From: Sphingomonas cannabina
Lineage (GTDB): Bacteria; Pseudomonadota; Alphaproteobacteria; Sphingomonadales; Sphingomonadaceae
Length of the DNA: 64,000 nt
Assembly (NCBI RefSeq): GCF_021391395.1
Contig: NZ_CP090059.1
Coordinates: forward strand, 4,322,172-4,386,171
Direction: 5' to 3'
Below the pieces are notes generated by a model. The model saw only the letters and a list, made by a program, of their open reading frames with translations. It searched no databases and was not told the DNA's origin. Positions 1-64,000 of this stretch are shown here, piece after piece (the stretch's first letter is position 1; every line of letters starts with the position of its first letter). The translations under genes and the position numbers were made by a program.

Positions 1-2
1 TG

Positions 3-1586
3 ATCCGCGAGATCGGCGCCAACAGCGTGCGCCTGTCGCACTACAACCACGCCGAGCCGTTCGACGACCTCGCTGACCGCTACGGCGTCATCCTCTGGGC
101 CGAGCTGGGGCTGGTCAACCTCGCCTCGATCCCCGGCCAGGCGGACACGCCGCCCGAGATGCGCGCCAGCGCCGAGCAGCAGCTGATCGAGCTGATCCGC
201 CAGAACTACAACCATCCCTCCGTCGCCGTCTGGTCGATCGGCAACGAGATCACCAACTGGTCGTCAAAGGGGCTGACCCCGTCGAACGCGCGGCCGCTGA
301 TGACCGCGCTCGACGCGCTCGCGCATCGCGAGGATCCGACGCGGCCGACCACCATCGCCGTGTGCTGCGAGCCGCTGCCGGGCGACAAGGACGACGGGCG
401 CGACCGCACCTCCGGCACTGCCGACACGGTCGCCTACAACCTCTACCTCGGCTGGTACGGATCGGGCCATGCCGAGGAGGCAGCGAAGCTGGGCGGGGTG
501 CTGACAGGACTCCACCGCGAACGGCCCGGCCTGCCGATCGGCGTCGGCGAATATGGCGCGGGCGGGGCCGTCACCCAGCACACCGACAATCCCTTCGGCG
601 GCAGGATCGAAAGCATCTCGCGCCCGCAGCCCGAGGAGGTCCAGGCCGCGGTGCACGAGCTGTCGTGGAAGGGGATCGCGCCGCTCGATTTCCTGTGGGG
701 CAGCTGGGTGTGGCAGATGTTCGACGCGACCAGCGACCTGCGCGAGGAAGGCGACAGCTTCGACATCAATACCAAGGGGCTGGTGACCTTCGACCGCAAG
801 ACGCGCAAGGATGCCTTCTACTTCTACAAGGCGGCGTGGAGCGACCGGCCGGTGCTGTACCTGACCGGCCGGCGCTACGTCGATCGCGCTTATCCGATGG
901 TCGACGTGCGCGCCTACAGCAATGCGGCGAGCGCGACCCTGTCGCTCAACGGGCAACCGGTGGGGACGGCGCGGTGCGCCGATCACGTCTGCGTCTGGCC
1001 CGGCGTGCGGCTGCGCCGGGGCGAGAACCGGCTGGAGGCGGTGGCCGGCGGGGTCACCGACCGTATCACCTGGCGCTACGACGGTCGCGAGGATGCGCTC
1101 CATGTCCGCACCGGCACGCTCACCGGCGTGACGCTCGGCGACGGCACGCGCTATGGGTCCGACGACTTCTTCAGCGGCGGCACCGGCTTCACGCTCAACC
1201 CGTTCAGGCGCGAGCTCTATGCCAGCGGGACCGGCAAGCCCGCCAATCCACCCAAGATCGTCACCGGGACGGCGACGCCCGAGCTCTATGCGAGCTGGCG
1301 CGGGGGGCAGCGGTTCGGCTACGCGCTGCCGCTTCCCGACGGCGACTATCGAGTGACGCTCCACCTGTTCGATCCGGTGGAGACGGCGGCCGGCAAGCGC
1401 GTCTTCACCGTCACCGCGAGCGGTGGCGAACGACGCCGCATCGATCCGGTGGCGCTCGCGGGTGCAGGACTGAAGGCGGTGACGGTCGAACTGCCCGCGA
1501 CGGCGAAGGACGGCCGGCTCACGCTCGACTTCGCCGCCGACCGCGGCGAGGCGCTGGTGTCCGCGATCGACGTCGTGCGTCGCTGA
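3..1586 (+). CDS. Glycoside hydrolase family 2 protein (beta-galactosidase-like), 5' truncated
   Basis: The gene enters from the left edge; 527 residues are visible and the reading frame is open from base 3. It is the TIM-barrel and C-terminal part of a GH2 exo-glycosidase. The acid/base glutamate lies in SIGNEITNW (visible residue about 82) and the likely nucleophile in GVGEYGAGG (about 183). A DUF4982-like beta domain follows (about 290-355), then a malectin-like carbohydrate-binding domain (about 370-520) with YALPLPDGDYRVTLHLFD. This layout is usual for secreted or periplasmic beta-galactosidase-type enzymes of polysaccharide loci. It converges on the mutarotase gene with no gap. Substrate specificity cannot be read; beta-galactosidase or beta-glucuronidase are both possible. 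Confidence 0.85.
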   Translation: MREIGANSVRLSHYNHAEPFDDLADRYGVILWAELGLVNLASIPGQADTPPEMRASAEQQLIELIRQNYNHPSVAVWSIGNEITNWSSKGLTPSNARPLMTALDALAHREDPTRPTTIAVCCEPLPGDKDDGRDRTSGTADTVAYNLYLGWYGSGHAEEAAKLGGVLTGLHRERPGLPIGVGEYGAGGAVTQHTDNPFGGRIESISRPQPEEVQAAVHELSWKGIAPLDFLWGSWVWQMFDATSDLREEGDSFDINTKGLVTFDRKTRKDAFYFYKAAWSDRPVLYLTGRRYVDRAYPMVDVRAYSNAASATLSLNGQPVGTARCADHVCVWPGVRLRRGENRLEAVAGGVTDRITWRYDGREDALHVRTGTLTGVTLGDGTRYGSDDFFSGGTGFTLNPFRRELYASGTGKPANPPKIVTGTATPELYASWRGGQRFGYALPLPDGDYRVTLHLFDPVETAAGKRVFTVTASGGERRRIDPVALAGAGLKAVTVELPATAKDGRLTLDFAADRGEALVSAIDVVRR

Positions 1587-1949
1587 TCAGTCGCCGAGCC
1601 CCTGGTGCTCGGTCAGGCGGAAGATGCGGTCCATCTCGTGCCACTTCTTGCCGGGGGTGGCGGCGGGGATCGGCTGCTGGAACCGCTGCATCCGCTCCTC
1701 CCAGGCGACGACGGCGGGGTTGGCCTCGTCCATCGCCGCCTTGCGTTCGGCGGAGAAATCCTCGGCGGCGTCGATGATCATGAACAGCCGGTCGCCGGCA
1801 CGGTAGATCTCCATGTTGTCGATGCCCGCGTCGCGGATCGACTGGATGACCTCCGGCGGGGTGTGCCCCACCTGATGCCAGCGCTCATATTCGGCGATCA
1901 GCGCGGCATCGTCGACGAGATCGAGCGCGAGACAGATGCGGCGGGTCAT
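1587..1949 (-). CDS. L-rhamnose/L-fucose mutarotase (RhaM family)
   Basis: 120 residues of the RhaM/COG3254 family, which interconverts the alpha and beta anomers of 6-deoxy-hexoses. Tyr21 and His25 keep the Y-x3-H spacing of the Tyr18/His22 pair of E. coli RhaM (from memory), followed by the NMEIYRAGDRLFMIID core and a C-terminal WHEMDRIFRL strand. It is the last gene of a minus-strand operon and overlaps the upstream aldo/keto reductase by 4 nt. Its neighbours (aldose dehydrogenase, lactonase) make L-fucose or L-galactose mutarotation at least as likely as L-rhamnose. Confidence 0.85.
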   Translation of the reverse strand: MTRRICLALDLVDDAALIAEYERWHQVGHTPPEVIQSIRDAGIDNMEIYRAGDRLFMIIDAAEDFSAERKAAMDEANPAVVAWEERMQRFQQPIPAATPGKKWHEMDRIFRLTEHQGLGD

Positions 1950-2965
1950 GCGTCTTCCTTCTGTGCGGACGGCACCGGTGCATCGGCGCGGATCAGCCCC
2001 TGCTCTTTGAGCTCAATCCATAGCGTGGCGGGAATGGGCGTGGCGAGCAGGCGGCGTGCGTCCGCGACCTGATCGGGGCTACCCATGCCGGGGATCGCCG
2101 CCGCCACCTGCGGGTGAGCGAGCGGGAACTGCAGCGCCGCAGCCGCCAGCGGCACGCCATGGCGGTCGCACAGCGCCTCGATCGCCGCGACGCGCTCGAC
2201 GATCGCGGGCGGGGCCGGCTCGTAATTATAGTGGGGCGTGCCCCCGGCGCGCACGCCGGTCGCGAGGATGCCCGAGTTGAAGGGCCCGCCGATCACGATC
2301 CTGACGCCGCGCCGCTCGCACGAGGGCAGGAAGGAGGCGAGCGCCTCCTGTTCGAGCAAGGTATAGCGGCCGGCAAGCAGCACGACGTCGAGGTCGCCGT
2401 GCTCCAGCATCTCCTCGACCACCTGATATTCGTTGACGCCGAGGCCGATCGCACCGACGGCGCCGGCCTCGCGCAGCTCGCGCATCGCGCGGTAGCCGCC
2501 ATCGAGGAACTCGGCGAAGCGGCGGGGATGATCGTCGCCGTGGGTGGCCCGGCCGACATCGTGCACGTAGAGGATGTCGATCCGCTCGCGCCGCAGCCGC
2601 TGCCGGCTCGCCTCGTAGGAGCGCATCGCCCCGTCGTAGGAATAGTCGAACACGCTCTCGAACGGCTCGGGTGTGACGAAGCCCTGGCGCGGCCGGCCGG
2701 GATCGGCATCGGGACGGGGATCCAGCCGCCGCCCGACCTTGGTCGAGACGATCGCGCTCTCGCCGGGGTCGAGCGCGGACAGCGCCGCGCCGAGCCGCTT
2801 CTCGCTGAGGCCGAAGCCGTAGTGCGGCGCGGTGTCGAAGTAGCGGATGCCGGCGTCCCAGGCGGCGCGCACCGTGGCGGCGGCGTCCTCGTCGGGCGTC
2901 GCGCGATAGAGATTGCCGATCGCCGCGGCGCCGAAGCCGAGCGGGCCCAGATCGTCGAAGTTCAA
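1946..2965 (-). CDS. Aldo/keto reductase, D-threo-aldose 1-dehydrogenase (L-fucose dehydrogenase) type
   Basis: 339 residues, AKR (beta/alpha)8 fold. The catalytic tetrad is visible: Asp44 and Tyr49 in YFDTAPHYGFG, Lys76 in STKVG and His135 in DILYVHDVG. The GFGAAAIGNLYR start is typical of the D-threo-aldose 1-dehydrogenase group, which oxidises L-fucose, D-arabinose or L-galactose at C1 to a 1,5-lactone with NAD(P)+. It overlaps the lactonase upstream and the mutarotase downstream by 4 nt each, so the three products are translationally coupled and fit the first steps of non-phosphorylative L-fucose degradation. Later steps (fuconate dehydratase and so on) are not in the window. Confidence 0.85.
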   Translation of the reverse strand: MNFDDLGPLGFGAAAIGNLYRATPDEDAAATVRAAWDAGIRYFDTAPHYGFGLSEKRLGAALSALDPGESAIVSTKVGRRLDPRPDADPGRPRQGFVTPEPFESVFDYSYDGAMRSYEASRQRLRRERIDILYVHDVGRATHGDDHPRRFAEFLDGGYRAMRELREAGAVGAIGLGVNEYQVVEEMLEHGDLDVVLLAGRYTLLEQEALASFLPSCERRGVRIVIGGPFNSGILATGVRAGGTPHYNYEPAPPAIVERVAAIEALCDRHGVPLAAAALQFPLAHPQVAAAIPGMGSPDQVADARRLLATPIPATLWIELKEQGLIRADAPVPSAQKEDA

Positions 2966-3804
2966 AGGTCAGCCTCTCCGATCGCGTAGAAGCGGCGCGC
3001 CGCACCGACGAACAGCTCGTCCCGTGCCGCCGCATCCACCGGTGCGGCGAGATCATAAGCGGTATGGACCCAGTCGGCATAGCTGTCGCCGGCGTGCAGC
3101 AGCACCGGCCAGTCGCTGCCCCACAGCAGCCTGCCGGGGAAATGCCGCACGAGATGCGCGACATAGGATTGCAGCGCCGCCGCCGGCTGGCCCGGCGCCT
3201 GCTCCGTGCGCAGGCCCGAGAGCTTGCACCAGACATTGGGCAGCTCGGCCAGCGCGGCGATTTCCTCGCGCCATGGGTCGAGCTCGCCACGCGCGGCGAA
3301 TGGCTTGGCGCCATGGTCGATCACGATCGCGAGTTCCGGCCAACGCCTTGCGAAGGTCAGCAGCGGCGCCAGGTGGCGCGGCTGGACCAGCGCGTCGAAG
3401 CGGAGGCCGTGCGCGATCATCGCCTCGATCGCCGGCGCACGCTCAAGGCCAAGGATCCAGTCGCTGTCATCGATCGCCTGGAGCATGGGCCTCAGCCCGC
3501 GCAGCTTCGGCCGGCGCGCCAGCTCGGCGATCCGCGTCGTCGCATCGGCCCGGTCGAAATCGACCCAGCCGACGATCGCCTTCACCGTCGCATCGTCGCC
3601 GGCGATCTCGCACATCCAGTCGGTGTCGCGGTCGTCCGGCTGCGACTGCACCAGTACGCTGCCGACGAGGTCGATGCCCGCCGCGGCCGACCTCAGGTCG
3701 TCCGGTACGAAATCGCGATGGATCCGCGGCCATTCGGCGTCGGGCCAGCTCTGCCCCGGTCCGCCGATCCGCCAGAAATGCTGGTGCGCATCGAGGACGC
3801 GCAT
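2962..3804 (-). CDS. Amidohydrolase family lactonase (L-fuconolactonase type)
   Basis: 280 residues, COG3618/amidohydrolase-2 family. The N-terminal metal motif H7-Q-H9 (LDAHQHFW) is followed by the WPDAEW and VQSQPDDRDTDWM stretches typical of sugar-lactone hydrolases; a late metal-site region reads LLWGSDWPVL. It is predicted to open L-fucono-1,5-lactone to L-fuconate in the cytoplasm. Its start overlaps the stop of the GntR gene by one base (TGATG), and its end overlaps the aldose dehydrogenase start, so the operon order is regulator, lactonase, dehydrogenase, mutarotase. L-rhamnonolactone is an alternative substrate. Confidence 0.85.
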   Translation of the reverse strand: MRVLDAHQHFWRIGGPGQSWPDAEWPRIHRDFVPDDLRSAAAGIDLVGSVLVQSQPDDRDTDWMCEIAGDDATVKAIVGWVDFDRADATTRIAELARRPKLRGLRPMLQAIDDSDWILGLERAPAIEAMIAHGLRFDALVQPRHLAPLLTFARRWPELAIVIDHGAKPFAARGELDPWREEIAALAELPNVWCKLSGLRTEQAPGQPAAALQSYVAHLVRHFPGRLLWGSDWPVLLHAGDSYADWVHTAYDLAAPVDAAARDELFVGAARRFYAIGEADL

Positions 3805-4505
3805 CAGAACATGCCGAGGATGCGCTGCAGCGCCGCCTGGAAATGGCCAACCAGCGCGGCCTCGGCGGCATCAGCGTCGCGCGCCGCCGCCGCTTCGAGG
3901 ATATCGAGGTGCTCGCGCAGCGTCCTCAATGCCAGCGGCTGGGTGACGAGGCGATCGAGGCGGATCAGCGTCACGTAGTTCTTGAGGCGGCGCGAGGTGG
4001 TCTCGACCAGCGGGTTGCGCAGGCTGGCGATCATGCCGCCGTGGAGCCGCTCCTCGAGCTCGCCCAGGCGCACGAGCGCGGCGCCATCGAAGCCCGCCTG
4101 CTCGATGTCGGCGAGCAGCGCCTTGTGATCGGCGATCAGCCCGGCGACAACATCGGCATCGGCGGTCTCGGCATAGGCCCGCGCCGCCGCACGCTCGATG
4201 ATCGTGCGGAACTGATAGGTGCTGCGCGCGAGCTCCAGGTCGGGCTTCAGGAACTGGATGCCGGACCGCGGATGGATCGTCAGCACCCCCTCCGCCTCCA
4301 GCACGCGCAGCGCGTCGCGGAGCGGCTGCACGGGGATGCCGAGCAGGTTGACGAGGTCGTTCTGCGAAACGAATGCTCCGGCGGGCACGGTGCGGTCGAA
4401 CAGCCCCTCCAGCACCTTGCGATAGGCGAGGTCGCTCAACCGTTGCGATCCGGCCACCGAACTGTCCTGCGCCGCTGCCGAAGTTGCCGCCATAGCCCCT
4501 GCCAT
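3804..4505 (-). CDS. GntR-family transcriptional regulator, FCD (FadR) subfamily
   Basis: 233 residues. An N-terminal winged helix (about 20-95) contains the family signature around ASVSQNDLVNLLGIPVQPLRDALRVLEAEG (published consensus, given in part: LVNLLGIPVQPLRDAL). An all-helical FCD ligand domain follows (about 100-225). FCD regulators usually bind sugar acids or dicarboxylates and repress catabolic genes. As first gene of the operon it probably senses a pathway acid such as L-fuconate and controls its own operon, perhaps also the neighbouring GH28 genes. The start chosen is the first ATG; codon 5 is a second ATG and cannot be excluded. Confidence 0.85.
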   Translation of the reverse strand: MAGAMAATSAAAQDSSVAGSQRLSDLAYRKVLEGLFDRTVPAGAFVSQNDLVNLLGIPVQPLRDALRVLEAEGVLTIHPRSGIQFLKPDLELARSTYQFRTIIERAAARAYAETADADVVAGLIADHKALLADIEQAGFDGAALVRLGELEERLHGGMIASLRNPLVETTSRRLKNYVTLIRLDRLVTQPLALRTLREHLDILEAAAARDADAAEAALVGHFQAALQRILGMF

Positions 4506-4586
4506 ATCTTAACAGACGATTGATATTTCAAATCGGCATTATTGACCAGAGTGTAGTCGGCGGAAGGAGCTTAGTCGACGTCACCC

Positions 4587-6206
4587 TTATGCGAAGCTGT
4601 GGACATCGCCGATCGCGATATCGCTGCTGTTCTGCGCGGCGACGGCTCCTTCGCGCGTATGAGGAGAGATCAGGCCGTCGACGATCGCGCCCCTGACGTC
4701 GTCGAGCACCACGGCGGGCCGCGCATCCGGCGCCTCGGCACGGAAGGTCGCGTTCCTGAGCGCGAGGCGCCGGGCATGCCGCGCGAACAGGCCGAGTGCC
4801 GGCAGCGGGCCCATGAAGCTGACCTCCAGGCTGGTCTCGCGCCGGTCGGGCGGCACGCGCGCCGCATCCGCGGCGGTGCCGCCGCCGCGGTGGGTGACGT
4901 CGATGTCGGTGAAGCTCACGTCCTCGACCGGCGCGTCGGCGATGCCGGCGACGCCGCAGGGGAAGCGGGGATCGGCCCCGGATATGGTGATGTCGCTGAA
5001 CCTGATCCGGCGGCATTGGCCGACCGGCGTCCCCGCCGGAGCGCGAAGGCGCGCGGCCTGGCGGACGAACAGCGGATGATTGACCGGGTCGCGCATGATG
5101 ATGCCGGAGACGAGTACGTCCTCCAGCGTGCCGCCGTCGACCACGCCCATCAGGATGCCGCGGCTGTTCTCGCAGGTGCAGTCGACGATCCGGATGTTGC
5201 GGAAGCCGCCGTTGCTCTCGGTGCCGAGCTTGATGCGGCCGAGCACGCCGATCTTGTCCGGCGCGCGATAGTCGGACGGGCGATAGCTGCCGTCGAGCAG
5301 CGAGCCCATCGCATAGCCCATCGTCCTGCAGCCGGAGACGGTCACGTCCTCGCACGCGACCTTGCGGCCGAGGGCATAGCTGCTCTTGAGCACGATCGCG
5401 TCGTCCTTGGGCGCGTTGACCACGCAGCCGGTCACGCGCACGTCGCGGCAGCAGTCAATGTCAATGCCGTCGCGGTCGGTGTCGACGGTCAGGCCCTCGA
5501 TTGCCATGTTGGTGACGCCGTGGGCGATCACGCCGAAATGGCCGCCCTGAAGGATGGTGAAGTCGCGCAGCCGCACATTGCGGCAGCGCATCAGGCCGAT
5601 CGTCTTGTTGGCGCGCCCTACCGCCGCCTGCTCCTTGGGATCGCGGAGCCGCGCCTCGCGCGGGCTGAGCCCGAGCGCGGCGGGCGACTGCCAGCCGGGC
5701 CGCCCGTGCCAGCGGTCACCCGGCCCCTCGCGGTCGAGCCCTACGCCATGCAGCATCCCGCGGCCGATGATCGCGATGTTGGATGCGCCGTCGCCGTAGA
5801 TCAGGCTGTTGTGGACATGGGTGATCCCGAAGTCCTGAAACTGCTCCTCGAGGTCGTTCTCGGGCGGGTCGTAGCGGGCACCATGCACAGCGGGGTCCGC
5901 CGCCTCGATCACCGATCCGGTCGCGAGCAGCAGCGTCACGTTGTCGAGCAGCCGGATCGAGAAGCAGAGATAGCGCCCCGCCGGCACCAGCACCGTCCCG
6001 CCGCCGGCGCGGCTGGCGTTGCGGATGGCGCGGTTGATCGCCGGGCTGTCGATGCTGCGGCCGTCCCCGCGCGCGCCATAGTGTCGCACGTCGTGGACCG
6101 ACCCGTGAACGCCCGCAGCCGTAGCGAGCGCCGGCGATGTAGCCAACGCCGCGGACAGGCCGAGAATCATCGTCCGTCGTTCGAACTCGACCCGCACCTC
6201 TCTCAT
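4587..6206 (-). CDS. GH28-like right-handed beta-helix protein, exported (Tat signal)
   Basis: 539 residues. The N-terminus has a twin-arginine segment (FERRTMILGLSAALA) and a probable cleavage near ALATAAG, so the protein is likely exported folded. The body begins with DVRHYGARGDGRSIDSPAIN, the pectate-lyase-3/GH28 start, and continues as beta-helix coils. The GH28-type acidic cluster is recognisable as DRDGIDIDCCRDV and APKDDAIVLKSS. It probably hydrolyses a pectic galacturonan or rhamnogalacturonan linkage. It is divergent from a second GH28 gene across a 75-bp intergenic space and lies 81 bp upstream of the gntR gene on the same strand. Confidence 0.8.
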   Translation of the reverse strand: MREVRVEFERRTMILGLSAALATSPALATAAGVHGSVHDVRHYGARGDGRSIDSPAINRAIRNASRAGGGTVLVPAGRYLCFSIRLLDNVTLLLATGSVIEAADPAVHGARYDPPENDLEEQFQDFGITHVHNSLIYGDGASNIAIIGRGMLHGVGLDREGPGDRWHGRPGWQSPAALGLSPREARLRDPKEQAAVGRANKTIGLMRCRNVRLRDFTILQGGHFGVIAHGVTNMAIEGLTVDTDRDGIDIDCCRDVRVTGCVVNAPKDDAIVLKSSYALGRKVACEDVTVSGCRTMGYAMGSLLDGSYRPSDYRAPDKIGVLGRIKLGTESNGGFRNIRIVDCTCENSRGILMGVVDGGTLEDVLVSGIIMRDPVNHPLFVRQAARLRAPAGTPVGQCRRIRFSDITISGADPRFPCGVAGIADAPVEDVSFTDIDVTHRGGGTAADAARVPPDRRETSLEVSFMGPLPALGLFARHARRLALRNATFRAEAPDARPAVVLDDVRGAIVDGLISPHTREGAVAAQNSSDIAIGDVHSFA

Positions 6207-6281
6207 CGCTTATCCCGTTGGCATATCTATTCAAGTATCTACTATATCAGTGCACTAAGAGAGGCAACGGAGGGGAATCCG
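6207..6281. promoter_or_regulatory. Divergent promoter region of the two GH28 genes with a possible GntR site
   Basis: A short, locally AT-rich gap between two divergent starts. It contains AGTATCTACT (arms AGTA and TACT), which includes GT-N4-AC, the half-site arrangement expected for FadR-type GntR regulators, plus nearby ATATCT and ATATCA hexamers. Similar ATATC words occur just upstream of the gntR start (about 4503-4530). That this is the operator of the adjacent regulator is inference only. A good Shine-Dalgarno (GGAGGGG) precedes the plus-strand gene. Confidence 0.35.
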
Positions 6282-7655
6282 ATGACGCAATCGCGACGGG
6301 AGCTTCTGGGGCAGGCGCCGGCGCTGAGCCTGGCTCTTGCGATGCCGGGGCTGTCGGCCCCTGCCCGGGCCGGCCGCCTGTTCGACATCCGCCGCTACGG
6401 CGCGATTCCCGACGGCCGGACGGTGAACACCCGCGCGATCCAGAAGGCGATCGACGCCTGCGCCGCGGCGGGCGGCGGCATGATCGTGGTGCCGGCGGGC
6501 GTCTTCGTCAGCGGCTCGATCGTGCTGAAGCCGGGAGTCGGGCTGGAGCTGCGCAAGGGCGCGGTGCTCAAGGGTTCACCCAATCTCGCAGACTATCCGC
6601 TCGTCCTGCGCCGCTTCGTCGAGGCTTATCCCGAAGCGCTGCGGATGGCACTGCTCAACGCGCGGGGCAACCACGGCCTCAGGATCGTCGGGCCCGGCAC
6701 GCTCGACGGCCATGGCGAACCCTTCTGGCGGCGCTTCTTCCAGACGCCCGAGGAAAGCGTCGAGGGGCGGCGGGTCTATTATCACTTCCCACAGATCTGT
6801 TTCATCCAGGATTGCGACGACGTGCTGGTCAGCGGCGTCACCTTCAAGGACGCCGCCTTCTGGAACCTGCACCTCTACCGCTGCCGGCGCGCGGTGGTGG
6901 AGGACGCGCGCTTCGAGGTTCCGCATCACATCCGCGCGCCGAGCAGCGACGGCATCGACGTCGACAGCTGCCAGGACGTCACCATCCGTCACTGCCGCTT
7001 TTCGGTCGACGACGATTGCATCGCGCTCAAGGGCACGCAGGGCCCCGGCGCCGCCGCCTACGCCGAGGCGCCGCCGGTCGAACGTATCCACATCCACGAC
7101 TGCGTATTCGAAGCCGGACTCGGCTGCGTCACCTATGGCACCAACGGGACGATCATCCGCGATGTGAAGGTCGAGCGGATCACCAACCTCGGCGACATGC
7201 CGACGATCCGGTTCAAGGTGCGTCCCGACACGCCGGGGCAGGTCTATGAGAGGCTCCGCGTGCGCGGCATCCGCCTCTCACCGGCACCGACCCCTTTCGC
7301 GCGCTGGCATAACGGCGAAGTGTTCTACGGCATGACCGATCCGAACTTCGGCGCCGGCGATCCTCCGATCGGGCTGATCGTCAACGCGCGCCTCACCCAC
7401 GGCACCAAGGTGCCGGCGCGGCCGCCCGGCGCGATCATCCGCGACGTGGTGATCGAGGACGTGCGCGGCACCACGCGCGGCTTCGGCAACATCTCGGGCA
7501 ATGCCACCACCGCGATCTCGGACATCACGCTGCGCGACATCGACGTGACGCTGCTCGATCCCGAGCGGGCGAAGCTGATCGCCCGCGGCGTACGCAACCT
7601 GACGCTCGACCGGGTGCGCGTGAACGGCGCGCCGGCGGAGGTGGTCACGGCCTGA
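6282..7655 (+). CDS. GH28 family polygalacturonase-like protein, exported (Tat signal)
   Basis: 457 residues; the ATG at 6282 follows GGAGGGG and starts a Tat-like signal (TQSRRELLGQAPALSLALA) cut near PARAG. The mature part opens with FDIRRYGAIPDGRTVNTRAI, the usual GH28 N-terminus. Catalytic acidic motifs read SSDGIDVDSCQDV and VDDDCIALKG. The enzyme is predicted to act on homogalacturonan or rhamnogalacturonan in the periplasm or outside the cell. A much longer open frame runs upstream to 4599, but it lies antisense to the first GH28 gene and lacks family similarity. The halogenase gene follows about 50-70 bp downstream on the same strand. Confidence 0.87.
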   Translation: MTQSRRELLGQAPALSLALAMPGLSAPARAGRLFDIRRYGAIPDGRTVNTRAIQKAIDACAAAGGGMIVVPAGVFVSGSIVLKPGVGLELRKGAVLKGSPNLADYPLVLRRFVEAYPEALRMALLNARGNHGLRIVGPGTLDGHGEPFWRRFFQTPEESVEGRRVYYHFPQICFIQDCDDVLVSGVTFKDAAFWNLHLYRCRRAVVEDARFEVPHHIRAPSSDGIDVDSCQDVTIRHCRFSVDDDCIALKGTQGPGAAAYAEAPPVERIHIHDCVFEAGLGCVTYGTNGTIIRDVKVERITNLGDMPTIRFKVRPDTPGQVYERLRVRGIRLSPAPTPFARWHNGEVFYGMTDPNFGAGDPPIGLIVNARLTHGTKVPARPPGAIIRDVVIEDVRGTTRGFGNISGNATTAISDITLRDIDVTLLDPERAKLIARGVRNLTLDRVRVNGAPAEVVTA

Positions 7656-7705
7656 AAGCCGGGCTGGATGTCGGAGCCGATTATGGGGCAGGATGAGCCT
7701 TAGGC

Positions 7706-9247
7706 GTGACGACAGGTAGGCCCATGGGTTCGCGGACCGGACCGGACGGAGAGGAGCGGATCGGCCGGGTCGTGATCCTCGGCGGCGGCACGGCGGGGTG
7801 GATGGCCGCGACCGCGCTGGCCCGGACGTTCGGCCGCCATCTCTCCGTCACGCTGCTCGAATCGGACGAGATCGGCATCGTCGGCGTCGGCGAGGCGACG
7901 ATCCCGACGATCCACTGGTTCAACCAGCTGATTGGCCTCGACGAGCCCGCCTTCCTCCGTGCGACCAGGGCGACGTTCAAACTCGGCATCGAGTTCGTCG
8001 ACTGGACGCGGCCCGGCCATCGCTACCTCCACCCGTTCGGCCAATATGGCGTGCCGTTGCCAGGCGTCGCCTTCCATCACCGCTGGCTCAAGGCGCGGGC
8101 GGAAGGGCTCGACCTGCCGCTCTCCGCCTTCTCCCTCGCGACGCGGCTCGCGCTGGAGAACCGTTTCGCCAAGCCGGCGAGCGATCCGCGCTCGATCCTG
8201 TCGACGCTCGGCTATGCGTATCATTTCGACGCCAGCCTCTATGCGCGCCACCTGCGCGCGCTGGCGGAGGCGGCCGGCGTGGTACGCGTCGAGGGCAAGC
8301 TCGCCACGGTCGAGCGGCATCCCGAGACCGGCTTCGTCACCGCGCTGACCACCGAGCGCGGCGACCGGCTGGCGGGCGAGCTGTTCGTCGACTGCTCGGG
8401 CTTCCGCGCGCTGCTGATCGAGGGCGAGATGCAGGCCGGCTACGACGACTGGTCGCACTGGCTGCCCTGCGACCGCGCGGTCGCGGTTCCCTCAGCGCGT
8501 ATCGCCGAGACGACACCCTACACGCGATCCACCGCGCGGCCTGCGGGGTGGCAATGGCGCATCCCGCTGCAGCACCGCACCGGCAACGGCCATGTCTACG
8601 CCAGCGCGTTCCTGGGCGACGATGAGGCGGCCGCGACATTGCTCGCCAACCTCGACGGCGAGCCGCTGGCCGAGCCGCGCTTCCTGCGCTTCACCGCGGG
8701 GCGGCGGCGGTGCGCATGGATCGGCAACGTCGTCGCGATCGGCCTGTCCGCGGGGTTCCTCGAACCGCTCGAATCGACCAGCATCCACCTCATCCAGAGC
8801 GGCATCGCCAAGCTGCTCTCGCTGTTTCCGGACCGCGGTTGCGACCCTGCCCTGGCGGCACGGTTCGACGCGCTGTTCACCGCCGACATGGACAATATCA
8901 AGGACCTGCTGATCCTCCACTATCATGCCACCGAGGGCCGGTCCGAGCCGCTGTGGGCGCACTGCCAGCACATGGCGCTGCCGGAGACGCTGGTGGAGCG
9001 CGAGGAGCAATACCGCCGCTCCGGCCGCCTGATGATCGGCGCCGACGAGCTGTTCCGCGACGCGAGCTGGCTCGCGGTGCTGAACGGCCAGGGCATCCTG
9101 GCCGAGGGCTATCATCCCGTCGCCGATACGATCGACGCGGAGGTCAACCGCACGCAGCTCCGCCGGATCAGCGAGGCGGTCGCGCAGGCGGCCGCCGCGC
9201 AGCCCGGTCACGACAAGGCTTTGGCCGAGCTGATCGGATCATCATGA
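7706..9247 (+). CDS. Flavin-dependent tryptophan-halogenase family protein
   Basis: 513 residues from a GTG at 7706; the in-frame ATG at 7724 (6 codons later) is an equally good start. The FAD-binding motif is VVILGGGTAGW (GxGxxG), and the diagnostic halogenase motif WxWxIP is present as WQWRIP. The family oxidises halide to HOX, which is relayed by an active-site lysine; a candidate is the Lys in ATFKLGIEF. It needs FADH2 from a separate reductase, and none is encoded nearby. Members of this branch in Caulobacterales, Xanthomonas and sphingomonads often sit near TonB-dependent receptors and sugar genes, as here. The natural substrate is unknown. The 3' end overlaps the convergent kinase gene by 40 bp. 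Confidence 0.88.
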   Translation: MTTGRPMGSRTGPDGEERIGRVVILGGGTAGWMAATALARTFGRHLSVTLLESDEIGIVGVGEATIPTIHWFNQLIGLDEPAFLRATRATFKLGIEFVDWTRPGHRYLHPFGQYGVPLPGVAFHHRWLKARAEGLDLPLSAFSLATRLALENRFAKPASDPRSILSTLGYAYHFDASLYARHLRALAEAAGVVRVEGKLATVERHPETGFVTALTTERGDRLAGELFVDCSGFRALLIEGEMQAGYDDWSHWLPCDRAVAVPSARIAETTPYTRSTARPAGWQWRIPLQHRTGNGHVYASAFLGDDEAAATLLANLDGEPLAEPRFLRFTAGRRRCAWIGNVVAIGLSAGFLEPLESTSIHLIQSGIAKLLSLFPDRGCDPALAARFDALFTADMDNIKDLLILHYHATEGRSEPLWAHCQHMALPETLVEREEQYRRSGRLMIGADELFRDASWLAVLNGQGILAEGYHPVADTIDAEVNRTQLRRISEAVAQAAAAQPGHDKALAELIGSS

Positions 9248-10629
9248 ACCGCCGCGATCGGCCTCGCCCCGGCGGGTAGCGCGACGCGGACGGTGAAGCG
9301 GCCGCCCGCGCGGTCGAAGGCGATCTCGCCGCCATGGTCGCGCACGATGTCGCGGCTGATCGACAGGCCGAGGCCGGTGCCGCCGGTCTCGCGGCTGCGC
9401 GAGCTATCGAGCCGCTCGAACGGCGCGAAGGCGCGCTCGGCATCCTCGGGCGCGATGCCGGGGCCGGGATCGCTCACGTCGATCACGACGCGTTCCCCCG
9501 CGCCGCGGAGCGCGATCCGCACGCTGCCGCCGTAGCGGCAGCCATTGGCGACCAGATTGTCGAACACGCGCCGCATCGCCCCCGGGCGGCAGCGGATGTC
9601 GAAGTGATCGGGCCCCTCATAGGCGACGTCCTCGCCCATGTCCTTGCAAGTATCGGCAAGGCTGATCAGCAGCGAGGCGAGATCGACCGCCTCCATCGGC
9701 TCGCGCCGCGCCTCGCCACGCATGAAGGCGAGCGCGTCGGCGACCATCGTCTCCATCTCGGTGACGTTGGACTTGAGCTGGGTGCGCTGCTCCTCGTCGG
9801 GGACATATTCGGCGAGCAGGCGCAGGCGCGTGAGCGGCGTCCTGAGGTCGTGCGAGATGGCGGCGAGCATCTGCACCCGCTCGTCGACGTAGCGCTTGAG
9901 CCGCAGCTGCATCGCGTTGAACGTGTCGGCGATCGCCGCGAATTCGGGCAGGCGCATCCCGGTGATCAGCGTCGGCTCGCGCTCCCGCCCCAACCGCTCC
10001 GCCGCGCTGGCGAGGCGGCCGAGTGGCACGGCGATGCTCCGCGCCATCCAGATCGAGAAAACCGCGAGGATGAGCAGATTGCCGGCGCTCTCCAGCGCAT
10101 TGCGGAGATAGTGCGAGAGGGTGTCGCGGGTCTGGTGCGGGCGGATGACCAGCCAGTGCCCGCCGCCCTGGCGCACGGCGATCTCCAGCCGGCCGAGCAC
10201 CGCGCCGTCGCGGGTCGGGATATCGGTCCTTCCCAGGAGGGTCGGCATTGTGGGAATGATCCCCGTCGGGGTGCTGGGCGAACGTTCCCAGAGCACGTCG
10301 CTGAACGTGTCCGCCCGGACGCGGACATCGGCTTCGCTCCTGCGCAGCGCGCGTGCCAGCGAGGACCGGAAGTCGTCGGCGAATTGCGCGGCCTTGCCGC
10401 CTTGCGGGAAGGGCGGTTCCGGATAGGACGCGATGTCGAAGAAGCGCGACCGGTCCGTGCCGAGGGAGCCGTCACGGGCCTGGACGACGGCATCGACGAG
10501 CCACGACCGCTGGACCACGAAGACCGGCGACGGCGGGATCAGCACGCGCAGCACCTGATCGAACAGGAAAGAGGCCGTCACCGCCAGCACGATGGCGATC
10601 GCCAGGCGTATCGAGAGCTTCAGCTTCAC
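9208..10629 (-). CDS. Sensor histidine kinase (EnvZ-like)
   Basis: 473 residues. An N-terminal transmembrane helix (about 9-30), a periplasmic segment of roughly 150 residues and a second helix near 185-205 are followed by HAMP, HisKA with AISHDLRTPLTRLR (phospho-acceptor His), and an HATPase domain with the N box DNLVANGCRYGG and G boxes DPGPGIAPED and GGTGLGLSI. It should phosphorylate the regulator whose gene overlaps its start by 4 nt. The signal is unknown; the neighbouring outer-membrane protein suggests an envelope cue. The last about 13 codons overlap the convergent halogenase gene. Confidence 0.92.
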   Translation of the reverse strand: MKLKLSIRLAIAIVLAVTASFLFDQVLRVLIPPSPVFVVQRSWLVDAVVQARDGSLGTDRSRFFDIASYPEPPFPQGGKAAQFADDFRSSLARALRRSEADVRVRADTFSDVLWERSPSTPTGIIPTMPTLLGRTDIPTRDGAVLGRLEIAVRQGGGHWLVIRPHQTRDTLSHYLRNALESAGNLLILAVFSIWMARSIAVPLGRLASAAERLGREREPTLITGMRLPEFAAIADTFNAMQLRLKRYVDERVQMLAAISHDLRTPLTRLRLLAEYVPDEEQRTQLKSNVTEMETMVADALAFMRGEARREPMEAVDLASLLISLADTCKDMGEDVAYEGPDHFDIRCRPGAMRRVFDNLVANGCRYGGSVRIALRGAGERVVIDVSDPGPGIAPEDAERAFAPFERLDSSRSRETGGTGLGLSISRDIVRDHGGEIAFDRAGGRFTVRVALPAGARPIAAVHDDPISSAKALS

Positions 10630-11360
10630 GCCGCCACGTCCGGCTCGACCGCGGCGGAGAAGAAATAGCCGCCGTTGCGCACGGTCTTGATCAGCGCCGG
10701 CGCCTGCGGATCGGCCTCGACCTTGCGGCGCAGGCGGCTCACCTGCACGTCGATGCTGCGGTCGATGTTGAGGCTCGAGCGGCCGTGGACATAGTCGAGC
10801 AGCTGGTCGCGACTCAGCACCTGCTGCGGATGCTGGACGAGGGCGACCAGCAGGTCGAACTCGCCCGTGGTGAGCTCGACCAGCGAGCCGGCCGGCGAGA
10901 TCAGGGTGCGCCGGCCGGTGTCGAGTGTCCAGCCGGCGAAGCGGACGCGGCCGGCGGCGTGCTCGCGCGGCGGCGCGGCGCTCATCGCGGCGCGGCGGAG
11001 GGCGGCGCGGATGCGGGCGAGCAGCTCGCGCGGGTTGAAGGGCTTGGGCACATAATCATCGGCGCCGAGCTCCAGCCCGATCACGCGGTCGGTGTCGTCG
11101 CCGCGCGCGGTCAGCAGGATGATCGGCACGGTGCTGGTGGCGCGCAGGCGCTGGCACAGGGTGAAGCCATCGTCGCCCGGCATCATCACGTCGAGCACGA
11201 CCACGTCGAACCGGTAGCGGCCAGTGAGCTCGCCCATCTGGCGGCCGTCGGCGGCGCTGGTCACGCGCAGGCCGTTGTCGCCGAGATAGCGCGCCAGCAT
11301 CGTGCGGATCTGGCGGTCGTCGTCGACGATCAGGATATGCGGCTGTTCCTGGCGGGCCAT
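10626..11360 (-). CDS. OmpR-family response regulator
   Basis: 244 residues from the ATG at 11360, placed directly before the receiver domain (HILIVDDDRQI); the 71 codons upstream in frame resemble no domain and overlap the divergent gene. The phospho-acceptor is Asp57 in VVVLDVMMPGDDG, the conserved Lys lies in DDYVPKPFNP, and a C-terminal winged helix (about 145-235) ends in INVQVSRLRRKVE-like sequence (SIDVQVSRLRRKVE). It is partner to the kinase downstream. The divergent MipA/OmpV gene 133 bp away is the obvious candidate target, an inference from position. Confidence 0.93.
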   Translation of the reverse strand: MARQEQPHILIVDDDRQIRTMLARYLGDNGLRVTSAADGRQMGELTGRYRFDVVVLDVMMPGDDGFTLCQRLRATSTVPIILLTARGDDTDRVIGLELGADDYVPKPFNPRELLARIRAALRRAAMSAAPPREHAAGRVRFAGWTLDTGRRTLISPAGSLVELTTGEFDLLVALVQHPQQVLSRDQLLDYVHGRSSLNIDRSIDVQVSRLRRKVEADPQAPALIKTVRNGGYFFSAAVEPDVAA

Positions 11361-11493
11361 TTCAGGAGCCTTAGCGTGGCGCCGGAACCGAGTCTGCATC
11401 CGTAACAATCTGAAATATCTCGACACCTCCGGGAAATCCCGGACCGGCGTGCGCGACGTATAGGCGCAGGGCACCAACCGACGGAGCCTCCCC

Positions 11494-12330
11494 ATGTACG
11501 CAACGCGTCCCGCCTCCCCCTCGCGCCCGGCATGGCGCCATGCGTTCCTCCTGCTCGCGGTGCCCGTCGCCACCGCGTCCGCGGCGGGCGAGGCCCGGGC
11601 ACAGGCGCAGTCGCAGGAGGGCGGCGACTGGCAGGTGACGGTCGGCGCCGGCGCGATCTATACGCCCGACTATGAGGGATCGGACGATCACGACCTCCTC
11701 CCCTTCCCCGCGATCTCGATCAGCTATCGCGACCTCTTCTACGTCCGCGGGCCGGAGCTCGGCGTCAACCTGGTCCGGCTCAAGCCCAGCGACGACCTCA
11801 AGATCAACATCGGCCCGATGGCGCGCTTCCGCCGCGACCGGCCGGAGGACCGCAATGCCGACCTGAGGGGGCTCGGCGACGTCGACCTGGCCATCGAGGT
11901 CGGCGGCGCGCTCGCGATCGAGTACGGCAACGCCTTCCTGCGCGTGGCGGGAGGCAAGGACGTGGCGGGCGGCCACGACGGCGTGGTCGTCGAGGGCGAG
12001 GCGGGCCTCCGCTTCGACCTGGCCGAGCGGCTCAATGCCTCGGTCAGTGCGCGCACGAGCTGGGCCGACCGCAAATATATGAGCAGCTATTTCAGCGTCT
12101 CCCCCACCCAGTCGGTGGCGAGCGGGCTGCCCGTCTACCGGGCCGAGAGCGGCATCAAGGACGTCGGCGCCGGGCTGAACCTCAACTATCAGCTGAGCCG
12201 CCACTGGGTGGTCTCCGCGATCGGGGGCTACTCCCGTCTGCTCAACGACGCCAAGGACGCGCCGCTGGTCCGCCTGCGCGGGTCGGACGATCAGTGGACG
12301 GGCGGGCTGTTCCTGGCCTACCGCTTCTGA
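11494..12330 (+). CDS. MipA/OmpV family outer-membrane protein
   Basis: 278 residues with a signal peptide (hydrophobic HAFLLLAVPVATASAAG, cut near ARAQA). The mature barrel opens with WQVTVGAGAIYTPDYEGSDD, the MipA/OmpV signature, and ends in the aromatic outer-membrane C-terminus LFLAYRF. The family contains MltA-interacting scaffold and OmpV-like porins; some members are induced by antimicrobials through OmpR/EnvZ-type systems. GGAG lies upstream of the ATG. It faces the response-regulator gene, so control by that system is plausible. Confidence 0.88.
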   Translation: MYATRPASPSRPAWRHAFLLLAVPVATASAAGEARAQAQSQEGGDWQVTVGAGAIYTPDYEGSDDHDLLPFPAISISYRDLFYVRGPELGVNLVRLKPSDDLKINIGPMARFRRDRPEDRNADLRGLGDVDLAIEVGGALAIEYGNAFLRVAGGKDVAGGHDGVVVEGEAGLRFDLAERLNASVSARTSWADRKYMSSYFSVSPTQSVASGLPVYRAESGIKDVGAGLNLNYQLSRHWVVSAIGGYSRLLNDAKDAPLVRLRGSDDQWTGGLFLAYRF

Positions 12331-12352
12331 CCGGCCTGCCATAAATCCGAAA

Positions 12353-12477
12353 TGTCATGCCGGACGTGTTCCGGCATCCACTTCTCCACAGAGACCGGCG
12401 TCGAGGTTCCAGCTCGAACCTTGAAACCAATGCTTGGTCGCCCGGTGGACCCGGGAACAAGTCCGGGGTGACGAAGG
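12353..12477. repeat. Dispersed repeat family R2, copy 1
   Basis: The segment begins GTCATGCCGGACGTGTTCCGGCATCCAC-like (first arm ATGCCGGACGTGTTCCGGCA forms a hairpin) and ends with GGTGGACCCGGGAACAAGTCCGGGGTGACGAAG-like sequence (second hairpin). The same head and tail recur at 63713-63812 with a different middle. It sits between the ends of the MipA gene and the convergent gene. Translated fragments of this repeat give spurious peptides such as WMPEQVRHD. Confidence 0.75.
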
Positions 12478-12502
12478 TGGGGTAGGTTTTCCGCAAACCG
12501 CT

Positions 12503-14596
12503 CTAACGAAGAGAAGCAGGCGGCCGCACCGCAAGATAGACCGTGCTCCACAGCTGTGCGGCGTTCGATTCGTCGACGTCCTGCTTGCCAGCGCCGAACG
12601 GCACCACGCGGTAGCGGCCGCCTTCATAGGTCCAGGACCAGAGCTCCGAGCTCTGCACCGCGCGCGTCGCGGAGATGGCGCGCCACAGCCGGGCCTGCGC
12701 GTCCGCGAGCCGCGTCCGCGTCGCCGCCGGCAGGTCGCGCCGCGCGAGCTGACGCTCGAGCCCGGCGGCGAGCAGCGCCTGCTGCCACGACCACACCACC
12801 GTCCCGTGATAGGCGGCGGGAGTGAAGCGCGCCTGCACCTCGCTCCCCGCCAGCGCCGGATTGGCGACGAGCAGGCCGACGTCGGTCATCAGCCCGGCCG
12901 GGAACGGCCGCATGATCGCGCCGACAAAGGTGTCGAGATCGGCCGCCGAGGGATCGCCGAACAGCAATGCGAAGCCCTCGTCGGAATTGACGATCGGCAC
13001 CGGCGCGCCCTTTTCGTCGAGCGAGATGGCATGGAAGGTGAGCGGCGCCGATCCCAGCGCGGCCAGCGCCGGCCGGGCGGGGACGCCGGCGCGCGCGGCA
13101 TAGTCGCGGATGCTCGCCGCCGCGGTGACGGCCGGGACCGAGACCCGGAACAGCGCGGGCGCGCGGCTGCGCCATGCCTCGGCCATCCCCCGCGCCCGCG
13201 CGAAGGCGGCGCGGTCGTCGGCGGCGAGATAGGCGTCGAGCAACCCGGCGCGGGCGAGGCGGTCGATCGCATCGAGCGCGGCGGGCACGAACACCGCATT
13301 GACGTCGAAGGGATAGCGGCCGCGCCCCAGCCCCTCCTCGCTGTCGCGCCATTCGCCGGTCATCCGGCCGCGCTTCAGCGACACGAGGTTCGCGATCTTG
13401 GGGGCGTCGGCGAAGGGGCGCGCCTGGTCGAGCACATAGCGCAGGTTGCGCACCAGCGCCTTGCCCGCGGGCTCGGCGGTGCCGGGCTTCGCCGCGCTGG
13501 GGACGTCGCGGGCGAGGAAGGCGCGGGCCGGGTCGGGTTTGGCATGATCGAGGAGATAGCTTGCCGCCACCGGCGCGAGCATGAAGTCGTCGTCGATCAT
13601 CGCATAGTCGAGGGTCGGCACGTCGCCGCTGCCGCCGTTGCGGCGATGCTCGACGACGGCGAATTCGGACAGGCCCTCCTCGTGCGCGACCTCGCCCTGG
13701 TCGTTGAGCCGGGCCAGCACCGCACCGAGCCCGGCCTCGACCGCGGCCGGCTGGAGCACCGGCATCAGCAGCCGCACCGACATCAGCGTGTCGCGGCCGA
13801 AATAGGTGTCGAAGCGCCACGATCCGGCGAGGAACTTCTCGCGGTAGCTCAGGAAATGCAGCGCGTCGCGCGCGGCCGGATCGTCGGCGGCGCGGTCGTT
13901 GAGCAGCTCGGGCAGGGTGAGGCCGGTCAGCGGCGTGTCGCCGCTTGCCGCGACGATCTCCAGGCGGATGCGGCCGCCCGGCGCGGCGGTGATCGTGCCG
14001 CCGTCGACCCGCCCCTCCAGCACGTTGAGCTCGAGCTGGTAGCCCGGCGCGCCGTCGAGCCGGTCGCGGGCGTAGAGGATGCGGTTCCCCTCGCTACGCA
14101 TCGGCGCCGCGACCTCGGGCGGGAACTTGCCGATCGCCTGATAGTCGCGCAGGAAGCGAACGTTGGAGAGCACCGCCTGCTTCACCGTCAGCCGCGGCGC
14201 GGTGACGCTCGCCGTCGCGCGGATGCCGTAGAGCGGGCGGCCGCGGCCGTCGGCCAGCGTCACCGGCTCGGGAGTGCGCTCCAGCCGCCAGCTCGCCGGC
14301 GCCGCCACGCGGTCGAACCAGAGGCCCACGCCACTGTTCCCTGCCGGGAAGGCGACGAGGATGCGCGGGTCGGCTCCCGAGCGCAGCAGCAGGTGCGCGG
14401 CGACCTGGCCGTCGCGGACGAAGGCGTTGAGGTTCTGCCCCTCGGTCAATTGATAGCTGAGCTCGGGCGTGCCGCTCGCCTGTGGGGGCGAGGCCATGCC
14501 GGAATCGCCTGCCGCGATCAGGCACAGCCCCGCCACCAGCCCCAGGCCCACTCCGGCCCTAACTCTTCCCGCGGCTCCCCGCGCCTGCCTCCCCAT
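12503..14596 (-). CDS. Exported six-hairpin glycosidase-like protein
   Basis: 697 residues. A signal-like hydrophobic stretch (VGLGLVAGLCLIAAG) is followed by a beta-rich N-terminal half and an alpha-helical toroid-like C-terminal half (about 260-690). The motif RFDTYFGRDTLMS resembles the FGRDT stretch of glycogen-debranching and related (alpha/alpha)6 glycosidases, and EWRDSEEGLGRGRYPFDVNA resembles the catalytic acidic region of such folds. The exact family is not recognised. Its start overlaps the TonB receptor stop by one base, so the protein probably processes the carbohydrate that the receptor imports, in the periplasm or on the outer membrane. Confidence 0.65.
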   Translation of the reverse strand: MGRQARGAAGRVRAGVGLGLVAGLCLIAAGDSGMASPPQASGTPELSYQLTEGQNLNAFVRDGQVAAHLLLRSGADPRILVAFPAGNSGVGLWFDRVAAPASWRLERTPEPVTLADGRGRPLYGIRATASVTAPRLTVKQAVLSNVRFLRDYQAIGKFPPEVAAPMRSEGNRILYARDRLDGAPGYQLELNVLEGRVDGGTITAAPGGRIRLEIVAASGDTPLTGLTLPELLNDRAADDPAARDALHFLSYREKFLAGSWRFDTYFGRDTLMSVRLLMPVLQPAAVEAGLGAVLARLNDQGEVAHEEGLSEFAVVEHRRNGGSGDVPTLDYAMIDDDFMLAPVAASYLLDHAKPDPARAFLARDVPSAAKPGTAEPAGKALVRNLRYVLDQARPFADAPKIANLVSLKRGRMTGEWRDSEEGLGRGRYPFDVNAVFVPAALDAIDRLARAGLLDAYLAADDRAAFARARGMAEAWRSRAPALFRVSVPAVTAAASIRDYAARAGVPARPALAALGSAPLTFHAISLDEKGAPVPIVNSDEGFALLFGDPSAADLDTFVGAIMRPFPAGLMTDVGLLVANPALAGSEVQARFTPAAYHGTVVWSWQQALLAAGLERQLARRDLPAATRTRLADAQARLWRAISATRAVQSSELWSWTYEGGRYRVVPFGAGKQDVDESNAAQLWSTVYLAVRPPASLR

Positions 14597-17214
14597 CAGA
14601 ATTTCAGCGTCACCGTGCCGCCATAGGTCGGCCCGACGATGCCGCGGGCGTAGAAGAAGCCCGAATCCGCGTTCTGCGTCTGGCCCTGGCGCGGGTTGCC
14701 CTCGGTCAGGCCCATCACGTTGAAGATGTTGTCGGCATCGAAGCTCACCTGCAGCCGCTCGGTGATGTTGAGGCTGATGCCCGCCCCCGTCACGCCATAG
14801 CCGGGCAGCGCGACGCCGTTGCCCGAATCGGCGAAGATCTTCCCGATATATTTGTAGCGCGCATAGACCTCGCCGAGGCCGCCCGGCAGCTTGAAGGTCG
14901 GGGTGATCGTGTAGAGCGTCGACGGCGTGCGCTCGGGCCGGTTGCCGCTGTAGGTCGGCTGCGCCACGCCGTTCAGCGTCAGGTTCTGCAGCTTGGGCTT
15001 CTGGAACACGCCGGCGAAGTCGACGGAGAACCAGTTGACCGGCCGCACCGCGACGTCGACCTCGACGCCGGTGGTCCTGAGGTCCGCCAGGAAGCTATCC
15101 TGCCGGGTCGGGTCGGTCGGGCTGATGAAATTGTAGAACTGGTCGTTGAAGTTGGTGCGGAACACCGTCGCCGAGGCACTGACGAAACGGCCGAGCTGGT
15201 AGCGCACGCCGGCCTCGTAGAGCTCGATCTCGGTGATCGGATCGGTGTTGTTGGTCTGGAAGCCGAGCGCATAGCGCGCATAGACGGCGAGGTTGGGCGT
15301 GATGCGGTAGTTGGCGCCGACCGTCCAGGCGACCTTCTCCTGCGTGCGGCGCGTCACGTTGAACGTGCCGTCCCAGGTCGAGCCCGGCGCGGGAAGGACG
15401 ACGCCTGCGCCGGACGGCGGCGGCGGGTTGACCGCGGCGGCGCGGCCGTCGCGGAACACCGCGGAGTCGCTTTCCCAGCGCACGCCCGCGTCCAGGTGGA
15501 GATTGTCGCCGATCTGCAGCTCGTCGTTGGCGTAGAGCGAGAAGGACTTGTCGTCGCGCTCGCGGATGCCGACGCCCCAGTCGCCGTAGGAGATGAGGCC
15601 GTTGTCGCTCAACGTGCCGACGACGTTGTTGTTCGCGTCGAGCGCGACGATGTCGTAGATGTCGCTGTTGTTGCGGACGTCGTTGACCACCGTCCCGACC
15701 GCCGACTGGTTCTGCTTGCGGCTGACGTCGTAATATTGGACGCCGAATGTCAGCGAGTTCTTGAACGACCCGCTCTCCATCTCCCAGCGCGCGCCGACGT
15801 TCAGGCCGAAGTCGTGGCCCTTCAGATAATCGTGGTTGAGCACGGTCTGCTGGAGGAAGCCGTTGCCGTTCAATGCGTTCAGCGCATCGGTCTGGTTCGC
15901 CCCGATGACCTCCCCGGTCCGCAGGTTCTTGATGCCGAGACGCGCGGCCGCGGGGAAGGCGGCCAGCCCGCGATCGAGGAAGCTGATGTCGTTTATGACG
16001 CTCACCCGATCGAGCGGCGAAGACTCCGGCGTCAGATAGTCGACCGCGCTGGCGAGGCCGCCGTTGCCCGTGCCCGATCCGGGGAAGAGGCCATTGAAGT
16101 CGTAGCTGAGATCGAGATAACGGCTATGGGCGAACAGCTCGAGCCCGTCGGCGACCGGCTTCTCGAAGTCGATGCGGAGCTGCTTGGTCTTGCTGCGCAC
16201 GCCCTCAGTGTACCGGAAGTCGCGGAAGCCGTCGCTGTCGACGAAGCTCGATACCGGCACCGAGATGCGGGAGAAGGCGTCGCCGCCGATATTGTCCTTC
16301 TGCGGGTCGAGCCCCGGCACCCCGTCGGGATCGCCGTTGTTGTAGGCATAGGGCATGCCGGCGTAATAGGCGGTCTTGAGGTCGCCGATCTTGCCGGTCA
16401 GCCGGACATATCCCCCGTCGTCGAAGCGATATTCGAGCATCGCCTTCACGCGATAGCCGTCATAGTCGAACGGGTTCTTGCGCACGCCCGGGCTGCTCTG
16501 GAAATAGCCGCCGACGCTGAAGGCGAGGTTGTCGGCGATCGGCGCGGAATAATAGAGGTCGGCGCGCTTCAGGCCGTAGTCGTAGGCGGTGACCTTGGCG
16601 ATGCCCTCCGCCTCCTTGAAGTTGGGCTTGCGCGAGATGAAGTTGATCGTCGCGCCCGCGCCGTTGACCGTCAGCACGCCCGACGAGCCGCCCTTCACCG
16701 CCTCCAGCCGGTCGATGGTGAGGTCCTGCGCGAAGAAGAAATCGGCGCCGCCGCCCTGGTAGAGCACGGGCATCCCGTCCTCCTCGAGCTGGACGAAGCG
16801 CTGGCCGCCGCCCTGGAGGCCGCGGACCGAATAGTTGTTGGAGACCTCGCCCGCCGTCCCTTCGACGAAGATGCCGGGGACCAGCTCGAGCATGTCGGCG
16901 GTCGAGCGCGGCGCGCGGCGGTCGAGGTCCTCGCGCGTGGCGAAGGTGATGTCGGCCGAGGAGGTGATCAGCGGACGGTCGCGAGAAGTCTGGCCGGTGA
17001 CGACGATGTCCTGCGTATAGTCCTGCGGATCCGCGGACGAGGCGGGAGCAGCCGCCTGGGGCTGGGCGCCAGCCTGGGGCGGAGCGGCCGGGGCGGGAGT
17101 CGGGGTCGGCGCCGGGGTGGCGGGTTCGGCCTGCGCGAACGCAGGTGCTATCGGCAGGACCGCCGCGCCCAGCAGGAGCACGGCACGAACAGTGAAACGC
17201 GCGTGAACAGGCAT
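14596..17214 (-). CDS. TonB-dependent outer-membrane receptor
   Basis: 872 residues. Signal peptide (VLLLGAAVLPIAPAFAQA), an unusual Pro/Ala/Thr-rich linker (about 29-62), the TonB box DIVVTG, a plug domain (about 75-190; APRSTADMLELVPGIFVEGT, VRGLQGGGQRFVQ) and a 22-strand barrel ending in TYGGTVTLKF. There is no N-terminal CarboxypepD-regulatory domain. It probably imports an oligosaccharide, judged by the coupled glycosidase-like gene and the saccharide genes upstream. It is first in a two-gene operon; the 148 bp before it contain no gene and presumably its promoter. Confidence 0.93.
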   Translation of the reverse strand: MPVHARFTVRAVLLLGAAVLPIAPAFAQAEPATPAPTPTPAPAAPPQAGAQPQAAAPASSADPQDYTQDIVVTGQTSRDRPLITSSADITFATREDLDRRAPRSTADMLELVPGIFVEGTAGEVSNNYSVRGLQGGGQRFVQLEEDGMPVLYQGGGADFFFAQDLTIDRLEAVKGGSSGVLTVNGAGATINFISRKPNFKEAEGIAKVTAYDYGLKRADLYYSAPIADNLAFSVGGYFQSSPGVRKNPFDYDGYRVKAMLEYRFDDGGYVRLTGKIGDLKTAYYAGMPYAYNNGDPDGVPGLDPQKDNIGGDAFSRISVPVSSFVDSDGFRDFRYTEGVRSKTKQLRIDFEKPVADGLELFAHSRYLDLSYDFNGLFPGSGTGNGGLASAVDYLTPESSPLDRVSVINDISFLDRGLAAFPAAARLGIKNLRTGEVIGANQTDALNALNGNGFLQQTVLNHDYLKGHDFGLNVGARWEMESGSFKNSLTFGVQYYDVSRKQNQSAVGTVVNDVRNNSDIYDIVALDANNNVVGTLSDNGLISYGDWGVGIRERDDKSFSLYANDELQIGDNLHLDAGVRWESDSAVFRDGRAAAVNPPPPSGAGVVLPAPGSTWDGTFNVTRRTQEKVAWTVGANYRITPNLAVYARYALGFQTNNTDPITEIELYEAGVRYQLGRFVSASATVFRTNFNDQFYNFISPTDPTRQDSFLADLRTTGVEVDVAVRPVNWFSVDFAGVFQKPKLQNLTLNGVAQPTYSGNRPERTPSTLYTITPTFKLPGGLGEVYARYKYIGKIFADSGNGVALPGYGVTGAGISLNITERLQVSFDADNIFNVMGLTEGNPRQGQTQNADSGFFYARGIVGPTYGGTVTLKF

Positions 17215-17362
17215 GTCTCCTCCGACGCTCCAGAACGCGGCCGGACCGATCGGGATCCATGTATCCGCGGTTATCGTCCCGGCACTGCCGGGTTCTGGAA
17301 ACGGTTACATTATGCCTTATCGCCGGCCGAGGAACAACTCCGGTACTGCGGGGAAACGAAGA

Positions 17363-17758
17363 TCAGGCACCTTTCGGCGCAGAACCGCCAGGCCAGCGGG
17401 CCGGAAGCAACGTGACGGGCACCGGCTCCGCAATGGGCGTCCATCCCTGTTTCGCCAGCACGTCGTTGCTCTCGATCGCCTTTCGGCCGCGATCCAGCGA
17501 CCAGGTAATGTGATAGGTGCCGCCGTCGGGCCGGTCGGCGGTGCCGCCGATCCGCACCGCCATCGCCTCCACCCCGGCGCCGTCGTCGGCGATGCCGACG
17601 ATCTCGCCGGTCGCCGGCTCGGGCAGCGGATCGTCCGGGCCCGCGCCCGACCGGAGCGTCACATGATCCGCCACCACCTCCGGCCAATGCGGCGGAAAAC
17701 GCGCCAGCAGCGCCGCGCGCTCGCCGCGGTCGAGTTTCCAGCCGATCACGTCCGCCAT
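17363..17758 (-). CDS. Hypothetical protein, possible 2H phosphoesterase-like fold
   Basis: 131 residues, cytoplasmic, no signal peptide. Two H-x-T-x motifs are present: DHVTLR (His about 32) and YHITWS (His about 82), about 50 residues apart. This paired motif defines the 2H phosphoesterase superfamily, whose members act on cyclic nucleotide or RNA 2',3'-cyclic phosphate ends. Assignment rests on the motifs and spacing only. An AGGAG site lies before the ATG, inside the tail of the terminator of the upstream hsp20 gene, so it may be expressed partly by read-through from hsp20. Confidence 0.5.
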   Translation of the reverse strand: MADVIGWKLDRGERAALLARFPPHWPEVVADHVTLRSGAGPDDPLPEPATGEIVGIADDGAGVEAMAVRIGGTADRPDGGTYHITWSLDRGRKAIESNDVLAKQGWTPIAEPVPVTLLPARWPGGSAPKGA

Positions 17759-17774
17759 CGTCGGTCTCCTGAAA

Positions 17775-17812
17775 AGGAGGAGGAGGCCCGCGCGAGCGGG
17801 CGCGCCTCCCCG
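17775..17812 (-). terminator. Likely intrinsic terminator after hsp20
   Basis: On the minus strand, directly after the hsp20 stop, GGAGGCGCGCCCGC and GCGGGCCTCC pair into a GC-rich hairpin with a bulge, followed by TCCTCCTTTTC. The following gene begins shortly after it. Confidence 0.5.
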
Positions 17813-17816
17813 AGCC

Positions 17817-18317
17817 TCAGTGCCGCGTGTCGGCGTTGATCGGGATGCGGCGGCCGCGATCGGCCTCCGGTCCCTTGGGCAGCGTCACCGTCAGCACGCC
17901 ATGCTCGAAGCGCGCCTCGGCCTTGTCCTCGTCGATGCCACGCGGCAGCGACAGGCGGCGCTCGAATTTGCCGTAATAGCGTTCGGTATAGCCGCGGGGC
18001 TGGTCGCCTTCCTCCTGCCGCCGCTCGCCGCGGATGGTGAGCACGCCGTCCTCGATGCCGAGGTCGACGTCCTTCTCGGTCATGCCCGGCAGCTCGGCGG
18101 TGATGCGCAGTTCCTTGTCGGTCTCGCTCACCTCGAGCGACGGCCAGCCGCGCCCACGCTCGCCGCCGGTCACCGGCAGGTTCCAGCCGCGGAAGACGTC
18201 GTCGAACAGCCGGTCGAGCTCGCGGCGCAGCGTGAAGAACGGGCTCGACTCGCGCCCGTAGCTGCCGAGCTGGCGGCTCTCGCGTTCGCGATCCCAGGGT
18301 GTCAATTCTCTCGCCAT
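17817..18317 (-). CDS. Small heat-shock protein, Hsp20/alpha-crystallin family
   Basis: 166 residues from the ATG at 18317, preceded by GAGGAGAG. The N-terminal arm contains LRRELDRLFDDVFRGW; the alpha-crystallin domain spans about 55-150 (ITAELPGMTEKDVDLGIEDG, and GVLTVTLPKG), followed by a short tail with the IPI anchor (GRRIPINAD). It is an ATP-independent holdase that binds unfolding proteins in the cytoplasm. A 130-nt leader and an RpoH-type promoter (18454-18481) suggest heat control at both transcription and translation. Confidence 0.93.
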   Translation of the reverse strand: MARELTPWDRERESRQLGSYGRESSPFFTLRRELDRLFDDVFRGWNLPVTGGERGRGWPSLEVSETDKELRITAELPGMTEKDVDLGIEDGVLTIRGERRQEEGDQPRGYTERYYGKFERRLSLPRGIDEDKAEARFEHGVLTVTLPKGPEADRGRRIPINADTRH

Positions 18318-18453
18318 GATCCTCTCCTCATGCCTTGCAGAGCCATTAGGCCGCGCGCCGGGGCACGGCATCTGCGATTGCGAGGGAGTGCGGAAGAACG
18401 CCCGACGCCCTCGATCGCGAGGCCCGGGCCCGGATCGACGCCCGGCGATGAAA

Positions 18454-18481
18454 AGGTAGGCAGCGCGATCGGCGCTTCAAG
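18454..18481 (-). promoter_or_regulatory. Putative RpoH (sigma-32) promoter of hsp20
   Basis: Minus-strand CTTGAA (18476-18481) and CCTACCT (18454-18460) give CTTG-N17-CCTACCT, one mismatch from the alphaproteobacterial RpoH consensus CTTG-N17-CYTATnT as I recall it. The predicted start would leave a leader of about 130 nt before the hsp20 ATG, long enough for a ROSE-type thermometer; GCTCT upstream of the Shine-Dalgarno could pair weakly with GGAG. Confidence 0.5.
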
Positions 18482-18539
18482 ACGATGGATCGCGGCGATG
18501 CGATGGATCGAGCGGCGGTATTCATGCGATGGAGGCAAG

Positions 18540-18947
18540 ATGAAACAGAGAACGGGCACGATCGAGGTCGCCACCGAGAGACAGGGACTCGGCGTCGTGG
18601 AGCGCTGGGTCCGGGAACCGGCGATGCGGGAGGGGCTGCTGACGCTGTTCTGCCGCCATACCTCTGCCTCGCTCGTGATCCAGGAGAACGCCGCACCGGC
18701 CGTGCGGCGAGACATGGAGGCCTATTTCGCCCGCATCGCGCCCGAGGACCCGGCCGCCTACGAACATGACGACGAAGGGCCGGACGACATGCCCGCGCAC
18801 CTCAGGACCGCGCTCACTGGCGTGCAGCTGGCGATCCCGCTGATCGAGGGGCGGCTGGCGCTCGGCACCTGGCAGGGCATCTACCTGTTCGAGCACCGCC
18901 GCCGGCCGCACCGGCGGTCGATCGCGCTTCACCTCATCGGCGAATGA
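18540..18947 (+). CDS. YjbQ/UPF0047 family protein
   Basis: 135 residues from the ATG at 18540, which follows GGAGG. The family core is clear: LLTLFCRHTSASLVIQENA, the acidic HDDEGPDDMPAHL stretch and LGTWQGIYLFEHR near the C-terminus. YjbQ proteins are small trimeric enzymes; some show weak thiamin-phosphate-synthase activity, but the physiological role is not settled. It is divergent from hsp20 and is followed after 4 bp by the NUDIX gene, so the two are likely cotranscribed. Confidence 0.9.
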   Translation: MKQRTGTIEVATERQGLGVVERWVREPAMREGLLTLFCRHTSASLVIQENAAPAVRRDMEAYFARIAPEDPAAYEHDDEGPDDMPAHLRTALTGVQLAIPLIEGRLALGTWQGIYLFEHRRRPHRRSIALHLIGE

Positions 18948-18951
18948 CCGC

Positions 18952-19407
18952 GTGGCCCAGGAAAGCGCCGGCATCCTCCTGTGGCGCAGGCGCGAGCGGC
19001 TGGAGGTGCTGCTGATCCATCCCGGCGGTCCCTTCTGGGCGAACAGACATGAAGGCGCGTGGATGATCCCCAAGGGACTGATCGAGGCCGGAGAGACGCC
19101 CGCGGCGGCTGCATTGCGCGAGTTCGAGGAGGAGCTCGGCATCCGCCCCGCCGGATCGCCGGTGCCGCTGTGCCGCATCCGCCAGGCCGGCGGCAAATGG
19201 GTCGAGGCCTTCGCGCTCGAAGGCGATCTCGACGTCGCCGAAGTCCGCAGCAACGGCTTCGAGATCGAATGGCCGCCGCGCTCGGGCCGGCGCCAGGCAT
19301 TTCCCGAGGTCGACCGCGCCGGCTGGTTCAGCCTTGCCGAGGCGCGCGCGATGATCCTGCCGAGCCAGCGCCCGATCCTCGACGCGCTGGAGCGCCTCAG
19401 CGCCTGA
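18952..19407 (+). CDS. NUDIX hydrolase
   Basis: 151 residues from a GTG start. The full Nudix box GX5EX7REUXEEXGU is present as GLIEAGETPAAAALREFEEE followed by LGI (about 43-65). The protein starts AQESAGILLWRRRERLEVLL, as in MutT/diadenosine-polyphosphate-type hydrolases that cleave nucleoside diphosphates linked to another group. Specificity is unreadable. The 3' end overlaps the convergent NTP-transferase gene by 11 bp. Confidence 0.9.
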   Translation: MAQESAGILLWRRRERLEVLLIHPGGPFWANRHEGAWMIPKGLIEAGETPAAAALREFEEELGIRPAGSPVPLCRIRQAGGKWVEAFALEGDLDVAEVRSNGFEIEWPPRSGRRQAFPEVDRAGWFSLAEARAMILPSQRPILDALERLSA

Positions 19408-20140
19408 GCGCGCGGACGAAATCGAGGTCGGCGGGCTTGTCGACGTCCACCGCCGCCAGACCGTCGCGTGCCTCCACCACCGAGGCGCGGACGCCACAGG
19501 CGGCGCCCAGCCGGGCCAGCGCCTCGGCGAGCGACAGGCGCCCGGTGACGTAGCGGAGCAGCATGCCCGCCCCCAGCCGCCGCACGATCCGCCACGGCCG
19601 CTTGCGGTCGCGCTCCACCGTCTGCCAGAGGTCGATCGCCGCCCCCGCCGCCGGGGTCGCCAGATGGAAGAGGTTGCAGCCGGACCATTCACCGTCGGCG
19701 AAGCGCAGATAGGTGCGCCTCGTACCGGCAGCGTCCCGCTCGATCGTCTCGCGACGGGCGAGCAGCGCGGCGACGTCGGCGCCGGGGGGCACGTCGTCCA
19801 GGAACTGGCGCACCCATTGCGGCTCGAGCAGCGCATGGTCGGCGGTCGTCACCAAGAGCGGGGCGCCGAGCTGGTCGAGTCCTTGCCGCGTGCTGAGGCT
19901 AGGGCCACCCGCCGCTTCAAGCACTTCCGCGCCGAGCGCCGTCGCATGGACCTTCACTGCATCGCCCGATGCCGAAACCGCGATCCGCGCCGCCCCCGCC
20001 TCGCGCAGCGCAGCGACCACATGCGCGAGCATGGTCTCGCCGCCGATCGGGATCAGCGCCTTGTCGGAGACGCCGGCATAGTCCGCCACCGGATCGGCAC
20101 CGCCGCGCGATCCGGCCAGCACCAGCGCATTGAAGCTCAT
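19397..20140 (-). CDS. MobA-like NTP transferase family protein
   Basis: 247 residues from the ATG at 20140. The nucleotide-binding start FNALVLAGSRGGADPVAD, the lysine in SDKALIPIGG, and VTTADHALL (metal-binding Asp region) fit the GT-A-like nucleotidyltransferase fold of MobA/IspD relatives. The product is probably an NDP- or CDP-activated small molecule, or phosphate transfer to one. Its start overlaps the stop of the Tam41-like gene (ATGA), which itself overlaps the lipid-kinase gene: a tight three-gene operon. This suggests a role in lipid headgroup synthesis rather than in molybdenum cofactor synthesis. Confidence 0.75.
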   Translation of the reverse strand: MSFNALVLAGSRGGADPVADYAGVSDKALIPIGGETMLAHVVAALREAGAARIAVSASGDAVKVHATALGAEVLEAAGGPSLSTRQGLDQLGAPLLVTTADHALLEPQWVRQFLDDVPPGADVAALLARRETIERDAAGTRRTYLRFADGEWSGCNLFHLATPAAGAAIDLWQTVERDRKRPWRIVRRLGAGMLLRYVTGRLSLAEALARLGAACGVRASVVEARDGLAAVDVDKPADLDFVRALRR

Positions 20141-21063
20141 CGTGCGGGCGATATACGCGTCCCGCGCCACACCCGCCAGAGCACGCCGGGCGCGGCGAGG
20201 ATCGGATGCCGCTCGCGCCACGGCGTCAGCGGCAAGTGGACGCCGGTGTGGCGCTCGAGCTTCCACAGCGCGTAGCGGGTCGCGCCCTCGAAAGTGAAGG
20301 CGGCCTTGACCAGCCGCGCGACATTGAGCGGCTTGCCGGCCCGCCGGCGGGCGCGCCACGCGCGAGTCACCGCGCGGCGCATGGTAGCCGGCACCGACGG
20401 CACCAGCACGTCACCATCGCGCGCGTGACCGATGCCTGCCGCATCCCAGGCGAGCGGCAGCAGCCTGTCGTAACGTTCGGGATGATAGGCGAGGATCTGA
20501 CGCTCGCGCCCGGGCCGCTCGACGCGGAACTCGGCGGTGTAGGTCTGGCGGAACAATGCGCTCCAATAATCGGCCGCTTCGCCGCTCTCGGGGCCCAGCA
20601 CGGCCGCGAAACGCGCCGCGGTCGTCACCGCCGCCGCCACTGCCTCGATCACCCGCCGCGCTACCGCCGCGTCCGCCGCCCAGACGAGCGCGGCCGGCTG
20701 GGTGAAGCGCGCCCAGATGGTGGTATCGAGCGACCGGCCCTCGACCGCGGTGCGGAAGGTGTCGATCGGCATGGTCGCCACCTTGGCGCGGATCATCCGT
20801 GTGCCGACCGGGGTCTCCACATAGCTCACGTCCGGCCACAGCCAGCGCGTGGCGAGCGCGCGCAGGCCGCGGCTCCGGATGCCGTCGGTCAGCACGTAGA
20901 AATCGAGCACGCCGTCGAAGTCGCCGGTCCGCAGCACCGATCCGTAGAACAGCACCGCCAGCACGCCCGGCTTGTGCGCAAGTGCGGCCGCCGCGGCACT
21001 CACCTCGGCAGGGACCGGAGCGTTCAGCTCCTCGGCAATGACCTCGACGAGCGGCGCGTTCAC
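20137..21063 (-). CDS. Nucleotidyltransferase-fold protein resembling Tam41 CDP-diacylglycerol synthase
   Basis: 308 residues from a GTG at 21063 (GTGA overlap with the lipid kinase). The segment LAVLFYGSVLRTGDFDGVLD with following FYVLTD (35-60) matches the YGS...LDF....D pattern of the mitochondrial CDP-diacylglycerol synthase Tam41/Mmp37, and MIRAKVATMPIDTFRTAVEG plus ARFTQPAALVW corresponds to the later core strand-helix region (IKYGVIS... and ...AGRLxKPV in Tam41). Tam41 proteins convert phosphatidate and CTP to CDP-DAG. Following a lipid kinase, it could make a CDP-lipid. The family call is by eye; other nucleotidyltransferases remain possible. No membrane helix is obvious. Confidence 0.6.
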   Translation of the reverse strand: MNAPLVEVIAEELNAPVPAEVSAAAAALAHKPGVLAVLFYGSVLRTGDFDGVLDFYVLTDGIRSRGLRALATRWLWPDVSYVETPVGTRMIRAKVATMPIDTFRTAVEGRSLDTTIWARFTQPAALVWAADAAVARRVIEAVAAAVTTAARFAAVLGPESGEAADYWSALFRQTYTAEFRVERPGRERQILAYHPERYDRLLPLAWDAAGIGHARDGDVLVPSVPATMRRAVTRAWRARRRAGKPLNVARLVKAAFTFEGATRYALWKLERHTGVHLPLTPWRERHPILAAPGVLWRVWRGTRISPAR

Positions 21064-22151
21064 GGCACCGCGAACTGCAGCGGCTCGCCGGCGCGGATCG
21101 CGAGCTCGCCGCCGCGATACTGCTCGCCGTCGAGCACGAAATCGCCGTCCAGCGTCAGCTCGAACGGCCCCGGATCGGCGCGGTGATAGCCCCAGTCGTC
21201 GAGCCAAGCCGCCTCCGACCCCATCAGCAGCGGCCCGAAGGCGACCAGCGGCTTGGCGGGCGGTGCGTCGACCGCGAGGCCCTTGAGGCCGGGGCGCGGC
21301 CGGCCGAACGGCTTGAGGCCGAGCGGCATCCGCTCCAGCGTCGACAGGAACAGGATGTAGAAGGAGCGGTCGACCTCGAACCCGTCCTCGCGGCGGATGC
21401 GCATCCGATCGCCGCGGCGCCAGGCGTTGCCGGCGCCGCCGAACAGCGTCTGCGCGATGCTCCAGGCGAGCGACAAGCCGACCGCGACGCCGTTGAAGGC
21501 GCCCCATTTGTGCGTGCGCTGGGCAAGCTCGGTCGCGCGCACGAAGCCGCCGGCACCGAACAGGAAGCCGCGCAATGCCGGCTCCGACGTGCCGATCCGC
21601 TCGATCTCGATCGGCGCGCGCGTGGCGAACCGCTCGGCACGCGCCGCCTCCAGCGCCGCCTCCACCGTCCATTCCTCAGGGATGCCGAGGTCGTAGGCGA
21701 GTGCATTGGTCTTGCCCGACGGGATCACCGCGAGCTTCGGCATGTCGTCGAACACCTTGGCCGCCGCGGTGATCACGTCGCGGACGGTGCCGTCGCCGCC
21801 GTCGACGATCAGCAGGTTGACGCCCTCGGCCGCGAAGTCGACCAGCGTCCGCTCGAGCGCGACGCGCGTGCGCGGCGAGGCGTAGAATACGTCGTCGGTG
21901 CCCTCGAACTGGAGGCCGTTCTTGTGGTTGCGGTGCGCCCGCGCATTGGCGATCACGCCAGCGCGAATCTCGTCCGCGGGGCGCAGCCGGCGGGCACGGA
22001 CTGCCGCGCCGCCCGGCCAGGGCAGCACCACGCCCGTCTCACCCCGGGTGCGGGCGAGCTTCGGCGCGGTATCGGCCACCGGCTTTTGCCGCAACGGATC
22101 AAAAAACTGGCGCAAAACAGTTCCCCGTTTCCACAGACATCTATACGTCAC
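21060..22151 (-). CDS. Lipid kinase, diacylglycerol-kinase catalytic domain (LCB5/YegS type)
   Basis: 363 residues from a GTG at 22151; a second GTG 11 codons later is an alternative start. The ATP-binding loop LLIVDGGDGTVRDVI and AVIPSGKTNALAYDLGI are diagnostic of the DAGK/sphingosine-kinase superfamily. It phosphorylates a lipid hydroxyl: diacylglycerol, ceramide or another acyl lipid. Caulobacter CpgB, a bacterial ceramide kinase, belongs to this superfamily, and sphingomonads make ceramides, so ceramide is a reasonable substrate. It is the first gene of the kinase, Tam41-like, MobA-like operon. The 5' leader (22152-22264) contains AT-rich promoter-like sequence. Confidence 0.85.
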   Translation of the reverse strand: MTYRCLWKRGTVLRQFFDPLRQKPVADTAPKLARTRGETGVVLPWPGGAAVRARRLRPADEIRAGVIANARAHRNHKNGLQFEGTDDVFYASPRTRVALERTLVDFAAEGVNLLIVDGGDGTVRDVITAAAKVFDDMPKLAVIPSGKTNALAYDLGIPEEWTVEAALEAARAERFATRAPIEIERIGTSEPALRGFLFGAGGFVRATELAQRTHKWGAFNGVAVGLSLAWSIAQTLFGGAGNAWRRGDRMRIRREDGFEVDRSFYILFLSTLERMPLGLKPFGRPRPGLKGLAVDAPPAKPLVAFGPLLMGSEAAWLDDWGYHRADPGPFELTLDGDFVLDGEQYRGGELAIRAGEPLQFAVP

Positions 22152-22264
22152 ATTAGTTTCATTGGGCCGTAATGAGACCCGAGTAAGGCGCGAAATGGGA
22201 ATTTGTTGTCATTTGACAACGGTCCGCCGCAAAAAATGCGGCCGGTGCCGCCAATCCCGCTACG

Positions 22265-22732
22265 TCAGCGGCTGTAGCGCATCTTGATACGGACGGTGCG
22301 GCGATCCGCCGACACCGGGAAGCGGACCGCCCGGAACGACGGGACGCCCAGCGTCGTCGGCGCATCGTTGGAGAAGCCGAAACCTTCCTTCACCGAGAAC
22401 AGCGTGCGGTTGAAGTCATGATCGCCGTTCTCGTCGTGATAGATGGCGATGGCGTAATAGCCGGGCTTCAGCCAGAAGCAGGCGCGCGTCGTCCCGGCGG
22501 CGGCCGGAACGCGCTGGCGCAGCAGCTTGCCGCCCTTGGCGAGGAAGCGGCCCGAATCGTCGGGGTAGACGGTGAACGCCACTTCGCCGGCGCCGTTGCG
22601 GACGTCGGTCGCCACCACGTCGAGCTGGATCGCTCCGCCGCCCGGCTGGCCGGCGCAGGCCGCCTCGGCCACGGCCGGGGCAAGCATCGAAAGCGCGATC
22701 GCCGCAGCGGCGGCGGCAGCATTCCGGGTCAT
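22265..22732 (-). CDS. DUF2141 domain exported protein
   Basis: 155 residues from the ATG at 22732, giving a clean signal peptide (NAAAAAAAIALSMLAPAVAEAA). The DUF2141 core is AIAIYHDENGDHDFNRTLFS and KEGFGFSNDAP. These are small periplasmic beta-sandwich proteins of unknown function; two Cys residues (about 27 and 86) may form a disulfide. It stands alone between the flippase-proximal palindrome and the lipid kinase. Confidence 0.85.
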   Translation of the reverse strand: MTRNAAAAAAAIALSMLAPAVAEAACAGQPGGGAIQLDVVATDVRNGAGEVAFTVYPDDSGRFLAKGGKLLRQRVPAAAGTTRACFWLKPGYYAIAIYHDENGDHDFNRTLFSVKEGFGFSNDAPTTLGVPSFRAVRFPVSADRRTVRIKMRYSR

Positions 22733-22874
22733 CGGACACAACTCCATCCATGCGAACACGGACGCACGAACCGCGCCCGCATGCCCTTTCCCCCAAGGTT
22801 CCGGCGGGAAATGTGCACTTTTAAGGCGATCACAAGGCCTTTGTATCTTTATGCGTCAGCGTTCCGGCCGGTCC

Positions 22875-23052
22875 TAGGGTCCAAACCCATAAACGGCAGT
22901 GGCCGTGACGGAGCGGATTTTGGTGCAGGGCTAGGAGTGAGGAAGGAGCGATGCGGATAGCATCGTGACTGACGAGCGACGACGCCATGCGCCAAAATCC
23001 GCCCGTCCCTCCGGGCGATCACGGTCGTTGCCGTTTATGGGTTTGGACCCTA
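22875..23052. repeat. 178-bp palindromic element (family R5) with 24-bp perfect arms
   Basis: TAGGGTCCAAACCCATAAAC plus GGCA at 22875-22898 is repeated in perfect inverted form at 23029-23052. Inner arms 22912-22927 and 22988-23003 also pair (14 of 16). The element could form a long hairpin around a loop of about 60 nt. Its right arm lies inside the 3' end of the flippase gene and supplies that gene's last codons (RVQTHKRQRP). It could serve as terminator of that operon or be a MITE-like insertion. Confidence 0.8.
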
Positions 23053-24323
23053 AGCAGCCGCATCGTCGCGATTCCGAGGAGGAGCGCGATCACCAGCGAG
23101 TTCGCCACCACCGCGATCGCCACGCCGATCACGCCATATCGGTCGTCGAGCAGGAAGGCGACGGCGAACAGCACCGCCGCCGCGATCAGCCGCACGACGA
23201 AGGTCAGGCCGGAGCGGTTGGCGGCGAGCAGTAGCGGCTCGAAGCCGACGATCATCAGGTCGATGCAGCCGGCCGCCGCCAGCCAGATCAGGATCGGGTA
23301 GCCGCGCGCGAACGCGCTGCCGCCCATCAGCGTCAGCACCGGCTTGCCCGCCACGACGATGATCACGAACACGACGGCGGCGATGATGCTGGTCATCAGG
23401 AACGAGCGCCCGATCAGCCCGCCGACCCGGTGCATCCCGCCGGTGCCGACCGCGCGGACGATCTCCGGAAAGGCGGCGCGGGCGAGCAGCTGCGAGAATT
23501 TGGTGAGCGCCTGGGCAAGCTGCAGCGCCAGCCGGAAGGCGCCGGCCGAGGCGGTGCCGGCGATGCCGCCGACCAGCAGCAGCGGCACCTGCTTGCTCGA
23601 CAGGCCGAGCGTCGAATTGGCGTTGGTGCTGAGCGCGAAGCGGACGATGCCCGGATGCTCGCGGATCACGCCCTTGAGGCTGCCGCCGCGCTTCAGCAGC
23701 TGGAGGTCGCCGGTCCGCGCGAGCAGGACCCAATAGGCGGCCGCGGTCAGCACCTCGGCCAGCGCCCAGGCGACCAGGAAGCCGCTGACGGTCGGCTTGA
23801 TCACCACCGCCAGCGCCGCACCGACCAGCCTGACGAGCGGCGTCACGCTGTCCGCCAGCGCCGCCAGCGAGAAGCGGTCGCGCATCCTCAGCACGCCGAG
23901 CGGGGTCGAGCGGATCGAGAGGAGCTGGGCGACGGTGAACAACATGGTGGCGCGCGCATGCACCTCCCTCACCCCCAGGGCCTCGCCCCAGTTGTAGATG
24001 ATCACCGCCGCCAGCAGCGTCCCCGCCACCGCGCTGCCCAGGTCGAGCAATCCGCAGGCGCGCACCAGCTTGGACAGCCGCGCTTCGTCGCCCGAATGGA
24101 CATAGGCGGTGCCGTATTGGACGATGATCTGCCAGGTCTGGAAGCCGACCAGGGTCGCCAGCGCCTGCGAGGCGCCGACGATCAGCGCGAACCGGCCGAA
24201 GTTGCTGACGCCCAGCGTGCGGGTGACGATGGCGATGTAGACGAGCGAGAGCACCGCCAGCACGCCGCGGCTGGCCAGCATCCAGCTCAAGTTGCGGGCG
24301 ATCGCCCGCACGCCGCCGCTCAC
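23019..24323 (-). CDS. Polysaccharide/lipid-linked oligosaccharide flippase (MOP/Wzx-like)
   Basis: 434 residues from a GTG at 24323 preceded by GGAGGA. About twelve hydrophobic helices begin with NLSWMLASRGVLAVLSLVYI; TLGVSNFGRFALI is typical of Wzx/PST exporters. It should flip a lipid-linked saccharide or a similar amphiphile across the inner membrane. It lies 32 bp downstream of the CDP-alcohol phosphatidyltransferase gene on the same strand. The final residues RVQTHKRQRP come from the palindromic element at 22875-23052, so the native C-terminus has probably been replaced. Confidence 0.85.
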   Translation of the reverse strand: MSGGVRAIARNLSWMLASRGVLAVLSLVYIAIVTRTLGVSNFGRFALIVGASQALATLVGFQTWQIIVQYGTAYVHSGDEARLSKLVRACGLLDLGSAVAGTLLAAVIIYNWGEALGVREVHARATMLFTVAQLLSIRSTPLGVLRMRDRFSLAALADSVTPLVRLVGAALAVVIKPTVSGFLVAWALAEVLTAAAYWVLLARTGDLQLLKRGGSLKGVIREHPGIVRFALSTNANSTLGLSSKQVPLLLVGGIAGTASAGAFRLALQLAQALTKFSQLLARAAFPEIVRAVGTGGMHRVGGLIGRSFLMTSIIAAVVFVIIVVAGKPVLTLMGGSAFARGYPILIWLAAAGCIDLMIVGFEPLLLAANRSGLTFVVRLIAAAVLFAVAFLLDDRYGVIGVAIAVVANSLVIALLLGIATMRLLRVQTHKRQRP

Positions 24324-24355
24324 GCCGCGTTCCTCCGGTCCAGCGGGTCCTCGGG

Positions 24356-25486
24356 TCACGCGAGCCAGCTGACGATCTCGCGCCCGCGTGCCCGGACGAC
24401 CATCGCCTGGATCAGCCGGACGAGATGGACGACGAGCGACAATGCGGTCCACGCCGCGACCGCGATGATGCCCCAGTCGGGCCGCCCGATGACCAGGAAA
24501 GCGAACAGGATCACCATGTTCGGGTTGCGCCGCGCGGTGACCAGCCGGAACTGACTGTCGAACCGCTCCCACACATGGATGTGCATCCCGAAGCGCGCGA
24601 TGAACGCGCCCTCGATCAGCCGCTGCGCGACATAGCCGAACAGGATGGTGCCGATCACGATCCAGAAGGTCCGGTCGTCGAGCGGCCGGCCATAGACCGC
24701 GCAGCCCGCCGCCCATGCCCACCACCAGAAGGGCGGATGGACGAGGTCGACGCCGTGATCCCAGGCGTTGCCGAGCGCCGAGGAGGTGATGGTGCAGCGC
24801 GCGAGCTTGCCGTCGACGGTGTCGAGCACCATGAAGATCAGGCCGACCGCCAGGCCGCTCCAGAACCAGCCGTGCCAGAAGGCGATGGTGGCGATGATGC
24901 ACAGCACGCTGCCGATCGCCGTCACCTGGTTGGGCGAGATGCCGAGCCGCGCCGCCAGCCGGGTCAGCGCGAACGCCCATTCCGGCCAGAGATATTTGGT
25001 GAGGATGTCGGTGACGCCCTTGTAGGCGCCGGCATAGCTCGCCCGCTCGATCGCGCGGACGTTCTCGGGCACCAGCCGCTCGGCGAAGGGCCGTTCGCGC
25101 TTGCGCAGCGCCTCGTTGAACAGCCCCTCCTCCGCCTCGGCCGCGATCACATCGAGCCCGGCATCGGGCGCGAGCGGCGCATCCGCGGACATCGCCGCCA
25201 GCACCGCCCCGCGCTGCGCCGCGTTGGCGACATGCGCGAGCACCGGCACGCCCTCGCGCGTGACGACGGTACCCGGGCGGCGCTTGAGATGCGCCATCCA
25301 GATCGGATCGAACACGAAATCGAGGTTGGCGACGATCGCGCCGTGCGCCGGATCACCCTGCAGCGGCAGCTGCTGCGCGAGCGCGATCCGCCGCAGCCGC
25401 TCGCTCGCGGTCATGCCCCAGATCCGCGTCGGATTGTCGCCCCAGGGCACGACCACCGGCTGGGGTGCGGTCACATCATCCTTCAT
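24356..25486 (-). CDS. CDP-alcohol phosphatidyltransferase family protein with N-terminal extension
   Basis: 376 residues. The complete catalytic signature DGx2ARx8Gx3Dx3D is present: DGKLAR, eight residues, then GNAWDHGVD (about 216-238), within five to six membrane helices (about 180-370). The first about 165 residues are soluble and resemble the degenerate nucleotidyltransferase-like part of bifunctional inositol-phosphate enzymes, but this is uncertain. It transfers a substituted phosphate from a CDP-linked donor to an alcohol. With the adjacent NTP transferase and TagB/F-like gene, the donor could be a CDP-polyol; with the Tam41-like protein, a CDP-lipid. Confidence 0.85.
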   Translation of the reverse strand: MKDDVTAPQPVVVPWGDNPTRIWGMTASERLRRIALAQQLPLQGDPAHGAIVANLDFVFDPIWMAHLKRRPGTVVTREGVPVLAHVANAAQRGAVLAAMSADAPLAPDAGLDVIAAEAEEGLFNEALRKRERPFAERLVPENVRAIERASYAGAYKGVTDILTKYLWPEWAFALTRLAARLGISPNQVTAIGSVLCIIATIAFWHGWFWSGLAVGLIFMVLDTVDGKLARCTITSSALGNAWDHGVDLVHPPFWWWAWAAGCAVYGRPLDDRTFWIVIGTILFGYVAQRLIEGAFIARFGMHIHVWERFDSQFRLVTARRNPNMVILFAFLVIGRPDWGIIAVAAWTALSLVVHLVRLIQAMVVRARGREIVSWLA

Positions 25487-25540
25487 CGGTCATTCCGATA
25501 GCCGAACACGGGGTCGTCGCGATAGCGCCTGTTGCGCGGT

Positions 25541-26665
25541 TCAGCGCAACGCGGCCAGCACTTCGGCCGCCGCCCGCCGAGGCGCCGCGCCGCTGGCGTC
25601 GCCCAGCACCTCCGCAGCGAAGGCGCGCTGCACCGCCGCGTAGCGCTCATGCTCGCGAGGGGCCCGTTCGAGCGCGGCTGCCAACGCGTCGATATCGTCG
25701 ACGACGTCGCCCGCCTGCCACATGTCGTAGACGCTATCGCCCTGCCACGCGACGCCATGCGCGTTGAGGAAGACGCACGGCCGCGGCCGCATCAGGAACT
25801 CCACGACCTGGCTCGACGTATCGCCGAGATAGATGTCGGCCGCCGCGGTGTAGCTGCCGTCGACCATCGCGAAGCTGTCGAGGTCGCAATGCACGTCGCC
25901 CCGTCCTGCCAGCTCGGCGCAGAGCGTCCGCACCTCCGGGGCGCGCTCGACCAGCCGCTGGTGCGGCGCGAAGATCAGGTTGTAGCGGCCCGACGCGATC
26001 ACCCGGCGCACCACCTCCTCGCCCCACCGCCACCAGGACGATCGGTGCTGCTGCCAGTGCGGCGTGTAGAGCAGCACCGGCCGCGGCTCGGCGAAGCGGA
26101 GGTCCGCGGCTTGGGCGTGGCGGAAGCCCGCCTTCATGTAGCCGAGCGCGAGGATACGGTCGGCATCGACGCCGAAGCTCGCCAGCGTGGCACGCTCGCG
26201 CTCGGAGGCGACGAAGGTCAGCCAGGCCGACTTGCGGCGGCGGTCGGAATAGGCGGACATCGATCCCGCCCCGTGCAGCGTCTTGATGAAGCGGGTCCGG
26301 AGCGGCAGCAGCGTCGGCAGCCACAGGCTGGTCTGCTCGGCGCACACCGCCACCGGCGTCCGGGCCAGCGCCGGCGCGAGGCGGGCGAGCGTCAGAAGCT
26401 TGGGCGGGAGCGGCGGATTGCGCCCGTCGTCATAGCCGTGAAGCGTGCGAAACCCCGGCGCGCGGCGCAGGCGAACTCCGGTCGTCCCCATCTCGGCCAG
26501 CCAGCGGCCGAGCAGCTCCTCATGGACCGAAGTCGCAATCCATGCGTCGATCGGCAGCTCCGGCGCAGCGCGCGCCAGCTCCTCCAGGATGGGATAGAGG
26601 TGCGGGATCAGCAGCGTCTCGCCGAGGAACAGGAACGCGACCTCGGCCTTTCCCGGGGCCTTCAC
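25541..26665 (-). CDS. TagB/TagF-like CDP-glycerol (polyol-phosphate) transferase family protein
   Basis: 374 residues from a GTG at 26665 (GTGA overlap with the NTP-transferase gene). The GT-B-like CDP-glycerol glycerophosphotransferase features are present: KTLHGAGSMSAYSD, VLLYTPHWQQHRSS and DIYLGDTSSQVVEFLMRP. The family moves glycerol-phosphate or other polyol-phosphates from CDP-donors to membrane-bound acceptors, best known from teichoic acids. In this Gram-negative setting it may decorate a capsule, an O-antigen or a glycolipid. Confidence 0.75.
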   Translation of the reverse strand: MKAPGKAEVAFLFLGETLLIPHLYPILEELARAAPELPIDAWIATSVHEELLGRWLAEMGTTGVRLRRAPGFRTLHGYDDGRNPPLPPKLLTLARLAPALARTPVAVCAEQTSLWLPTLLPLRTRFIKTLHGAGSMSAYSDRRRKSAWLTFVASERERATLASFGVDADRILALGYMKAGFRHAQAADLRFAEPRPVLLYTPHWQQHRSSWWRWGEEVVRRVIASGRYNLIFAPHQRLVERAPEVRTLCAELAGRGDVHCDLDSFAMVDGSYTAAADIYLGDTSSQVVEFLMRPRPCVFLNAHGVAWQGDSVYDMWQAGDVVDDIDALAAALERAPREHERYAAVQRAFAAEVLGDASGAAPRRAAAEVLAALR

Positions 26666-27375
26666 TGGCCGCCCCGCCCGCTCCATCCGGCGATGTCCTC
26701 GGGCCGGTCGATCTCCTGCCACAGCGCGCGGTCCGTCTCGATTGCGCCGACGCCGACGGTCTGGGCAAGCCGGGCGACCACCGCATGATGGTAGGAATTG
26801 AGCCCTCCGGGGGCAGCGATCACCCGCTCCAGCGCGTCCGGATAGGCATCGCCGCCCGCCGACAGGATCACCCCCAGCGAGCGGTGCGTCGCGACATCCG
26901 GCGGCAGGTCCTTGGCCACCGCGCAGATCTCGCCGTTCGCGACCGTCACCAGCATGTCGTCGAGCGCCGGCTCGCCGAGCCGCTCGACCAACAGGTTGAC
27001 GCCGCTCGCGGTGCGGGCGACCGCATCGGCGATCAGCGGCGGATCGAACACCGTGTCGCCGTTCATCAGGCAGAAGGGCTCGCGAAGATGCTCGCGCGCC
27101 ATCCACACGCTGCCGATGCTGCTCGCCACCGACCAGAAGGGGTTGAACACGAACTCGACCGGCAGCGGTGGCGGCGTGCGCTGGAGGTGCGCGATGATCT
27201 GCCGATAGCGATAGCCGCCGACGATCACCGCCTTGGTCAGGCCGGCCACCGCCAGCGCCTCGAGCTGGCGGTCGAGGATGCTCCGCCCCTCGACCTCGAT
27301 CAGGCATTTCGGCATCTCCTGCGTGAGCGGCAGCAGGCGGGAGCCGATGCCGGCACTCAGGATCACGCCAATCAT
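26662..27375 (-). CDS. Sugar/polyol-phosphate nucleotidyltransferase (LicC-like)
   Basis: 237 residues. The NTP-binding motif ILSAGIGSRLLPLTQEMPKC, the acceptor-side FNPFWSVASSIGSVW and the metal site LMNGDTVF fit cytidylyltransferases of the LicC and inositol-1-phosphate CTP-transferase type. It probably makes the CDP-polyol used by the next two gene products. It is first in the operon; the 116-bp gap to the divergent HAD gene must hold both promoters. Confidence 0.85.
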   Translation of the reverse strand: MIGVILSAGIGSRLLPLTQEMPKCLIEVEGRSILDRQLEALAVAGLTKAVIVGGYRYRQIIAHLQRTPPPLPVEFVFNPFWSVASSIGSVWMAREHLREPFCLMNGDTVFDPPLIADAVARTASGVNLLVERLGEPALDDMLVTVANGEICAVAKDLPPDVATHRSLGVILSAGGDAYPDALERVIAAPGGLNSYHHAVVARLAQTVGVGAIETDRALWQEIDRPEDIAGWSGRGGQ

Positions 27376-27491
27376 GGCCGCCCAGATAGCGCGGCCCGGC
27401 GCGTTCGCCAGTATATTTTCTGCTGCCGAACCATGGTGCGCGGGATTCGGAGGAGCTAGGGCGAAGCTTCATCCTGCCCGGGGGAACTGCA

Positions 27492-28178
27492 TTGGACAGC
27501 GCGACGGAGAGCGGGAACAAGCTCTCGATCTTCGACCTCGACCGCACGCTGACGCGGCTGCCGACCTATTCGCCCTATCTGCTGCACGCCGCCCGCACGG
27601 TGGCGCCGTGGCGCCTGCTGCTGGTGCCGGCCGCGGCGGCGGCGACGGCGGCGTACAAGGCCGGGCTGATCGACCGCAAGCGCACCAAGGAGCTGATGCA
27701 CCAGCTGCTGCTCGGTCCACGCTTGAGCGCCGAGGCGCACGAGCGCGCGACCGCGCCGTTCCTGGCGCGGCTCCTCGCCGGCGGATTCCGCCCCGCCGCG
27801 CTCGAGCAGCTCGCCGCCGACCGCGCCGAGGGCCGCCGCCTGATCCTCGCCACCGCCGCGCCCGACCATTATGCGCACCGCATCGCCGAGAGCCTCGGCA
27901 TGGAGGCGGCGCTCGCCACCAAAGTGCGCCGCGAAGGTGACCAGCTCACCCACAGGATCGACGGCGACAATTATCGTGGCGTCGCCAAGCTGCAGGCGAT
28001 CGAGGCGTGGATCGCCGAGCAGTCGCTCGATCGCGACCAGCTCCATGTCCGCTTCTATTCGGACAATCTGACCGACGTCCCCACCTTTGAGTGGGCGGAC
28101 GAGGCGATCGCGGTCAATCCTGGGGCAAAGCTGCGCCGGATCGCACGCGAGCGGGGCTGGCGGACGGTCGCATGGTGA
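27492..28178 (+). CDS. HAD-IB family phosphatase (PgpC/SerB-like)
   Basis: 228 residues from a TTG at 27492 after GGGGGAA; no ATG lies before the catalytic motif. Motif I is IFDLDRTLTRLP (nucleophile Asp), motif II ILATAAPDHYA, and motif III/IV YSDNLTDVPTFEWAD. Subfamily IB includes phosphoserine phosphatase and PgpC, which dephosphorylates phosphatidylglycerophosphate. A hydrophobic stretch near 35-60 hints at membrane association, as in PgpC. Its place beside a CDP-alcohol phosphatidyltransferase favours a lipid or polyol phosphate substrate. Its 3' end overlaps the convergent membrane-protein gene by 65 bp. Confidence 0.8.
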   Translation: MDSATESGNKLSIFDLDRTLTRLPTYSPYLLHAARTVAPWRLLLVPAAAAATAAYKAGLIDRKRTKELMHQLLLGPRLSAEAHERATAPFLARLLAGGFRPAALEQLAADRAEGRRLILATAAPDHYAHRIAESLGMEAALATKVRREGDQLTHRIDGDNYRGVAKLQAIEAWIAEQSLDRDQLHVRFYSDNLTDVPTFEWADEAIAVNPGAKLRRIARERGWRTVAW

Positions 28179-29601
28179 GGATCGCGAGGCCGACGGCCGC
28201 CAGCGCCGCGACGACCCACCACGCCGCATAGCCGGACCAGACGCTCCACCCCAGCCATTCGCTCGGCAGCGTGCGGAGCTGGCCGCCGAGGAACCGCTCG
28301 CGGATCACGTCGCTCCACAAGGGGAAGGGTTCGCGCCCGCCCGACATGATCTCCGCCGAGGCGATGATGCTGTTGAGCGCGACCGAGCCGGCCAGCACCG
28401 CCAGCAGCAGCGCCTTCGACCAGCTGCGCGCCATGCCCCAGAGCGGCGCGAGACCGAGCGCCAGCAGACCGATCATCGGCACCACATGGCGCGGCCCGGT
28501 CGAGTTGCCGCCGTCCCAATAGACGTAGGACGCATTGTAGAGGACCGTTAGCAGCGCCACCGCCAGCGCCAGCACGCCGATGTCGCGCATGCTCCGCCGC
28601 CGGAGCATCAGCGTGCAGCCGATCACGGCGGGAACGAGGATCGGCGCCACCCACACCAGCCCGCGCCGATCGCCGACGAGGATTTCGAACAGCGCCGCCG
28701 GCTTCGGATAAGTGAGGCCGAACAGGCCCTGCTGCATCCCCTCGAACCCGACCACGCCCTGATAGCCGAGGCGGAACGGGGTGTGGAACGCGAACAGATT
28801 GTAGCCGACGAGCACGAGAAGCGCGGCGCCTCCGCCCGCCATGGCAGCAATAATGAGACCGGCCGGAAAGCCATAGCGCCGCAGCCGCCACAAGGCCCAC
28901 AGCCCGATCGCCACGCCGCCGATCGCCGCCGCATGGTCGATCACCACCGCCCAGCCGAGCGCCAGCCCGGCCAGCAGCGCGAGTTTGGTCGACGGCCGCT
29001 CACCGTAGCTTCCGCGCCACACCGCCCAGGCCGCCACGACATAAAGCGCCGCCACCGGCGCATGGCCGAACAGGGTCGTCGACCACCCCCAGATCGGCGT
29101 GCCGAGCGCGAATCCGATCGCCGCGAACACCCCCGCCGCCGCGCTCCCGCCGAGCACGCGCCCCCAGTCGAACAGCGCCAGCGCGGCCAGCGCCGTCAGC
29201 AGCGCGACGCTGGTGGCGACCGCCAGCCGCAGTCGCAGCCGCAGGAACCGCTCGAACCCGACATCGTAGAGCTGAAGGCGCAGGTCATGCGCCTGCTGCC
29301 CGGTCGCGGCGTCGGCGAAGGCCACCGCCGGCAACGCCATCAGCGTCATCCCCGGCGCCTTGTCGAGGTAGAAATGATCGCCGAACCGCGCCTTGTCGAT
29401 CGTCAGCGCCTGATATTCGTCGATGGTGGCATCGCCCTGCTCGACGATCGACAACGCCGCGAACAGCCGCGTCGCATGGTTAGGGTTCCACTCCCACGAT
29501 CCGAACCAGACGCACGAGAGCCACACGAGCGCGAACAACAGCGCCGCGGTGACGCGCAGGCGAGCACGATCGCCGCCCCCTATCGATGCCGCGGTCTCCA
29601 T
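28114..29601 (-). CDS. Polytopic membrane protein, GT-C glycosyltransferase-like
   Basis: 495 residues with about eleven membrane helices. A short N-terminal tail leads to ALLFALVWLSCVWFGSW, then a long first loop (NPNHATRLFAALSIVEQGDA, YLDKAPGMTLMALP) that resembles the acidic first periplasmic loop of ArnT/PMT-type (GT39-like) enzymes, which use polyprenyl-phosphate sugars. No closer family is recognised. Placement beside flippase and polyol genes supports envelope glycan work. It is convergent with the HAD gene. Confidence 0.6.
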   Translation of the reverse strand: METAASIGGGDRARLRVTAALLFALVWLSCVWFGSWEWNPNHATRLFAALSIVEQGDATIDEYQALTIDKARFGDHFYLDKAPGMTLMALPAVAFADAATGQQAHDLRLQLYDVGFERFLRLRLRLAVATSVALLTALAALALFDWGRVLGGSAAAGVFAAIGFALGTPIWGWSTTLFGHAPVAALYVVAAWAVWRGSYGERPSTKLALLAGLALGWAVVIDHAAAIGGVAIGLWALWRLRRYGFPAGLIIAAMAGGGAALLVLVGYNLFAFHTPFRLGYQGVVGFEGMQQGLFGLTYPKPAALFEILVGDRRGLVWVAPILVPAVIGCTLMLRRRSMRDIGVLALAVALLTVLYNASYVYWDGGNSTGPRHVVPMIGLLALGLAPLWGMARSWSKALLLAVLAGSVALNSIIASAEIMSGGREPFPLWSDVIRERFLGGQLRTLPSEWLGWSVWSGYAAWWVVAALAAVGLAILTMRPSASPARVRSGAALPQD

Positions 29602-29637
29602 CCCCCCTCTAGGACATCACGGCATGGGGGGCTTCGA

Positions 29638-30033
29638 TCAGCGATCGGTATAGGCGCTGTCGGCCTGCGCCTTGGCGCGGCGCTCCTGACGAGCCCGCGT
29701 CGCTCCCGTCACGAAGCAGCCGGTCTGGCCGCCCGGGCCGACCGTCGAGCAACTGCCCGTGCCCGTCGCGCCGGTCGCGAGCACGTCGTCGACCTTGGTC
29801 GACCAGGCCTGGTACTCCGGCTTGATCTCGGGCTCGCGCAGCTCCTTGGGCACGCGGAACTGCTCGCCGGCGTCGCGGCGCTGGCACACGACGATCTCCT
29901 GCCCGTCCTTGTTGGTCGGACATTTCTGGTCGCCGTAGAGGATGACCACGCCGTTGACCGGCGCGTCCTGCGCGAACGCGGGAACGGCGGCGAACAGGCC
30001 GATCACGGGCAACAGCAGCTTCATCGCAGCCAT
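29638..30033 (-). CDS. Hypothetical exported protein with Cys pairs
   Basis: 131 residues from the ATG at 30033, 9 nt after GAGGA; an ATG three codons later is also possible. Signal peptide [20 protein letters not shown]. The mature part has [19 protein letters not shown] and a later [15 protein letters not shown], i.e. four cysteines able to form two disulfides. It resembles small periplasmic proteins widespread in sphingomonads without known function. It follows coq7 by 4 bp on the same strand and may share its transcript, which also carries dsbB. Confidence 0.7.
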
Positions 30034-30037
30034 AGTC

Positions 30038-30589
30038 TCAAATCCTCTTCGCCACGGCAATCGCCGCCCGGCAGCCCAGCCTGATCAGGCCACTCATCAC
30101 CGGATAGGCCGGCGCCATCTCCGCCCCGCTGGCGAGCGCGGTGTCGCGGTGCTCGATCTCCTCGTCGCGGAAGCGCGCGACCGCCTCGGAGAGTTCCGGA
30201 TCGCTGTCGCCGAGCTCGTCGAGCTGCTGCTGGTAGTGGCGGTCGATCTCGGTCTCGACCGCGACGGTGCAGGCCATCGCCGCCTCCGGCCCGATCGCCG
30301 CGGTGACCGCGCCCAGCGCGAAGCCGGCGACGTTCCAGAACGGCTGGAGCGCGGTCGGCCGCACCCCGCGCCTGGCGATCAGCGCGTCGAAGAAGGCGCG
30401 GTGGCGCTCCTCCTGCCCCGCCATCGCCGCGATCTTGCGCGCGGCGGGCGTGCGGTCGCCCATCACCGCGAGCTGGCCCTGGTAGATGCGGGTCGCGCCA
30501 TATTCGCCGGCCTGATCGACGCGGATCATCGACGCGACGTCGCTGCGCCGGTCGCCGGGAAGGGCTCGTCCTGTCACCGCCTGCTCCAT
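30038..30589 (-). CDS. coq7: Demethoxyubiquinone hydroxylase Coq7
   Basis: 183 residues from the ATG at 30589. The di-iron ligands of the COQ7/CAT5 family are visible: [18 protein letters not shown] (Glu), [10 protein letters not shown] (E-x2-H), VETEIDRHY and [11 protein letters not shown] (second E-x2-H). It hydroxylates demethoxyubiquinone in the penultimate part of ubiquinone synthesis at the inner membrane. It overlaps dsbB by 16 bp, which joins quinone synthesis with a quinone-using oxidase in one operon. Confidence 0.93.
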
Positions 30590-31050
30590 GCCAGCGCCCA
30601 GATGGCGATCGCACCGGCGATTGAGAAGATGGCATTGTACCCGGCGAGCGAAATTCCGAACAACGTCCATTGCGCGACGTCGCAGCGGATCACCGGCGCG
30701 TTCATGATCGCGTCGAGCGTCGCCTGGATGTCGCCGTTCGAATGGATCGTCGACGTGCAGGCGGTGATGCCCTGCCACCAGTGATATTCGACGCCGGCGT
30801 GGAACACGCCAATCAGGCCGCTGATCGCGATCGCAATGCCGGCGAGCGTCACCAGGAACCGGCGCAGCGGAACCGGCGCCGGGAAGGCGATCAGCGCGAG
30901 CGGGATCGCCGCCATATGCGGCCAGCGCTGCCACCAGCACATCTCGCACGGCACCAGCTTGCCGAGCAGCTCCGATCCGAACGCGCCGGCGAGCAGCGCC
31001 GCCGAGACGAGCAGCGCCAGCAGATTGGCGGTGACCAGCTTCGAGCGCAT
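30574..31050 (-). CDS. dsbB: Disulfide bond formation protein DsbB
   Basis: 158 residues, four membrane helices. The quinone-linked pair is in PCEMCWWQRWPH (Cys35, Cys38 region) and the second periplasmic pair in ITACTSTIHS and PVIRCDV. DsbB reoxidises DsbA and passes electrons to ubiquinone. It is 11 bp downstream of ctpA and overlaps coq7. Confidence 0.9.
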   Translation of the reverse strand: MRSKLVTANLLALLVSAALLAGAFGSELLGKLVPCEMCWWQRWPHMAAIPLALIAFPAPVPLRRFLVTLAGIAIAISGLIGVFHAGVEYHWWQGITACTSTIHSNGDIQATLDAIMNAPVIRCDVAQWTLFGISLAGYNAIFSIAGAIAIWALAWSRR

Positions 31051-31061
31051 GGAGGAACCGA

Positions 31062-32408
31062 TCAGCGCCTGCGCGGCGCCACCGCCGCCACCTTCTGCGG
31101 CGCGACGGTCGACAGGCGCGCGATCGTCTTCACGGCATAGTCGAGCTGGAAGTCCTTGACCCCCTTCTTCTCCAACGCCTCGGCCGTGGCGGCGAAGCGG
31201 GGATCCTCGACGGTGTCCTCCTCGAGGACCTTGTTGTCGACCTTGGCCTCGTTGATCAGGTGCCGGCGCAGGTCCGCCTCGCGGAACACCGGCCGCGTCT
31301 TGTAGTCGGCGTCACTGAGCTGCGGCACGGTGATGTCGGGCTCGATCCCGCCCTCCTGCACCGACCGGCCCGAGGGGGTGTAGTAGCGCGCCGTGGTCAG
31401 CCGCAGCGCCGAATTGGCCGACAGCGGCAGCAGCGTCTGCACCGATCCCTTGCCGAAGCTGCGCTCGCCCATCACCAGCGCGCGGTGATGGTCCTGCAGC
31501 GCGCCCGCCACGATCTCCGAGGCGGAGGCGGTGCCCGAATCGGTGAGCACGATCACCGGCAGGCCGCGGGCGAGGTCGCCGGGCTTGGCGTAATAGCGCT
31601 CGATGTCGGTCTTCTCGCGGCCGCGCTGGGAGACGATCTCGCCATGGTCGAGGAAGGCGTCGCTGACCTCGATCGCTTGGGTCAGCAGGCCGCCGCCGTT
31701 GTCGCGCAGGTCGACGATATAGCCGGTCGGGGCATGGCCGAGCGACTTCTCGATCGACATGATCGCCGCCCGAGTGTCGGCGCCGGTGTTGGCGGAGAAG
31801 GTGTTGATGTTGATGACGCCGACGCCGTCCTTCACTTCCCACTTCACCGGCTTCTGGATGATGCGCTCGCGCACCAGCGTGAAGTCGAGCGGCTTGTCGC
31901 GGCCGGGGCGGACGACGGTGATCGACACCTTGGTGCCGGGCTCGCCGCGCATCCCCTCGATCGCCTCGTCGAGGGTCTGGCCGTAGATGAGCTGGCCGTT
32001 GATGTGGGTGATATAGTCACCCGCCTTGATCCCGGCGCGCCAGGCGGGGGTATCCTCGGTCGGCGCGATCACCTTGACCGCGCCGTCCTCCGACGTGACG
32101 GTGAGGCCGAGGCCGCCGTAATTGCCCTCGGTCTGGATCTTCATGTTGTCGAAGTCGAGCGCGTCGACATAGCTCGAATGCGGATCGAGCGCGGCGAGCA
32201 TCCCCTGGATCGCGCCCTTGACCAGGGTCTTGTCGTCGACCTTGTCGACGTAGTCGGCCTTCACGCGATTGTAGATGTCCATGAACACGTCGAGCTCGCG
32301 ATAGGCGCCGGTATCGACCTCCGCCATGGCGGCAGTGGTGACGGGAACCAGCGCGAGCGTGCCGACGATCGCGGAAGCGCGGAGAAGAGAGCTAAGCATA
32401 CGGGCCAT
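31062..32408 (-). CDS. ctpA: Carboxyl-terminal processing protease, S41 family
   Basis: 448 residues. Signal peptide (SAIVGTLALVPVTTAAMA), PDZ domain (about 85-165; VTSEDGAVKVIAPTEDTPAW), and S41 catalytic domain with the nucleophile in TDSGTASASEIVAGAL and the general-base Lys in RSFGKGSVQTL. Periplasmic CtpA enzymes trim peptidoglycan hydrolases and other envelope proteins. Directly upstream lies an EnvC-type activator of amidases, so the pair belongs to cell-wall remodelling. Confidence 0.93.
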   Translation of the reverse strand: MARMLSSLLRASAIVGTLALVPVTTAAMAEVDTGAYRELDVFMDIYNRVKADYVDKVDDKTLVKGAIQGMLAALDPHSSYVDALDFDNMKIQTEGNYGGLGLTVTSEDGAVKVIAPTEDTPAWRAGIKAGDYITHINGQLIYGQTLDEAIEGMRGEPGTKVSITVVRPGRDKPLDFTLVRERIIQKPVKWEVKDGVGVININTFSANTGADTRAAIMSIEKSLGHAPTGYIVDLRDNGGGLLTQAIEVSDAFLDHGEIVSQRGREKTDIERYYAKPGDLARGLPVIVLTDSGTASASEIVAGALQDHHRALVMGERSFGKGSVQTLLPLSANSALRLTTARYYTPSGRSVQEGGIEPDITVPQLSDADYKTRPVFREADLRRHLINEAKVDNKVLEEDTVEDPRFAATAEALEKKGVKDFQLDYAVKTIARLSTVAPQKVAAVAPRRR

Positions 32409-32497
32409 CGGGCATCAGTCCTGCGGAGTTATTCTCAGGCTAGCGGTTTTGGAAGGGCCACGCAAAGCTTTGCTCTGTCGGATCGCGCCTGACCGTG

Positions 32498-33643
32498 TCA
32501 GCTGATCAGCTGGGCGAGATCGACCGGCGTTCCCTTGCGGCGCAGCTCGACCGAGATGCGCGCGTCGCCCGCGCCCGCGCGGCCGAGCGGAGCGCCCTGC
32601 GCGACTCGATCGCCGCGCTTGACGGCGACGGCGGCAAGCCCGGTGATCGCGCTGGTCCAGCCGTTGCCGTGATCGATGATCACGACGGTCCGGTAATCGC
32701 GGAAGCGGCGGGCGAACAGCACCTGGCCGGCGGCCGGTGCGGCGACCGCGGCGCCGGGCACGACGGCCAGCGTCAGGCCGCGCGAGCGCACGCCCGCGCT
32801 CGAGAGCTCGCCAAGTCCTTCGACCACGCGGCCGGCGGCGGGCAGCCGATAGGGCGGCACCGCGAAACGCGCCGGCGCCTGTGATTCCCCCGCCTTGGCC
32901 GGGCGCGGCAGCGGGCCCGGCAGGGCGGCGAGCGCGGCGGCGGTCTCGGCCGCGGTGCCCGATTCCTCGATCTGATCGACCAGATCGCGCGCCCGCTCGC
33001 CGAGCGCGATCGCGCGGTCGCTCTCGAACATCGCGCTGCGATCGAGGTTGCGGCTCCTCAGGCGATGCTCTCCCTCCATGCGCACCAGCGCCAGCCGCTC
33101 GGAGCGGAGGCTGGCGTGACCGTCGCGCAAGGTGGCGGCGGCGAGCGCGGCATTGGCGCGCAGCTTGCGGGAACGGGCGATCTCGGCGCGGACCGCCTCG
33201 GTGCGCTGGCGGACGACCGGCACCATCGTGCCGAGCACCGCGCGGACATGGACGATGTCGCTCATCGATCCGGGCTGGACCAGCGCCACCGCGGCCGGGC
33301 GCCGGGCCAGCGACTGCAGCGCCGCGACCAGCCGCTCGATCGGCGCCTGGCGCTCGGCGAGACGCTTGCGCTGCTCCGTGATCAGGCCGTCGACCAGCGT
33401 GACGCGAGCCCGTGCCGCGACGATCTTCGCCTCGGCCGCCTTGATCCGCTCGGCGACGGCGGCTTCCTGGGCGCGCGCCTTGGCCGCCTCGTCCCGCTCG
33501 GTCGCGGCCGCGCGTTCGAGCGCGCGTGACCGCGCCTCAGCGGCGGCGGCTTCGGCATTGGCCGCCTTGAGCTCCGCGCGCCGGTCGGGCGGCGCCGGGG
33601 CGGCGGCAACCAGCGCGAGCGGGAGCAGGACGAGCCGCCGCAC
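32498..33643 (-). CDS. EnvC-like murein hydrolase activator (degenerate M23/LytM)
   Basis: 381 residues. Signal (LVLLPLALVAAAPA), long coiled coil (about 20-240, heavy in Ala/Glu/Arg) and C-terminal LytM domain (about 280-378). VVIIDHGNGWTSAITGL keeps the fold, but the HxH zinc motif is replaced by ISVELRRKGTP, as expected of EnvC/NlpD-type activators that stimulate amidases without catalysis. It lies 89 bp upstream of ctpA and just after rlmH on the same strand. Confidence 0.88.
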   Translation of the reverse strand: MRRLVLLPLALVAAAPAPPDRRAELKAANAEAAAAEARSRALERAAATERDEAAKARAQEAAVAERIKAAEAKIVAARARVTLVDGLITEQRKRLAERQAPIERLVAALQSLARRPAAVALVQPGSMSDIVHVRAVLGTMVPVVRQRTEAVRAEIARSRKLRANAALAAATLRDGHASLRSERLALVRMEGEHRLRSRNLDRSAMFESDRAIALGERARDLVDQIEESGTAAETAAALAALPGPLPRPAKAGESQAPARFAVPPYRLPAAGRVVEGLGELSSAGVRSRGLTLAVVPGAAVAAPAAGQVLFARRFRDYRTVVIIDHGNGWTSAITGLAAVAVKRGDRVAQGAPLGRAGAGDARISVELRRKGTPVDLAQLIS

Positions 33644-33645
33644 CG

Positions 33646-34065
33646 TCAGCCCTCGCGATGATAGGGATGGCCGGCGAGGATGCTGGTTGCGCGGAACAGC
33701 TGCTCCGCGAGCATCGCCCGCGCCATCAGATGCGGCCAGGTGAGCCGGCCGAACGACAGGAGCAGGTCAGCACGGGCGCGCTCGGCATCGTCGAAGCCGT
33801 CGGCGGCGCCGATCATGAAGCGCGTCTCCCTCACCCCATCGTCGCGCCAGCGGCCGAGCCGCTCGGCGAATGCCTTCGATCCCATCAGCTCGCCGGTCTC
33901 GTCGAGCATGACGATCCTCGCCCCGTCCGCCGCCGGCACCCTGCCGCCCTTATCGGGCAGCTCGGTCACCTTCGTCGGCCAGGCGATACGCGCGAGATAG
34001 CGCTCGACGAGCTCAGCCTCGGGGCCGCGGCCGATGCGGCCCCGCGCGACGATGTGCAGCAGCAA
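33646..34065 (-). CDS. rlmH: 23S rRNA (pseudouridine1915-N3)-methyltransferase RlmH
   Basis: 139 residues, SPOUT methyltransferase. LLHIVARGRIGRGPEAELVE at the N-terminus, VMLDETGELMGSKAFAERL and the knot-forming FMIGAADGFDD with late YHREG C-terminus are typical of RlmH. It methylates pseudouridine 1915 in helix 69 of assembled 70S ribosomes. It follows rsfS by 7 bp, the usual order in alphaproteobacteria. Confidence 0.95.
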   Translation of the reverse strand: MLLHIVARGRIGRGPEAELVERYLARIAWPTKVTELPDKGGRVPAADGARIVMLDETGELMGSKAFAERLGRWRDDGVRETRFMIGAADGFDDAERARADLLLSFGRLTWPHLMARAMLAEQLFRATSILAGHPYHREG

Positions 34066-34072
34066 TGCGGCG

Positions 34073-34456
34073 TCAGTTGACCGACGGCGGAGCGTCGCCG
34101 AACGCCCACATCCGCTCGAGATTGTAGAAGCTGCGCACCTCGGGGCGGAACAGGTGGACGATGACGTCGCCCGCGTCGATCAGCACCCAATCGGCGTTGG
34201 GCAGCCCCTCGACGCGCGCGGAGCGGCCGAACTCGGCCTTGATCTTCTCGGCGAGCTTGTTCGCCATCGACGCGACCTGACGGGTCGAGCGCCCGGAGGC
34301 GACGACCATATGGTCGGCGATGCTGCTCTTGCCCGCGAGCGGGATCGAGACGGTGTCGACCGCCTGATCGTCGTCGAGGCTCGCCAGCACGAGCCGATGG
34401 AGCGCCTCGACGCTGTCGGCATCGGGCGAACGCTGGACTTGGGGGTTGGTGGCCAA
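34073..34456 (-). CDS. rsfS: Ribosomal silencing factor RsfS
   Basis: 127 residues from a TTG at 34456, chosen because AGGAG lies 5 nt upstream; the open frame extends to 34654 without family similarity and overlaps nadD. The DUF143 core is SSIADHMVVASGRSTRQVAS, LPNADWVLIDAGDVIVHLF and RSFYNLERMW. RsfS binds uL14 and blocks subunit joining during starvation. It lies between nadD and rlmH. Confidence 0.93.
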   Translation of the reverse strand: MATNPQVQRSPDADSVEALHRLVLASLDDDQAVDTVSIPLAGKSSIADHMVVASGRSTRQVASMANKLAEKIKAEFGRSARVEGLPNADWVLIDAGDVIVHLFRPEVRSFYNLERMWAFGDAPPSVN

Positions 34457-34470
34457 GGGAACTCCTGGGG

Positions 34471-35091
34471 TTACGGGATGCCCGCACGCGACCGGCGGTG
34501 ACGGGAATAGCGGCGATGCCAGGCGGGATCGGCGGCCCGAAGCCGCGTCGCCGAAGTCGGATCGGGGCGGAAGCGCAGAAGCACGAGCGCCGGCAATCTC
34601 CATCCGGTCCAATTTAGTGCCTGGCGCGCGGGCTTCAATGAGCGCCGCAGCCAACCCATCGCCGGACCTGCATGGGCATCCCTATCATACCCCGGACGCG
34701 CGATCACCGCAATCGGGACCAGATGGGCTATATGCCGCCAGCGCTCCCAGCGGTGAAAGGTGGCGAGATTGTCCGCCCCCATCAGCCAGATGAAGTCGTG
34801 CTTCGGGTACAGGCGCACCAGCTTGGCCAGCGTATCGGCGGTGTAGCGGGTCTTGAGCCGCCGCTCGATGCCGGTGACGCGGATCGGCGCATGCCGGGCC
34901 ATGGCGCGGGCGGAGGCCATCCGCGCGGCGAAGGGCGCCATGTCGCTCGCCCCCTCCTTGAGCGGATTGCCCGGCGACACCAGCCACCACACCTCGTCCA
35001 GCCCCAGCGCGCGCAGGGCATGGAGCGAGATCGCGCGATGCCCGCGATGCGCCGGGTTGAACGACCCGCCGAGGAGGCCGATGCGGCTCAT
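34471..35091 (-). CDS. nadD: Nicotinate-nucleotide adenylyltransferase
   Basis: 206 residues from the ATG at 35091. The nucleotidyltransferase motif [14 protein letters not shown] (T/HxGH), [16 protein letters not shown] and the late SATRLR (ISSTxxR-type) motif are present. NadD adenylates nicotinate mononucleotide in NAD synthesis and is usually essential. Unusually, its ATG overlaps the stop codon of an upstream ParE-type toxin gene (ATGA), so its translation is probably coupled to the toxin. Confidence 0.95.
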
Positions 35092-35372
35092 GGACGAGCC
35101 TGCCGCCGCGCGCCGTGGATCACCCGCAGGATGCGGACATGGTCCGTCTCGATGCGGTAGAAAATGAGATAGGGCGTGTCGGCCACGCGCCATTTGCGCC
35201 GATCGCCGCGCGCCGTTACGGGGCCGGCCTTCGGCAAGTCCCCCAGCAGTCGGGTGGCCGCAAAAATCCGCGCGACGATCGTTTCCGCCACGGGCGGGTG
35301 GACTGCACGATAATGGCGATCGATCGCTTCGAGATCACGCCGCGCAAGCGCGGCGAACCGTATCTCGCTCAC
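35088..35372 (-). CDS. ParE/RelE-superfamily toxin
   Basis: 94 residues from a GTG. The fold signature is [19 protein letters not shown] at the N-terminus, then GDLPKAGPV and the terminal strands [20 protein letters not shown] ending in ARRQ, as in ParE gyrase poisons and related RelE toxins. It follows the antitoxin with a GTGA overlap and itself overlaps nadD. ParE-like targets (gyrase) are more likely than ribosomal cleavage because RelE catalytic residues are not obvious. Confidence 0.88.
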
Positions 35373-35623
35373 TCGGCGGCTTCACCGCGATGACGGGCCT
35401 CGAACCAGGCTTCCATCTGCTCCTGGGTGAAGAATTCGCCGCGATCGATCTGCCGTTCGGCTTCGTCGAGCGAGGCGAGGAACTCGGCTTCCTCTTCCAC
35501 GAACTGCTCGACCGCGCGCGCAACGATCCATGCGCGCGAGCGATCGAGCCGTTCCGCCAGCTTGTCGAGCTTGACGGCAGTCTCTGCGGCGATACGGCCC
35601 GAAACGACGGCGGAATGGGTCAT
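35369..35623 (-). CDS. Ribbon-helix-helix antitoxin (ParD/CopG-like)
   Basis: 84 residues from the ATG at 35623; an upstream in-frame ATG at 35647 lies before the operator-like palindrome and is less likely. The RHH motif is VSGRIAAETAVKLDKLAERL followed by SRAWIVARAVEQFVEEE; the acidic C-terminus (QIDRGEFFTQEQMEAWFEA) is the usual toxin-binding tail. It should neutralise the toxin and repress its own promoter at 35622-35642. Confidence 0.88.
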   Translation of the reverse strand: MTHSAVVSGRIAAETAVKLDKLAERLDRSRAWIVARAVEQFVEEEAEFLASLDEAERQIDRGEFFTQEQMEAWFEARHRGEAAE

Positions 35624-35642
35624 GTATCGAATGTATACATGC
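35622..35642. promoter_or_regulatory. Putative autoregulatory operator of the toxin-antitoxin pair
   Basis: ATGTATCGA followed by the perfect 10-bp palindrome ATGTATACAT (35631-35640), i.e. a repeated ATGTAT core overlapping the antitoxin start. Short palindromes or tandem half-sites of this type are usual operators for RHH antitoxins. Binding is inferred from position and symmetry. Confidence 0.55.
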
Positions 35643-35665
35643 CGCACCCATCCCGCAATGCCGGG

Positions 35666-36703
35666 TCAGCGCCCCGACGGCGGCGCGGTGATGGCGCCAC
35701 CCTTGCGATACTCGCCCTGGCGCTCGATCATCCAGCCCGGATATTCGGGCGGAAGCGCGCTGGCGGCGTCGAGCGCGGCGACCTCATCGGCACTCAGCAC
35801 GACATCGACCGCGGCAAGGTTGTCGGCGAGCTGGTCGGGCCGCTTGGCGCCGACGATCACGCTGGTCACCTCGGGCCGCTGCAGCAGCCAGGCGAGCGCG
35901 ATCTGCGCCATCGAACGCCCGTGCGCCTCGGCGATCGGCGCCATCGCGTCGAGCACCTTGTCGCCGCGTGGCCCATCGACCGGCGGGAAGGCGAAGCCGG
36001 CGCGGCGGCCCTCACCGCCGTTGCGGTACTTGCCCGACAGGAAGCCGCCGGCGAGCGGACTCCACACCATCAGCCCCAGCCCCTCGGAGGCGACCATCGG
36101 CCCGATCTCGCGCTCGAGGTCGCGGCCGGCGAGTGTGTAATAGGCCTGGACCGACTGGAACCGCGCTAGGTCCCTGCGCTCGGAGATGCCGAGCGCCTTG
36201 GCGATCTGCCACGCCGCCCAATTGGAGACGCCGACGTAGCGCACGTCGCCGGCGCGCACGAGCGTATCGAGCGCCGCCAGCGTCTCCTCGATCGGCACCG
36301 CCGGGTCCCAGCCGTGGATCTGGTAGAGGTCGATATAGTCGGTGCCGAGCCGCTTCAGGCTTTCGCGCGCCTGGGTCAGGATATGCTTGCGCGAGGTGCC
36401 GCGGTCGTTGGGCCCGGCGCCCATCGGGCCCATCACCTTGGTCGCGATCACCAGCGCATCGCGGTCGAGGCCGAGGTTCCTGATCGCCTGACCGGTGATC
36501 TGCTCCGATAGCCCTTCCGAATAGACGTTGGCGGTGTCGATGAAGTTGACCCCGGCGTCGATCGATGCCTTGACCAGCGCATCGGCGTCGGCCTGCTGGA
36601 GATCGCCGATACGGGCGAACATGCCCTGTCCGCCGAAGGTCATGGTGCCGAGGCAGAGTTCGGAGACGAACAGACCGGTGCGGCCGAGCGGTTTGTAGCG
36701 CAT
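35666..36703 (-). CDS. Aldo/keto reductase (YajO/Tas-like)
   Basis: 345 residues, AKR barrel. RYKPLGRTGLFVSELCLGTM start, catalytic Asp and Tyr in NFIDTANVYSEG, Lys in VIATKVMGP and His in DLYQIHGWD. The VGVSNWAAWQIAKAL and WLLQRPEVTSVIVGAKRPDQ stretches place it with broad-specificity AKR11-14-type reductases. Substrate unknown. It lies between proA and the toxin-antitoxin pair on the same strand. Confidence 0.9.
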   Translation of the reverse strand: MRYKPLGRTGLFVSELCLGTMTFGGQGMFARIGDLQQADADALVKASIDAGVNFIDTANVYSEGLSEQITGQAIRNLGLDRDALVIATKVMGPMGAGPNDRGTSRKHILTQARESLKRLGTDYIDLYQIHGWDPAVPIEETLAALDTLVRAGDVRYVGVSNWAAWQIAKALGISERRDLARFQSVQAYYTLAGRDLEREIGPMVASEGLGLMVWSPLAGGFLSGKYRNGGEGRRAGFAFPPVDGPRGDKVLDAMAPIAEAHGRSMAQIALAWLLQRPEVTSVIVGAKRPDQLADNLAAVDVVLSADEVAALDAASALPPEYPGWMIERQGEYRKGGAITAPPSGR

Positions 36704-36771
36704 GCTGGATCTCCTGAGCGGGGCGGACGCCCACGCCTCAGATAGGCGACGCTACCGCCGCTTCCAGGGGA

Positions 36772-38019
36772 TCACCCGCGAATCTGCCCCGTCCCGCGCC
36801 CGACCCATTTGTAGGTGGTGAGCCCTTCGAGCGCGACGGGCCCGCGGGCATGGAGCCGGCCGGTGGCGATGCCGATCTCCGCCCCCAGCCCGAACTCGCC
36901 GCCGTCGGCGAACTGGGTCGAGGCGTTCCACAGCACGATCGCGCTGTCGACGGCGCGCAGGAAGCTCTCGGCGGCGGCGGCATCCTCGGTCACGATCGCG
37001 TCGGTGTGGTGCGATCCGTGCGCGGCGATATGGCCCAGCGCCTCGTCGAACCCGTCGACGACGCGCACGGCGAGGATCGATTCGAGATATTCCGTATCCC
37101 AGTCGTCATCGCTCGCCGGCACGATCCGGCCATCGATCGCCCGCGCCGCCGCATCGCCGCGCAGTTCGCAGCCGGCATCGAGCAGCCTCTCGACGATCGG
37201 CGCGGGATCGGCATAGCCGCGGTCGATCAGCAGCGTCTCCGCAGCGCCGCAGATGCCGGTACGGCGCAGCTTGGCGTCGAGCACGATCCGCTCGGCCATC
37301 GCCGGATCGGCGGCGGCATGGACATAGACGTGGTTGTTGCCGTCGAGATGGGCGAGCACCGGCACCCGCGCCTCCGCCTGCACGCGCGCGACCAGCCCCT
37401 TGCCGCCGCGCGGCACCACCATGTCGATCACGCCCTCGCCCGCCAGCATCGCGCCGACCGCGGCGCGATCGGTGGTGGGGACGAGCTGCACCGCATCGCG
37501 CGGCATCCCGCCCGCCGCCAGCCCCTCGATCAGCGCGGCATGGATCGCGCGGTTGGAGCGCACCGCCTCCGATCCGCCGCGCAGGATCGCGGCGTTGCCC
37601 GCCATCGCGCACAGCGCCCCGGCGTCGGCGGTGACGTTGGGCCGGCTCTCGTAGATGATCCCGATCACCCCGATCGGCACGCGGACGCGCGACAGCTTGA
37701 GGCCGTTGGGCCGCTCGCGCTCGTCGATCACCTGCCCCACCGGATCGTCGAGCGCGGCGATCGCGGCGACGCCGTCGGCGGTCGCCTGCACCCGCGCAGG
37801 ATCGAGCCGCAGCCGGTCGCGCATCGCCGGGGAGAGGTCGGCCGCCGCATCCATGTCCTCGGCATTGGCGGCCAGGATCGCGCCCTCGGCATCGCGTAGC
37901 GCCTCGGCCGCCTTGCGCAGCGCCCCGGCCTTGGCCGCGCTCGGCATTGCCGCCAGCACCGTGGCGGCGGCGCGGGCCCGGGCCCCCATCTCGGCGATCA
38001 GTTGCGTGGCGTCGGTCAT
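36772..38019 (-). CDS. proA: Gamma-glutamyl phosphate reductase
   Basis: 415 residues, aldehyde-dehydrogenase fold. Substrate loop [20 protein letters not shown], and the catalytic Cys in [16 protein letters not shown]-terminal [11 protein letters not shown]. It reduces gamma-glutamyl phosphate to glutamate semialdehyde in proline synthesis. No proB is adjacent in the window; in many alphaproteobacteria proA precedes nadD, as here if the AKR and toxin-antitoxin genes are discounted. Confidence 0.95.
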
Positions 38020-38069
38020 CGTTCCTGCCCGCTAGCATGGCGCGGCGCGAGATGGTAGGCGGAGGCACC

Positions 38070-39143
38070 ATGGGGGTGGACGCAGCCGGAGAAATCATCA
38101 CAGGCGCGCTGCTCGGCCGTGCGGTCGAGCCGCACGCGGGCGAGAATCGCGGGGACGTGGGCCATGGCGAAGGCGGCCTCTGCCTCAACTGCGGGACCGC
38201 GCTGGTCGGGCCGCATTGCCACCGCTGCGGCCAGAGCGCACACATCCATCGATCGTTCGGCGCGATCTGGCACGAGATCCTGCACGGCGTCGTCCATTTC
38301 GAGGGCAAGCTGTGGTCGACGCTGCCCCTACTCGCCTGGCGCCCGGGCGAGCTGACGCGGCGCTACGTCCATGGCGAGCGCGCACGCTTCGTCTCGCCGA
38401 TGGCGCTGTTCCTGTTCTCGATCTTCACCATGTTCGCGATGTTCCAGATCATGGGCATCTCGCCGCCGAGCGACATCAACATCGGCGGCAAGGGCGAGCT
38501 CGCGGTCGGGCTCGAGGAGGGGCACAAGCGCCTCGAGAAGGACTTGGCACAGGCGCAGAAGAACCGCGCGAAGGTGCCCGATGGCACCAAGGAGGCGGCG
38601 GCGCTCGACAAGCAGGTCGCGGATGCCCGCGAAGCGCTCGCCACGCTCGAGAAGACCGAATCGGTGCTGAAGCCGACGCTGTCGACGAGCAAGACCTCGA
38701 TCCACACCGGCTGGGAGCGGCTCGATCACGGGCTGGAGAAGGCGCAGAAGCACCCGGAGCTGATGCTCTACAAGCTCCAGTCCAACAGCTACAAATTCTC
38801 CTGGCTGCTGATCCCGCTGTCGCTGCCGTTCATGTGGCTGATGTTCTTCTGGAAACGCGACTACAAGATGTACGACCACGCCGTGTTCGTGACCTATTCG
38901 CTCGCGTTCATGTCGCTGCTGTTCATCGTGCTCACCCTCGCGGGCGCGGTCGGCGTGAGCAATACCTGGCTGGGACTGGTGGGGACGGCTGTCCCGGTGA
39001 TCCACCTCTACCGCCAGCTGCGCGGCGCCTATCAGCTCCGGCGCAGGACCGCGATCCTGCGCACCTTCTTCCTGCTCATGTGTATCGTGATCATCCTCAC
39101 GCTGTTCCTGGTGCTGGTGATCGGGCTGGGGCTGGTCGGGTAG
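38070..39143 (+). CDS. DUF3667 family membrane protein with zinc ribbon
   Basis: 357 residues from the ATG at 38070, after GGAGG. A zinc-ribbon-like LCLNCGTALVGPHCHRCGQS (about 37-56) precedes IWHEILHGVVHFEGKLWSTL, the DUF3667 core. A first helix (about 110-130), a long charged coiled region (about 145-235, KRLEKDLAQAQKNRAKV) and four C-terminal helices follow. Function unknown; the family is common in Gram-negative bacteria. It is divergent from proA by 50 bp. Confidence 0.8.
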   Translation: MGVDAAGEIITGALLGRAVEPHAGENRGDVGHGEGGLCLNCGTALVGPHCHRCGQSAHIHRSFGAIWHEILHGVVHFEGKLWSTLPLLAWRPGELTRRYVHGERARFVSPMALFLFSIFTMFAMFQIMGISPPSDINIGGKGELAVGLEEGHKRLEKDLAQAQKNRAKVPDGTKEAAALDKQVADAREALATLEKTESVLKPTLSTSKTSIHTGWERLDHGLEKAQKHPELMLYKLQSNSYKFSWLLIPLSLPFMWLMFFWKRDYKMYDHAVFVTYSLAFMSLLFIVLTLAGAVGVSNTWLGLVGTAVPVIHLYRQLRGAYQLRRRTAILRTFFLLMCIVIILTLFLVLVIGLGLVG

Positions 39144-39207
39144 GCAAAACCTCCCGTTCGAACTCAACGGACGTCGTCCGGAGCGTCGGGACGCAAACCG
39201 TAGCCGA

Positions 39208-40101
39208 TCAAGGATCGAGTTGCGAAGCGGCCCGCCGTTCCACGATCTCCGTCGTTGTCCGTGTCTCCAGCCGGCCGCCGGCGCCCCTGATCTCTAACGT
39301 CGTAACTTTCCTGCGCCGATGCGCCTGCCCTGCGGGATCGCTATCGAACGCGGTGACAACGGTTCCGGAAATATCCTCGCGCGCCCGTGCGCGAAGAGCC
39401 GCGTCGAACGTCAACGTCTCCTGATTGATCTCGGCCGCGGCAACATCGGACTGGGCCAGATCTCGACGCGCCGCGTCTGGATCGATGGTCATCTCGGCAA
39501 CAAAGGCCGTGCCACCGGACCCGACCGTTTTTCTTAATGGCACGGGCCCGCGCGTCCCGCGCTCCTGGTAGGGGGCTCCGTCACGAAGATCCACGGACCG
39601 CAGATCGAACGGCTCGATCATCTGGATCACCGATTGCGGATCGCATTCGATTCGAAAAGCATTCCATGTGAAGACCCATCGCCCGCACGCCGCACGTGAT
39701 AGGCCGGCCGCCTTGAGCCAGCTGTCTGCCCGTGCTTCCAGTTCCCTGCCGTTGAGCAACTGCGGTGGCCCGTGAAACGGCCTGAAGACCCGTGCGGGGA
39801 ATTGCCAATTGCCCGGACGCCCCTTCCCCGCGGCGTTCTTCGGAAGGTCGTACTCCAGCTCCACGCCGGCTTCACGCACCGCAACGATACGCTCGATGAT
39901 CGTATCCCGATCGGTTGAATTTCCCGACGAACCCTCGCTGCTTCGCCACGAGGATTTGCTGTCCCTCGTGATTTCATAGGCATCGCCAGCCTGAGGCACG
40001 GATTGGATCGATCCCGTCTGGGCGGCGAAGATCGGCTGAAGCAGCGCAGCAGCTATCGTTATCCACCGCGTCAACAGCCGTTCCCCCTCGCTTGTGACCA
40101 T
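39208..40101 (-). CDS. Hypothetical exported protein
   Basis: 297 residues from the ATG at 40101; a TTG at 40074 preceded by GAGGGGGAACGG is a good alternative and would place the signal peptide (TRWITIAAALLQPIFAAQTG) right at the N-terminus. The mature protein carries a Ser/Asp-rich segment (RDSKSSWRSSEGSSGNSTDR) and no recognised domain. Base composition looks somewhat lower in GC than the neighbours. Convergent with the DUF3667 gene. No function can be offered. Confidence 0.6.
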   Translation of the reverse strand: MVTSEGERLLTRWITIAAALLQPIFAAQTGSIQSVPQAGDAYEITRDSKSSWRSSEGSSGNSTDRDTIIERIVAVREAGVELEYDLPKNAAGKGRPGNWQFPARVFRPFHGPPQLLNGRELEARADSWLKAAGLSRAACGRWVFTWNAFRIECDPQSVIQMIEPFDLRSVDLRDGAPYQERGTRGPVPLRKTVGSGGTAFVAEMTIDPDAARRDLAQSDVAAAEINQETLTFDAALRARAREDISGTVVTAFDSDPAGQAHRRRKVTTLEIRGAGGRLETRTTTEIVERRAASQLDP

Positions 40102-40135
40102 GCGCGGTCCATTCGGGCAAGTCGAGGGCCGGGCC

Positions 40136-40516
40136 TTACTGCGGGCACGGATACCGCTTCTTCATGATCGCATAAAAGGCGTCCCTGACGCTGATCCCGC
40201 GATCGGCCGGCGGGATGGCGTTGAACTCGCGGATCAGGTCGGTGCTGGTCAGGCCGGTGCGGCCGCGCGGCGGCGGGCAGCTGTGCGGCGGCTCGCCCGC
40301 CCGGCTCGCGGCGGCGAGGTCGGCGCGATAGGCGGCGATCACGCCCGCGATCTCGGCCTTGAGCTGCTGGAGTTCCGGTGATTCGGCCGCAGCTGCCCCC
40401 ATCGCGCGCAACGCGTTGGTCCGCGCGATGAAATCGGCGACGGTCATCGGCGGTTGCTGCACCGTCGCCGATACGCCCGAAACCGGCAGCAGCAACGCCG
40501 CTACGGCAGCCCACAT
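40136..40516 (-). CDS. Hypothetical small exported protein
   Basis: 126 residues from the ATG at 40516, giving signal peptide WAAVAALLLPVSGVSA. The mature part has a helical region (TVADFIARTNALRAMGAAAA, QLKAEIAGVIAAYRADLAAA) and a Cys/Pro-rich end (HSCPPPRGRTGL, KKRYPCPQ). No family recognised. Its ribosome-binding site GGGAGGG is the 3' arm of a strong hairpin at 40523-40550. Confidence 0.65.
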   Translation of the reverse strand: MWAAVAALLLPVSGVSATVQQPPMTVADFIARTNALRAMGAAAAESPELQQLKAEIAGVIAAYRADLAAASRAGEPPHSCPPPRGRTGLTSTDLIREFNAIPPADRGISVRDAFYAIMKKRYPCPQ

Positions 40517-40522
40517 GAAAAA

Positions 40523-40550
40523 CCCTCCCGCATCTTTCGATGCGGAAGGG
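40523..40550 (-). promoter_or_regulatory. Terminator-like hairpin enclosing the Shine-Dalgarno sequence
   Basis: Minus strand: CCCTTCCGCATC, GAAA loop, GATGCGGGAGGG: a 12-bp stem (one G-U pair) closed by a GNRA tetraloop, followed by TTTTT and, one base later, the ATG of the next gene. GGGAGGG in the 3' arm is the only plausible Shine-Dalgarno. The element therefore looks like an intrinsic terminator and a ribosome-site lock at once. Confidence 0.6.
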
Positions 40551-40599
40551 CTATGGAGCACGGGGTCGGCCGTCAATCAGCCTGCGATCAAGCACCCCG

Positions 40600-40851
40600 C
40601 GGCGCGGGATTGCCGACCGGACCCTTGGGCGGCCGCCCACGCGACCGATCTGTCCAGGCTCCGGCCGGTCTTCATCTCCACCGGCTCGCTCGATCCCTTT
40701 TTCGATGAGGACATGGATTATGCGCGGCCCCACCGCGCCGCACGTCTTCCCGGATGGGCTCCATGCCTGTGATATCGTGCCGACGGCCCGGGTGAGCGCA
40801 GCCGCCCGCGCCGCCGGCCTCGCGGCGCAGCACCGCTTTCTCCATGGCTGA
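40600..40851 (+). pseudogene. Relic of an alpha/beta-hydrolase (HSL-type esterase) C-terminus
   Basis: In one frame the stretch reads ATDLSRLRPVFISTGSLDPF then FDEDMDYARPHRAA, matching the conserved C-terminal strand and catalytic-Asp region of hormone-sensitive-lipase-type esterases (usual form: VGxLDxFxDEDxxYA). Near 40735 the similarity jumps frame to PDGLHACDIVPTARVSAAAR, which matches the following LHxYPGxxHGF...A region with parts missing. No start and no N-terminal half are present, so it is a decayed fragment. Confidence 0.6.
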
Positions 40852-40933
40852 CGAAGAACGCTCGGCGATCCTGGTTCCGCCGTCGAGCCGCTTCAGGCAA
40901 TCGCCCCTCGCGGGAGCGGTCGCCCCGCCCGGT

Positions 40934-41368
40934 CTATCCGGTCACCCGCACCAGCCGCAGCTCGATCGTTTCGCCCGGTGGCGGCAGCTCATTGTGAGTG
41001 TCGGTGATCCAGATCAGCCGCCCGCTTCCGTCCGTGATCCGCGCCGACACCGAATAGCGCCCGCGCGCGTCGATGCGGGCGCGGGCATAGGTGAGCGAGA
41101 AGGGGATCGGCACCTGCCGCCCCTCGGTGGCGATCTCGGTCTCGGCGATCACCGGCGCCGGCGCATCCATGCGGCTGACGTCGCTGATGTGGACCTTCAG
41201 CCGGGCGTCCTGCGGCAGGGCGATACGCTCGCGATAGATCACCGTCCCGGTCAGCGTCACCTGACCGCTCGGCGCGGCCGGCACGGTCGCAATCTCCTTC
41301 GATGGCGCCGTCTGGCAGGCGACGAGGCCTGCCAGTAGCGGGATCAGCAGCGATGCTCGCCTCATCAT
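40934..41368 (-). CDS. YbaY-family lipoprotein
   Basis: 144 residues. Lipobox LAGLVAC (Cys18) after LLIPLLAG marks a lipoprotein. The mature part GQVTLTGTVIYRERIALPQD and LKVHISDVSRMDAPAPVIAE is the YbaY/YscW-like beta-sandwich domain, seen also in HslJ/META-associated proteins. The role is unknown; envelope location is expected. It lies 22 bp upstream of the DUF3011 gene's 3' neighbour region on the same strand, so cotranscription with that gene is possible. Confidence 0.8.
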   Translation of the reverse strand: MMRRASLLIPLLAGLVACQTAPSKEIATVPAAPSGQVTLTGTVIYRERIALPQDARLKVHISDVSRMDAPAPVIAETEIATEGRQVPIPFSLTYARARIDARGRYSVSARITDGSGRLIWITDTHNELPPPGETIELRLVRVTG

Positions 41369-41390
41369 GGACTCCTCTCCCGCCGCCGAT

Positions 41391-42293
41391 TCAGCCGTTC
41401 GCGAAGTCGAGCTGGATCACCTTGGTCGGCGTCGCCCGGCAGTAGAAGGGCAGCGTGCGGTCCCCGTCGGGATAGGCCGCGGTCAGCGAGGCGCCGAACC
41501 GCCAGCCGCCGTTGCCGGGTTCGATCGAGACGAGCCGGTCATAGGTGAGTCGCGTCCCGCCGGTGGCGCCGATCTGGCGCGCGGCCTCGCGCAGGCAGGT
41601 CTGCACCGAGGGCCGCGATGCCGGCGGCAGCGGCGACAGGTCGGCGACCAGCGTGGCGGGCGGCCCGGCGGGGAAGGTCGCGGGCGCCTCCGGCTCGGCC
41701 GCCGCCGCTGCCGCCTCCTTCTTCCGCTTGTTCGCCGAGCTGGCGAGCAGCGCGATCAGGCCGCCGGCGACGGCGACCCCGGCGATGACGGCGCCGGTGC
41801 TCGGCCCCTTGTCGCGGTCGGGCGGATAATAGCCGCCGCCACCGCCGCCGGCCCAGCGGCCGTAGGTGAAGTCGGCGCGGCAGCCGCGGTCGACCCAGAT
41901 CGAGCGCCGGTCGTAGCCCCAGCTCCGCCCATAGCTGCAGGAGCCGCCGAGCCGGCGGACGAGCTGGACGCGGTTCTCGGTGTTCGCGGCGCAGCGCTGG
42001 TGCCGGTTCCGGCGCGATTCGCAGCGCAGCGTCTGGCCATAGCCGGGCCCGGGATAGACCGGCGGCCGGACCCCCGGATTGCCCGGATAGGGCGGCCGCG
42101 GCGGGCGTGGGCGGCCGGGAACGGGCGAGGGAAGCGGCACGGGCCGATCGACGATCGGCGACGGGAGCGGCACCGGCCGGTCGGGAACCGGCGAAGGAAG
42201 GGGTACCGGGCGGGTCTGCGCTGCGACCGGCACCGTTCCCGCCGGCGAAAGCAGCGCAGCGATGACCAGCGCTGCGACGGGCTTGTTCCTCAT
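41391..42293 (-). CDS. DUF3011 exported protein with RPVPLPSP repeats
   Basis: 300 residues from the ATG at 42293; signal peptide NKPVAALVIAALLSPAGTVPVAAQ. A Pro-rich linker with three tandem copies of RPVPLPSP (about 28-60) leads to a DUF3011 domain (about 85-150) with TLRCESRRNRHQRCAANTEN and the six-Cys pattern ending RGCRADF. A predicted membrane helix (about 168-186, GAVIAGVAVAGGLIALLAS) follows, then an Ala-rich linker and a C-terminal domain with VQTCLREAARQIGATGG. The Cys-rich part is probably periplasmic. Confidence 0.75.
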   Translation of the reverse strand: MRNKPVAALVIAALLSPAGTVPVAAQTRPVPLPSPVPDRPVPLPSPIVDRPVPLPSPVPGRPRPPRPPYPGNPGVRPPVYPGPGYGQTLRCESRRNRHQRCAANTENRVQLVRRLGGSCSYGRSWGYDRRSIWVDRGCRADFTYGRWAGGGGGGYYPPDRDKGPSTGAVIAGVAVAGGLIALLASSANKRKKEAAAAAAEPEAPATFPAGPPATLVADLSPLPPASRPSVQTCLREAARQIGATGGTRLTYDRLVSIEPGNGGWRFGASLTAAYPDGDRTLPFYCRATPTKVIQLDFANG

Positions 42294-42527
42294 CCCCTGT
42301 CTCCCTGTTGCGTCTTGCCCCGACGACATCAGATTACACTCGACCGCTGGATCGACCAACATCAATCTGACGACGAAACGATCTCGATCGGACCGAGTAG
42401 TTCGGCACCGGTGCTTAATAGATCGATCTTGCCGCCTTCATTGCTTGACTTGCCGGTCGAAGCATGATGCACTTGTTTAGTGCGCGTATGAGGCACTGTG
42501 TCGGTTCACTTCGTGAAGGGGGCGACG

Positions 42528-42821
42528 ATGGATTTCACCGCACTGATCATCGAGGCCGTCAGCGGCGCCATCGGCGGAAACGCCGCGGGGGCAGCGTCGA
42601 AGACCACCAGCCTGGGCCCGCTCGGCAACACGATCGCGGGCGCGATCGGCGGCGGCGTCGGCGGGCAGATCCTGACCTCGGTCCTCGGCCTCGGCGCCGG
42701 GGCGGCGGCCTCCGGCCTCGACGTCGGCTCCATCGTCTCGGGCTTTGCGTCCGGCGGCGTGAGCGGTGCGGTCACCGCGCTGGTGATCGGCCTCATCAAG
42801 TCGAAGCTCGCCACCAGATAG
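42528..42821 (+). CDS. Small glycine-rich hydrophobic protein
   Basis: 97 residues from the ATG at 42528. After DFTALIIEAVSGAIGGNAAG come small-residue-rich helices with glycine-zipper-like spacing (GNTIAGAIGGGVGGQILTSV, SGAVTALVIGLIKSKLATR). It resembles the Gly-zipper segments of bacteriocins and membrane-active peptides, but it is longer and lacks a leader or a secretion gene. Similar single-gene proteins occur widely in proteobacteria without known role. Confidence 0.6.
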   Translation: MDFTALIIEAVSGAIGGNAAGAASKTTSLGPLGNTIAGAIGGGVGGQILTSVLGLGAGAAASGLDVGSIVSGFASGGVSGAVTALVIGLIKSKLATR

Positions 42822-43078
42822 GCGGGCGCCCACTCTTCATGTTCCTTGCGTGCGGGGGCGATCGACATCGCTCCCTCCTCGCCGTCACCCCGGACTTGCC
42901 TCCCCAAATCCAGGGTTCCGGACGATAACGCCCCGCCTCGAACAACTGCAGACACGACCGAAGCCGACGCCTCAGTCCGCGCCGGAATCCCTCCAAAATA
43001 TTTTTTCGATTCCCCATTTTTCCCTTGCGTTTCGCGAACGCAAGGAAAGTCCGCGCGTCGCTGCGCCGCACCGCCTCA

Positions 43079-43102
43079 CCCCGGCCGCGGACCGGGGCTT
43101 TT
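43079..43102 (+). terminator. Possible intrinsic terminator
   Basis: CCCCGG and CCGGGG pair around a 7-nt loop and are followed by CTTTT. It could end transcripts from the small gene at 42528-42821 and insulate nrdA. Short T tract; modest support. Confidence 0.35.
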
Positions 43103-43147
43103 CAGCGCTTCATCGCACATTTACCAGTTGCACTCCCCGGCAAATGG

Positions 43148-43193
43148 GCACAATCTGTTGTGGCTCCGCAGGGGGACACACGCAATCGTTGGT
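43148..43193. promoter_or_regulatory. Pair of NrdR-box-like sites upstream of nrdA
   Basis: GCACAATCTGTTGTGG (43148-43163) contains the perfect dyad CACAA/TTGTG and agrees with 12 of 16 positions of the NrdR-box consensus acaCwAtATaTwGtgt. ACACGCAATCGTTGGT (43178-43193) is weaker (9 of 16) but lies 30 bp away, about three helical turns. NrdR boxes normally occur in helically phased pairs before nrd operons. The repressor gene is not in the window. Confidence 0.5.
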
Positions 43194-43336
43194 AAACCGG
43201 GCCCGCGACCCCATATCGTGGGCGGTGGCCTCGTCTGCGCCCCGGCAGAGGAGGGTCACGCTTTGTTCCAGGGCGTGGCGGGTGTAGGATGGGGGATCAT
43301 CCCCCGAGTCGATCGTACGAAGCAGGGGTTGGTGCC

Positions 43337-45256
43337 ATGGATTTCAGAGACACGTCGGAGAGCCGGGTGAACGAAGCCGCCGCCGCCACGCTGGAGGCCG
43401 CCGGAGCCGCGATCGCCGCTGCGTCGGCGGACGCGTCGCTCGCCGATTCCAAGTCGGTGGCGCCGCAGCCCTATCCGGTCGAGATCGACCGCAGCCGCGA
43501 CGCACTCCTCACCGATTTCGGCAAGGAGACGCTGCGCGACCGCTATCTGCTGCCCGGCGAGAGCTACCAGGACCTGTTCGTTCGCGTCGCCTCCGCCTAT
43601 GCCGACGATGCCGAGCACGCCCAGCGCATCTACGACTATATCTCGCGGCTGTGGTTCATGCCGGCGACGCCGGTGCTGTCGAACGGCGGCACCGGGCGCG
43701 GCCTGCCGATCAGCTGCTACCTCAATTCGGTACCCGACAGCCTGGAGGGCATCGTCCAGACCTGGAACGAGAATGTCTGGCTCGCGTCGCGCGGCGGCGG
43801 CATCGGCACCTATTGGGGCAATGTCCGCGGCATCGGCGAGCCGGTCGGCCTCAACGGCAAGACCAGCGGCATCATCCCCTTCGTCCGCGTGATGGACAGC
43901 CTGACGCTGGCGATCAGCCAGGGGTCGCTGCGTAGGGGGAGCGCCGCCTGCTACCTCGACATCTCGCATCCGGAGATCGAGGAGTTTCTCGAGGTGCGCA
44001 AGCCCTCGGGCGACTTCAACCGCAAGGCGCTCAACCTCCACCACGGCGTGCTCATCCCCGACGCGTTCATGGAGGCGGTGCGCGACGGCGCCGAATGGGA
44101 GCTGAAGTCGCCGAAGGACGGCTCGGTCCGCGGCAAGGTCGACGCGCGCGCGCTGTTCCAGAAGCTGGTCGAGACCCGCCTCGCCACCGGCGAGCCCTAT
44201 ATCGTGTTCTCGGACCACGTGAACTCGACGATGCCCAAGCATCACCGCGACCTGGGGCTCAAGGTCTCGACCTCGAACCTCTGCTCGGAGATCACGCTGC
44301 CCACTGGCCGCGACCATCTCGGCAACGATCGCACCGCGGTGTGCTGCCTCAGCTCATTGAACCTCGAGACCTGGGACGAGTGGAAGGGCGACAAGCAGTT
44401 CATCGAGGACGTGATGCGCTTCCTCGACAACGTCCTGACCGACTATATCGAGCGCGCGCCCGACGAGATGGCCCGCGCCCGCTATTCGGCGAGCCGCGAG
44501 CGTTCGGTCGGCCTCGGCGTGATGGGCTTCCACAGCTTCCTCCAGGCGCGCGGCCTGCCGATGGAGGGCGCGACCGCCAAGGCATGGAACCTCAAGATCT
44601 TCAAGCACATCAACGCCCAGGTGAACGAGGCGTCGATGGCGCTGGCGATCGAGCGCGGCCCGTGCCCCGACGCCGCCGAGATGGGGGTGATGGAGCGCTT
44701 CAGCTGCAAGATGGCGATCGCGCCGACCGCGTCGATCAGCATCATCTGCGGCGGCACCTCGGCGTGCATCGAGCCGATCCCGGCCAACATCTACACCCAC
44801 AAGACGCTGTCGGGCTCGTTCGCGGTCAAGAATCCGTATCTGGAGAAGCTGCTGACCGAGAAGTCCAAGAACTCGGACGCAGTGTGGAACTCGATCCTCG
44901 AGCGCGGCGGCTCGGTCCAGCATCTCGATTTCCTGAGCCAGGACGAGAAGGACGTGTTCAAGACCTCGTTCGAGATCGACCAGCGCTGGCTGCTCGAGCT
45001 CGCCGGCGACCGCGCGCCCTATATCGACCAGGCGCAGTCGCTGAACCTGTTCATCCCGGCCGATGTCGAGAAATGGGACCTGCTGATGCTCCACTTCCGC
45101 GCGTGGGAGCTCGGCATCAAGTCGCTCTATTACCTGCGCTCCAAGTCGGTCCAGCGCGCGGGTTTCGCCGGCGGGGTCGAGGCCGACAACACCATCGACC
45201 TCAAGCAGATCGAGCTCGAGGCGAAGGACTATGACGAATGCCTGGCGTGCCAGTGA
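43337..45256 (+). CDS. nrdA: Ribonucleoside-diphosphate reductase, large (alpha) subunit
   Basis: 639 residues from the ATG at 43337. It lacks an N-terminal ATP-cone, so it is shorter than E. coli NrdA. Active-site features: ISCYLNSVPD (first redox Cys), TSNLCSEITLPT (Cys, Asn, Glu radical site), VCCLSSLNL (second redox Cys), and the C-terminal shuttle pair in DECLACQ. FMPATPVLSNGGT and SIICGGTSACIEP are typical. It reduces NDPs with the NrdB radical subunit. The partner gene lies 1.8 kb downstream, separated by inserted elements and small genes. Confidence 0.95.
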   Translation: MDFRDTSESRVNEAAAATLEAAGAAIAAASADASLADSKSVAPQPYPVEIDRSRDALLTDFGKETLRDRYLLPGESYQDLFVRVASAYADDAEHAQRIYDYISRLWFMPATPVLSNGGTGRGLPISCYLNSVPDSLEGIVQTWNENVWLASRGGGIGTYWGNVRGIGEPVGLNGKTSGIIPFVRVMDSLTLAISQGSLRRGSAACYLDISHPEIEEFLEVRKPSGDFNRKALNLHHGVLIPDAFMEAVRDGAEWELKSPKDGSVRGKVDARALFQKLVETRLATGEPYIVFSDHVNSTMPKHHRDLGLKVSTSNLCSEITLPTGRDHLGNDRTAVCCLSSLNLETWDEWKGDKQFIEDVMRFLDNVLTDYIERAPDEMARARYSASRERSVGLGVMGFHSFLQARGLPMEGATAKAWNLKIFKHINAQVNEASMALAIERGPCPDAAEMGVMERFSCKMAIAPTASISIICGGTSACIEPIPANIYTHKTLSGSFAVKNPYLEKLLTEKSKNSDAVWNSILERGGSVQHLDFLSQDEKDVFKTSFEIDQRWLLELAGDRAPYIDQAQSLNLFIPADVEKWDLLMLHFRAWELGIKSLYYLRSKSVQRAGFAGGVEADNTIDLKQIELEAKDYDECLACQ

Positions 45257-45270
45257 GGTGGGACGGGTAG

Positions 45271-45405
45271 GTCGCCCTCACCCTCCCATCGCTGACGCGA
45301 TGGGCCCCTCCTTCTCCCATTGGGAGAGGGATTGCGGCGCATACCAATTCCCTCTCCCATTGGGAGAGGGAGGGAGCCGCGAAGCGGCGGAAGGGTGAGG
45401 GCGAC
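45271..45405. repeat. 135-bp element of palindromic repeat family R1, left of the DUF559 gene
   Basis: The element is bounded by a perfect 14-bp inverted repeat (GTCGCCCTCACCCT ... AGGGTGAGGGCGAC) and contains two CTCCCATTGGGAG-type hairpins. Related copies are at 45754-45819, 45838-45893, 50284-50486 and 56450-56586. The ATG of the DUF559 gene lies 4 bp beyond its end. Confidence 0.85.
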
Positions 45406-45408
45406 ACG

Positions 45409-45828
45409 ATGTCCATGCGCCTCTACGCCAACCAACCCGCCGGCACCGTCACCCGACTCCGAACACTTCGCCGCAACGCGACCGAGGCGGAAAAGCGTTT
45501 GGTACGCGCGCTCAAGGAGGCATTCCCCACGCACAAGTGGCGTTTCCAGGCGCCGCTCGGCCCATTCCGTGTCGATGTCCTGTGCTTCTCCGAGCGACTG
45601 GTGATCGAGATCGACGGCGGCCAGCATGCTGAAGCCGCGGCCCACGACGCCGCCCGCACCCGCTTCATCGAAGGCGAAGGATACCGCGTCCTGCGCTTCT
45701 GGAACAACGACGTGATGGAAAACATCGAAGGCGTGATCGAGGCGATCCAAACCTCCCTCTCCCATTGGGAAAGGGAAGGGGCCCGCTCGGCGCAGCCGAG
45801 TGGGAAGGGTGAGGGTGACCGCGCATGA
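45409..45828 (+). CDS. DUF559 endonuclease-like protein (Vsr/PD-(D/E)XK superfamily)
   Basis: 139 residues. LRRNATEAEKRLVRALKE, then PFRVDVLCFSERLVIEIDGG with QH: the Asp and E-x-D residues fit a Vsr-like nuclease core; GYRVLRFWNNDVMENIEGV is the conserved end of the fold. The remaining about 25 residues (SLSHWEREGARSAQPSGKGE) are translated repeat sequence. The gene is bracketed by R1 palindromic elements on both sides: the start lies 4 bp after one and the stop lies beyond the end of another. This suggests that gene and repeats travel together. No methyltransferase is nearby. Confidence 0.8.
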   Translation: MSMRLYANQPAGTVTRLRTLRRNATEAEKRLVRALKEAFPTHKWRFQAPLGPFRVDVLCFSERLVIEIDGGQHAEAAAHDAARTRFIEGEGYRVLRFWNNDVMENIEGVIEAIQTSLSHWEREGARSAQPSGKGEGDRA

Positions 45829-45893
45829 TCGCACCCGCCACCCTCACCCCTCCGCCGCTGCGCGGCTCCTCCCCTCTCCCAAAGGGAGAGGGG
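45754..45893. repeat. Two R1 copies in inverted arrangement, right of the DUF559 gene
   Basis: Copy 45754-45819 reads CCCTCTCCCATTGGGAAAGG then GGCCCGCTCGGCGCAGCCGA and GTGGGAAGGGTGAGGGTGA. Copy 45838-45893 is its inverted partner (CCACCCTCACCCCTCCGCCG ... CCCTCTCCCAAAGGGAGAGG). Together they form a large imperfect palindrome. The first encodes the C-terminus of the DUF559 protein. Confidence 0.85.
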
Positions 45894-45902
45894 ATCATGA
45901 GT

Positions 45903-46145
45903 TCAGGCCTCCTCCTCGAACGTCACCGCGACGTCGCCGTTTGCGGACAGGCGCACCTTGTCGCCCTCGACCTCGGCGACCAGGCCGAGCGAGATGTAAT
46001 GATGGTGCCCCTGGTGGCTGCCTTCGCCGCTGTCGGCCTTGATCAGCTTGATGCGGTCTCCTTCGACGCGGTCGACGGTGCCGACATGGACGCCGTCGGC
46101 GCCGATCACTTCCATATGTTCGCGGATTGCACTGGCATCGGCCAT
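45903..46145 (-). CDS. DUF2171 domain protein
   Basis: 80 residues; two consecutive ATGs (46148, 46145) follow AAGGAG, the second with better spacing. The core AIREHMEVIGADGVHVGTVD and RIKLIKADSGEGSHQGHHHY then YISLGLVAEV is a PRC-barrel-like DUF2171 domain, often found in stress-related small proteins. It is on the opposite strand to nrdA and nrdB, divergent from the next small gene. Confidence 0.8.
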   Translation of the reverse strand: MADASAIREHMEVIGADGVHVGTVDRVEGDRIKLIKADSGEGSHQGHHHYISLGLVAEVEGDKVRLSANGDVAVTFEEEA

Positions 46146-46228
46146 CATTGGTCTCCTTCTGAGGGTTCGCGCCGCCAACGCTTGCGCCGCCGAAACGATG
46201 CATCGCCGACAGCAGCAAGGCTCGCCGC

Positions 46229-46537
46229 ATGATCCGCGCACGCACTCTCCTCCTCGCCGTCGCCCTCGCGAGCCTCGCCGCCTGCGCCAGGCAGGTCGGC
46301 TCCGCGGTGGAGCCCGCCGCCCCCGGCTTCCTGTGGGGCGTGTGGCACGGCTTCATCTTCCCGGTCGCCTGGGTGCTGAGCCTGTTCATGCCCGACGTCG
46401 CGATCTACGCGGTGCCGAACAACGGCGGCTGGTACGATTTCGGCTATTTCGTCGGCATCGTCTTCCTCGGCGTCGGCGCCCGCAGCACGCGCAAGGTCTA
46501 TATCGAGCGCATCGTCTACCGGGACAGGAGCCGATGA
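46229..46537 (+). CDS. Small lipoprotein-like membrane protein
   Basis: 102 residues. Lipobox-like SLAACAR follows TLLLAVALA; the mature part has aromatic-rich PGFLWGVWHGFIFPVAWVLS and FGYFVGIVFLGVGA helices. Similar proteins of about 100 residues occur near nrdB or phage-shock-type genes in alphaproteobacteria; function unknown. Its stop overlaps the next start (ATGA). Confidence 0.65.
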   Translation: MIRARTLLLAVALASLAACARQVGSAVEPAAPGFLWGVWHGFIFPVAWVLSLFMPDVAIYAVPNNGGWYDFGYFVGIVFLGVGARSTRKVYIERIVYRDRSR

Positions 46538-46728
46538 GCCGCGCGCCCCTCATCATGTACGGCGTCGGCGCCTTGAGCCTCATGGGCAGCGCGGTCGTCG
46601 CGACGCGCCCGGCGAAGGACGAGGGCGCGGTCTACCGCCGCCGCATCGCCGCCGCGATGCTCGGCGCCTTCGCGCTGTTCATGACCGGCTTCGCCACCGC
46701 GAGCCTGCTGGCGGGAGTGGGGGGATGA
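46534..46728 (+). CDS. Small two-helix membrane protein
   Basis: 64 residues with two hydrophobic helices (LIMYGVGALSLMGSAVVA and IAAAMLGAFALFMTGFATAS) joined by a charged loop (RPAKDEGAVYRRR). Not recognised. It overlaps the genes on both sides by 4 nt, so it belongs to a coupled series leading to nrdB. Confidence 0.6.
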   Translation: MSRAPLIMYGVGALSLMGSAVVATRPAKDEGAVYRRRIAAAMLGAFALFMTGFATASLLAGVGG

Positions 46729-47042
46729 GAGGAATGCTCCGGAACGCCGACGTCCGCGCGATAGTCGTCCCGGTCGTTGTGATCGCCCTCTATTACGCAA
46801 TCTCGTCGCTGACCGGCTTCGGCGCCTGGGTAAACGCGAACCCGGTCGCCAGCGCCATCGTTCATGTGCTCGGCGTTCTTCTCTTCGGCGGGCTGGGCCT
46901 TCTCACCTTGCTGGGCTCCCGTTGGGACCGGCAGCTGCGATCGCTGGGCTATCGCCTCATCGGAGTCCTGTTCCTCGGCTTCGCCGCCATTCACGCCGCA
47001 TTGCTCGTCAGCGGCGCCAACAACCCATCTGATCTTTTCTAG
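46725..47042 (+). CDS. Small three-helix membrane protein
   Basis: 105 residues, three hydrophobic helices (IVVPVVVIALYYAISSLTGF, AIVHVLGVLLFGGLGLLTLL, LIGVLFLGFAAIHAALLVSG). No family recognised. It starts within the stop of the preceding gene and ends 16 bp before nrdB, so it is probably cotranscribed with nrdB. Confidence 0.6.
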   Translation: MRGMLRNADVRAIVVPVVVIALYYAISSLTGFGAWVNANPVASAIVHVLGVLLFGGLGLLTLLGSRWDRQLRSLGYRLIGVLFLGFAAIHAALLVSGANNPSDLF

Positions 47043-47058
47043 TCTCGGAGTAAGTCTC

Positions 47059-48117
47059 ATGCCCCTTCTCGACGCCCGCAAGACCTACAAGCCCTTCGAA
47101 TATCCCTGGGCGTATGAATTCTGGAAGCGCCAGCAGCAGATCCACTGGATGCCGGAGGAGGTGCCGCTGGGCGAGGACTGCCGCGACTGGGCGCAGAAGC
47201 TCGACCAGACCGAGCGCAACCTCTTAACGCAGATCTTCCGCTTCTTCACCCAGGCCGACGTCGAGGTGCAGGACTGCTACCACGACAAATACGGCCGCGT
47301 GTTCAAGCCGACCGAGATCAAGATGATGCTGGCCGCGTTCAGCAACATGGAGACGGTCCACATCGCCGCCTACAGCCACCTGCTCGACACCATCGGCATG
47401 CCCGAGAGCGAGTACGGCATGTTCCTCGAATATGCCGAGATGAAGGACAAGCACGACTATCTGCAGCAGTTCGGCGTCGACAACGACGAGGACATCGCCA
47501 AGACGCTGGCGATGTTCGGCGGCTTCACCGAGGGGCTGCAGCTGTTCGCGAGCTTCGCGATGCTGATGAACTTCCCGCGCTTCAACAAGATGAAGGGCAT
47601 GGGCCAGATCGTGTCCTGGTCGGTGCGCGACGAGAGCCTGCACTGCGAGGGCATCATCCGCCTGTTCCACGAATTCGCGAAGGAGCGCGATTGCCTCACC
47701 GCTGCGGTCAAGCGCGACATCCGCGACATGTGCCACACCACCGTCGACCTCGAGGACGCGTTCATCGACCTGGCGTTCGAGCAGGGCCCGGTCGACGGCA
47801 TGAGCGCGGAGGAGGTGAAGCGCTACATCCGCTACATCGCCGACTGGCGCCTGGGGCAGCTCGGCCTCAAGCCGATGTTCATGATCAAGGAGCACCCGCT
47901 CCCCTGGCTCACCCCGCTGCTCAACGGCGTCGAGCACGCCAACTTCTTCGAGACCCGCGCGACGGAATATTCGAAGGGCGCGACGCGGGGCGATTGGAAC
48001 TCGGTGTGGGATTCGTTCGACAAGCGCCAGAAGGCCAAGCGCGACAAGGCGGCGAACGAGGATGGCGAGGGGAGCGGGGGGGATATGTTCTCGGCGGCGG
48101 GGGTCGCGGCGGAGTGA
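47059..48117 (+). CDS. nrdB: Ribonucleoside-diphosphate reductase, small (beta) subunit
   Basis: 352 residues from the ATG at 47059. Di-iron and radical residues are visible: SNMETVHIAAYSH (E-x2-H-x3-Y, the radical Tyr present), FTQADVEVQD (Asp ligand region), GFTEGLQLFASFAML and SVRDESLHCEGI (Glu and E-x2-H ligands). The family C-terminal tail here is a poor, Gly-rich GEGSGGDMFSAAGVAAE. It carries the tyrosyl radical for NrdA in the cytoplasm. Confidence 0.95.
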   Translation: MPLLDARKTYKPFEYPWAYEFWKRQQQIHWMPEEVPLGEDCRDWAQKLDQTERNLLTQIFRFFTQADVEVQDCYHDKYGRVFKPTEIKMMLAAFSNMETVHIAAYSHLLDTIGMPESEYGMFLEYAEMKDKHDYLQQFGVDNDEDIAKTLAMFGGFTEGLQLFASFAMLMNFPRFNKMKGMGQIVSWSVRDESLHCEGIIRLFHEFAKERDCLTAAVKRDIRDMCHTTVDLEDAFIDLAFEQGPVDGMSAEEVKRYIRYIADWRLGQLGLKPMFMIKEHPLPWLTPLLNGVEHANFFETRATEYSKGATRGDWNSVWDSFDKRQKAKRDKAANEDGEGSGGDMFSAAGVAAE

Positions 48118-48130
48118 GGCGCGCCGCGCA

Positions 48131-48221
48131 GGGATTTAGCGTCAGCTAAATCCCGCTCCCCGGCGGCGCGCCCGGCCGGCGGCGCCTCAAGCGCCGACCG
48201 AGGCACGGGCTTTGCCCGTGC
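48131..48221. terminator. Hairpin cluster after nrdB
   Basis: Three hairpins in 90 bp: GGGATTTAGC/GCTAAATCCC (48131-48154, perfect 10-bp stem, loop GTCA), GGCGC/GCGCC (48181-48195) and GCACGGGC/GCCCGTGC (48203-48221, loop TTT). They lie between the convergent ends of nrdB and the next gene; no long T tract follows, so termination is probable but not certain. Confidence 0.5.
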
Positions 48222-48919
48222 TATTCCTCATCAGTCCACACTGCTTTCATTATTTCTATGTGCTGGATAAGGCGGTTTAGGGCCGTCTCAGTTAGCGGAC
48301 CCTCAAACGCCAGTTCTACATTACACGTTCGTGATAGAGTGAGACGCTCTACGAGACGATCCGAGGCTGGTGAACGTGATATAGATATCTCTGCGGTTGC
48401 GGTGTTGGGTTCTTCAACCGTTCCCCTTGCTGGGTTCGGATCCACAACCTCCTCTTCAGCGATTGTACCAATCTCCGAGATAGTTTGGCGAAGGCTGGCG
48501 ATACAATCTCCCGCACCACTCGAGCTAAAATCCTTATTTCGTATAAGATAAGAGCGCAGTGCTTCGTCAGAGCGCGGGATGTGACCACTAAAGTGGGTTC
48601 TTATCTCAGAGAAGATTTCCGGTTTGAATGCTGCCATCTCAAGAGCATCTTTCTTCTCCTGATTAGATGACGGCTCCAGTATAGCTAACGCGAGATCACT
48701 AATTCTGACAGTGCCACGTAGGCCCTCTAACAAACCGTACTGTCTAAGCGCACCTAGAACCGTTGCGCTAGTACCACTCTTTCCAGAAAACCCTAAAATT
48801 TTGTAGGCCGTATCTGTCTCAATGGCACTACGATGTGCCTCCTCATAAAAGCGACTAGTATGATTAACCGCCGCCAAGAGCGATATACGCGGATAGCGTG
48901 GACTACGGGTGTCAGCCAT
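48221..48919 (-). CDS. Low-GC hypothetical protein with winged-helix N-terminus
   Basis: 232 residues from the ATG at 48919 after an excellent AAGGAGGT site. The first about 75 residues look like a winged helix (RISLLAAVNHTSRFYEEAHR, GTSATVLGALRQYGLLEGLR, RISDLALAILEP). A middle part with IPRSDEALRSYLIRNKDFSS follows, then a variable acidic region and a C-terminal small domain. Similar proteins occur singly in many bacteria; function unknown. The gene is about 48% GC in the parts counted, against about two thirds around it, so recent acquisition is likely. Confidence 0.6.
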   Translation of the reverse strand: MADTRSPRYPRISLLAAVNHTSRFYEEAHRSAIETDTAYKILGFSGKSGTSATVLGALRQYGLLEGLRGTVRISDLALAILEPSSNQEKKDALEMAAFKPEIFSEIRTHFSGHIPRSDEALRSYLIRNKDFSSSGAGDCIASLRQTISEIGTIAEEEVVDPNPARGTVEEPNTATAEISISRSPASDRLVERLTLSRTCNVELAFEGPLTETALNRLIQHIEIMKAVWTDEE

Positions 48920-49258
48920 CGCGACCTCCTTACACACAGAAAGAACCCTAGAAAGTACATAGCATAGTACACGCAGATCACAACGCTCCATAGGAAGTGG
49001 CCTATTGAGCTCAAGCAATGCGCTAATGATCCTCCGAGGGGCCGATATCCGGGAAATTTCGTGCTAGAACGTTTTTGGCTTGCGATCCCCCCGAGCCGAG
49101 CGTATTCGAGAATCGCGAAGGGCGGGACCGCCTCGCGATCCCGCCCCCGATCGGATCGACGGTTGCAACGTCGTCCGGTTGGTGAGGACGTGTGCCCTGC
49201 ACCAAGACGCTTCGGACATACGTTTTCCTTCGTGTTTTATCAACCGAGGAGTTTGACC
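48920..49258. other. Intergenic region between the low-GC gene and the YegP-like gene
   Basis: No credible gene. The left part is low-GC and belongs with the acquired gene (its promoter and leader). GGGCGGGA/TCCCGCCC at 49120-49146 can form a hairpin. The right end holds the GAGGAG site of the following gene and AT-rich promoter-like sequence near 49220-49240. Confidence 0.5.
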
Positions 49259-49468
49259 ATGTCAGTCCGAACCTACCCTTCTTACTGGATGTATCGCGAT
49301 CATCGCGGTGAATGGCGCTGGACCTACGACGCCAGTAACGGCCGTACCATCGCCGTGAGCAGTGAGGGATACATCAAGCGCGTCGACTGTCGTCGTGGCA
49401 TCAGTCTGATGCAGGCATCTGCCAACAGTCCGGTTTTTGTCCGGGCAGTCGATAGCAACGCGGCCTAA
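49259..49468 (+). CDS. YegP/DUF1508 single-domain protein
   Basis: 69 residues from the ATG at 49259, after GAGGAG. The DUF1508 pattern is present: DHRGEWRWTYDASNGRTIAV then SSEGYIKRVDCRRGISLM. Most DUF1508 proteins have two such repeats; this has one and a short tail. The role is unknown. A strong terminator follows at 49491. Confidence 0.8.
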   Translation: MSVRTYPSYWMYRDHRGEWRWTYDASNGRTIAVSSEGYIKRVDCRRGISLMQASANSPVFVRAVDSNAA

Positions 49469-49490
49469 TCTCAATTCAGCTAAATAAGGG

Positions 49491-49528
49491 GACGGATGTC
49501 GGCCTAACCGAGGCGGACATCCGTCTTT
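49491..49528 (+). terminator. Intrinsic terminator of the YegP-like gene
   Basis: GACGGATGTC and GACATCCGTC form a perfect 10-bp stem, extended inwards by GGCCT/AGGC, and TTTCC follows. It lies 22 bp after the stop. Confidence 0.75.
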
Positions 49529-49587
49529 CCTACACGAACCAATATGGTTATATCCCCCGACTCCCTCAAACCAGAAGGAGTCGCACG

Positions 49588-50154
49588 ATGCACCACAATC
49601 CCCCGAACCCCGACACCGCCGAGCCGCTGGCGGACTACACCCCCGTAGAAATCTCCACCCGCCGCGACGGATGGACCGCCGAACGCCAGCGCAAGTTCCT
49701 CGAAGCGCTCGCCGAATCCGGCCGCGTCGCGGTGGCGGCGCAGGTGGTGGGGCTGTCGGTGCGCTCGGCCTATCGGCTGCGCCATCATCCGCAGGGCCGG
49801 CGCTTCGCCGAGGCGTGGGATGCGGCGCTCTATTGCGGCGCCAACCGGCTGATCGCGATCGCGCTCGAGCGCGCCACCGTCGGCGGCTATCGCGAGGTGT
49901 GGAAGGACGGCAGGATCCAGTCGGAGGTGCGCGCGCCATCCGACAAGCTGCTCATCTACCTGCTCAACAACCTCGCGCCGCACGTCTTCAGCCGCGGGCC
50001 GGTCAAGCACCGCCAGAACCTGGTCGGCCCGGCCGAGGCGGACACCTCCCCGCCGCTCCACGCCGAGCGCGAGCGGCCGATGGCGAAGGATCCCTACACC
50101 GGCGAGGACTATGATTGGGGCGACGACGACGGCGACTGGATGGACGACGAATGA
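49588..50154 (+). CDS. HTH-domain hypothetical protein (terminase-small-subunit-like)
   Basis: 188 residues. WTAERQRKFLEALAESGRVA with VAAQVVGLSVRSAYRLRHHP is a helix-turn-helix of the type found in phage terminase small subunits and similar DNA-binding proteins. A region with ATVGGYREVWKDGRIQSEVR and KLLIYLLNNLAPHVF follows, then an Asp-rich tail (DYDWGDDDGDWMDDE). AGAAGGAG precedes the ATG. No phage genes are nearby, so it may be a domesticated relic. Confidence 0.6.
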   Translation: MHHNPPNPDTAEPLADYTPVEISTRRDGWTAERQRKFLEALAESGRVAVAAQVVGLSVRSAYRLRHHPQGRRFAEAWDAALYCGANRLIAIALERATVGGYREVWKDGRIQSEVRAPSDKLLIYLLNNLAPHVFSRGPVKHRQNLVGPAEADTSPPLHAERERPMAKDPYTGEDYDWGDDDGDWMDDE

Positions 50155-50283
50155 GGCGGAAAGGATGCAAGAGTCACACCCCGCGTTACCCGTGACTTTC
50201 GTGACCTTCGACGGTTTTCTGCGGGTTTGCGGGAAGGGGTGGTCGTTAGCAGGCTCTCGGTTTCGAAGGGGGGACGGCCGCCG

Positions 50284-50486
50284 GGTCACCCTCACCCTTC
50301 CGGCGCTCCGCGCCTCCCTCCCTCTCCCAAAGGGAGAGGGACTCATCGCGCCCTAACTCTCCCTCTCCCATTGGGAGAGGAGCGTTGGGTCGGCCATGCC
50401 CCCGGCATGGCCTGAACGATGCGGGGCATCGTTCACCCAACGCTGGGCCCGCTCGGCGCAGCCGAGTGGGAAGGGTGAGGGTGACC
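50284..50486. repeat. 203-bp MITE-like element (family R1) with 18-bp perfect terminal inverted repeats
   Basis: GGTCACCCTCACCCTTCC (50284-50301) is repeated in perfect inverted form at 50469-50486. Inside lie CTCCCATTGGGAG-type hairpins and a nested core: GCGTTGGGT/ACCCAACGC (50382-50390/50435-50443) encloses GGCCATGCC/GGCATGGCC and TGAACGATGC/GCATCGTTCA, a potential three-way junction. No gene inside. Confidence 0.85.
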
Positions 50487-50503
50487 GCCACCCATGAGTC
50501 CCC

Positions 50504-51907
50504 TCAAGCCGGCACGTTCCCCGCCGGCGCCTCCTCGAACAGCACGTCGGTGAACCGCTTAAGCCACCACATCACGTCCTGCTGCTCGACATTGTCCATC
50601 ATCCGCCGCCACCGCTCGATGCGTTCGCTGAGCGGCATCCGCAGCGCCTGCATGATCGCGTCGGACATCTCCTCGGCGCTGTAGGGATTGACCAGCACCG
50701 CCCCCTCCAGCTGGCTCGCCGCGCCCGCGAAGCGCGACAGGATCAGCACGCCGGGGTCCTCCGGGTCCTGCGCCGCGACATATTCCTTGGCGACCAGGTT
50801 CATCCCGTCCCTCAGCGGCGTCACCAGCCCGATCCGCGCCGCCCGGTACACGCCCGCCAGCACGTCGCGCGGATAGCCCTGGTTGACGTAGCGGATCGGC
50901 ACCCAGTCGAGGTCGGCATGCGCCCCGTTGATCCGTCCCGACAGCCCCTCCAGCGTGCTGCGGATGCGCTGGTAGCTCTCGACCGCGGCGCGCGACGGCG
51001 GCGCGATCTGGAGCAGGAACACCTCCTTGCGCTCCTCGGGATGCTCGGTCAGGAACCGCTCGTAGCCGAGGAAGCGCTCCTCCAGCCCCTTGGAATAGTC
51101 GAGCCGGTCGACCCCGACGATCATCTCGCGCCCGACCGCGCTGTCGCGCATCTGGCGGAAGGCGAGCCGCGCGGCCGGGCTGGCGGCGAGCCCGGCGAAC
51201 TCCCTGGCGTCGATCCCGATCGGGCAGTCGAGCAGCCGCACCCGCCGCTTGCCGAGCACCACCACGTCGCCCTCGATCCGCGCCCCCATCTCCTCGCGGA
51301 CGAAGTCGCAGAACGCCTCCAGCCACTCGGCGGTCTGGAAGCCGATCACGTCATAGGCGAACAGCGTCTCGACCAGCCGGTTCGCCCCCGGCAGCGTACC
51401 GAGCAGCCGCCGCGGCGGCCACGGGATGTGGAGGAAGAAGCCCATGCGGTTGCGGCACCCACGCCGGCGCAGCTCCTCGCCCAGCGGGAACATGTGATAA
51501 TCCTGCACCCACACCACGTCGTCGCGCTCGATCAGCGGCCGCACCGTCTCGGCGAAGCGCTCGTTGGCGCGCCGGTAGCCGCCGGCGAAGTCGCGCTCAT
51601 ATTCGGCCAAGTCGATGCGGTAGTGGAACAGCGGCCACAGGGTGCGGTTGGCGTAGCCGTTGTAGTACTCCTCGACGTCCTGCTCCTCCAGGTCGACGGT
51701 GGCGGTGGTGACGCCGCCCTTGCGGTCGAGATTGACCTGGCCGGAGAATTCCTCGGTCAGCTCGCCCGACCAGCCGAACCAGATGCCGCCCATCTCCCTC
51801 AGCGCCGAGGTCAGCGCGACCGCCAGGCCGCCCTGCGCGCCGTTGGAATTGCCGGCGCTGACGCGGTTGGAGATGACGATGAGGCGGCTCAACGGATGGA
51901 ACTCCAT
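50504..51907 (-). CDS. otsA: Alpha,alpha-trehalose-phosphate synthase (UDP-forming)
   Basis: 467 residues, GT20. RLIVISNRVSAGNSNGAQGG (start loop), GFFLHIPWPPRRLLGTLPG, VGVDRLDYSKGLEERFLGYE and LVTPLRDGMNLVAKEYVAAQ are the classic OtsA motifs for UDP-glucose and glucose-6-phosphate. It makes trehalose-6-phosphate, an osmo- and desiccation protectant precursor. Its start overlaps the GH15 stop by 19 bp; it is last in the operon otsB, GH15, otsA. Confidence 0.96.
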   Translation of the reverse strand: MEFHPLSRLIVISNRVSAGNSNGAQGGLAVALTSALREMGGIWFGWSGELTEEFSGQVNLDRKGGVTTATVDLEEQDVEEYYNGYANRTLWPLFHYRIDLAEYERDFAGGYRRANERFAETVRPLIERDDVVWVQDYHMFPLGEELRRRGCRNRMGFFLHIPWPPRRLLGTLPGANRLVETLFAYDVIGFQTAEWLEAFCDFVREEMGARIEGDVVVLGKRRVRLLDCPIGIDAREFAGLAASPAARLAFRQMRDSAVGREMIVGVDRLDYSKGLEERFLGYERFLTEHPEERKEVFLLQIAPPSRAAVESYQRIRSTLEGLSGRINGAHADLDWVPIRYVNQGYPRDVLAGVYRAARIGLVTPLRDGMNLVAKEYVAAQDPEDPGVLILSRFAGAASQLEGAVLVNPYSAEEMSDAIMQALRMPLSERIERWRRMMDNVEQQDVMWWLKRFTDVLFEEAPAGNVPA

Positions 51908-53685
51908 GGTTTGCTGAGGAGGACGGCGCAGTTGATCAGGCCGACCAACGAATAGGTCTGCGGGTAATTTCCCCAGAGCTCGCCGCTCTGCGGGTCGATG
52001 TCCTCGGAGAGAAGCCCGGGGGGGGTGCGGCGCGCCAGCATCTCCTCGAACAGCTGCCGCGCGTCGTCGACGCGCCCGGTCGCGTGCAGCGCCTCGATCA
52101 GCCAGAAGGTGCAGACGTTGAACGCGGTCTCGGGCAGGCCGAAGTCGTCCTCGGTGGCGTAGCGCAGCATGTAGCTGCCGCGCCGGAGGCCCTCCTCGAC
52201 CGCGACCAAAGTGCCGCGGAAGCGGGCGTCGTCCGGCGGCAGGAAGCGGAGGTCGAGCAGCTGGATGATGCTGGCATCGAGGTCGTCGCCGCCGAAGGTC
52301 GCGGACAGGCGCTTGCTGTCCTCCCGCCACGCCGCACCCTCGATCCGCTCCCGGATGCGGTCGGCGCGGTCCTGCCAGAACTGCGACCGCTCGCCGAGCC
52401 CCAGCGCCGCCGCGGCATTGGCGAGCCGGTCGCACGCCGCCCAGCACATCGCCGCCGAATAGGTATGGATATGGCTCTTGGTCCTGAGCTCCCACAGCCC
52501 CGCATCGGGCTTGTCGTATACCTCCCAGGCCCGCTCGCCGACCGTCTCCAGCGCCTCGAAGTCGGGCACGCCGCCCATCCGCAGCAGCCTTTGGTCGAAG
52601 AAGCTCTGCGTGCTGGAGAGGACGATCTGACCATAGGCGTCGTGCTGGACCTGCTCATAGGCCTGGTTGCCGACCCGCACCGGCCCCATGCCGCGATAGC
52701 CGGTCAGCCCCTCGGCCACCCGCTCCTCCAGCCGCGCCTCGCCGCCGACGCCGTAGAGCGGCTGGATATGCCCGCCGCGGGCGTTGTCGACGATGTTGCG
52801 GAGGTATTCGAGATAGGTCTCCAAGACGTCGAGCGCGCCCAGCCGGTTGAGCGCCTGCACCGTGTAATAGGCGTCACGGATCCAGCAGTAGCGATAGTCC
52901 CAGTTGCGCTGCGAGTTCGCATGCTCGGGGATCGAGGTGGTGAGCGCGGCGACGATCGCCCCCGTCTCCTCATGCTGGCACAGCTTGAGCGTGATCGCCG
53001 CGCGGATCACCGCCTCCTGCCATTCGAGCGGCGTGGCGAGGCTGCGCACCCATTCGCGCCATTCCTGCGCGGTGCGGTCGAGCATCGTCTCCAGCGCGAC
53101 GCGCAGGTCGTCGGTGAAGCTCTCGTCGGGGCCCAGGAAGAAATGCAGCGGCCGCTCGACCCGGAACAGCCGCTCGTCCTCGACCCAGCCGACCGGCGCG
53201 GTGGTGGTGAGCCTGAGCGTCATGTCGGCGAGGAGGTAGCGGATATGGTTCGATCCGCGCGTAGTCGGCGCGTCCTCCGCCCCCCAGTCGCGGGCGGGTC
53301 TCAGGCGGATGCGGATACGCGGCGATCCCTGGATCGGCCGCACGATCCTGGCGAAGGCGACCGGGCGGTAGGCGCGCCCGCTGCGGTGGAAGCGCGGGCA
53401 GAAATCGATCACCTCGATCGCATTGCCCTGCCGGTCGGTGTGCTTCGTCACCAGGATCGGGGTGTTGCGCAGATAGCTCTGCTCGGTCGCGGCGCAGTCC
53501 TCCAGGTCGATCTCCCAGAAGCCGCGCGCACCCTCGCCGGCGCGGGGCGCCGCGTCGAGCAGCGAGGAGAATACCGGCTCCCCGTCGACCCGCGGCACGC
53601 AGCCCCACACGAACCGTCCGGCGCGGTCGACCAGCGCCGACACCTGGCAATTGCCGATCGGCCAGAGGTCGAGCGTCGCGGTCAT
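51889..53685 (-). CDS. Glycoside hydrolase family 15 protein (trehalase or glucoamylase)
   Basis: 598 residues, no signal peptide, (alpha/alpha)6 fold in the C-terminal two thirds. The GH15 motifs are NSQRNWDYRYCWIRDAYYTV and, near the end, LLSEDIDPQSGELWGNYPQT, whose Glu is the usual catalytic base region. The family includes mycobacterial-type trehalases, and its place between otsB and otsA favours a trehalose-degrading or balancing role; glucoamylase is the alternative. ATGA overlap with otsB. Confidence 0.9.
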   Translation of the reverse strand: MTATLDLWPIGNCQVSALVDRAGRFVWGCVPRVDGEPVFSSLLDAAPRAGEGARGFWEIDLEDCAATEQSYLRNTPILVTKHTDRQGNAIEVIDFCPRFHRSGRAYRPVAFARIVRPIQGSPRIRIRLRPARDWGAEDAPTTRGSNHIRYLLADMTLRLTTTAPVGWVEDERLFRVERPLHFFLGPDESFTDDLRVALETMLDRTAQEWREWVRSLATPLEWQEAVIRAAITLKLCQHEETGAIVAALTTSIPEHANSQRNWDYRYCWIRDAYYTVQALNRLGALDVLETYLEYLRNIVDNARGGHIQPLYGVGGEARLEERVAEGLTGYRGMGPVRVGNQAYEQVQHDAYGQIVLSSTQSFFDQRLLRMGGVPDFEALETVGERAWEVYDKPDAGLWELRTKSHIHTYSAAMCWAACDRLANAAAALGLGERSQFWQDRADRIRERIEGAAWREDSKRLSATFGGDDLDASIIQLLDLRFLPPDDARFRGTLVAVEEGLRRGSYMLRYATEDDFGLPETAFNVCTFWLIEALHATGRVDDARQLFEEMLARRTPPGLLSEDIDPQSGELWGNYPQTYSLVGLINCAVLLSKPWSSIR

Positions 53686-54434
53686 GCCAGCGCCTCCGCC
53701 AGCCAGGCGCGCACCGCCTTGGGGTCGGTCAGGCGATACTGCGCCGCCGTCTCGCGCCCGGCACCGACCAGCACGCCGCTGCCGCCGAGCGCCCGCGCCG
53801 CCTCGAACCCGGCCTCGTCGGTCACGTCGTCGCCCAGGAACAGCGGCCGCGTTCCCGCCATCGGCGGCCGGCTCATCAGCCGCCGCACCGCCACCCCCTT
53901 GTCGCCGCCCGGCACGCGCACCTCGGCCATCATCTTGCCGGGCTGGAGCTGGAGGCCATGCTCATCGGCCAGCGTCTCGGCCAGCGCCAGCGCGGATGCT
54001 TCGACCATGGGAGCGAGGCGATAATGGAGACCGACGCCATAGCTCTTGCCCTCGACCATCACGCCCGGGTGGTCGCCCGCGAAGCGTCGGAACGCCTCGG
54101 CGACGCGATCGAGCGATGCCGGCCGCACCGGCTGGGCGAGCACGCCGCGCCAGCGATGCTCGCACCCGTGGCTGCCCGACAGCGCGATCGCGTCGCACAC
54201 CGAGCCGAGGATCGTGTCGAGCTGCGCGAGCGACCGCCCGCTCACCACCGCAACGCGCCCGTCGAGCCGCTCGGTCAGCCTGAGCAGCAGCGCGCGCAAA
54301 GCCTCGTCGGCGACGACCTCCTCGGGCCGGTCGATCAGGTCGAGCAGCGTGCCGTCGAGGTCGAGGAACAGGCTGGCGCCGTCGAGCAGGGTCGTCGGCG
54401 GCGCGGGAAGGACAGTCTTGGCAGCGACGACGAT
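53682..54434 (-). CDS. otsB: Trehalose-6-phosphate phosphatase; start codon unusual
   Basis: HAD phosphatase: motif I LFLDLDGTLLDLIDRP, motif II AVVSGRSLAQLD, later VMVEGKSYGVGLHYR and the motif IV-type FLGDDVTDEAGFEAA. It dephosphorylates trehalose-6-phosphate. No ATG, GTG or TTG lies in frame between the stop at 54450 and motif I; the first TTG (54299) is after the nucleophile and would give an inactive product. The boundary given is an ATC at 54434, five bases after GGGGGAG; a CTG a few codons on is another option, as is a base error here. Confidence 0.8.
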   Translation of the reverse strand: MVVAAKTVLPAPPTTLLDGASLFLDLDGTLLDLIDRPEEVVADEALRALLLRLTERLDGRVAVVSGRSLAQLDTILGSVCDAIALSGSHGCEHRWRGVLAQPVRPASLDRVAEAFRRFAGDHPGVMVEGKSYGVGLHYRLAPMVEASALALAETLADEHGLQLQPGKMMAEVRVPGGDKGVAVRRLMSRPPMAGTRPLFLGDDVTDEAGFEAARALGGSGVLVGAGRETAAQYRLTDPKAVRAWLAEALA

Positions 54435-54499
54435 GAGGGCTCCCCCGGATCACTCTACGCCGACCGAACGGCTGCGGCAGCCGAGGGTTCCGCTCCCCT

Positions 54500-54642
54500 A
54501 GCTCCTCCCCGGCACGGGGAGGGGGACCGCGCGACGAAGTCGCGTGGTGGAGGGGGCCCTCCATGTCGGTTGCCGCCTGCGGCCTGCCCCTCCACCAAGC
54601 CGCTACGCGTCTTGGTCCCCCTCCCCGTGCCGGGGAGGAGCT
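54500..54642. repeat. 143-bp palindromic element (family R3) with 29-bp perfect arms
   Basis: AGCTCCTCCCCGGCACGGGG plus AGGGGGACC at 54500-54528 recurs in perfect inverted form at 54614-54642. The interior (GCGACGAAGTCGC hairpin, TGGTGGAGGGG / CCCCTCCACCA) is also palindromic. It lies between the convergent... here same-strand genes divK and otsB and may end divK transcription. Confidence 0.85.
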
Positions 54643-54645
54643 GCA

Positions 54646-55035
54646 CTACGCCGCCGCCGGCTCCGGCGCCTCGGGCACCAGCGCGCGCACTTCCTCGATG
54701 AAGCGGATCACCGAGATCGGCTTCGACACATAGGCGTTGGCGCCGGCTGCGCGGATGCGTTCCTCGTCGTCGCGGCCGGCATAGGCGGTCACCGCCATCA
54801 CCGGCACGGGCCTCAAGTGCGGGTCGCGCTTCATCTGCCCGATCAGCTCGAGCCCGCTGACATGGGGGAGCTGAATGTCCATCACCACCAGATCGGGCGC
54901 GAAGCTCCGTGCGCGCGCCACCGCCTCGCGCCCGTCGCGCACCGGCTCGGCCGCATAGCCGTGCGCGCGAAGCAAGTCGCAGAACAGCTTCAGATTGAGT
55001 TCGTTGTCCTCGACAACGAGCACTCTTTTTGCCAC
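54646..55035 (-). CDS. divK: Single-domain response regulator DivK
   Basis: 129 residues, CheY-like receiver only. RVLVVEDNELNLKLFCDLLR start, phospho-acceptor Asp in LVVMDIQLPHVSG (about 53), MAVTAYAGRDDEERIR and the Lys in AYVSKPISV. The VEDNELNLKLF and AYAGxxDEERIR words are those of DivK, the alphaproteobacterial cell-cycle regulator that controls DivJ/PleC and DivL. It is divergent from the DUF3572 gene by about 21 bp, a common order in the class. Confidence 0.92.
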   Translation of the reverse strand: MAKRVLVVEDNELNLKLFCDLLRAHGYAAEPVRDGREAVARARSFAPDLVVMDIQLPHVSGLELIGQMKRDPHLRPVPVMAVTAYAGRDDEERIRAAGANAYVSKPISVIRFIEEVRALVPEAPEPAAA

Positions 55036-55056
55036 GCGATCCGAGCCCCTTCGGAA

Positions 55057-55332
55057 ATGACTCTAGCAATGCCTGCCGCGGAAACAAACCACATGACGCT
55101 CGCGCTCCATGCGCTCGCCTGGACGGTGGCCGAACCGGGCCGCGCCGACCGGCTGCTGGCGCTGACCGGGCTCACCCCGGCGGATCTGCGCGCATCCGCC
55201 GACCGGCCGGCCACCCTGGCGGCGGTGCTGGGCTTCCTCGAGGCGCACGAACCCGACCTGATCGCCTGCGCCGCGGCGATCGACACCACCCCCGTGGCGC
55301 TGGTCGCCGCCCGCCGGGAGCTGGAGGCATGA
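55057..55332 (+). CDS. DUF3572 family protein
   Basis: 91 residues from the ATG at 55057; ATGs at 55069 and 55093 are alternatives, the last giving 79 residues. TLALHALAWTVAEPGRADRL, LLALTGLTPADLRA and FLEAHEPDLIACAAAID are the DUF3572 core. It is a small helical alphaproteobacterial protein of unknown function, conserved next to divK. Its stop overlaps the HAD-like gene (ATGA). Confidence 0.87.
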   Translation: MTLAMPAAETNHMTLALHALAWTVAEPGRADRLLALTGLTPADLRASADRPATLAAVLGFLEAHEPDLIACAAAIDTTPVALVAARRELEA

Positions 55333-55976
55333 GCCGTCCGCTCCTCATCTGCGACTGCGACGAGGTGCTGCTGCACATGGTGCGGCACTTCGGCGTATGG
55401 CTGCGCGAGCATCACGACATCGCCTTCGATGCCACCGAGGGCCGCTTCGCCATGACCCGCGCCGACGGCAGCGTGGTGCCGGGCGAGGAGATGTGGACGC
55501 TGCTCGACCATTTCTTCCCGGCCGAGATGAGCCGCCAGACGCTGGTGCCGCACGCTCGCGAAGCGCTGGAGCGGCTCGGCGCCGGGGCGGACATCGTCGT
55601 CCTCACCAACCTCGGCGATCATTGCCGCGACGCCCGCATCGCCCAGCTCGCCGCGCACGGCATCCCTCACCGCGTCGAGTGCAACCAGGGCGGCAAGGGC
55701 ACCCCGGTCGCGCGGCTGATCGCCGAGTACCGGCCGAGCGTGACCGTGTTCGTCGACGACCTGCCGACCCACCACGAATCGGTCGCGAAGCACGTGCCCG
55801 AGGTCCATCGCCTGCACATGGTGTCGGAGCCCGACCTGGCGCCGCGCGTCTCCCCCGCGCCGCACGCCCATGCCCGCATCGACGACTGGCGCGAGGCGGC
55901 CGAGTGGATCGCCGCCCGCTTCGCCGCGGGCATGCCCGCGGAGCCCATCCCATCCATCGAAGGAGCCCAGCCATGA
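55329..55976 (+). CDS. HAD-like hydrolase
   Basis: 215 residues. LLICDCDEVLLHMVRHFG is a HAD motif I (DCDEVL), IVVLTNLGDHCRD motif II and VTVFVDDLPTHHESVA a motif IV variant. The DxDEVL form, with Glu in place of the usual Gly/Thr, is common in this alphaproteobacterial group, which is always near DUF3572 and RidA genes. Substrate unknown. It overlaps both neighbours by 4 nt. Confidence 0.8.
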   Translation: MSRPLLICDCDEVLLHMVRHFGVWLREHHDIAFDATEGRFAMTRADGSVVPGEEMWTLLDHFFPAEMSRQTLVPHAREALERLGAGADIVVLTNLGDHCRDARIAQLAAHGIPHRVECNQGGKGTPVARLIAEYRPSVTVFVDDLPTHHESVAKHVPEVHRLHMVSEPDLAPRVSPAPHAHARIDDWREAAEWIAARFAAGMPAEPIPSIEGAQP

Positions 55977-56449
55977 CCACCGCGATCGACCGCAAGCTCG
56001 CCGAGCTCGGCCTCACCCTGCCCGAGGCGGCGGCGCCGATCGCCGCCTATGTGCCGACGGTCGAGGCGGGCGGGCTGCTCCACATCTCGGGCCAGCTGCC
56101 GTTCAAGGACGGCCAGGTGATGACCGGCCGCCTCGGCGACGACCGCGACCTCGCCTATGGCCAGGAAGCGGCGCAGCGCTGCGCGCTGATGCTGGCCGCG
56201 CAGATCAAGGCGGCGCTCGGCGGGTTCGACCGCGTCGACCGCATCGTCAAGCTCGGTGTGTTCATCAACAGCGCCCCCGACTTCACCGACCAGCCGCAGG
56301 TCGCCAACGGCGCCTCGGAGCTGATGCAGGCGCTGTTCGGCGAGGCGGGCCGCCATGCCCGCAGCGCCGTGGGTGTGCCCGCATTGCCGCGCGGCGCCGC
56401 GGTCGAGGTCGACGCGATCGTCGCACTGCGGCCGAACTCGCTGGATTAA
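55973..56449 (+). CDS. RidA family protein (reactive imine deaminase-like)
   Basis: 158 residues, YjgF/RidA fold with a Rid-type core: LLHISGQLPFKDGQVMTGRL, KLGVFINSAPDFTDQPQVAN and the C-terminal RSAVGVPALPRGAAVEVDA containing the Arg that binds carboxylate in active RidA proteins. The longer N-terminus (KLAELGLTLPEAAAPIAAYV) is that of the YjgH/Rid1-4-type subgroup. It probably hydrolyses enamine/imine intermediates. Last gene of the DUF3572 operon; an R1 repeat follows. Confidence 0.88.
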   Translation: MTTAIDRKLAELGLTLPEAAAPIAAYVPTVEAGGLLHISGQLPFKDGQVMTGRLGDDRDLAYGQEAAQRCALMLAAQIKAALGGFDRVDRIVKLGVFINSAPDFTDQPQVANGASELMQALFGEAGRHARSAVGVPALPRGAAVEVDAIVALRPNSLD

Positions 56450-56586
56450 CCCCTCTCCCTTTGGGAGAGGGGAGGGGCCCGCTCGGCGAAGCCGAGTGGG
56501 AGGGGTGAGGGCGATCTCACTCGCCGCAGCCACCCTCACCCTCCCGCCGCTTCGCGGCTCCTTCCCTCTCCCAAGGGGAGAGGGAC
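56450..56586. repeat. R1 palindromic repeat pair
   Basis: Two inverted copies: CCCTCTCCCTTTGGGAGAGG with the CGCTCGGCGAAGCCGAGTG hairpin, and the reverse CCACCCTCACCCTCCCGCCG ... CCCTCTCCCAAGGGGAGAGG. It lies directly after the ridA stop and could act as its terminator. Confidence 0.8.
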
Positions 56587-56779
56587 AGTGGGAGAAGTGT
56601 TTCCGGATTGTTGCTCGTCGGCAACACTCTTTGAACGAATTGTGTCTGCCGCCGGCCTTTTCGGTTGTGCGGCGCAATAACCTGCGCCACATCTCCGCCC
56701 GTCCGGCCAGCCGCGCGGGGAGATGACGCGGCATCCGGCAAGCAGGCGGGAACCTCGACCCAATTCAGGAGGTCTCTCG

Positions 56780-57583
56780 ATGCGTTTCTCGACTCTCGCG
56801 CTCGGCACGATCGCGTTTCTCGCCGCCAATCCTGCCATGGCGCAGGAGGAGACGGCGCCGCCCAAGCCCATCACCATCACCGGCAGCGTCACCGCGATCA
56901 CCGACTATCGCTTCCGCGGCGCCACCCAGACCAACGGCGATCCGGCGATCCAGGGCACGCTCAACGTCAACCATTCATCGGGCTTCTATGTCGGCACCTT
57001 CCTGTCGTCGATCGACGGCGGGGCGGACGGCAGCACCCCTGCGCTCACCAACTACGGCGACGTCGAGGTCGACCTCTACGGCGGCTTCACCAAGACGCTG
57101 CCGAGCGGCCTCGGCTTCGACGTCGGCCTGCTCTATTACTGGTACGCCGACGGGGCGAAGAGCGTGAACACCGACTTCTTCGAGCCCTATGCCTCGGTCA
57201 ACTACACCGTCGGCCCGGCCAATCTGAAGGTCGGCGGCAACTATGCCTGGGGTGGACAGAAGGGCCTGAACTTCACGCCCGGCAACGACGACAGCCTCTA
57301 TCTCTACGGCGAGGCCTCGGTCGCGATCCCGAAGACGCCGATCACGCTGAAGGGCCATTTCGGCCGCACCAAGGGCTCGCTCGGCCTGCTCAACCCGACC
57401 ATCGCCGACGACAGCTATCTCGACTGGTCGCTCACCGCCGAGGCGGTCGGCGGGCCGCTCAAGGTGGGCGTGAGCTACGTCGATACCGACATCACCAACG
57501 GGGTCGTCCCCGGCATCGGCCATTATGCGCATGAGCTCGGCCGCGGTTCGACCGTGCTCGGCTACGTGGCGTTCAGCTTCTGA
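56780..57583 (+). CDS. TorF family putative porin
   Basis: 267 residues from the ATG at 56780, after AGGAGG. Signal peptide RFSTLALGTIAFLAANPAMA; mature start ITITGSVTAITDYRFRGATQ with TNGDPAIQG is the Gcw_chp/TorF signature, and the C-terminus ends VLGYVAFSF with a terminal Phe as in outer-membrane barrels. TorF-type proteins are alphaproteobacterial porin-like barrels often reported as stress-responsive. Single gene. Confidence 0.88.
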   Translation: MRFSTLALGTIAFLAANPAMAQEETAPPKPITITGSVTAITDYRFRGATQTNGDPAIQGTLNVNHSSGFYVGTFLSSIDGGADGSTPALTNYGDVEVDLYGGFTKTLPSGLGFDVGLLYYWYADGAKSVNTDFFEPYASVNYTVGPANLKVGGNYAWGGQKGLNFTPGNDDSLYLYGEASVAIPKTPITLKGHFGRTKGSLGLLNPTIADDSYLDWSLTAEAVGGPLKVGVSYVDTDITNGVVPGIGHYAHELGRGSTVLGYVAFSF

Positions 57584-57635
57584 TCGGATAACGGGCGGCG
57601 GCGCTGAGGCGTCGCCGCCTCTCATCCACCATGCA

Positions 57636-57714
57636 GTGCTCCTGCGAAAGCAGGAGCCCAGGCCGCAAGCGATATCCCGCTAATCCAGCGCTCCTGCTTT
57701 CGCAGGAGCACGGG
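57636..57714. repeat. Dispersed repeat family R4 (TCCTGCGAAAGCAGGA hairpins)
   Basis: GCTCCTGCGAAAGCAGGAGC (hairpin with a GAAA-type loop) and, 50 bp on, GCTCCTGCTTTCGCAGGAGC in inverted orientation; a CCCAGGCCGC tail follows the first. Located between the convergent porin and bamF genes. A repeat of this sequence is familiar to me from sphingomonad and Caulobacter genomes. Confidence 0.75.
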
Positions 57715-57721
57715 TACGCTC

Positions 57722-58156
57722 TTACTGCCCGCTGGTAGGCTGCTGCTGCCCGGCAGCCGCGCGCGTCGACTGGCCGTCACCCTGCGGCGCGGCGATGATG
57801 TCGCGGGTGGTCGTGCCCTTCTCGACGACGTTGGTCTGCGGATCGCCGGCGGCCGAGCGGACGCCCGCCTCCGCGACGTCGCGGCCGGCGGCGCTCAGCG
57901 CGCTGGTCTCGCTGTTGCTGCGCGGCGCCGGGCCGCCGAACAGCGCGTCGAGCGCCTGGTTGGCGGGGCCGGTCTCCTGCGGACGCGGCGCGCCCGGCTG
58001 CGGCGGCTTCAGCGCGAAGTCGGGCGGGATCACCAGCGGCGCCTGGCGCGCCACCGCAAACTCGTCCGGACGCGAGCGGTCGAAGCCGCGGTTGCCGCAG
58101 CCGGCGAGCGCCAGCGCGGCGATGCCGACGACGGCGAGGGTGATGGCCTTACGCAT
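57722..58156 (-). CDS. DUF3035 lipoprotein, BamF-type beta-barrel assembly subunit
   Basis: 144 residues. Lipobox ALALAGC (Cys20). The hallmark RSRPDEFAVARQAPLVIPPD (28-47) is the alphaproteobacterial BamF motif, also related to the N-terminal part of BamC. A low-complexity Gln/Ala tail follows. BamF is an inner-leaflet outer-membrane lipoprotein of the BAM complex in Caulobacter. It overlaps lspA by 8 bp, and LspA itself processes lipoproteins. Confidence 0.82.
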   Translation of the reverse strand: MRKAITLAVVGIAALALAGCGNRGFDRSRPDEFAVARQAPLVIPPDFALKPPQPGAPRPQETGPANQALDALFGGPAPRSNSETSALSAAGRDVAEAGVRSAAGDPQTNVVEKGTTTRDIIAAPQGDGQSTRAAAGQQQPTSGQ

Positions 58157-58655
58157 TCAAACTCTCCCGAGGAGCAGGCTTCTCGCGCACGAACAGCGCC
58201 CGCGCGAGCAAAATCAGGACGCCGATGGTAATCGCGGCGTCGGCGACATTGAAGACCAAAAACGGCTGCCAGTCGCCGAAGTGGAGATCGGCGTAGTCGA
58301 CGACATAGCCAAGCCGCACGCGATCGAGGATGTTGCCGAGCGCCCCGCCCAGCACCATACCGAGCGCGATCAGGTCGAACCGGTTCTTCTCGCGCAGCAT
58401 CCACCAGGCGACGCCGGCGGCGATCACCCCGGTCAGCGCGACGAGGCCCCAGCGCATCGCGTCGCTGTCCGCCGCCAGCATGCCGAGCGACACGCCGACA
58501 TTGGGCACGAACTTGAGGTTGAAGATCGGCAGCACGGTGATCGATTCGCCGATCTGATCGAGCCCGAGCGCGCCGGTGACATAGGCCTTCACCGCCTGGT
58601 CGACGAGGAACAGGATGAGGGCGACGAGGAAGCCGTTCAGGCGGGGACGATTCAT
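58149..58655 (-). CDS. lspA: Lipoprotein signal peptidase
   Basis: 168 residues from the ATG at 58655; a TTG three codons upstream, inside ileS, is an alternative. Four helices; active-site aspartates in GNILDRVRLGYVVDYADLHF and FNVADAAITIG. It cleaves the signal peptide of prolipoproteins at the inner membrane. It follows ileS by one base, the usual ileS-lspA arrangement, and overlaps the BamF-type lipoprotein gene. Confidence 0.93.
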   Translation of the reverse strand: MNRPRLNGFLVALILFLVDQAVKAYVTGALGLDQIGESITVLPIFNLKFVPNVGVSLGMLAADSDAMRWGLVALTGVIAAGVAWWMLREKNRFDLIALGMVLGGALGNILDRVRLGYVVDYADLHFGDWQPFLVFNVADAAITIGVLILLARALFVREKPAPRESLNA

Positions 58656-58656
58656 A

Positions 58657-61542
58657 TCAGCCAACTACTTGAGTGCAGCGGTCGCACAGAGCGCCGTCGT
58701 GCGCAACCTCGGGAAGGTGGCGCCAGCACCGGCCGCACTTCTCGCGGGAGGTGCGGGTGACGGTGATCTCGGGACCCTTGGTCACCTTGGCGACGATGAA
58801 CACCTCGGCGAGATCGCCCTCGGGCAGCAGCTCCTCGGGCACCGTCACCTCGGCCTCGAGACTCGATCGGATCACCTTGTCGCGGCGATAAGGCTCGATC
58901 GCTTCGGTGACGCGCTCGCGCAGCGCGCGGACATCCTCCCATTCGGTCGCGACCGGCCGATCGGCGGGCGGGCTCGGCAGCTCGGGCCATTCGAGGAAAT
59001 GCACCGATCCGTCCTCGCTCGGGAAGCGCGTCAGCCACACCTCCTCGGCGGTGAAGGGGATGATCGGCGCGGCATAGCGGACCAGCGCGTGGAACAGCAC
59101 GTCGAGCATCGTGCGATAGGCCCGCCGCTTGGGGTCCGTGGCCGCGTCGCAGTAGAGCGAATCCTTGCGGATATCGAAGAAGAAGGCCGACAGGTCGTCC
59201 TGCGCGAAGTCGGTCAGCGCTCGGGTGTAGCGGTTGAACTCATAGGCTTCCGCCGCCGCGCGCAGCTCGACGTCGAGCTGGCCGAGCCGGTCGAGGATGT
59301 AGCGCTCCAGCTCCGGCATCTCGGCGACCGGCAGCCGTTCCGCCTCGGTGAAGCCATCGAGCGCGCCGAGCAGGTAGCGGAAGGTGTTCCTGAGCTTGCG
59401 ATAGGTGTCGCTGGTGCCGGCGAGCACCTCCTTGCCGATGCGCACGTCCTCGAAATAGTCGGTCTGCGCGACCCACATCCTGAGGATATCGGCGCCGGCC
59501 TCGTCGATCACTTTCAGCGGATCGACAACGTTGCCGAGGCTCTTCGACATCTTGCGCCCATTGCCGTCGAGCGCGAAGCCGTGCGTCAGCACCGCGTCAT
59601 AGGGGGCGCGGCCGCGCGTGCCGCATGATTCGAGCAGCGACGACTGGAACCAGCCGCGATGCTGGTCCGATCCCTCCAGATAGAGGTCGGCGCGCACGCC
59701 CGCGCCGTAGCGCTGCTCGATGGTGAAGACGTGGGTGGAGCCCGAATCGAACCAGACGTCGAGGATGTCGTTGACCGGCTCATAGTCGGCGAGGTCGTAC
59801 TTGCCGCCGAGCAGTGCCTGATGGTCGGCGCCGAACCAGGCGTCGGCGCCGCCGGCCGCGAAGGCCGCGACGATGCGGTCGTTGACCTCCGGATCGCGCA
59901 GATACTCGCCGGTCCCCTTGTGGACGTAGAGCGCGATCGGCACACCCCAGGCGCGCTGGCGGCTGATCACCCAGTCGGGGCGCCCCTCGACCATCGATCG
60001 GATGCGGTTCTTCGAGCGCTGCGGCACCCAGCGCGTGCGTTCGATCGCGTCGAGCGCGATCTCGCGCAAGGTCGGGCCGTTGCCGACCCCGGCGCCCATC
60101 ATCACGCCGGTGCCGGTGGCGAGCTCGACCGGCTGCAGCGCCGCGGCGGCGGCGACCACGTCGGCCTCGACGCGCTGCGGCCGGTCCATCGGGATGAACC
60201 ACTGCGGCGTGCAGCGGAAGATGATCTTGGCCTTGGAGCGCCAGCTGTGCGGATAGCTGTGCTGGAAATCGTCCGACGCCGCGAGCAGCGCGCCCGCTTC
60301 GCGCAGGTCGCTGCAGATCGGCCCGTCGGACGCGACGAACTTCTTGTTGATGACGCTGCCCTGCCCGCCCAGCCACAGCCAGTCGGGACGGTAGAAGCCG
60401 GCATCGTCGACCGCGAAGACGGGATCGATGCCGTGCGCCTTGCACAGCTCGAAATCGTCCTCGCCGTGATCGGGCGACATATGGACGAGCCCGGTGCCGG
60501 CGTCGGTGGTGACGAAGTCGCCCGCCAGGAACGGCCGCGGCTTGGCGAAGAAGCCGCCGAGGTGGTGCATGGGATGGCGGGCGACGGCACCGGCGAGTTG
60601 AGAGCCCGAATACCGGCTGCCAGCTAAATGCGTGACGGAATGTTGTACGAGTCCGTCTTTATCCGGCCTGCTAGCACCGATGCGAGACGCCAACTGAGCC
60701 GAGAGCTTGTGCGCGACTAGAAGCTTCTGCCCGTCAATGATCACCAGTTCGTATTCAATCTCCGGCCCATAAGCCAAAGCCTGGTTCACCGGGATCGTCC
60801 ACGGCGTGGTCGTCCAGATCACCGCATGGGCGCCGACCAGCTCCGGCGCGTTCGGCGCCTCGACGATCTCGAACGCCACGTCGATCTGCGTCGAGACTAC
60901 GTCCTCATACTCGACCTCGGCCTCCGCCAGCGCGGTCTTCTCGACCGGCGACCACATCACCGGCTTGGCGCCGCGGTAGAGCTGGCCGCTCTCGGCGAAC
61001 TTCAGCAGCTCGCCGACGATCGCCGCCTCGCTGGCGAAGTTCATGGTGAGATAGGGATCGTCCCAGTCACCCATCACCCCCAGCCGCTCGAACTGCGCAC
61101 GCTGCACGCCGACCCAATACGCGGCATAGGCGCGGCATTCGGCGCGGAATTCCTGCGCCGGCACCTCGTCCTTGCTGCGCTTCTTGGCGCGGTACTGTTC
61201 CTCGATCTTCCACTCGATCGGCAGGCCGTGGCAGTCCCAGCCGGGAATATAGGGCGCGTCCTTGCCCATCAGCGAGCGGCTGCGGACGATGATGTCCTTC
61301 AGCACCTTGTTCATCGCATGGCCCATGTGGATGTCGCCGTTGGCATACGGCGGGCCGTCGTGGAGGATGAAGCGCTCGCGCCCGGCGCGCTGCTCGCGCA
61401 GCCGGTCATAGATGCCGATCTTCGCCCAACGCTCGAGGATCGCCGGCTCCTTCTGGGCGAGGCCGGCCTTCATCGGGAATTCGGTCTTCGGCAGGAAGAC
61501 GGTGGAGCGCCAATCGCTCTGGGTGTCGGGTGCGTCGGTCAT
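58657..61542 (-). CDS. ileS: Isoleucine--tRNA ligase
   Basis: 961 residues from the ATG at 61542 (27 codons upstream are open but unrelated). HIGH signature GPPYANGDIHMGHAMNK, KMSKS in NGRKMSKSLGNV, editing domain in the middle, and a C-terminal zinc knuckle CGRCWRHLPE...CDRC. Between about 60600 and 60780 (part of the editing domain) the GC content falls to roughly 55%. It attaches isoleucine to tRNA-Ile. It is the first gene of an ileS-lspA-bamF operon. Confidence 0.95.
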   Translation of the reverse strand: MTDAPDTQSDWRSTVFLPKTEFPMKAGLAQKEPAILERWAKIGIYDRLREQRAGRERFILHDGPPYANGDIHMGHAMNKVLKDIIVRSRSLMGKDAPYIPGWDCHGLPIEWKIEEQYRAKKRSKDEVPAQEFRAECRAYAAYWVGVQRAQFERLGVMGDWDDPYLTMNFASEAAIVGELLKFAESGQLYRGAKPVMWSPVEKTALAEAEVEYEDVVSTQIDVAFEIVEAPNAPELVGAHAVIWTTTPWTIPVNQALAYGPEIEYELVIIDGQKLLVAHKLSAQLASRIGASRPDKDGLVQHSVTHLAGSRYSGSQLAGAVARHPMHHLGGFFAKPRPFLAGDFVTTDAGTGLVHMSPDHGEDDFELCKAHGIDPVFAVDDAGFYRPDWLWLGGQGSVINKKFVASDGPICSDLREAGALLAASDDFQHSYPHSWRSKAKIIFRCTPQWFIPMDRPQRVEADVVAAAAALQPVELATGTGVMMGAGVGNGPTLREIALDAIERTRWVPQRSKNRIRSMVEGRPDWVISRQRAWGVPIALYVHKGTGEYLRDPEVNDRIVAAFAAGGADAWFGADHQALLGGKYDLADYEPVNDILDVWFDSGSTHVFTIEQRYGAGVRADLYLEGSDQHRGWFQSSLLESCGTRGRAPYDAVLTHGFALDGNGRKMSKSLGNVVDPLKVIDEAGADILRMWVAQTDYFEDVRIGKEVLAGTSDTYRKLRNTFRYLLGALDGFTEAERLPVAEMPELERYILDRLGQLDVELRAAAEAYEFNRYTRALTDFAQDDLSAFFFDIRKDSLYCDAATDPKRRAYRTMLDVLFHALVRYAAPIIPFTAEEVWLTRFPSEDGSVHFLEWPELPSPPADRPVATEWEDVRALRERVTEAIEPYRRDKVIRSSLEAEVTVPEELLPEGDLAEVFIVAKVTKGPEITVTRTSREKCGRCWRHLPEVAHDGALCDRCTQVVG

Positions 61543-61589
61543 GGGAACGCGCGCATTAGCCGACGTTCGCCCCAAAACAAACATTCCCG

Positions 61590-62516
61590 TCAGCGGGCGA
61601 GCATCGCCTTCGCCCGCTCGCAATCCTCCGCGATCCGCACCGTGAGTGCGTCGAGGCTGTCGAACTTCTCCTCGGGCCGGATATAGTCGATCAGCTGCAC
61701 CTCGATCTCCTGCTCGTAGAGATCGCCGGAGAAGTCGAAGAAATGGGGTTCGAGCAGCTCGACCGGCGGATCGAAGCTCGGCCGGATGCCCAGGTTGGCG
61801 GCGCCGTCCAGCAGCCGGCCGCCGGGCAGCCGTCCGCGCACCGCATAGATGCCGTAGGCAGGGCGGAGATAGTTGCCGAGCCGCAGGTTCGCGGTCGGAA
61901 AGCCGATGGTGCGGCCGAGCTTCGCGCCCGGCTCCACCAGCCCGCGAATTGCGAACGGGCGGGTGAGCAGCCGCGCCGCCTCGCGCGGGTTGCCGGCCTG
62001 GAGCGCCTCGCGGATGCGGCTGGAGGAGACCGTCTCGCCATCGAGCGTCACCGGCGCGACGACGTCGGTCGAGAAGCCCAGCTCGCGGCCGAGCTCGGCG
62101 AGCACCGCGGTGTTGCCGCCGCGGCCCTTGCCGAAGGTGAAGTCCTCGCCGGTCACCACCCCGCCGACGCCGGCCAGGCCGACCAGCCGCTGCTCGGCAT
62201 AGTCGCGCGCGGTCAGCGCGACGAGCTCGGCATCGAACTCGAATACCATCATCGCGTCGGCGCCTGCGGCGGCGAACAGCTCCTGACGCTGGTCGAGCGT
62301 GGTGAGGCGGAACGGCGGCGCGTCGGGGCGGAAGAAGCGCACCGGATGCGGATCGAAGGTGGCGACGATAGCCGGCCGCCCCTCGGTGCGCGCACGCTCG
62401 ATCGCTCGGCCGACCACCGCCTGGTGGCCGAGGTGAAACCCGTCGAAATTGCCGAGCGCGACGATGCCGCCACGCAGATGGGCCGGCACTGCCGAGCTGC
62501 CGGAGAGCCGCTCCAT
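61590..62516 (-). CDS. ribF: Bifunctional riboflavin kinase/FAD synthetase
   Basis: 308 residues. N-terminal FAD-synthetase domain with VALGNFDGFHLGHQAVV, SSRIREALQAGNP; C-terminal flavokinase domain with GRTIGFPTANLRLGNYLRPA. It makes FMN and FAD from riboflavin, the cofactor also used by the halogenase upstream. It lies 47 bp upstream of ileS, a conserved order. Confidence 0.95.
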   Translation of the reverse strand: MERLSGSSAVPAHLRGGIVALGNFDGFHLGHQAVVGRAIERARTEGRPAIVATFDPHPVRFFRPDAPPFRLTTLDQRQELFAAAGADAMMVFEFDAELVALTARDYAEQRLVGLAGVGGVVTGEDFTFGKGRGGNTAVLAELGRELGFSTDVVAPVTLDGETVSSSRIREALQAGNPREAARLLTRPFAIRGLVEPGAKLGRTIGFPTANLRLGNYLRPAYGIYAVRGRLPGGRLLDGAANLGIRPSFDPPVELLEPHFFDFSGDLYEQEIEVQLIDYIRPEEKFDSLDALTVRIAEDCERAKAMLAR

Positions 62517-62535
62517 GGCCGGGCCTATAATGGCG

Positions 62536-63705
62536 CTAGCGCTGCGGCACCATCCCCGCGCGCAGCACGCGGAGCACGTTGCCGCCCATCACCTTGGCGA
62601 CCTCCTCGTCGGTGAAGCCGCGGTCCTTGAGCGCCTGGCTGATCACGACGAGCTGGCTCACGTCGAACCCGGTGGTGACCGCGCCGTCGAAATCGGAGCC
62701 GAGCCCGACATGGTCGATGCCGACGAGGTCGCGGACATGCGCGATCGCGTCGACCGCCTTGCGCGGATCGGTCGAGCAGATCGCACCGTCCCAATAGCCG
62801 ATCCCGACCACGCCGCCGGTCCTGGCGACGCCGCGAATCTCCTCGTCGGTGAGGTTGCGGTTGACCTTGCACACCGCCTGCACCCCGCCATGGCTGGAGA
62901 CGACCGGGCGCCTGGCCATCGCCAGAATCTCGGCGACCGAGCGGTGGCTCGAATGGGCGATGTCGACGACCATGCCGAGCCGCTCCATCCGCCGTACCGC
63001 CTGCCGCCCGAGCGGGGTGAGCCCGCCCTTGGCGACCCCGTGCATCGACCCCGCCACCTCGTTGTCGAAGAAATGCGCGAGCCCCGCCATGCGGAAGCCG
63101 GCGGCGTAGAGCCGGTCGAGGTTGGCGAGCTTGCCCTCGATATCCTGCAGCCCCTCGATCGACAGCATGGCGCCGACCACCTTCTGCCCCTTCGCGCGGT
63201 CGGCGAGCAGGCGGTCGAGCTCCTGCGGCATCGTGATCAGGCGGAGCCGGCCGTCCGACGCGGCGGCAGCACGCTTGAGCTTCTCGGCATGCCACAGCGA
63301 GCGTTCGAGCAACGATCCCCAGGTGCGGGGCGGCTGGAGCTGGGCGATCGTCAGCAGGGTGATGTTGTCACTGTCACCCGAATTGGCGTCGTAGTTCTGC
63401 CCCTTCGGCGTCTTGGTGACCGAGGAGAAGACCTGGAGCGCGACATTGCCCTCGATCAGTCGCGGCAGGTCGACCTGGCCGCGATCGGCGCGCTTCAGCA
63501 GGCTGCGCGACCACAGCAAAGTGTCGCCGTGCATGTCGGCGATCGCGAGCTTCGCGTGCAGCGCCTGCGTTTCCGGCGTGACGCGGGGCAGGGGCGTGGC
63601 AGCGACCTTGTTCATGTCGCCCTCGACCTTGCCCGGCGCGAACGTGAAGAAGCCGATGGCGGCGATCACGATCAACGCCAGAATGATGAGCAGCCACCTG
63701 CGCAT
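62536..63705 (-). CDS. Membrane dipeptidase, peptidase M19 family
   Basis: 389 residues from the ATG at 63705; the 38 codons before it are translated R2 repeat and do not belong. An N-terminal anchor (WLLIILALIVIAAIGFFTF) is followed by the amidohydrolase-type metallopeptidase: AIADMHGDTLLWSRS (HxD), LSIEGLQDIEG (bridging Glu), VDIAHSSHRSV, RPVVSSHGG and GSDFDGAVTTG. It cleaves dipeptides, including D-amino-acid ones, in the periplasm. It lies 19 bp upstream of ribF. Confidence 0.9.
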   Translation of the reverse strand: MRRWLLIILALIVIAAIGFFTFAPGKVEGDMNKVAATPLPRVTPETQALHAKLAIADMHGDTLLWSRSLLKRADRGQVDLPRLIEGNVALQVFSSVTKTPKGQNYDANSGDSDNITLLTIAQLQPPRTWGSLLERSLWHAEKLKRAAAASDGRLRLITMPQELDRLLADRAKGQKVVGAMLSIEGLQDIEGKLANLDRLYAAGFRMAGLAHFFDNEVAGSMHGVAKGGLTPLGRQAVRRMERLGMVVDIAHSSHRSVAEILAMARRPVVSSHGGVQAVCKVNRNLTDEEIRGVARTGGVVGIGYWDGAICSTDPRKAVDAIAHVRDLVGIDHVGLGSDFDGAVTTGFDVSQLVVISQALKDRGFTDEEVAKVMGGNVLRVLRAGMVPQR

Positions 63706-63712
63706 TGCCCCT

Positions 63713-63812
63713 CCGTCATGCCGGACTTGTTCCGGCATCCACGATGCCGCCAGTCCTTTGGCCAAAGGGTATGCGGAACCGTGGACCCCGGCACAAGGCC
63801 GGGGTGACGAAG
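63713..63812. repeat. Dispersed repeat family R2, copy 2
   Basis: Starts GTCATGCCGGACTTGTTCCGGCATCCAC-like (ATGCCGGACTTGTTCCGGCA hairpin) and ends GTGGACCCCGGCACAAGGCC then GGGGTGACGAAG; matches the head and tail of 12353-12477. It lies between folA and the dipeptidase gene. Confidence 0.75.
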
Positions 63813-63815
63813 AGG

Positions 63816-64000
63816 TCAACGGCGCTGCAAGGTCACGAAGCTGTAGCCGTCATGATCTTTGCGGAAGATTTCCTGCCAATCGGCGGGATCGAATGCCGGC
63901 ACCGTCGCATCACCCTCCGGCACAGCATGAACCTCCGTCAGCTCCACCCGGTTGGCGCGGGGCAGGAACAGCGCGAACACCTCCGCCCCGCCGATCACCG
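63816..64000 (-). CDS. folA: Dihydrofolate reductase, C-terminal part (runs off the window)
   Basis: About 61 C-terminal residues; the gene continues beyond 64000. VIGGAEVFALFLPRANRVEL then TEVHAVPEGDATVPAFDPAD and DGYSFVTLQRR are the typical last strands of DHFR, with the GG of the NADPH-binding loop. It supplies tetrahydrofolate. An R2 repeat follows it. Confidence 0.9.
   Translation of the reverse strand, partial: VIGGAEVFALFLPRANRVELTEVHAVPEGDATVPAFDPADWQEIFRKDHDGYSFVTLQRR

Follow-up and report, generated by a model that had tools for sequence, protein, structure and literature searches.

The window, which is the whole 64,000-nucleotide stretch of Sphingomonas cannabina DNA analysed here, carries between nrdA and nrdB an open reading frame encoding 139 residues and matching DUF559 (PF04480) at 105.8 bits (E 1.4e-30; Pfam gathering score, 20.6 bits). 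The encoded protein retains the conserved residues R21, E28, Q47, D56, E67, D69, H73, D80, R83 and R96, and possesses the core fold and acidic active site that characterize PD-(D/E)XK nucleases. Across DUF559 proteins the catalytic residues are almost invariant; the sample compiled for dN/dS comprised 121 pairs of 17 sequences with dS from 0.1 to 2 (median dS 1.3). The DUF2171 gene and short open reading frames lie between the DUF559 gene and nrdB (PF00268). A preliminary description had placed the nuclease gene inside the nrdA-nrdB interval with palindromic R1 elements on both sides, and coordinates and profile matches bear this arrangement out (Table 1). An Rfam search of positions 43000-48500 returned no match. 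A defence-system reading was also considered and set aside, PADLOC having given only weak partial matches (best, DpdF at 1.3e-8 for the DUF559 gene L004).

Table 1. Features of the window, with positions counted from its first letter, and palindrome families bracketing the DUF559 genes of the source genome
Feature	Position	Strand	Remarks
nrdA (PF02867/PF00317)	43289..45256	+	upstream neighbour of DUF559 gene
Outer left half-unit, tail'-P	45271..45331	-	14-bp TIR, small hairpin, palindrome CCTTCTCCC-ATT-GGGAGAGGG
Inner left half-unit, P-tail	45347..45405	+	palindrome CCCTCTCCC-ATT-GGGAGAGGG, hairpin CCGC-GAA-GCGG, 14-bp TIR
DUF559 (Vsr/EDxHD-like PD-(D/E)XK) nuclease gene	45409..45828	+	profile match, conserved residues
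Inner right half-unit, P-tail	45754..45819	+	first part codes C-terminal ~24 residues of DUF559
Outer right half-unit, tail'-P	45839..45893	-	
DUF2171 gene	45903..46241	-	convergent neighbour downstream of DUF559 gene
Gene-less R1 copy, TIR-P-spacer-P-TIR	50287..50483	.	nested palindromic insertion at about 50381-50444
Gene-less family III pair (CCTCCCCGGCACGGGGAGG)	54500..54642	.	same family as around L003
Gene-less R1 copy, P-tail-linker-tail'-P	56451..56585	.	P to P 113 bp
R1			brackets window DUF559 gene
Family II (CCTCCCCCGCCAGGGGGAGG)			brackets DUF559 gene L002
Family III (CCTCCCCGGCACGGGGAGG)			brackets DUF559 gene L003
Family IV (CCTCCCCGAGCTCGTCTCGGGGAGG)			brackets DUF559 gene L004

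The left R1 block (45271-45405) is delimited by perfect 14-bp terminal inverted repeats (GTCGCCCTCACCCT / AGGGTGAGGGCGAC), as had been described, and its inner half-unit ends three bases ahead of the DUF559 ATG. The right block (45754-45893) begins within the open reading frame, in agreement with the earlier proposal that this copy encodes the C-terminus of the protein. Each R1 element is a composite of two half-units, which corrects the earlier description of a single element. A half-unit comprises a palindrome P, built of a C/T-rich arm, a 3-base loop and a G/A-rich arm, together with a G-rich tail containing a small hairpin. Positions 45841-45895 form an inverted repeat of 45347-45401 (55 nt, 89%), and the single-strand folds of the four half-units around the gene beat those of shuffled sequences (z -2.8 to -4.8).

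With at most 2 mismatches allowed, the R1 core palindrome is found 64 times across the 4.386 Mb genome, compared to 0 for the reversed-pattern control. The count of four further R1 loci in the window had to be revised: two were found, holding four palindromes together, and the repeat at 54500-54642 belongs to a separate family, that of another DUF559 gene of the genome. Gene-less R1 copies examined in the source genome are mostly of the form P-tail-linker-tail'-P, spanning 105-117 bp from P to P. The relative G463 has 15 loci, of which 12 were measured and three at the nrdA site left out; ten of the 12 are tail'-P-tail units of 94-97 bp with CACCCTCACCCT-like ends (at most 2 mismatches). One of these units (L325) folds into three hairpins closed by the end repeats, at -41.8 kcal/mol (z -7.4).

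Several other features of the repeats were observed. The element nested at 50381-50444 is a second palindromic type, AGCGTTGGG...CCCCCGGCATG...CCCAACGCTGG, and several species (L191, L179, L214, L218) likewise carry such elements nested at a comparable position within R1-type tails. Directly before the palindrome, CCCACTGT or a close variant occurs in 7 of 25 aligned R1 half-units (in L007, L008, L009, L012 (two), L018 and the window's minus-strand copy at 56564), and the other ends are without such a border. Further inverted or palindromic repeats occur in the window at 63708-63815 and 22875-23052 (TCATGCCGGACTTGTTCCGGCAT type; TAGGGTCCAAACCCATAAACGGCA arms). Elsewhere in the genome, a Fur-family gene (PF01475; L010 1501-2310, G000:C1:1099091-1099900) has gene-less R1 pairs on both sides, so bracketing can arise without a nuclease gene.

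A genome search identified four DUF559 genes in the source genome, all flanked by inverted palindromic repeats, and the palindrome family differs for each of them (R1, II, III and IV). Family II palindromes number 43 in this genome, and PF01797 (Y1_Tnp, RAYT-type), the transposase family searched for, gave no match in it.

The proposal that a nuclease travels with palindromic repeats would lose its basis if DUF559 genes generally lacked linked repeats; a wider survey revealed the opposite. The survey loci comprised 30 from a phylum draw, 80 named loci and 40 more regions of the same draw. For the 152 of 156 DUF559 reading frames with full flanks, the 350 bases that follow the domain were reverse-complemented and locally aligned to the 350 that precede it. 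Scores of at least 40 were reached by 97 of these 152 genes versus 4 of 1035 control reading frames from the same loci, and scores of at least 70 by 31 of 152 versus 0 of 1035. The bracketed gene L003 scores low by this measure because its repeat overlaps the DUF559 domain. A palindrome with a pyrimidine arm was present on both sides of 109 of 153 DUF559 genes, a sample that was score-ranked and not random (the top-ranked phylum-draw matches, 70 loci, and the 80 loci nearest to the four proteins of the source genome), versus 1 of 340 control genes. It was found on one side only in 41 and on neither side in 3 of the 153. The controls were the longest non-overlapping reading frames at these loci; of 400 taken, 340 had complete flanks, and among these a palindrome stands upstream in 19 and downstream in 19.

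The one-sided cases include short single-copy genes of family f52 genomes (L025, L028, L033, L040, L162). The palindrome finder misses one side each in Neisseria (L271) and Azospirillum (L270); for L271 a near copy upstream is visible by eye. Palindromes of the CTCTCCCTGTGGGAGAG type with GAGAGAGGG tails flank the L271 gene, from Neisseria gonorrhoeae, on both sides in direct order. Among seven non-proteobacterial loci that were read, four show palindromes on both sides (Chloroflexus, Ignavibacteria, Gastranaerophilales and Uhrbacteria) and three on one side. A second copy of the flanking palindrome occurs elsewhere in the locus stretch at 19 of 130 loci, compared to 0 of 130 for the reversed control. 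The association between DUF559 and palindromes is far beyond chance, and it is family-specific.

This specificity was characterized within the genus, where several genomes hold 4-10 DUF559 matches each and about seven palindrome families recur. In nine such genomes, with 66 matches, 61 distinct genes were retrieved, 60 of which have an upstream palindrome; the one without was excluded. Across genomes, the similarity of the end sequences tracks protein identity (Spearman 0.47, 1586 pairs), and shuffling the ends among the paralogs within each genome gave a mean correlation of 0.00 (sd 0.04), with the observed value reached in 0 of 1000 shuffles. In 207 of 318 comparisons (49.7 expected by chance), the best-matching end of a genome is that of the ortholog (at least 50% identity); in the remaining 111 it belongs to a non-ortholog. 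In the nine genomes, repeat type follows protein type, not genome.

We also compared the presence of families II and IV with that of their respective orthologs in 121 genomes of the genus, using ortholog cut-offs that were set after the lists had been seen (E <= 1e-51 for IV and <= 1e-43 for II). All 12 genomes that have the IV ortholog contain family IV palindromes, versus 21 of 109 without it (Fisher 3e-8, shared ancestry uncorrected; G406, with a single reverse-strand match, was scored as zero). Family II palindromes occur in 23 of 23 genomes with the II ortholog versus 26 of 98 without it (2e-11, shared ancestry likewise uncorrected), with median copy numbers of 29 and 0. The two families part in genomes possessing only one of the orthologs: IV repeats are present in 7/7 IV-only versus 2/18 II-only genomes, and II repeats in 18/18 II-only versus 2/7 IV-only genomes, as single copies in those two. 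The palindromes exceed the gene's own two ends in 8 of the 12 IV-ortholog genomes, and 4 have two or fewer. The next two genomes below the IV cut-off, G439 and G430, have no IV palindromes. Each of these palindrome families co-occurs with its own DUF559 ortholog and not with that of the other.

Repeats are also found where an ortholog is missing. Among the 91 genomes with neither ortholog, IV palindromes occur in 19 and II palindromes in 20, and orphan copies may be numerous in genomes with no ortholog above the cut-off (family II: 137 in G487, 56 in G486 and 26 in G504; family IV: 28 in G506). Part of these genomes may hold distant or broken orthologs, since G492 has a diverged DUF559 gene (59%) between two family II palindromes and G413 a 62-residue DUF559 piece at 73%. 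One to three in-frame stops fall within the match in 15 of the 23 family II orthologs; the three of these 15 that were read (L387, L269, L295) have the stop downstream of the domain, 62-70 residues past the EVDGE motif.

The search for the nrdA-nrdB stretch covered 121 genomes, and the interval was read in the top 50 of the list. In 32 of these 50 genomes a DUF559 gene, always in the same orientation, separates nrdA from DUF2171 (or from the place of DUF2171); the other 18 lack it, and one of them (L213) has a lone P-tail at the site. Two DUF559 protein types share this position, each with its own palindrome (a three-base loop versus a CTTGT loop), and these types, A and B, replace one another even in species with flanks about 90% identical (L188, L198). 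L182 shares the window's outer left half-unit but its 93% relative L188 lacks it, and a half-unit resembling the inner left one is present at the syntenic locus of relatives. The precise empty nrdA-nrdB site that was looked for was not found among the gene-less species, the flanking intergenic DNA being too diverged to align.

For the gene-less copies, the joined flanks of eight R1 sites of G463 were sought in eight relatives, and five of the sites were then aligned in four relatives each. R1 is shared in 3 of the resulting 20 site-relative cases (s326 and s338 in G502, s325 in G515); the other 17 show short alleles or other sequence, partly palindromic families or a lone palindrome of another family. 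No target-site duplication was seen at these five sites, where the R1-less alleles are diverged and imprecise. At site s337, a lone family III palindrome in G502 (L339, G502:C1:1039267-1039461) stands where G460 and G515 hold longer palindromic elements (L372, L373), an arrangement suggestive of an element that was lost or has yet to grow there. Gain, loss and replacement of repeats between relatives amount to turnover, not proof of transposition, and neither transposition nor excision was observed in the compared genomes. The preliminary view of a mobile cassette is therefore sustained in part: the finding that nuclease type and repeat family are cognate pairs strengthens its REPtron-like logic, and the signatures of insertion, namely target duplication and a precise empty site, did not appear at the sites described above.

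We moderately favour an explanation in which the locus is a REPtron-like unit where a Vsr/EDxHD-type nuclease takes the part of the HUH transposase and cuts its own palindromes, so that the repeats spread. The window unit, laid out as palindrome P with G-rich tail, DUF559 gene, and inverted tail with P, would be the enzyme-coding (autonomous) member of a REP-like palindromic repeat family. Its non-autonomous relatives would be those units that lack the gene, laid out as P-tail-linker-tail'-P or tail'-P-tail and about 95-140 bp long. The nuclease may recognise its own palindrome and tail as a hairpin or cruciform, and nick or cut that form; repair or replication would then copy the repeat, and at times the gene too, into fresh intergenic sites, with each DUF559 paralog in a cell serving its own palindrome family. 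We infer recognition, cutting and copying by the DUF559 nuclease, which is the best candidate to act on its own palindrome given its pairing with the repeats, its conserved active site, the number of repeat copies and the missing RAYT match. Movement of the repeats by the nuclease is accordingly graded as probable. PD-(D/E)XK nucleases hydrolyse DNA and do not rejoin ends, which leaves the joining to repair or replication by the host. For a REPtron-like logic there is a precedent in an unrelated enzyme, TnpA-REP of E. coli, which is described as cutting single-strand REP (PMC8266576).

The main rival, which we regard as unlikely, is a homing-like selfish gene whose nuclease cuts cassette-less (or solo-palindrome) alleles, such that break repair by recombination copies the gene together with its repeats; gene-less repeats would then be deletion products instead of copies of a mobile element. 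The recurrence of the cassette at one site in 32 of the 50 related genomes read, with types A and B replacing one another in close relatives, speaks for such a gene, and the closest functionally characterised fold to DUF559 is that of the homing endonuclease I-Bth0305I, with homology in the EDxHD catalytic domain. I-Bth0305I is described as a long protein of several domains that belongs to a mobile intron (PMC3943268), whereas the window protein is a single small domain beside palindromes. Against the homing-like reading, there is one gene per family in the source genome to set against its 64 R1 cores and 43 family II palindromes, and so many sites of uniform layout are poorly explained by deletion alone.

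Host repair appears less likely still. Here a Vsr-like enzyme would act on T:G mismatches or hairpins, and the repeats would be hot spots at which its gene settles, moved by something else. The window protein does share its DUF559 domain with Caulobacter VsrA, proposed in 2026 as a mismatch-repair enzyme in a paper whose text is without the terms palindrom, transpos and CIR (PMC12907096). However, its score against the Vsr very-short-patch repair family (TIGR00632) is 14.1 bits, far under the cut-off of 97.85 bits, the repeats are specific for nuclease type, and DUF559 matches, present in 161 of the 397 genomes of the phylum draw, are lacking in 236 of them, yet reach 4-10 in some genomes. Least probable, to a degree that leaves it little room, is that the repeats are spread by an unrelated transposase, with DUF559 genes caught up as composite-like passengers: any gene can be trapped between two inverted copies, as the Fur-family gene illustrates, but control genes are seldom bracketed, the source genome has no gene of the transposase family searched for (PF01797), and a passenger would not keep each nuclease type with a single repeat family from genome to genome. 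Both the passenger and the repair readings rank below the nuclease-driven one.

DUF559 is a family of unknown function by Pfam's own title, and no paper linking it to repeats was found among the titles and abstract openings of the open-access literature. The pairing described here offers DUF559 a concrete candidate substrate, its own flanking palindrome, and points to a candidate mover for the repeat families found in GC-rich bacteria. If true, systems of REP-like repeats have at least two origins, with enzymes unrelated to each other. The nuclease-driven reading might extend to stand-alone DUF559 nucleases at large, whose dedicated role would be to move palindromes (C/T-arm, loop, G/A-arm, G-rich tail) that form a large class, so far unrecognised, in Proteobacteria and a number of other phyla. 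These systems would be transposase-free, with the nuclease cutting its own hairpin family, host replication or repair copying it, and several cognate pairs per cell, a generalization for and against which we see the case as evenly poised.

Overall, these observations suggest a repeat-spreading system undescribed so far that resembles a known one while relying on an unrelated enzyme. By description, the R1-type units are like the Caulobacter CIR repeats and bacterial MITEs, which are reported as intergenic, about 110 bp long and composed of two long inverted repeats, with a mobility mechanism given as unknown (PMC2229807). As in MITEs, terminal inverted repeats, many copies and a uniform length are found, the last exemplified by the G463 sites. 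A close parallel is with the RAYT/TnpA-REP systems (REP, BIME, REPIN; 'REPtrons'), in which an enzyme gene also lies between multi-copy palindromes in inverted pairs, gene-less copies occur elsewhere in the genome, and enzyme type is tied to repeat family. The repeats themselves differ: those linked to DUF559 have a C/T-arm, a G/A-arm and a G-rich tail, unlike REP, and the GTAG tag of REP occurs within 8 nt before the R1 palindrome in 0/25 and within 10 nt after the tail in 1/25. The enzymes differ as well, RAYT being an HUH Y1 transposase (PF01797) and DUF559 a Vsr/EDxHD-like PD-(D/E)XK nuclease.
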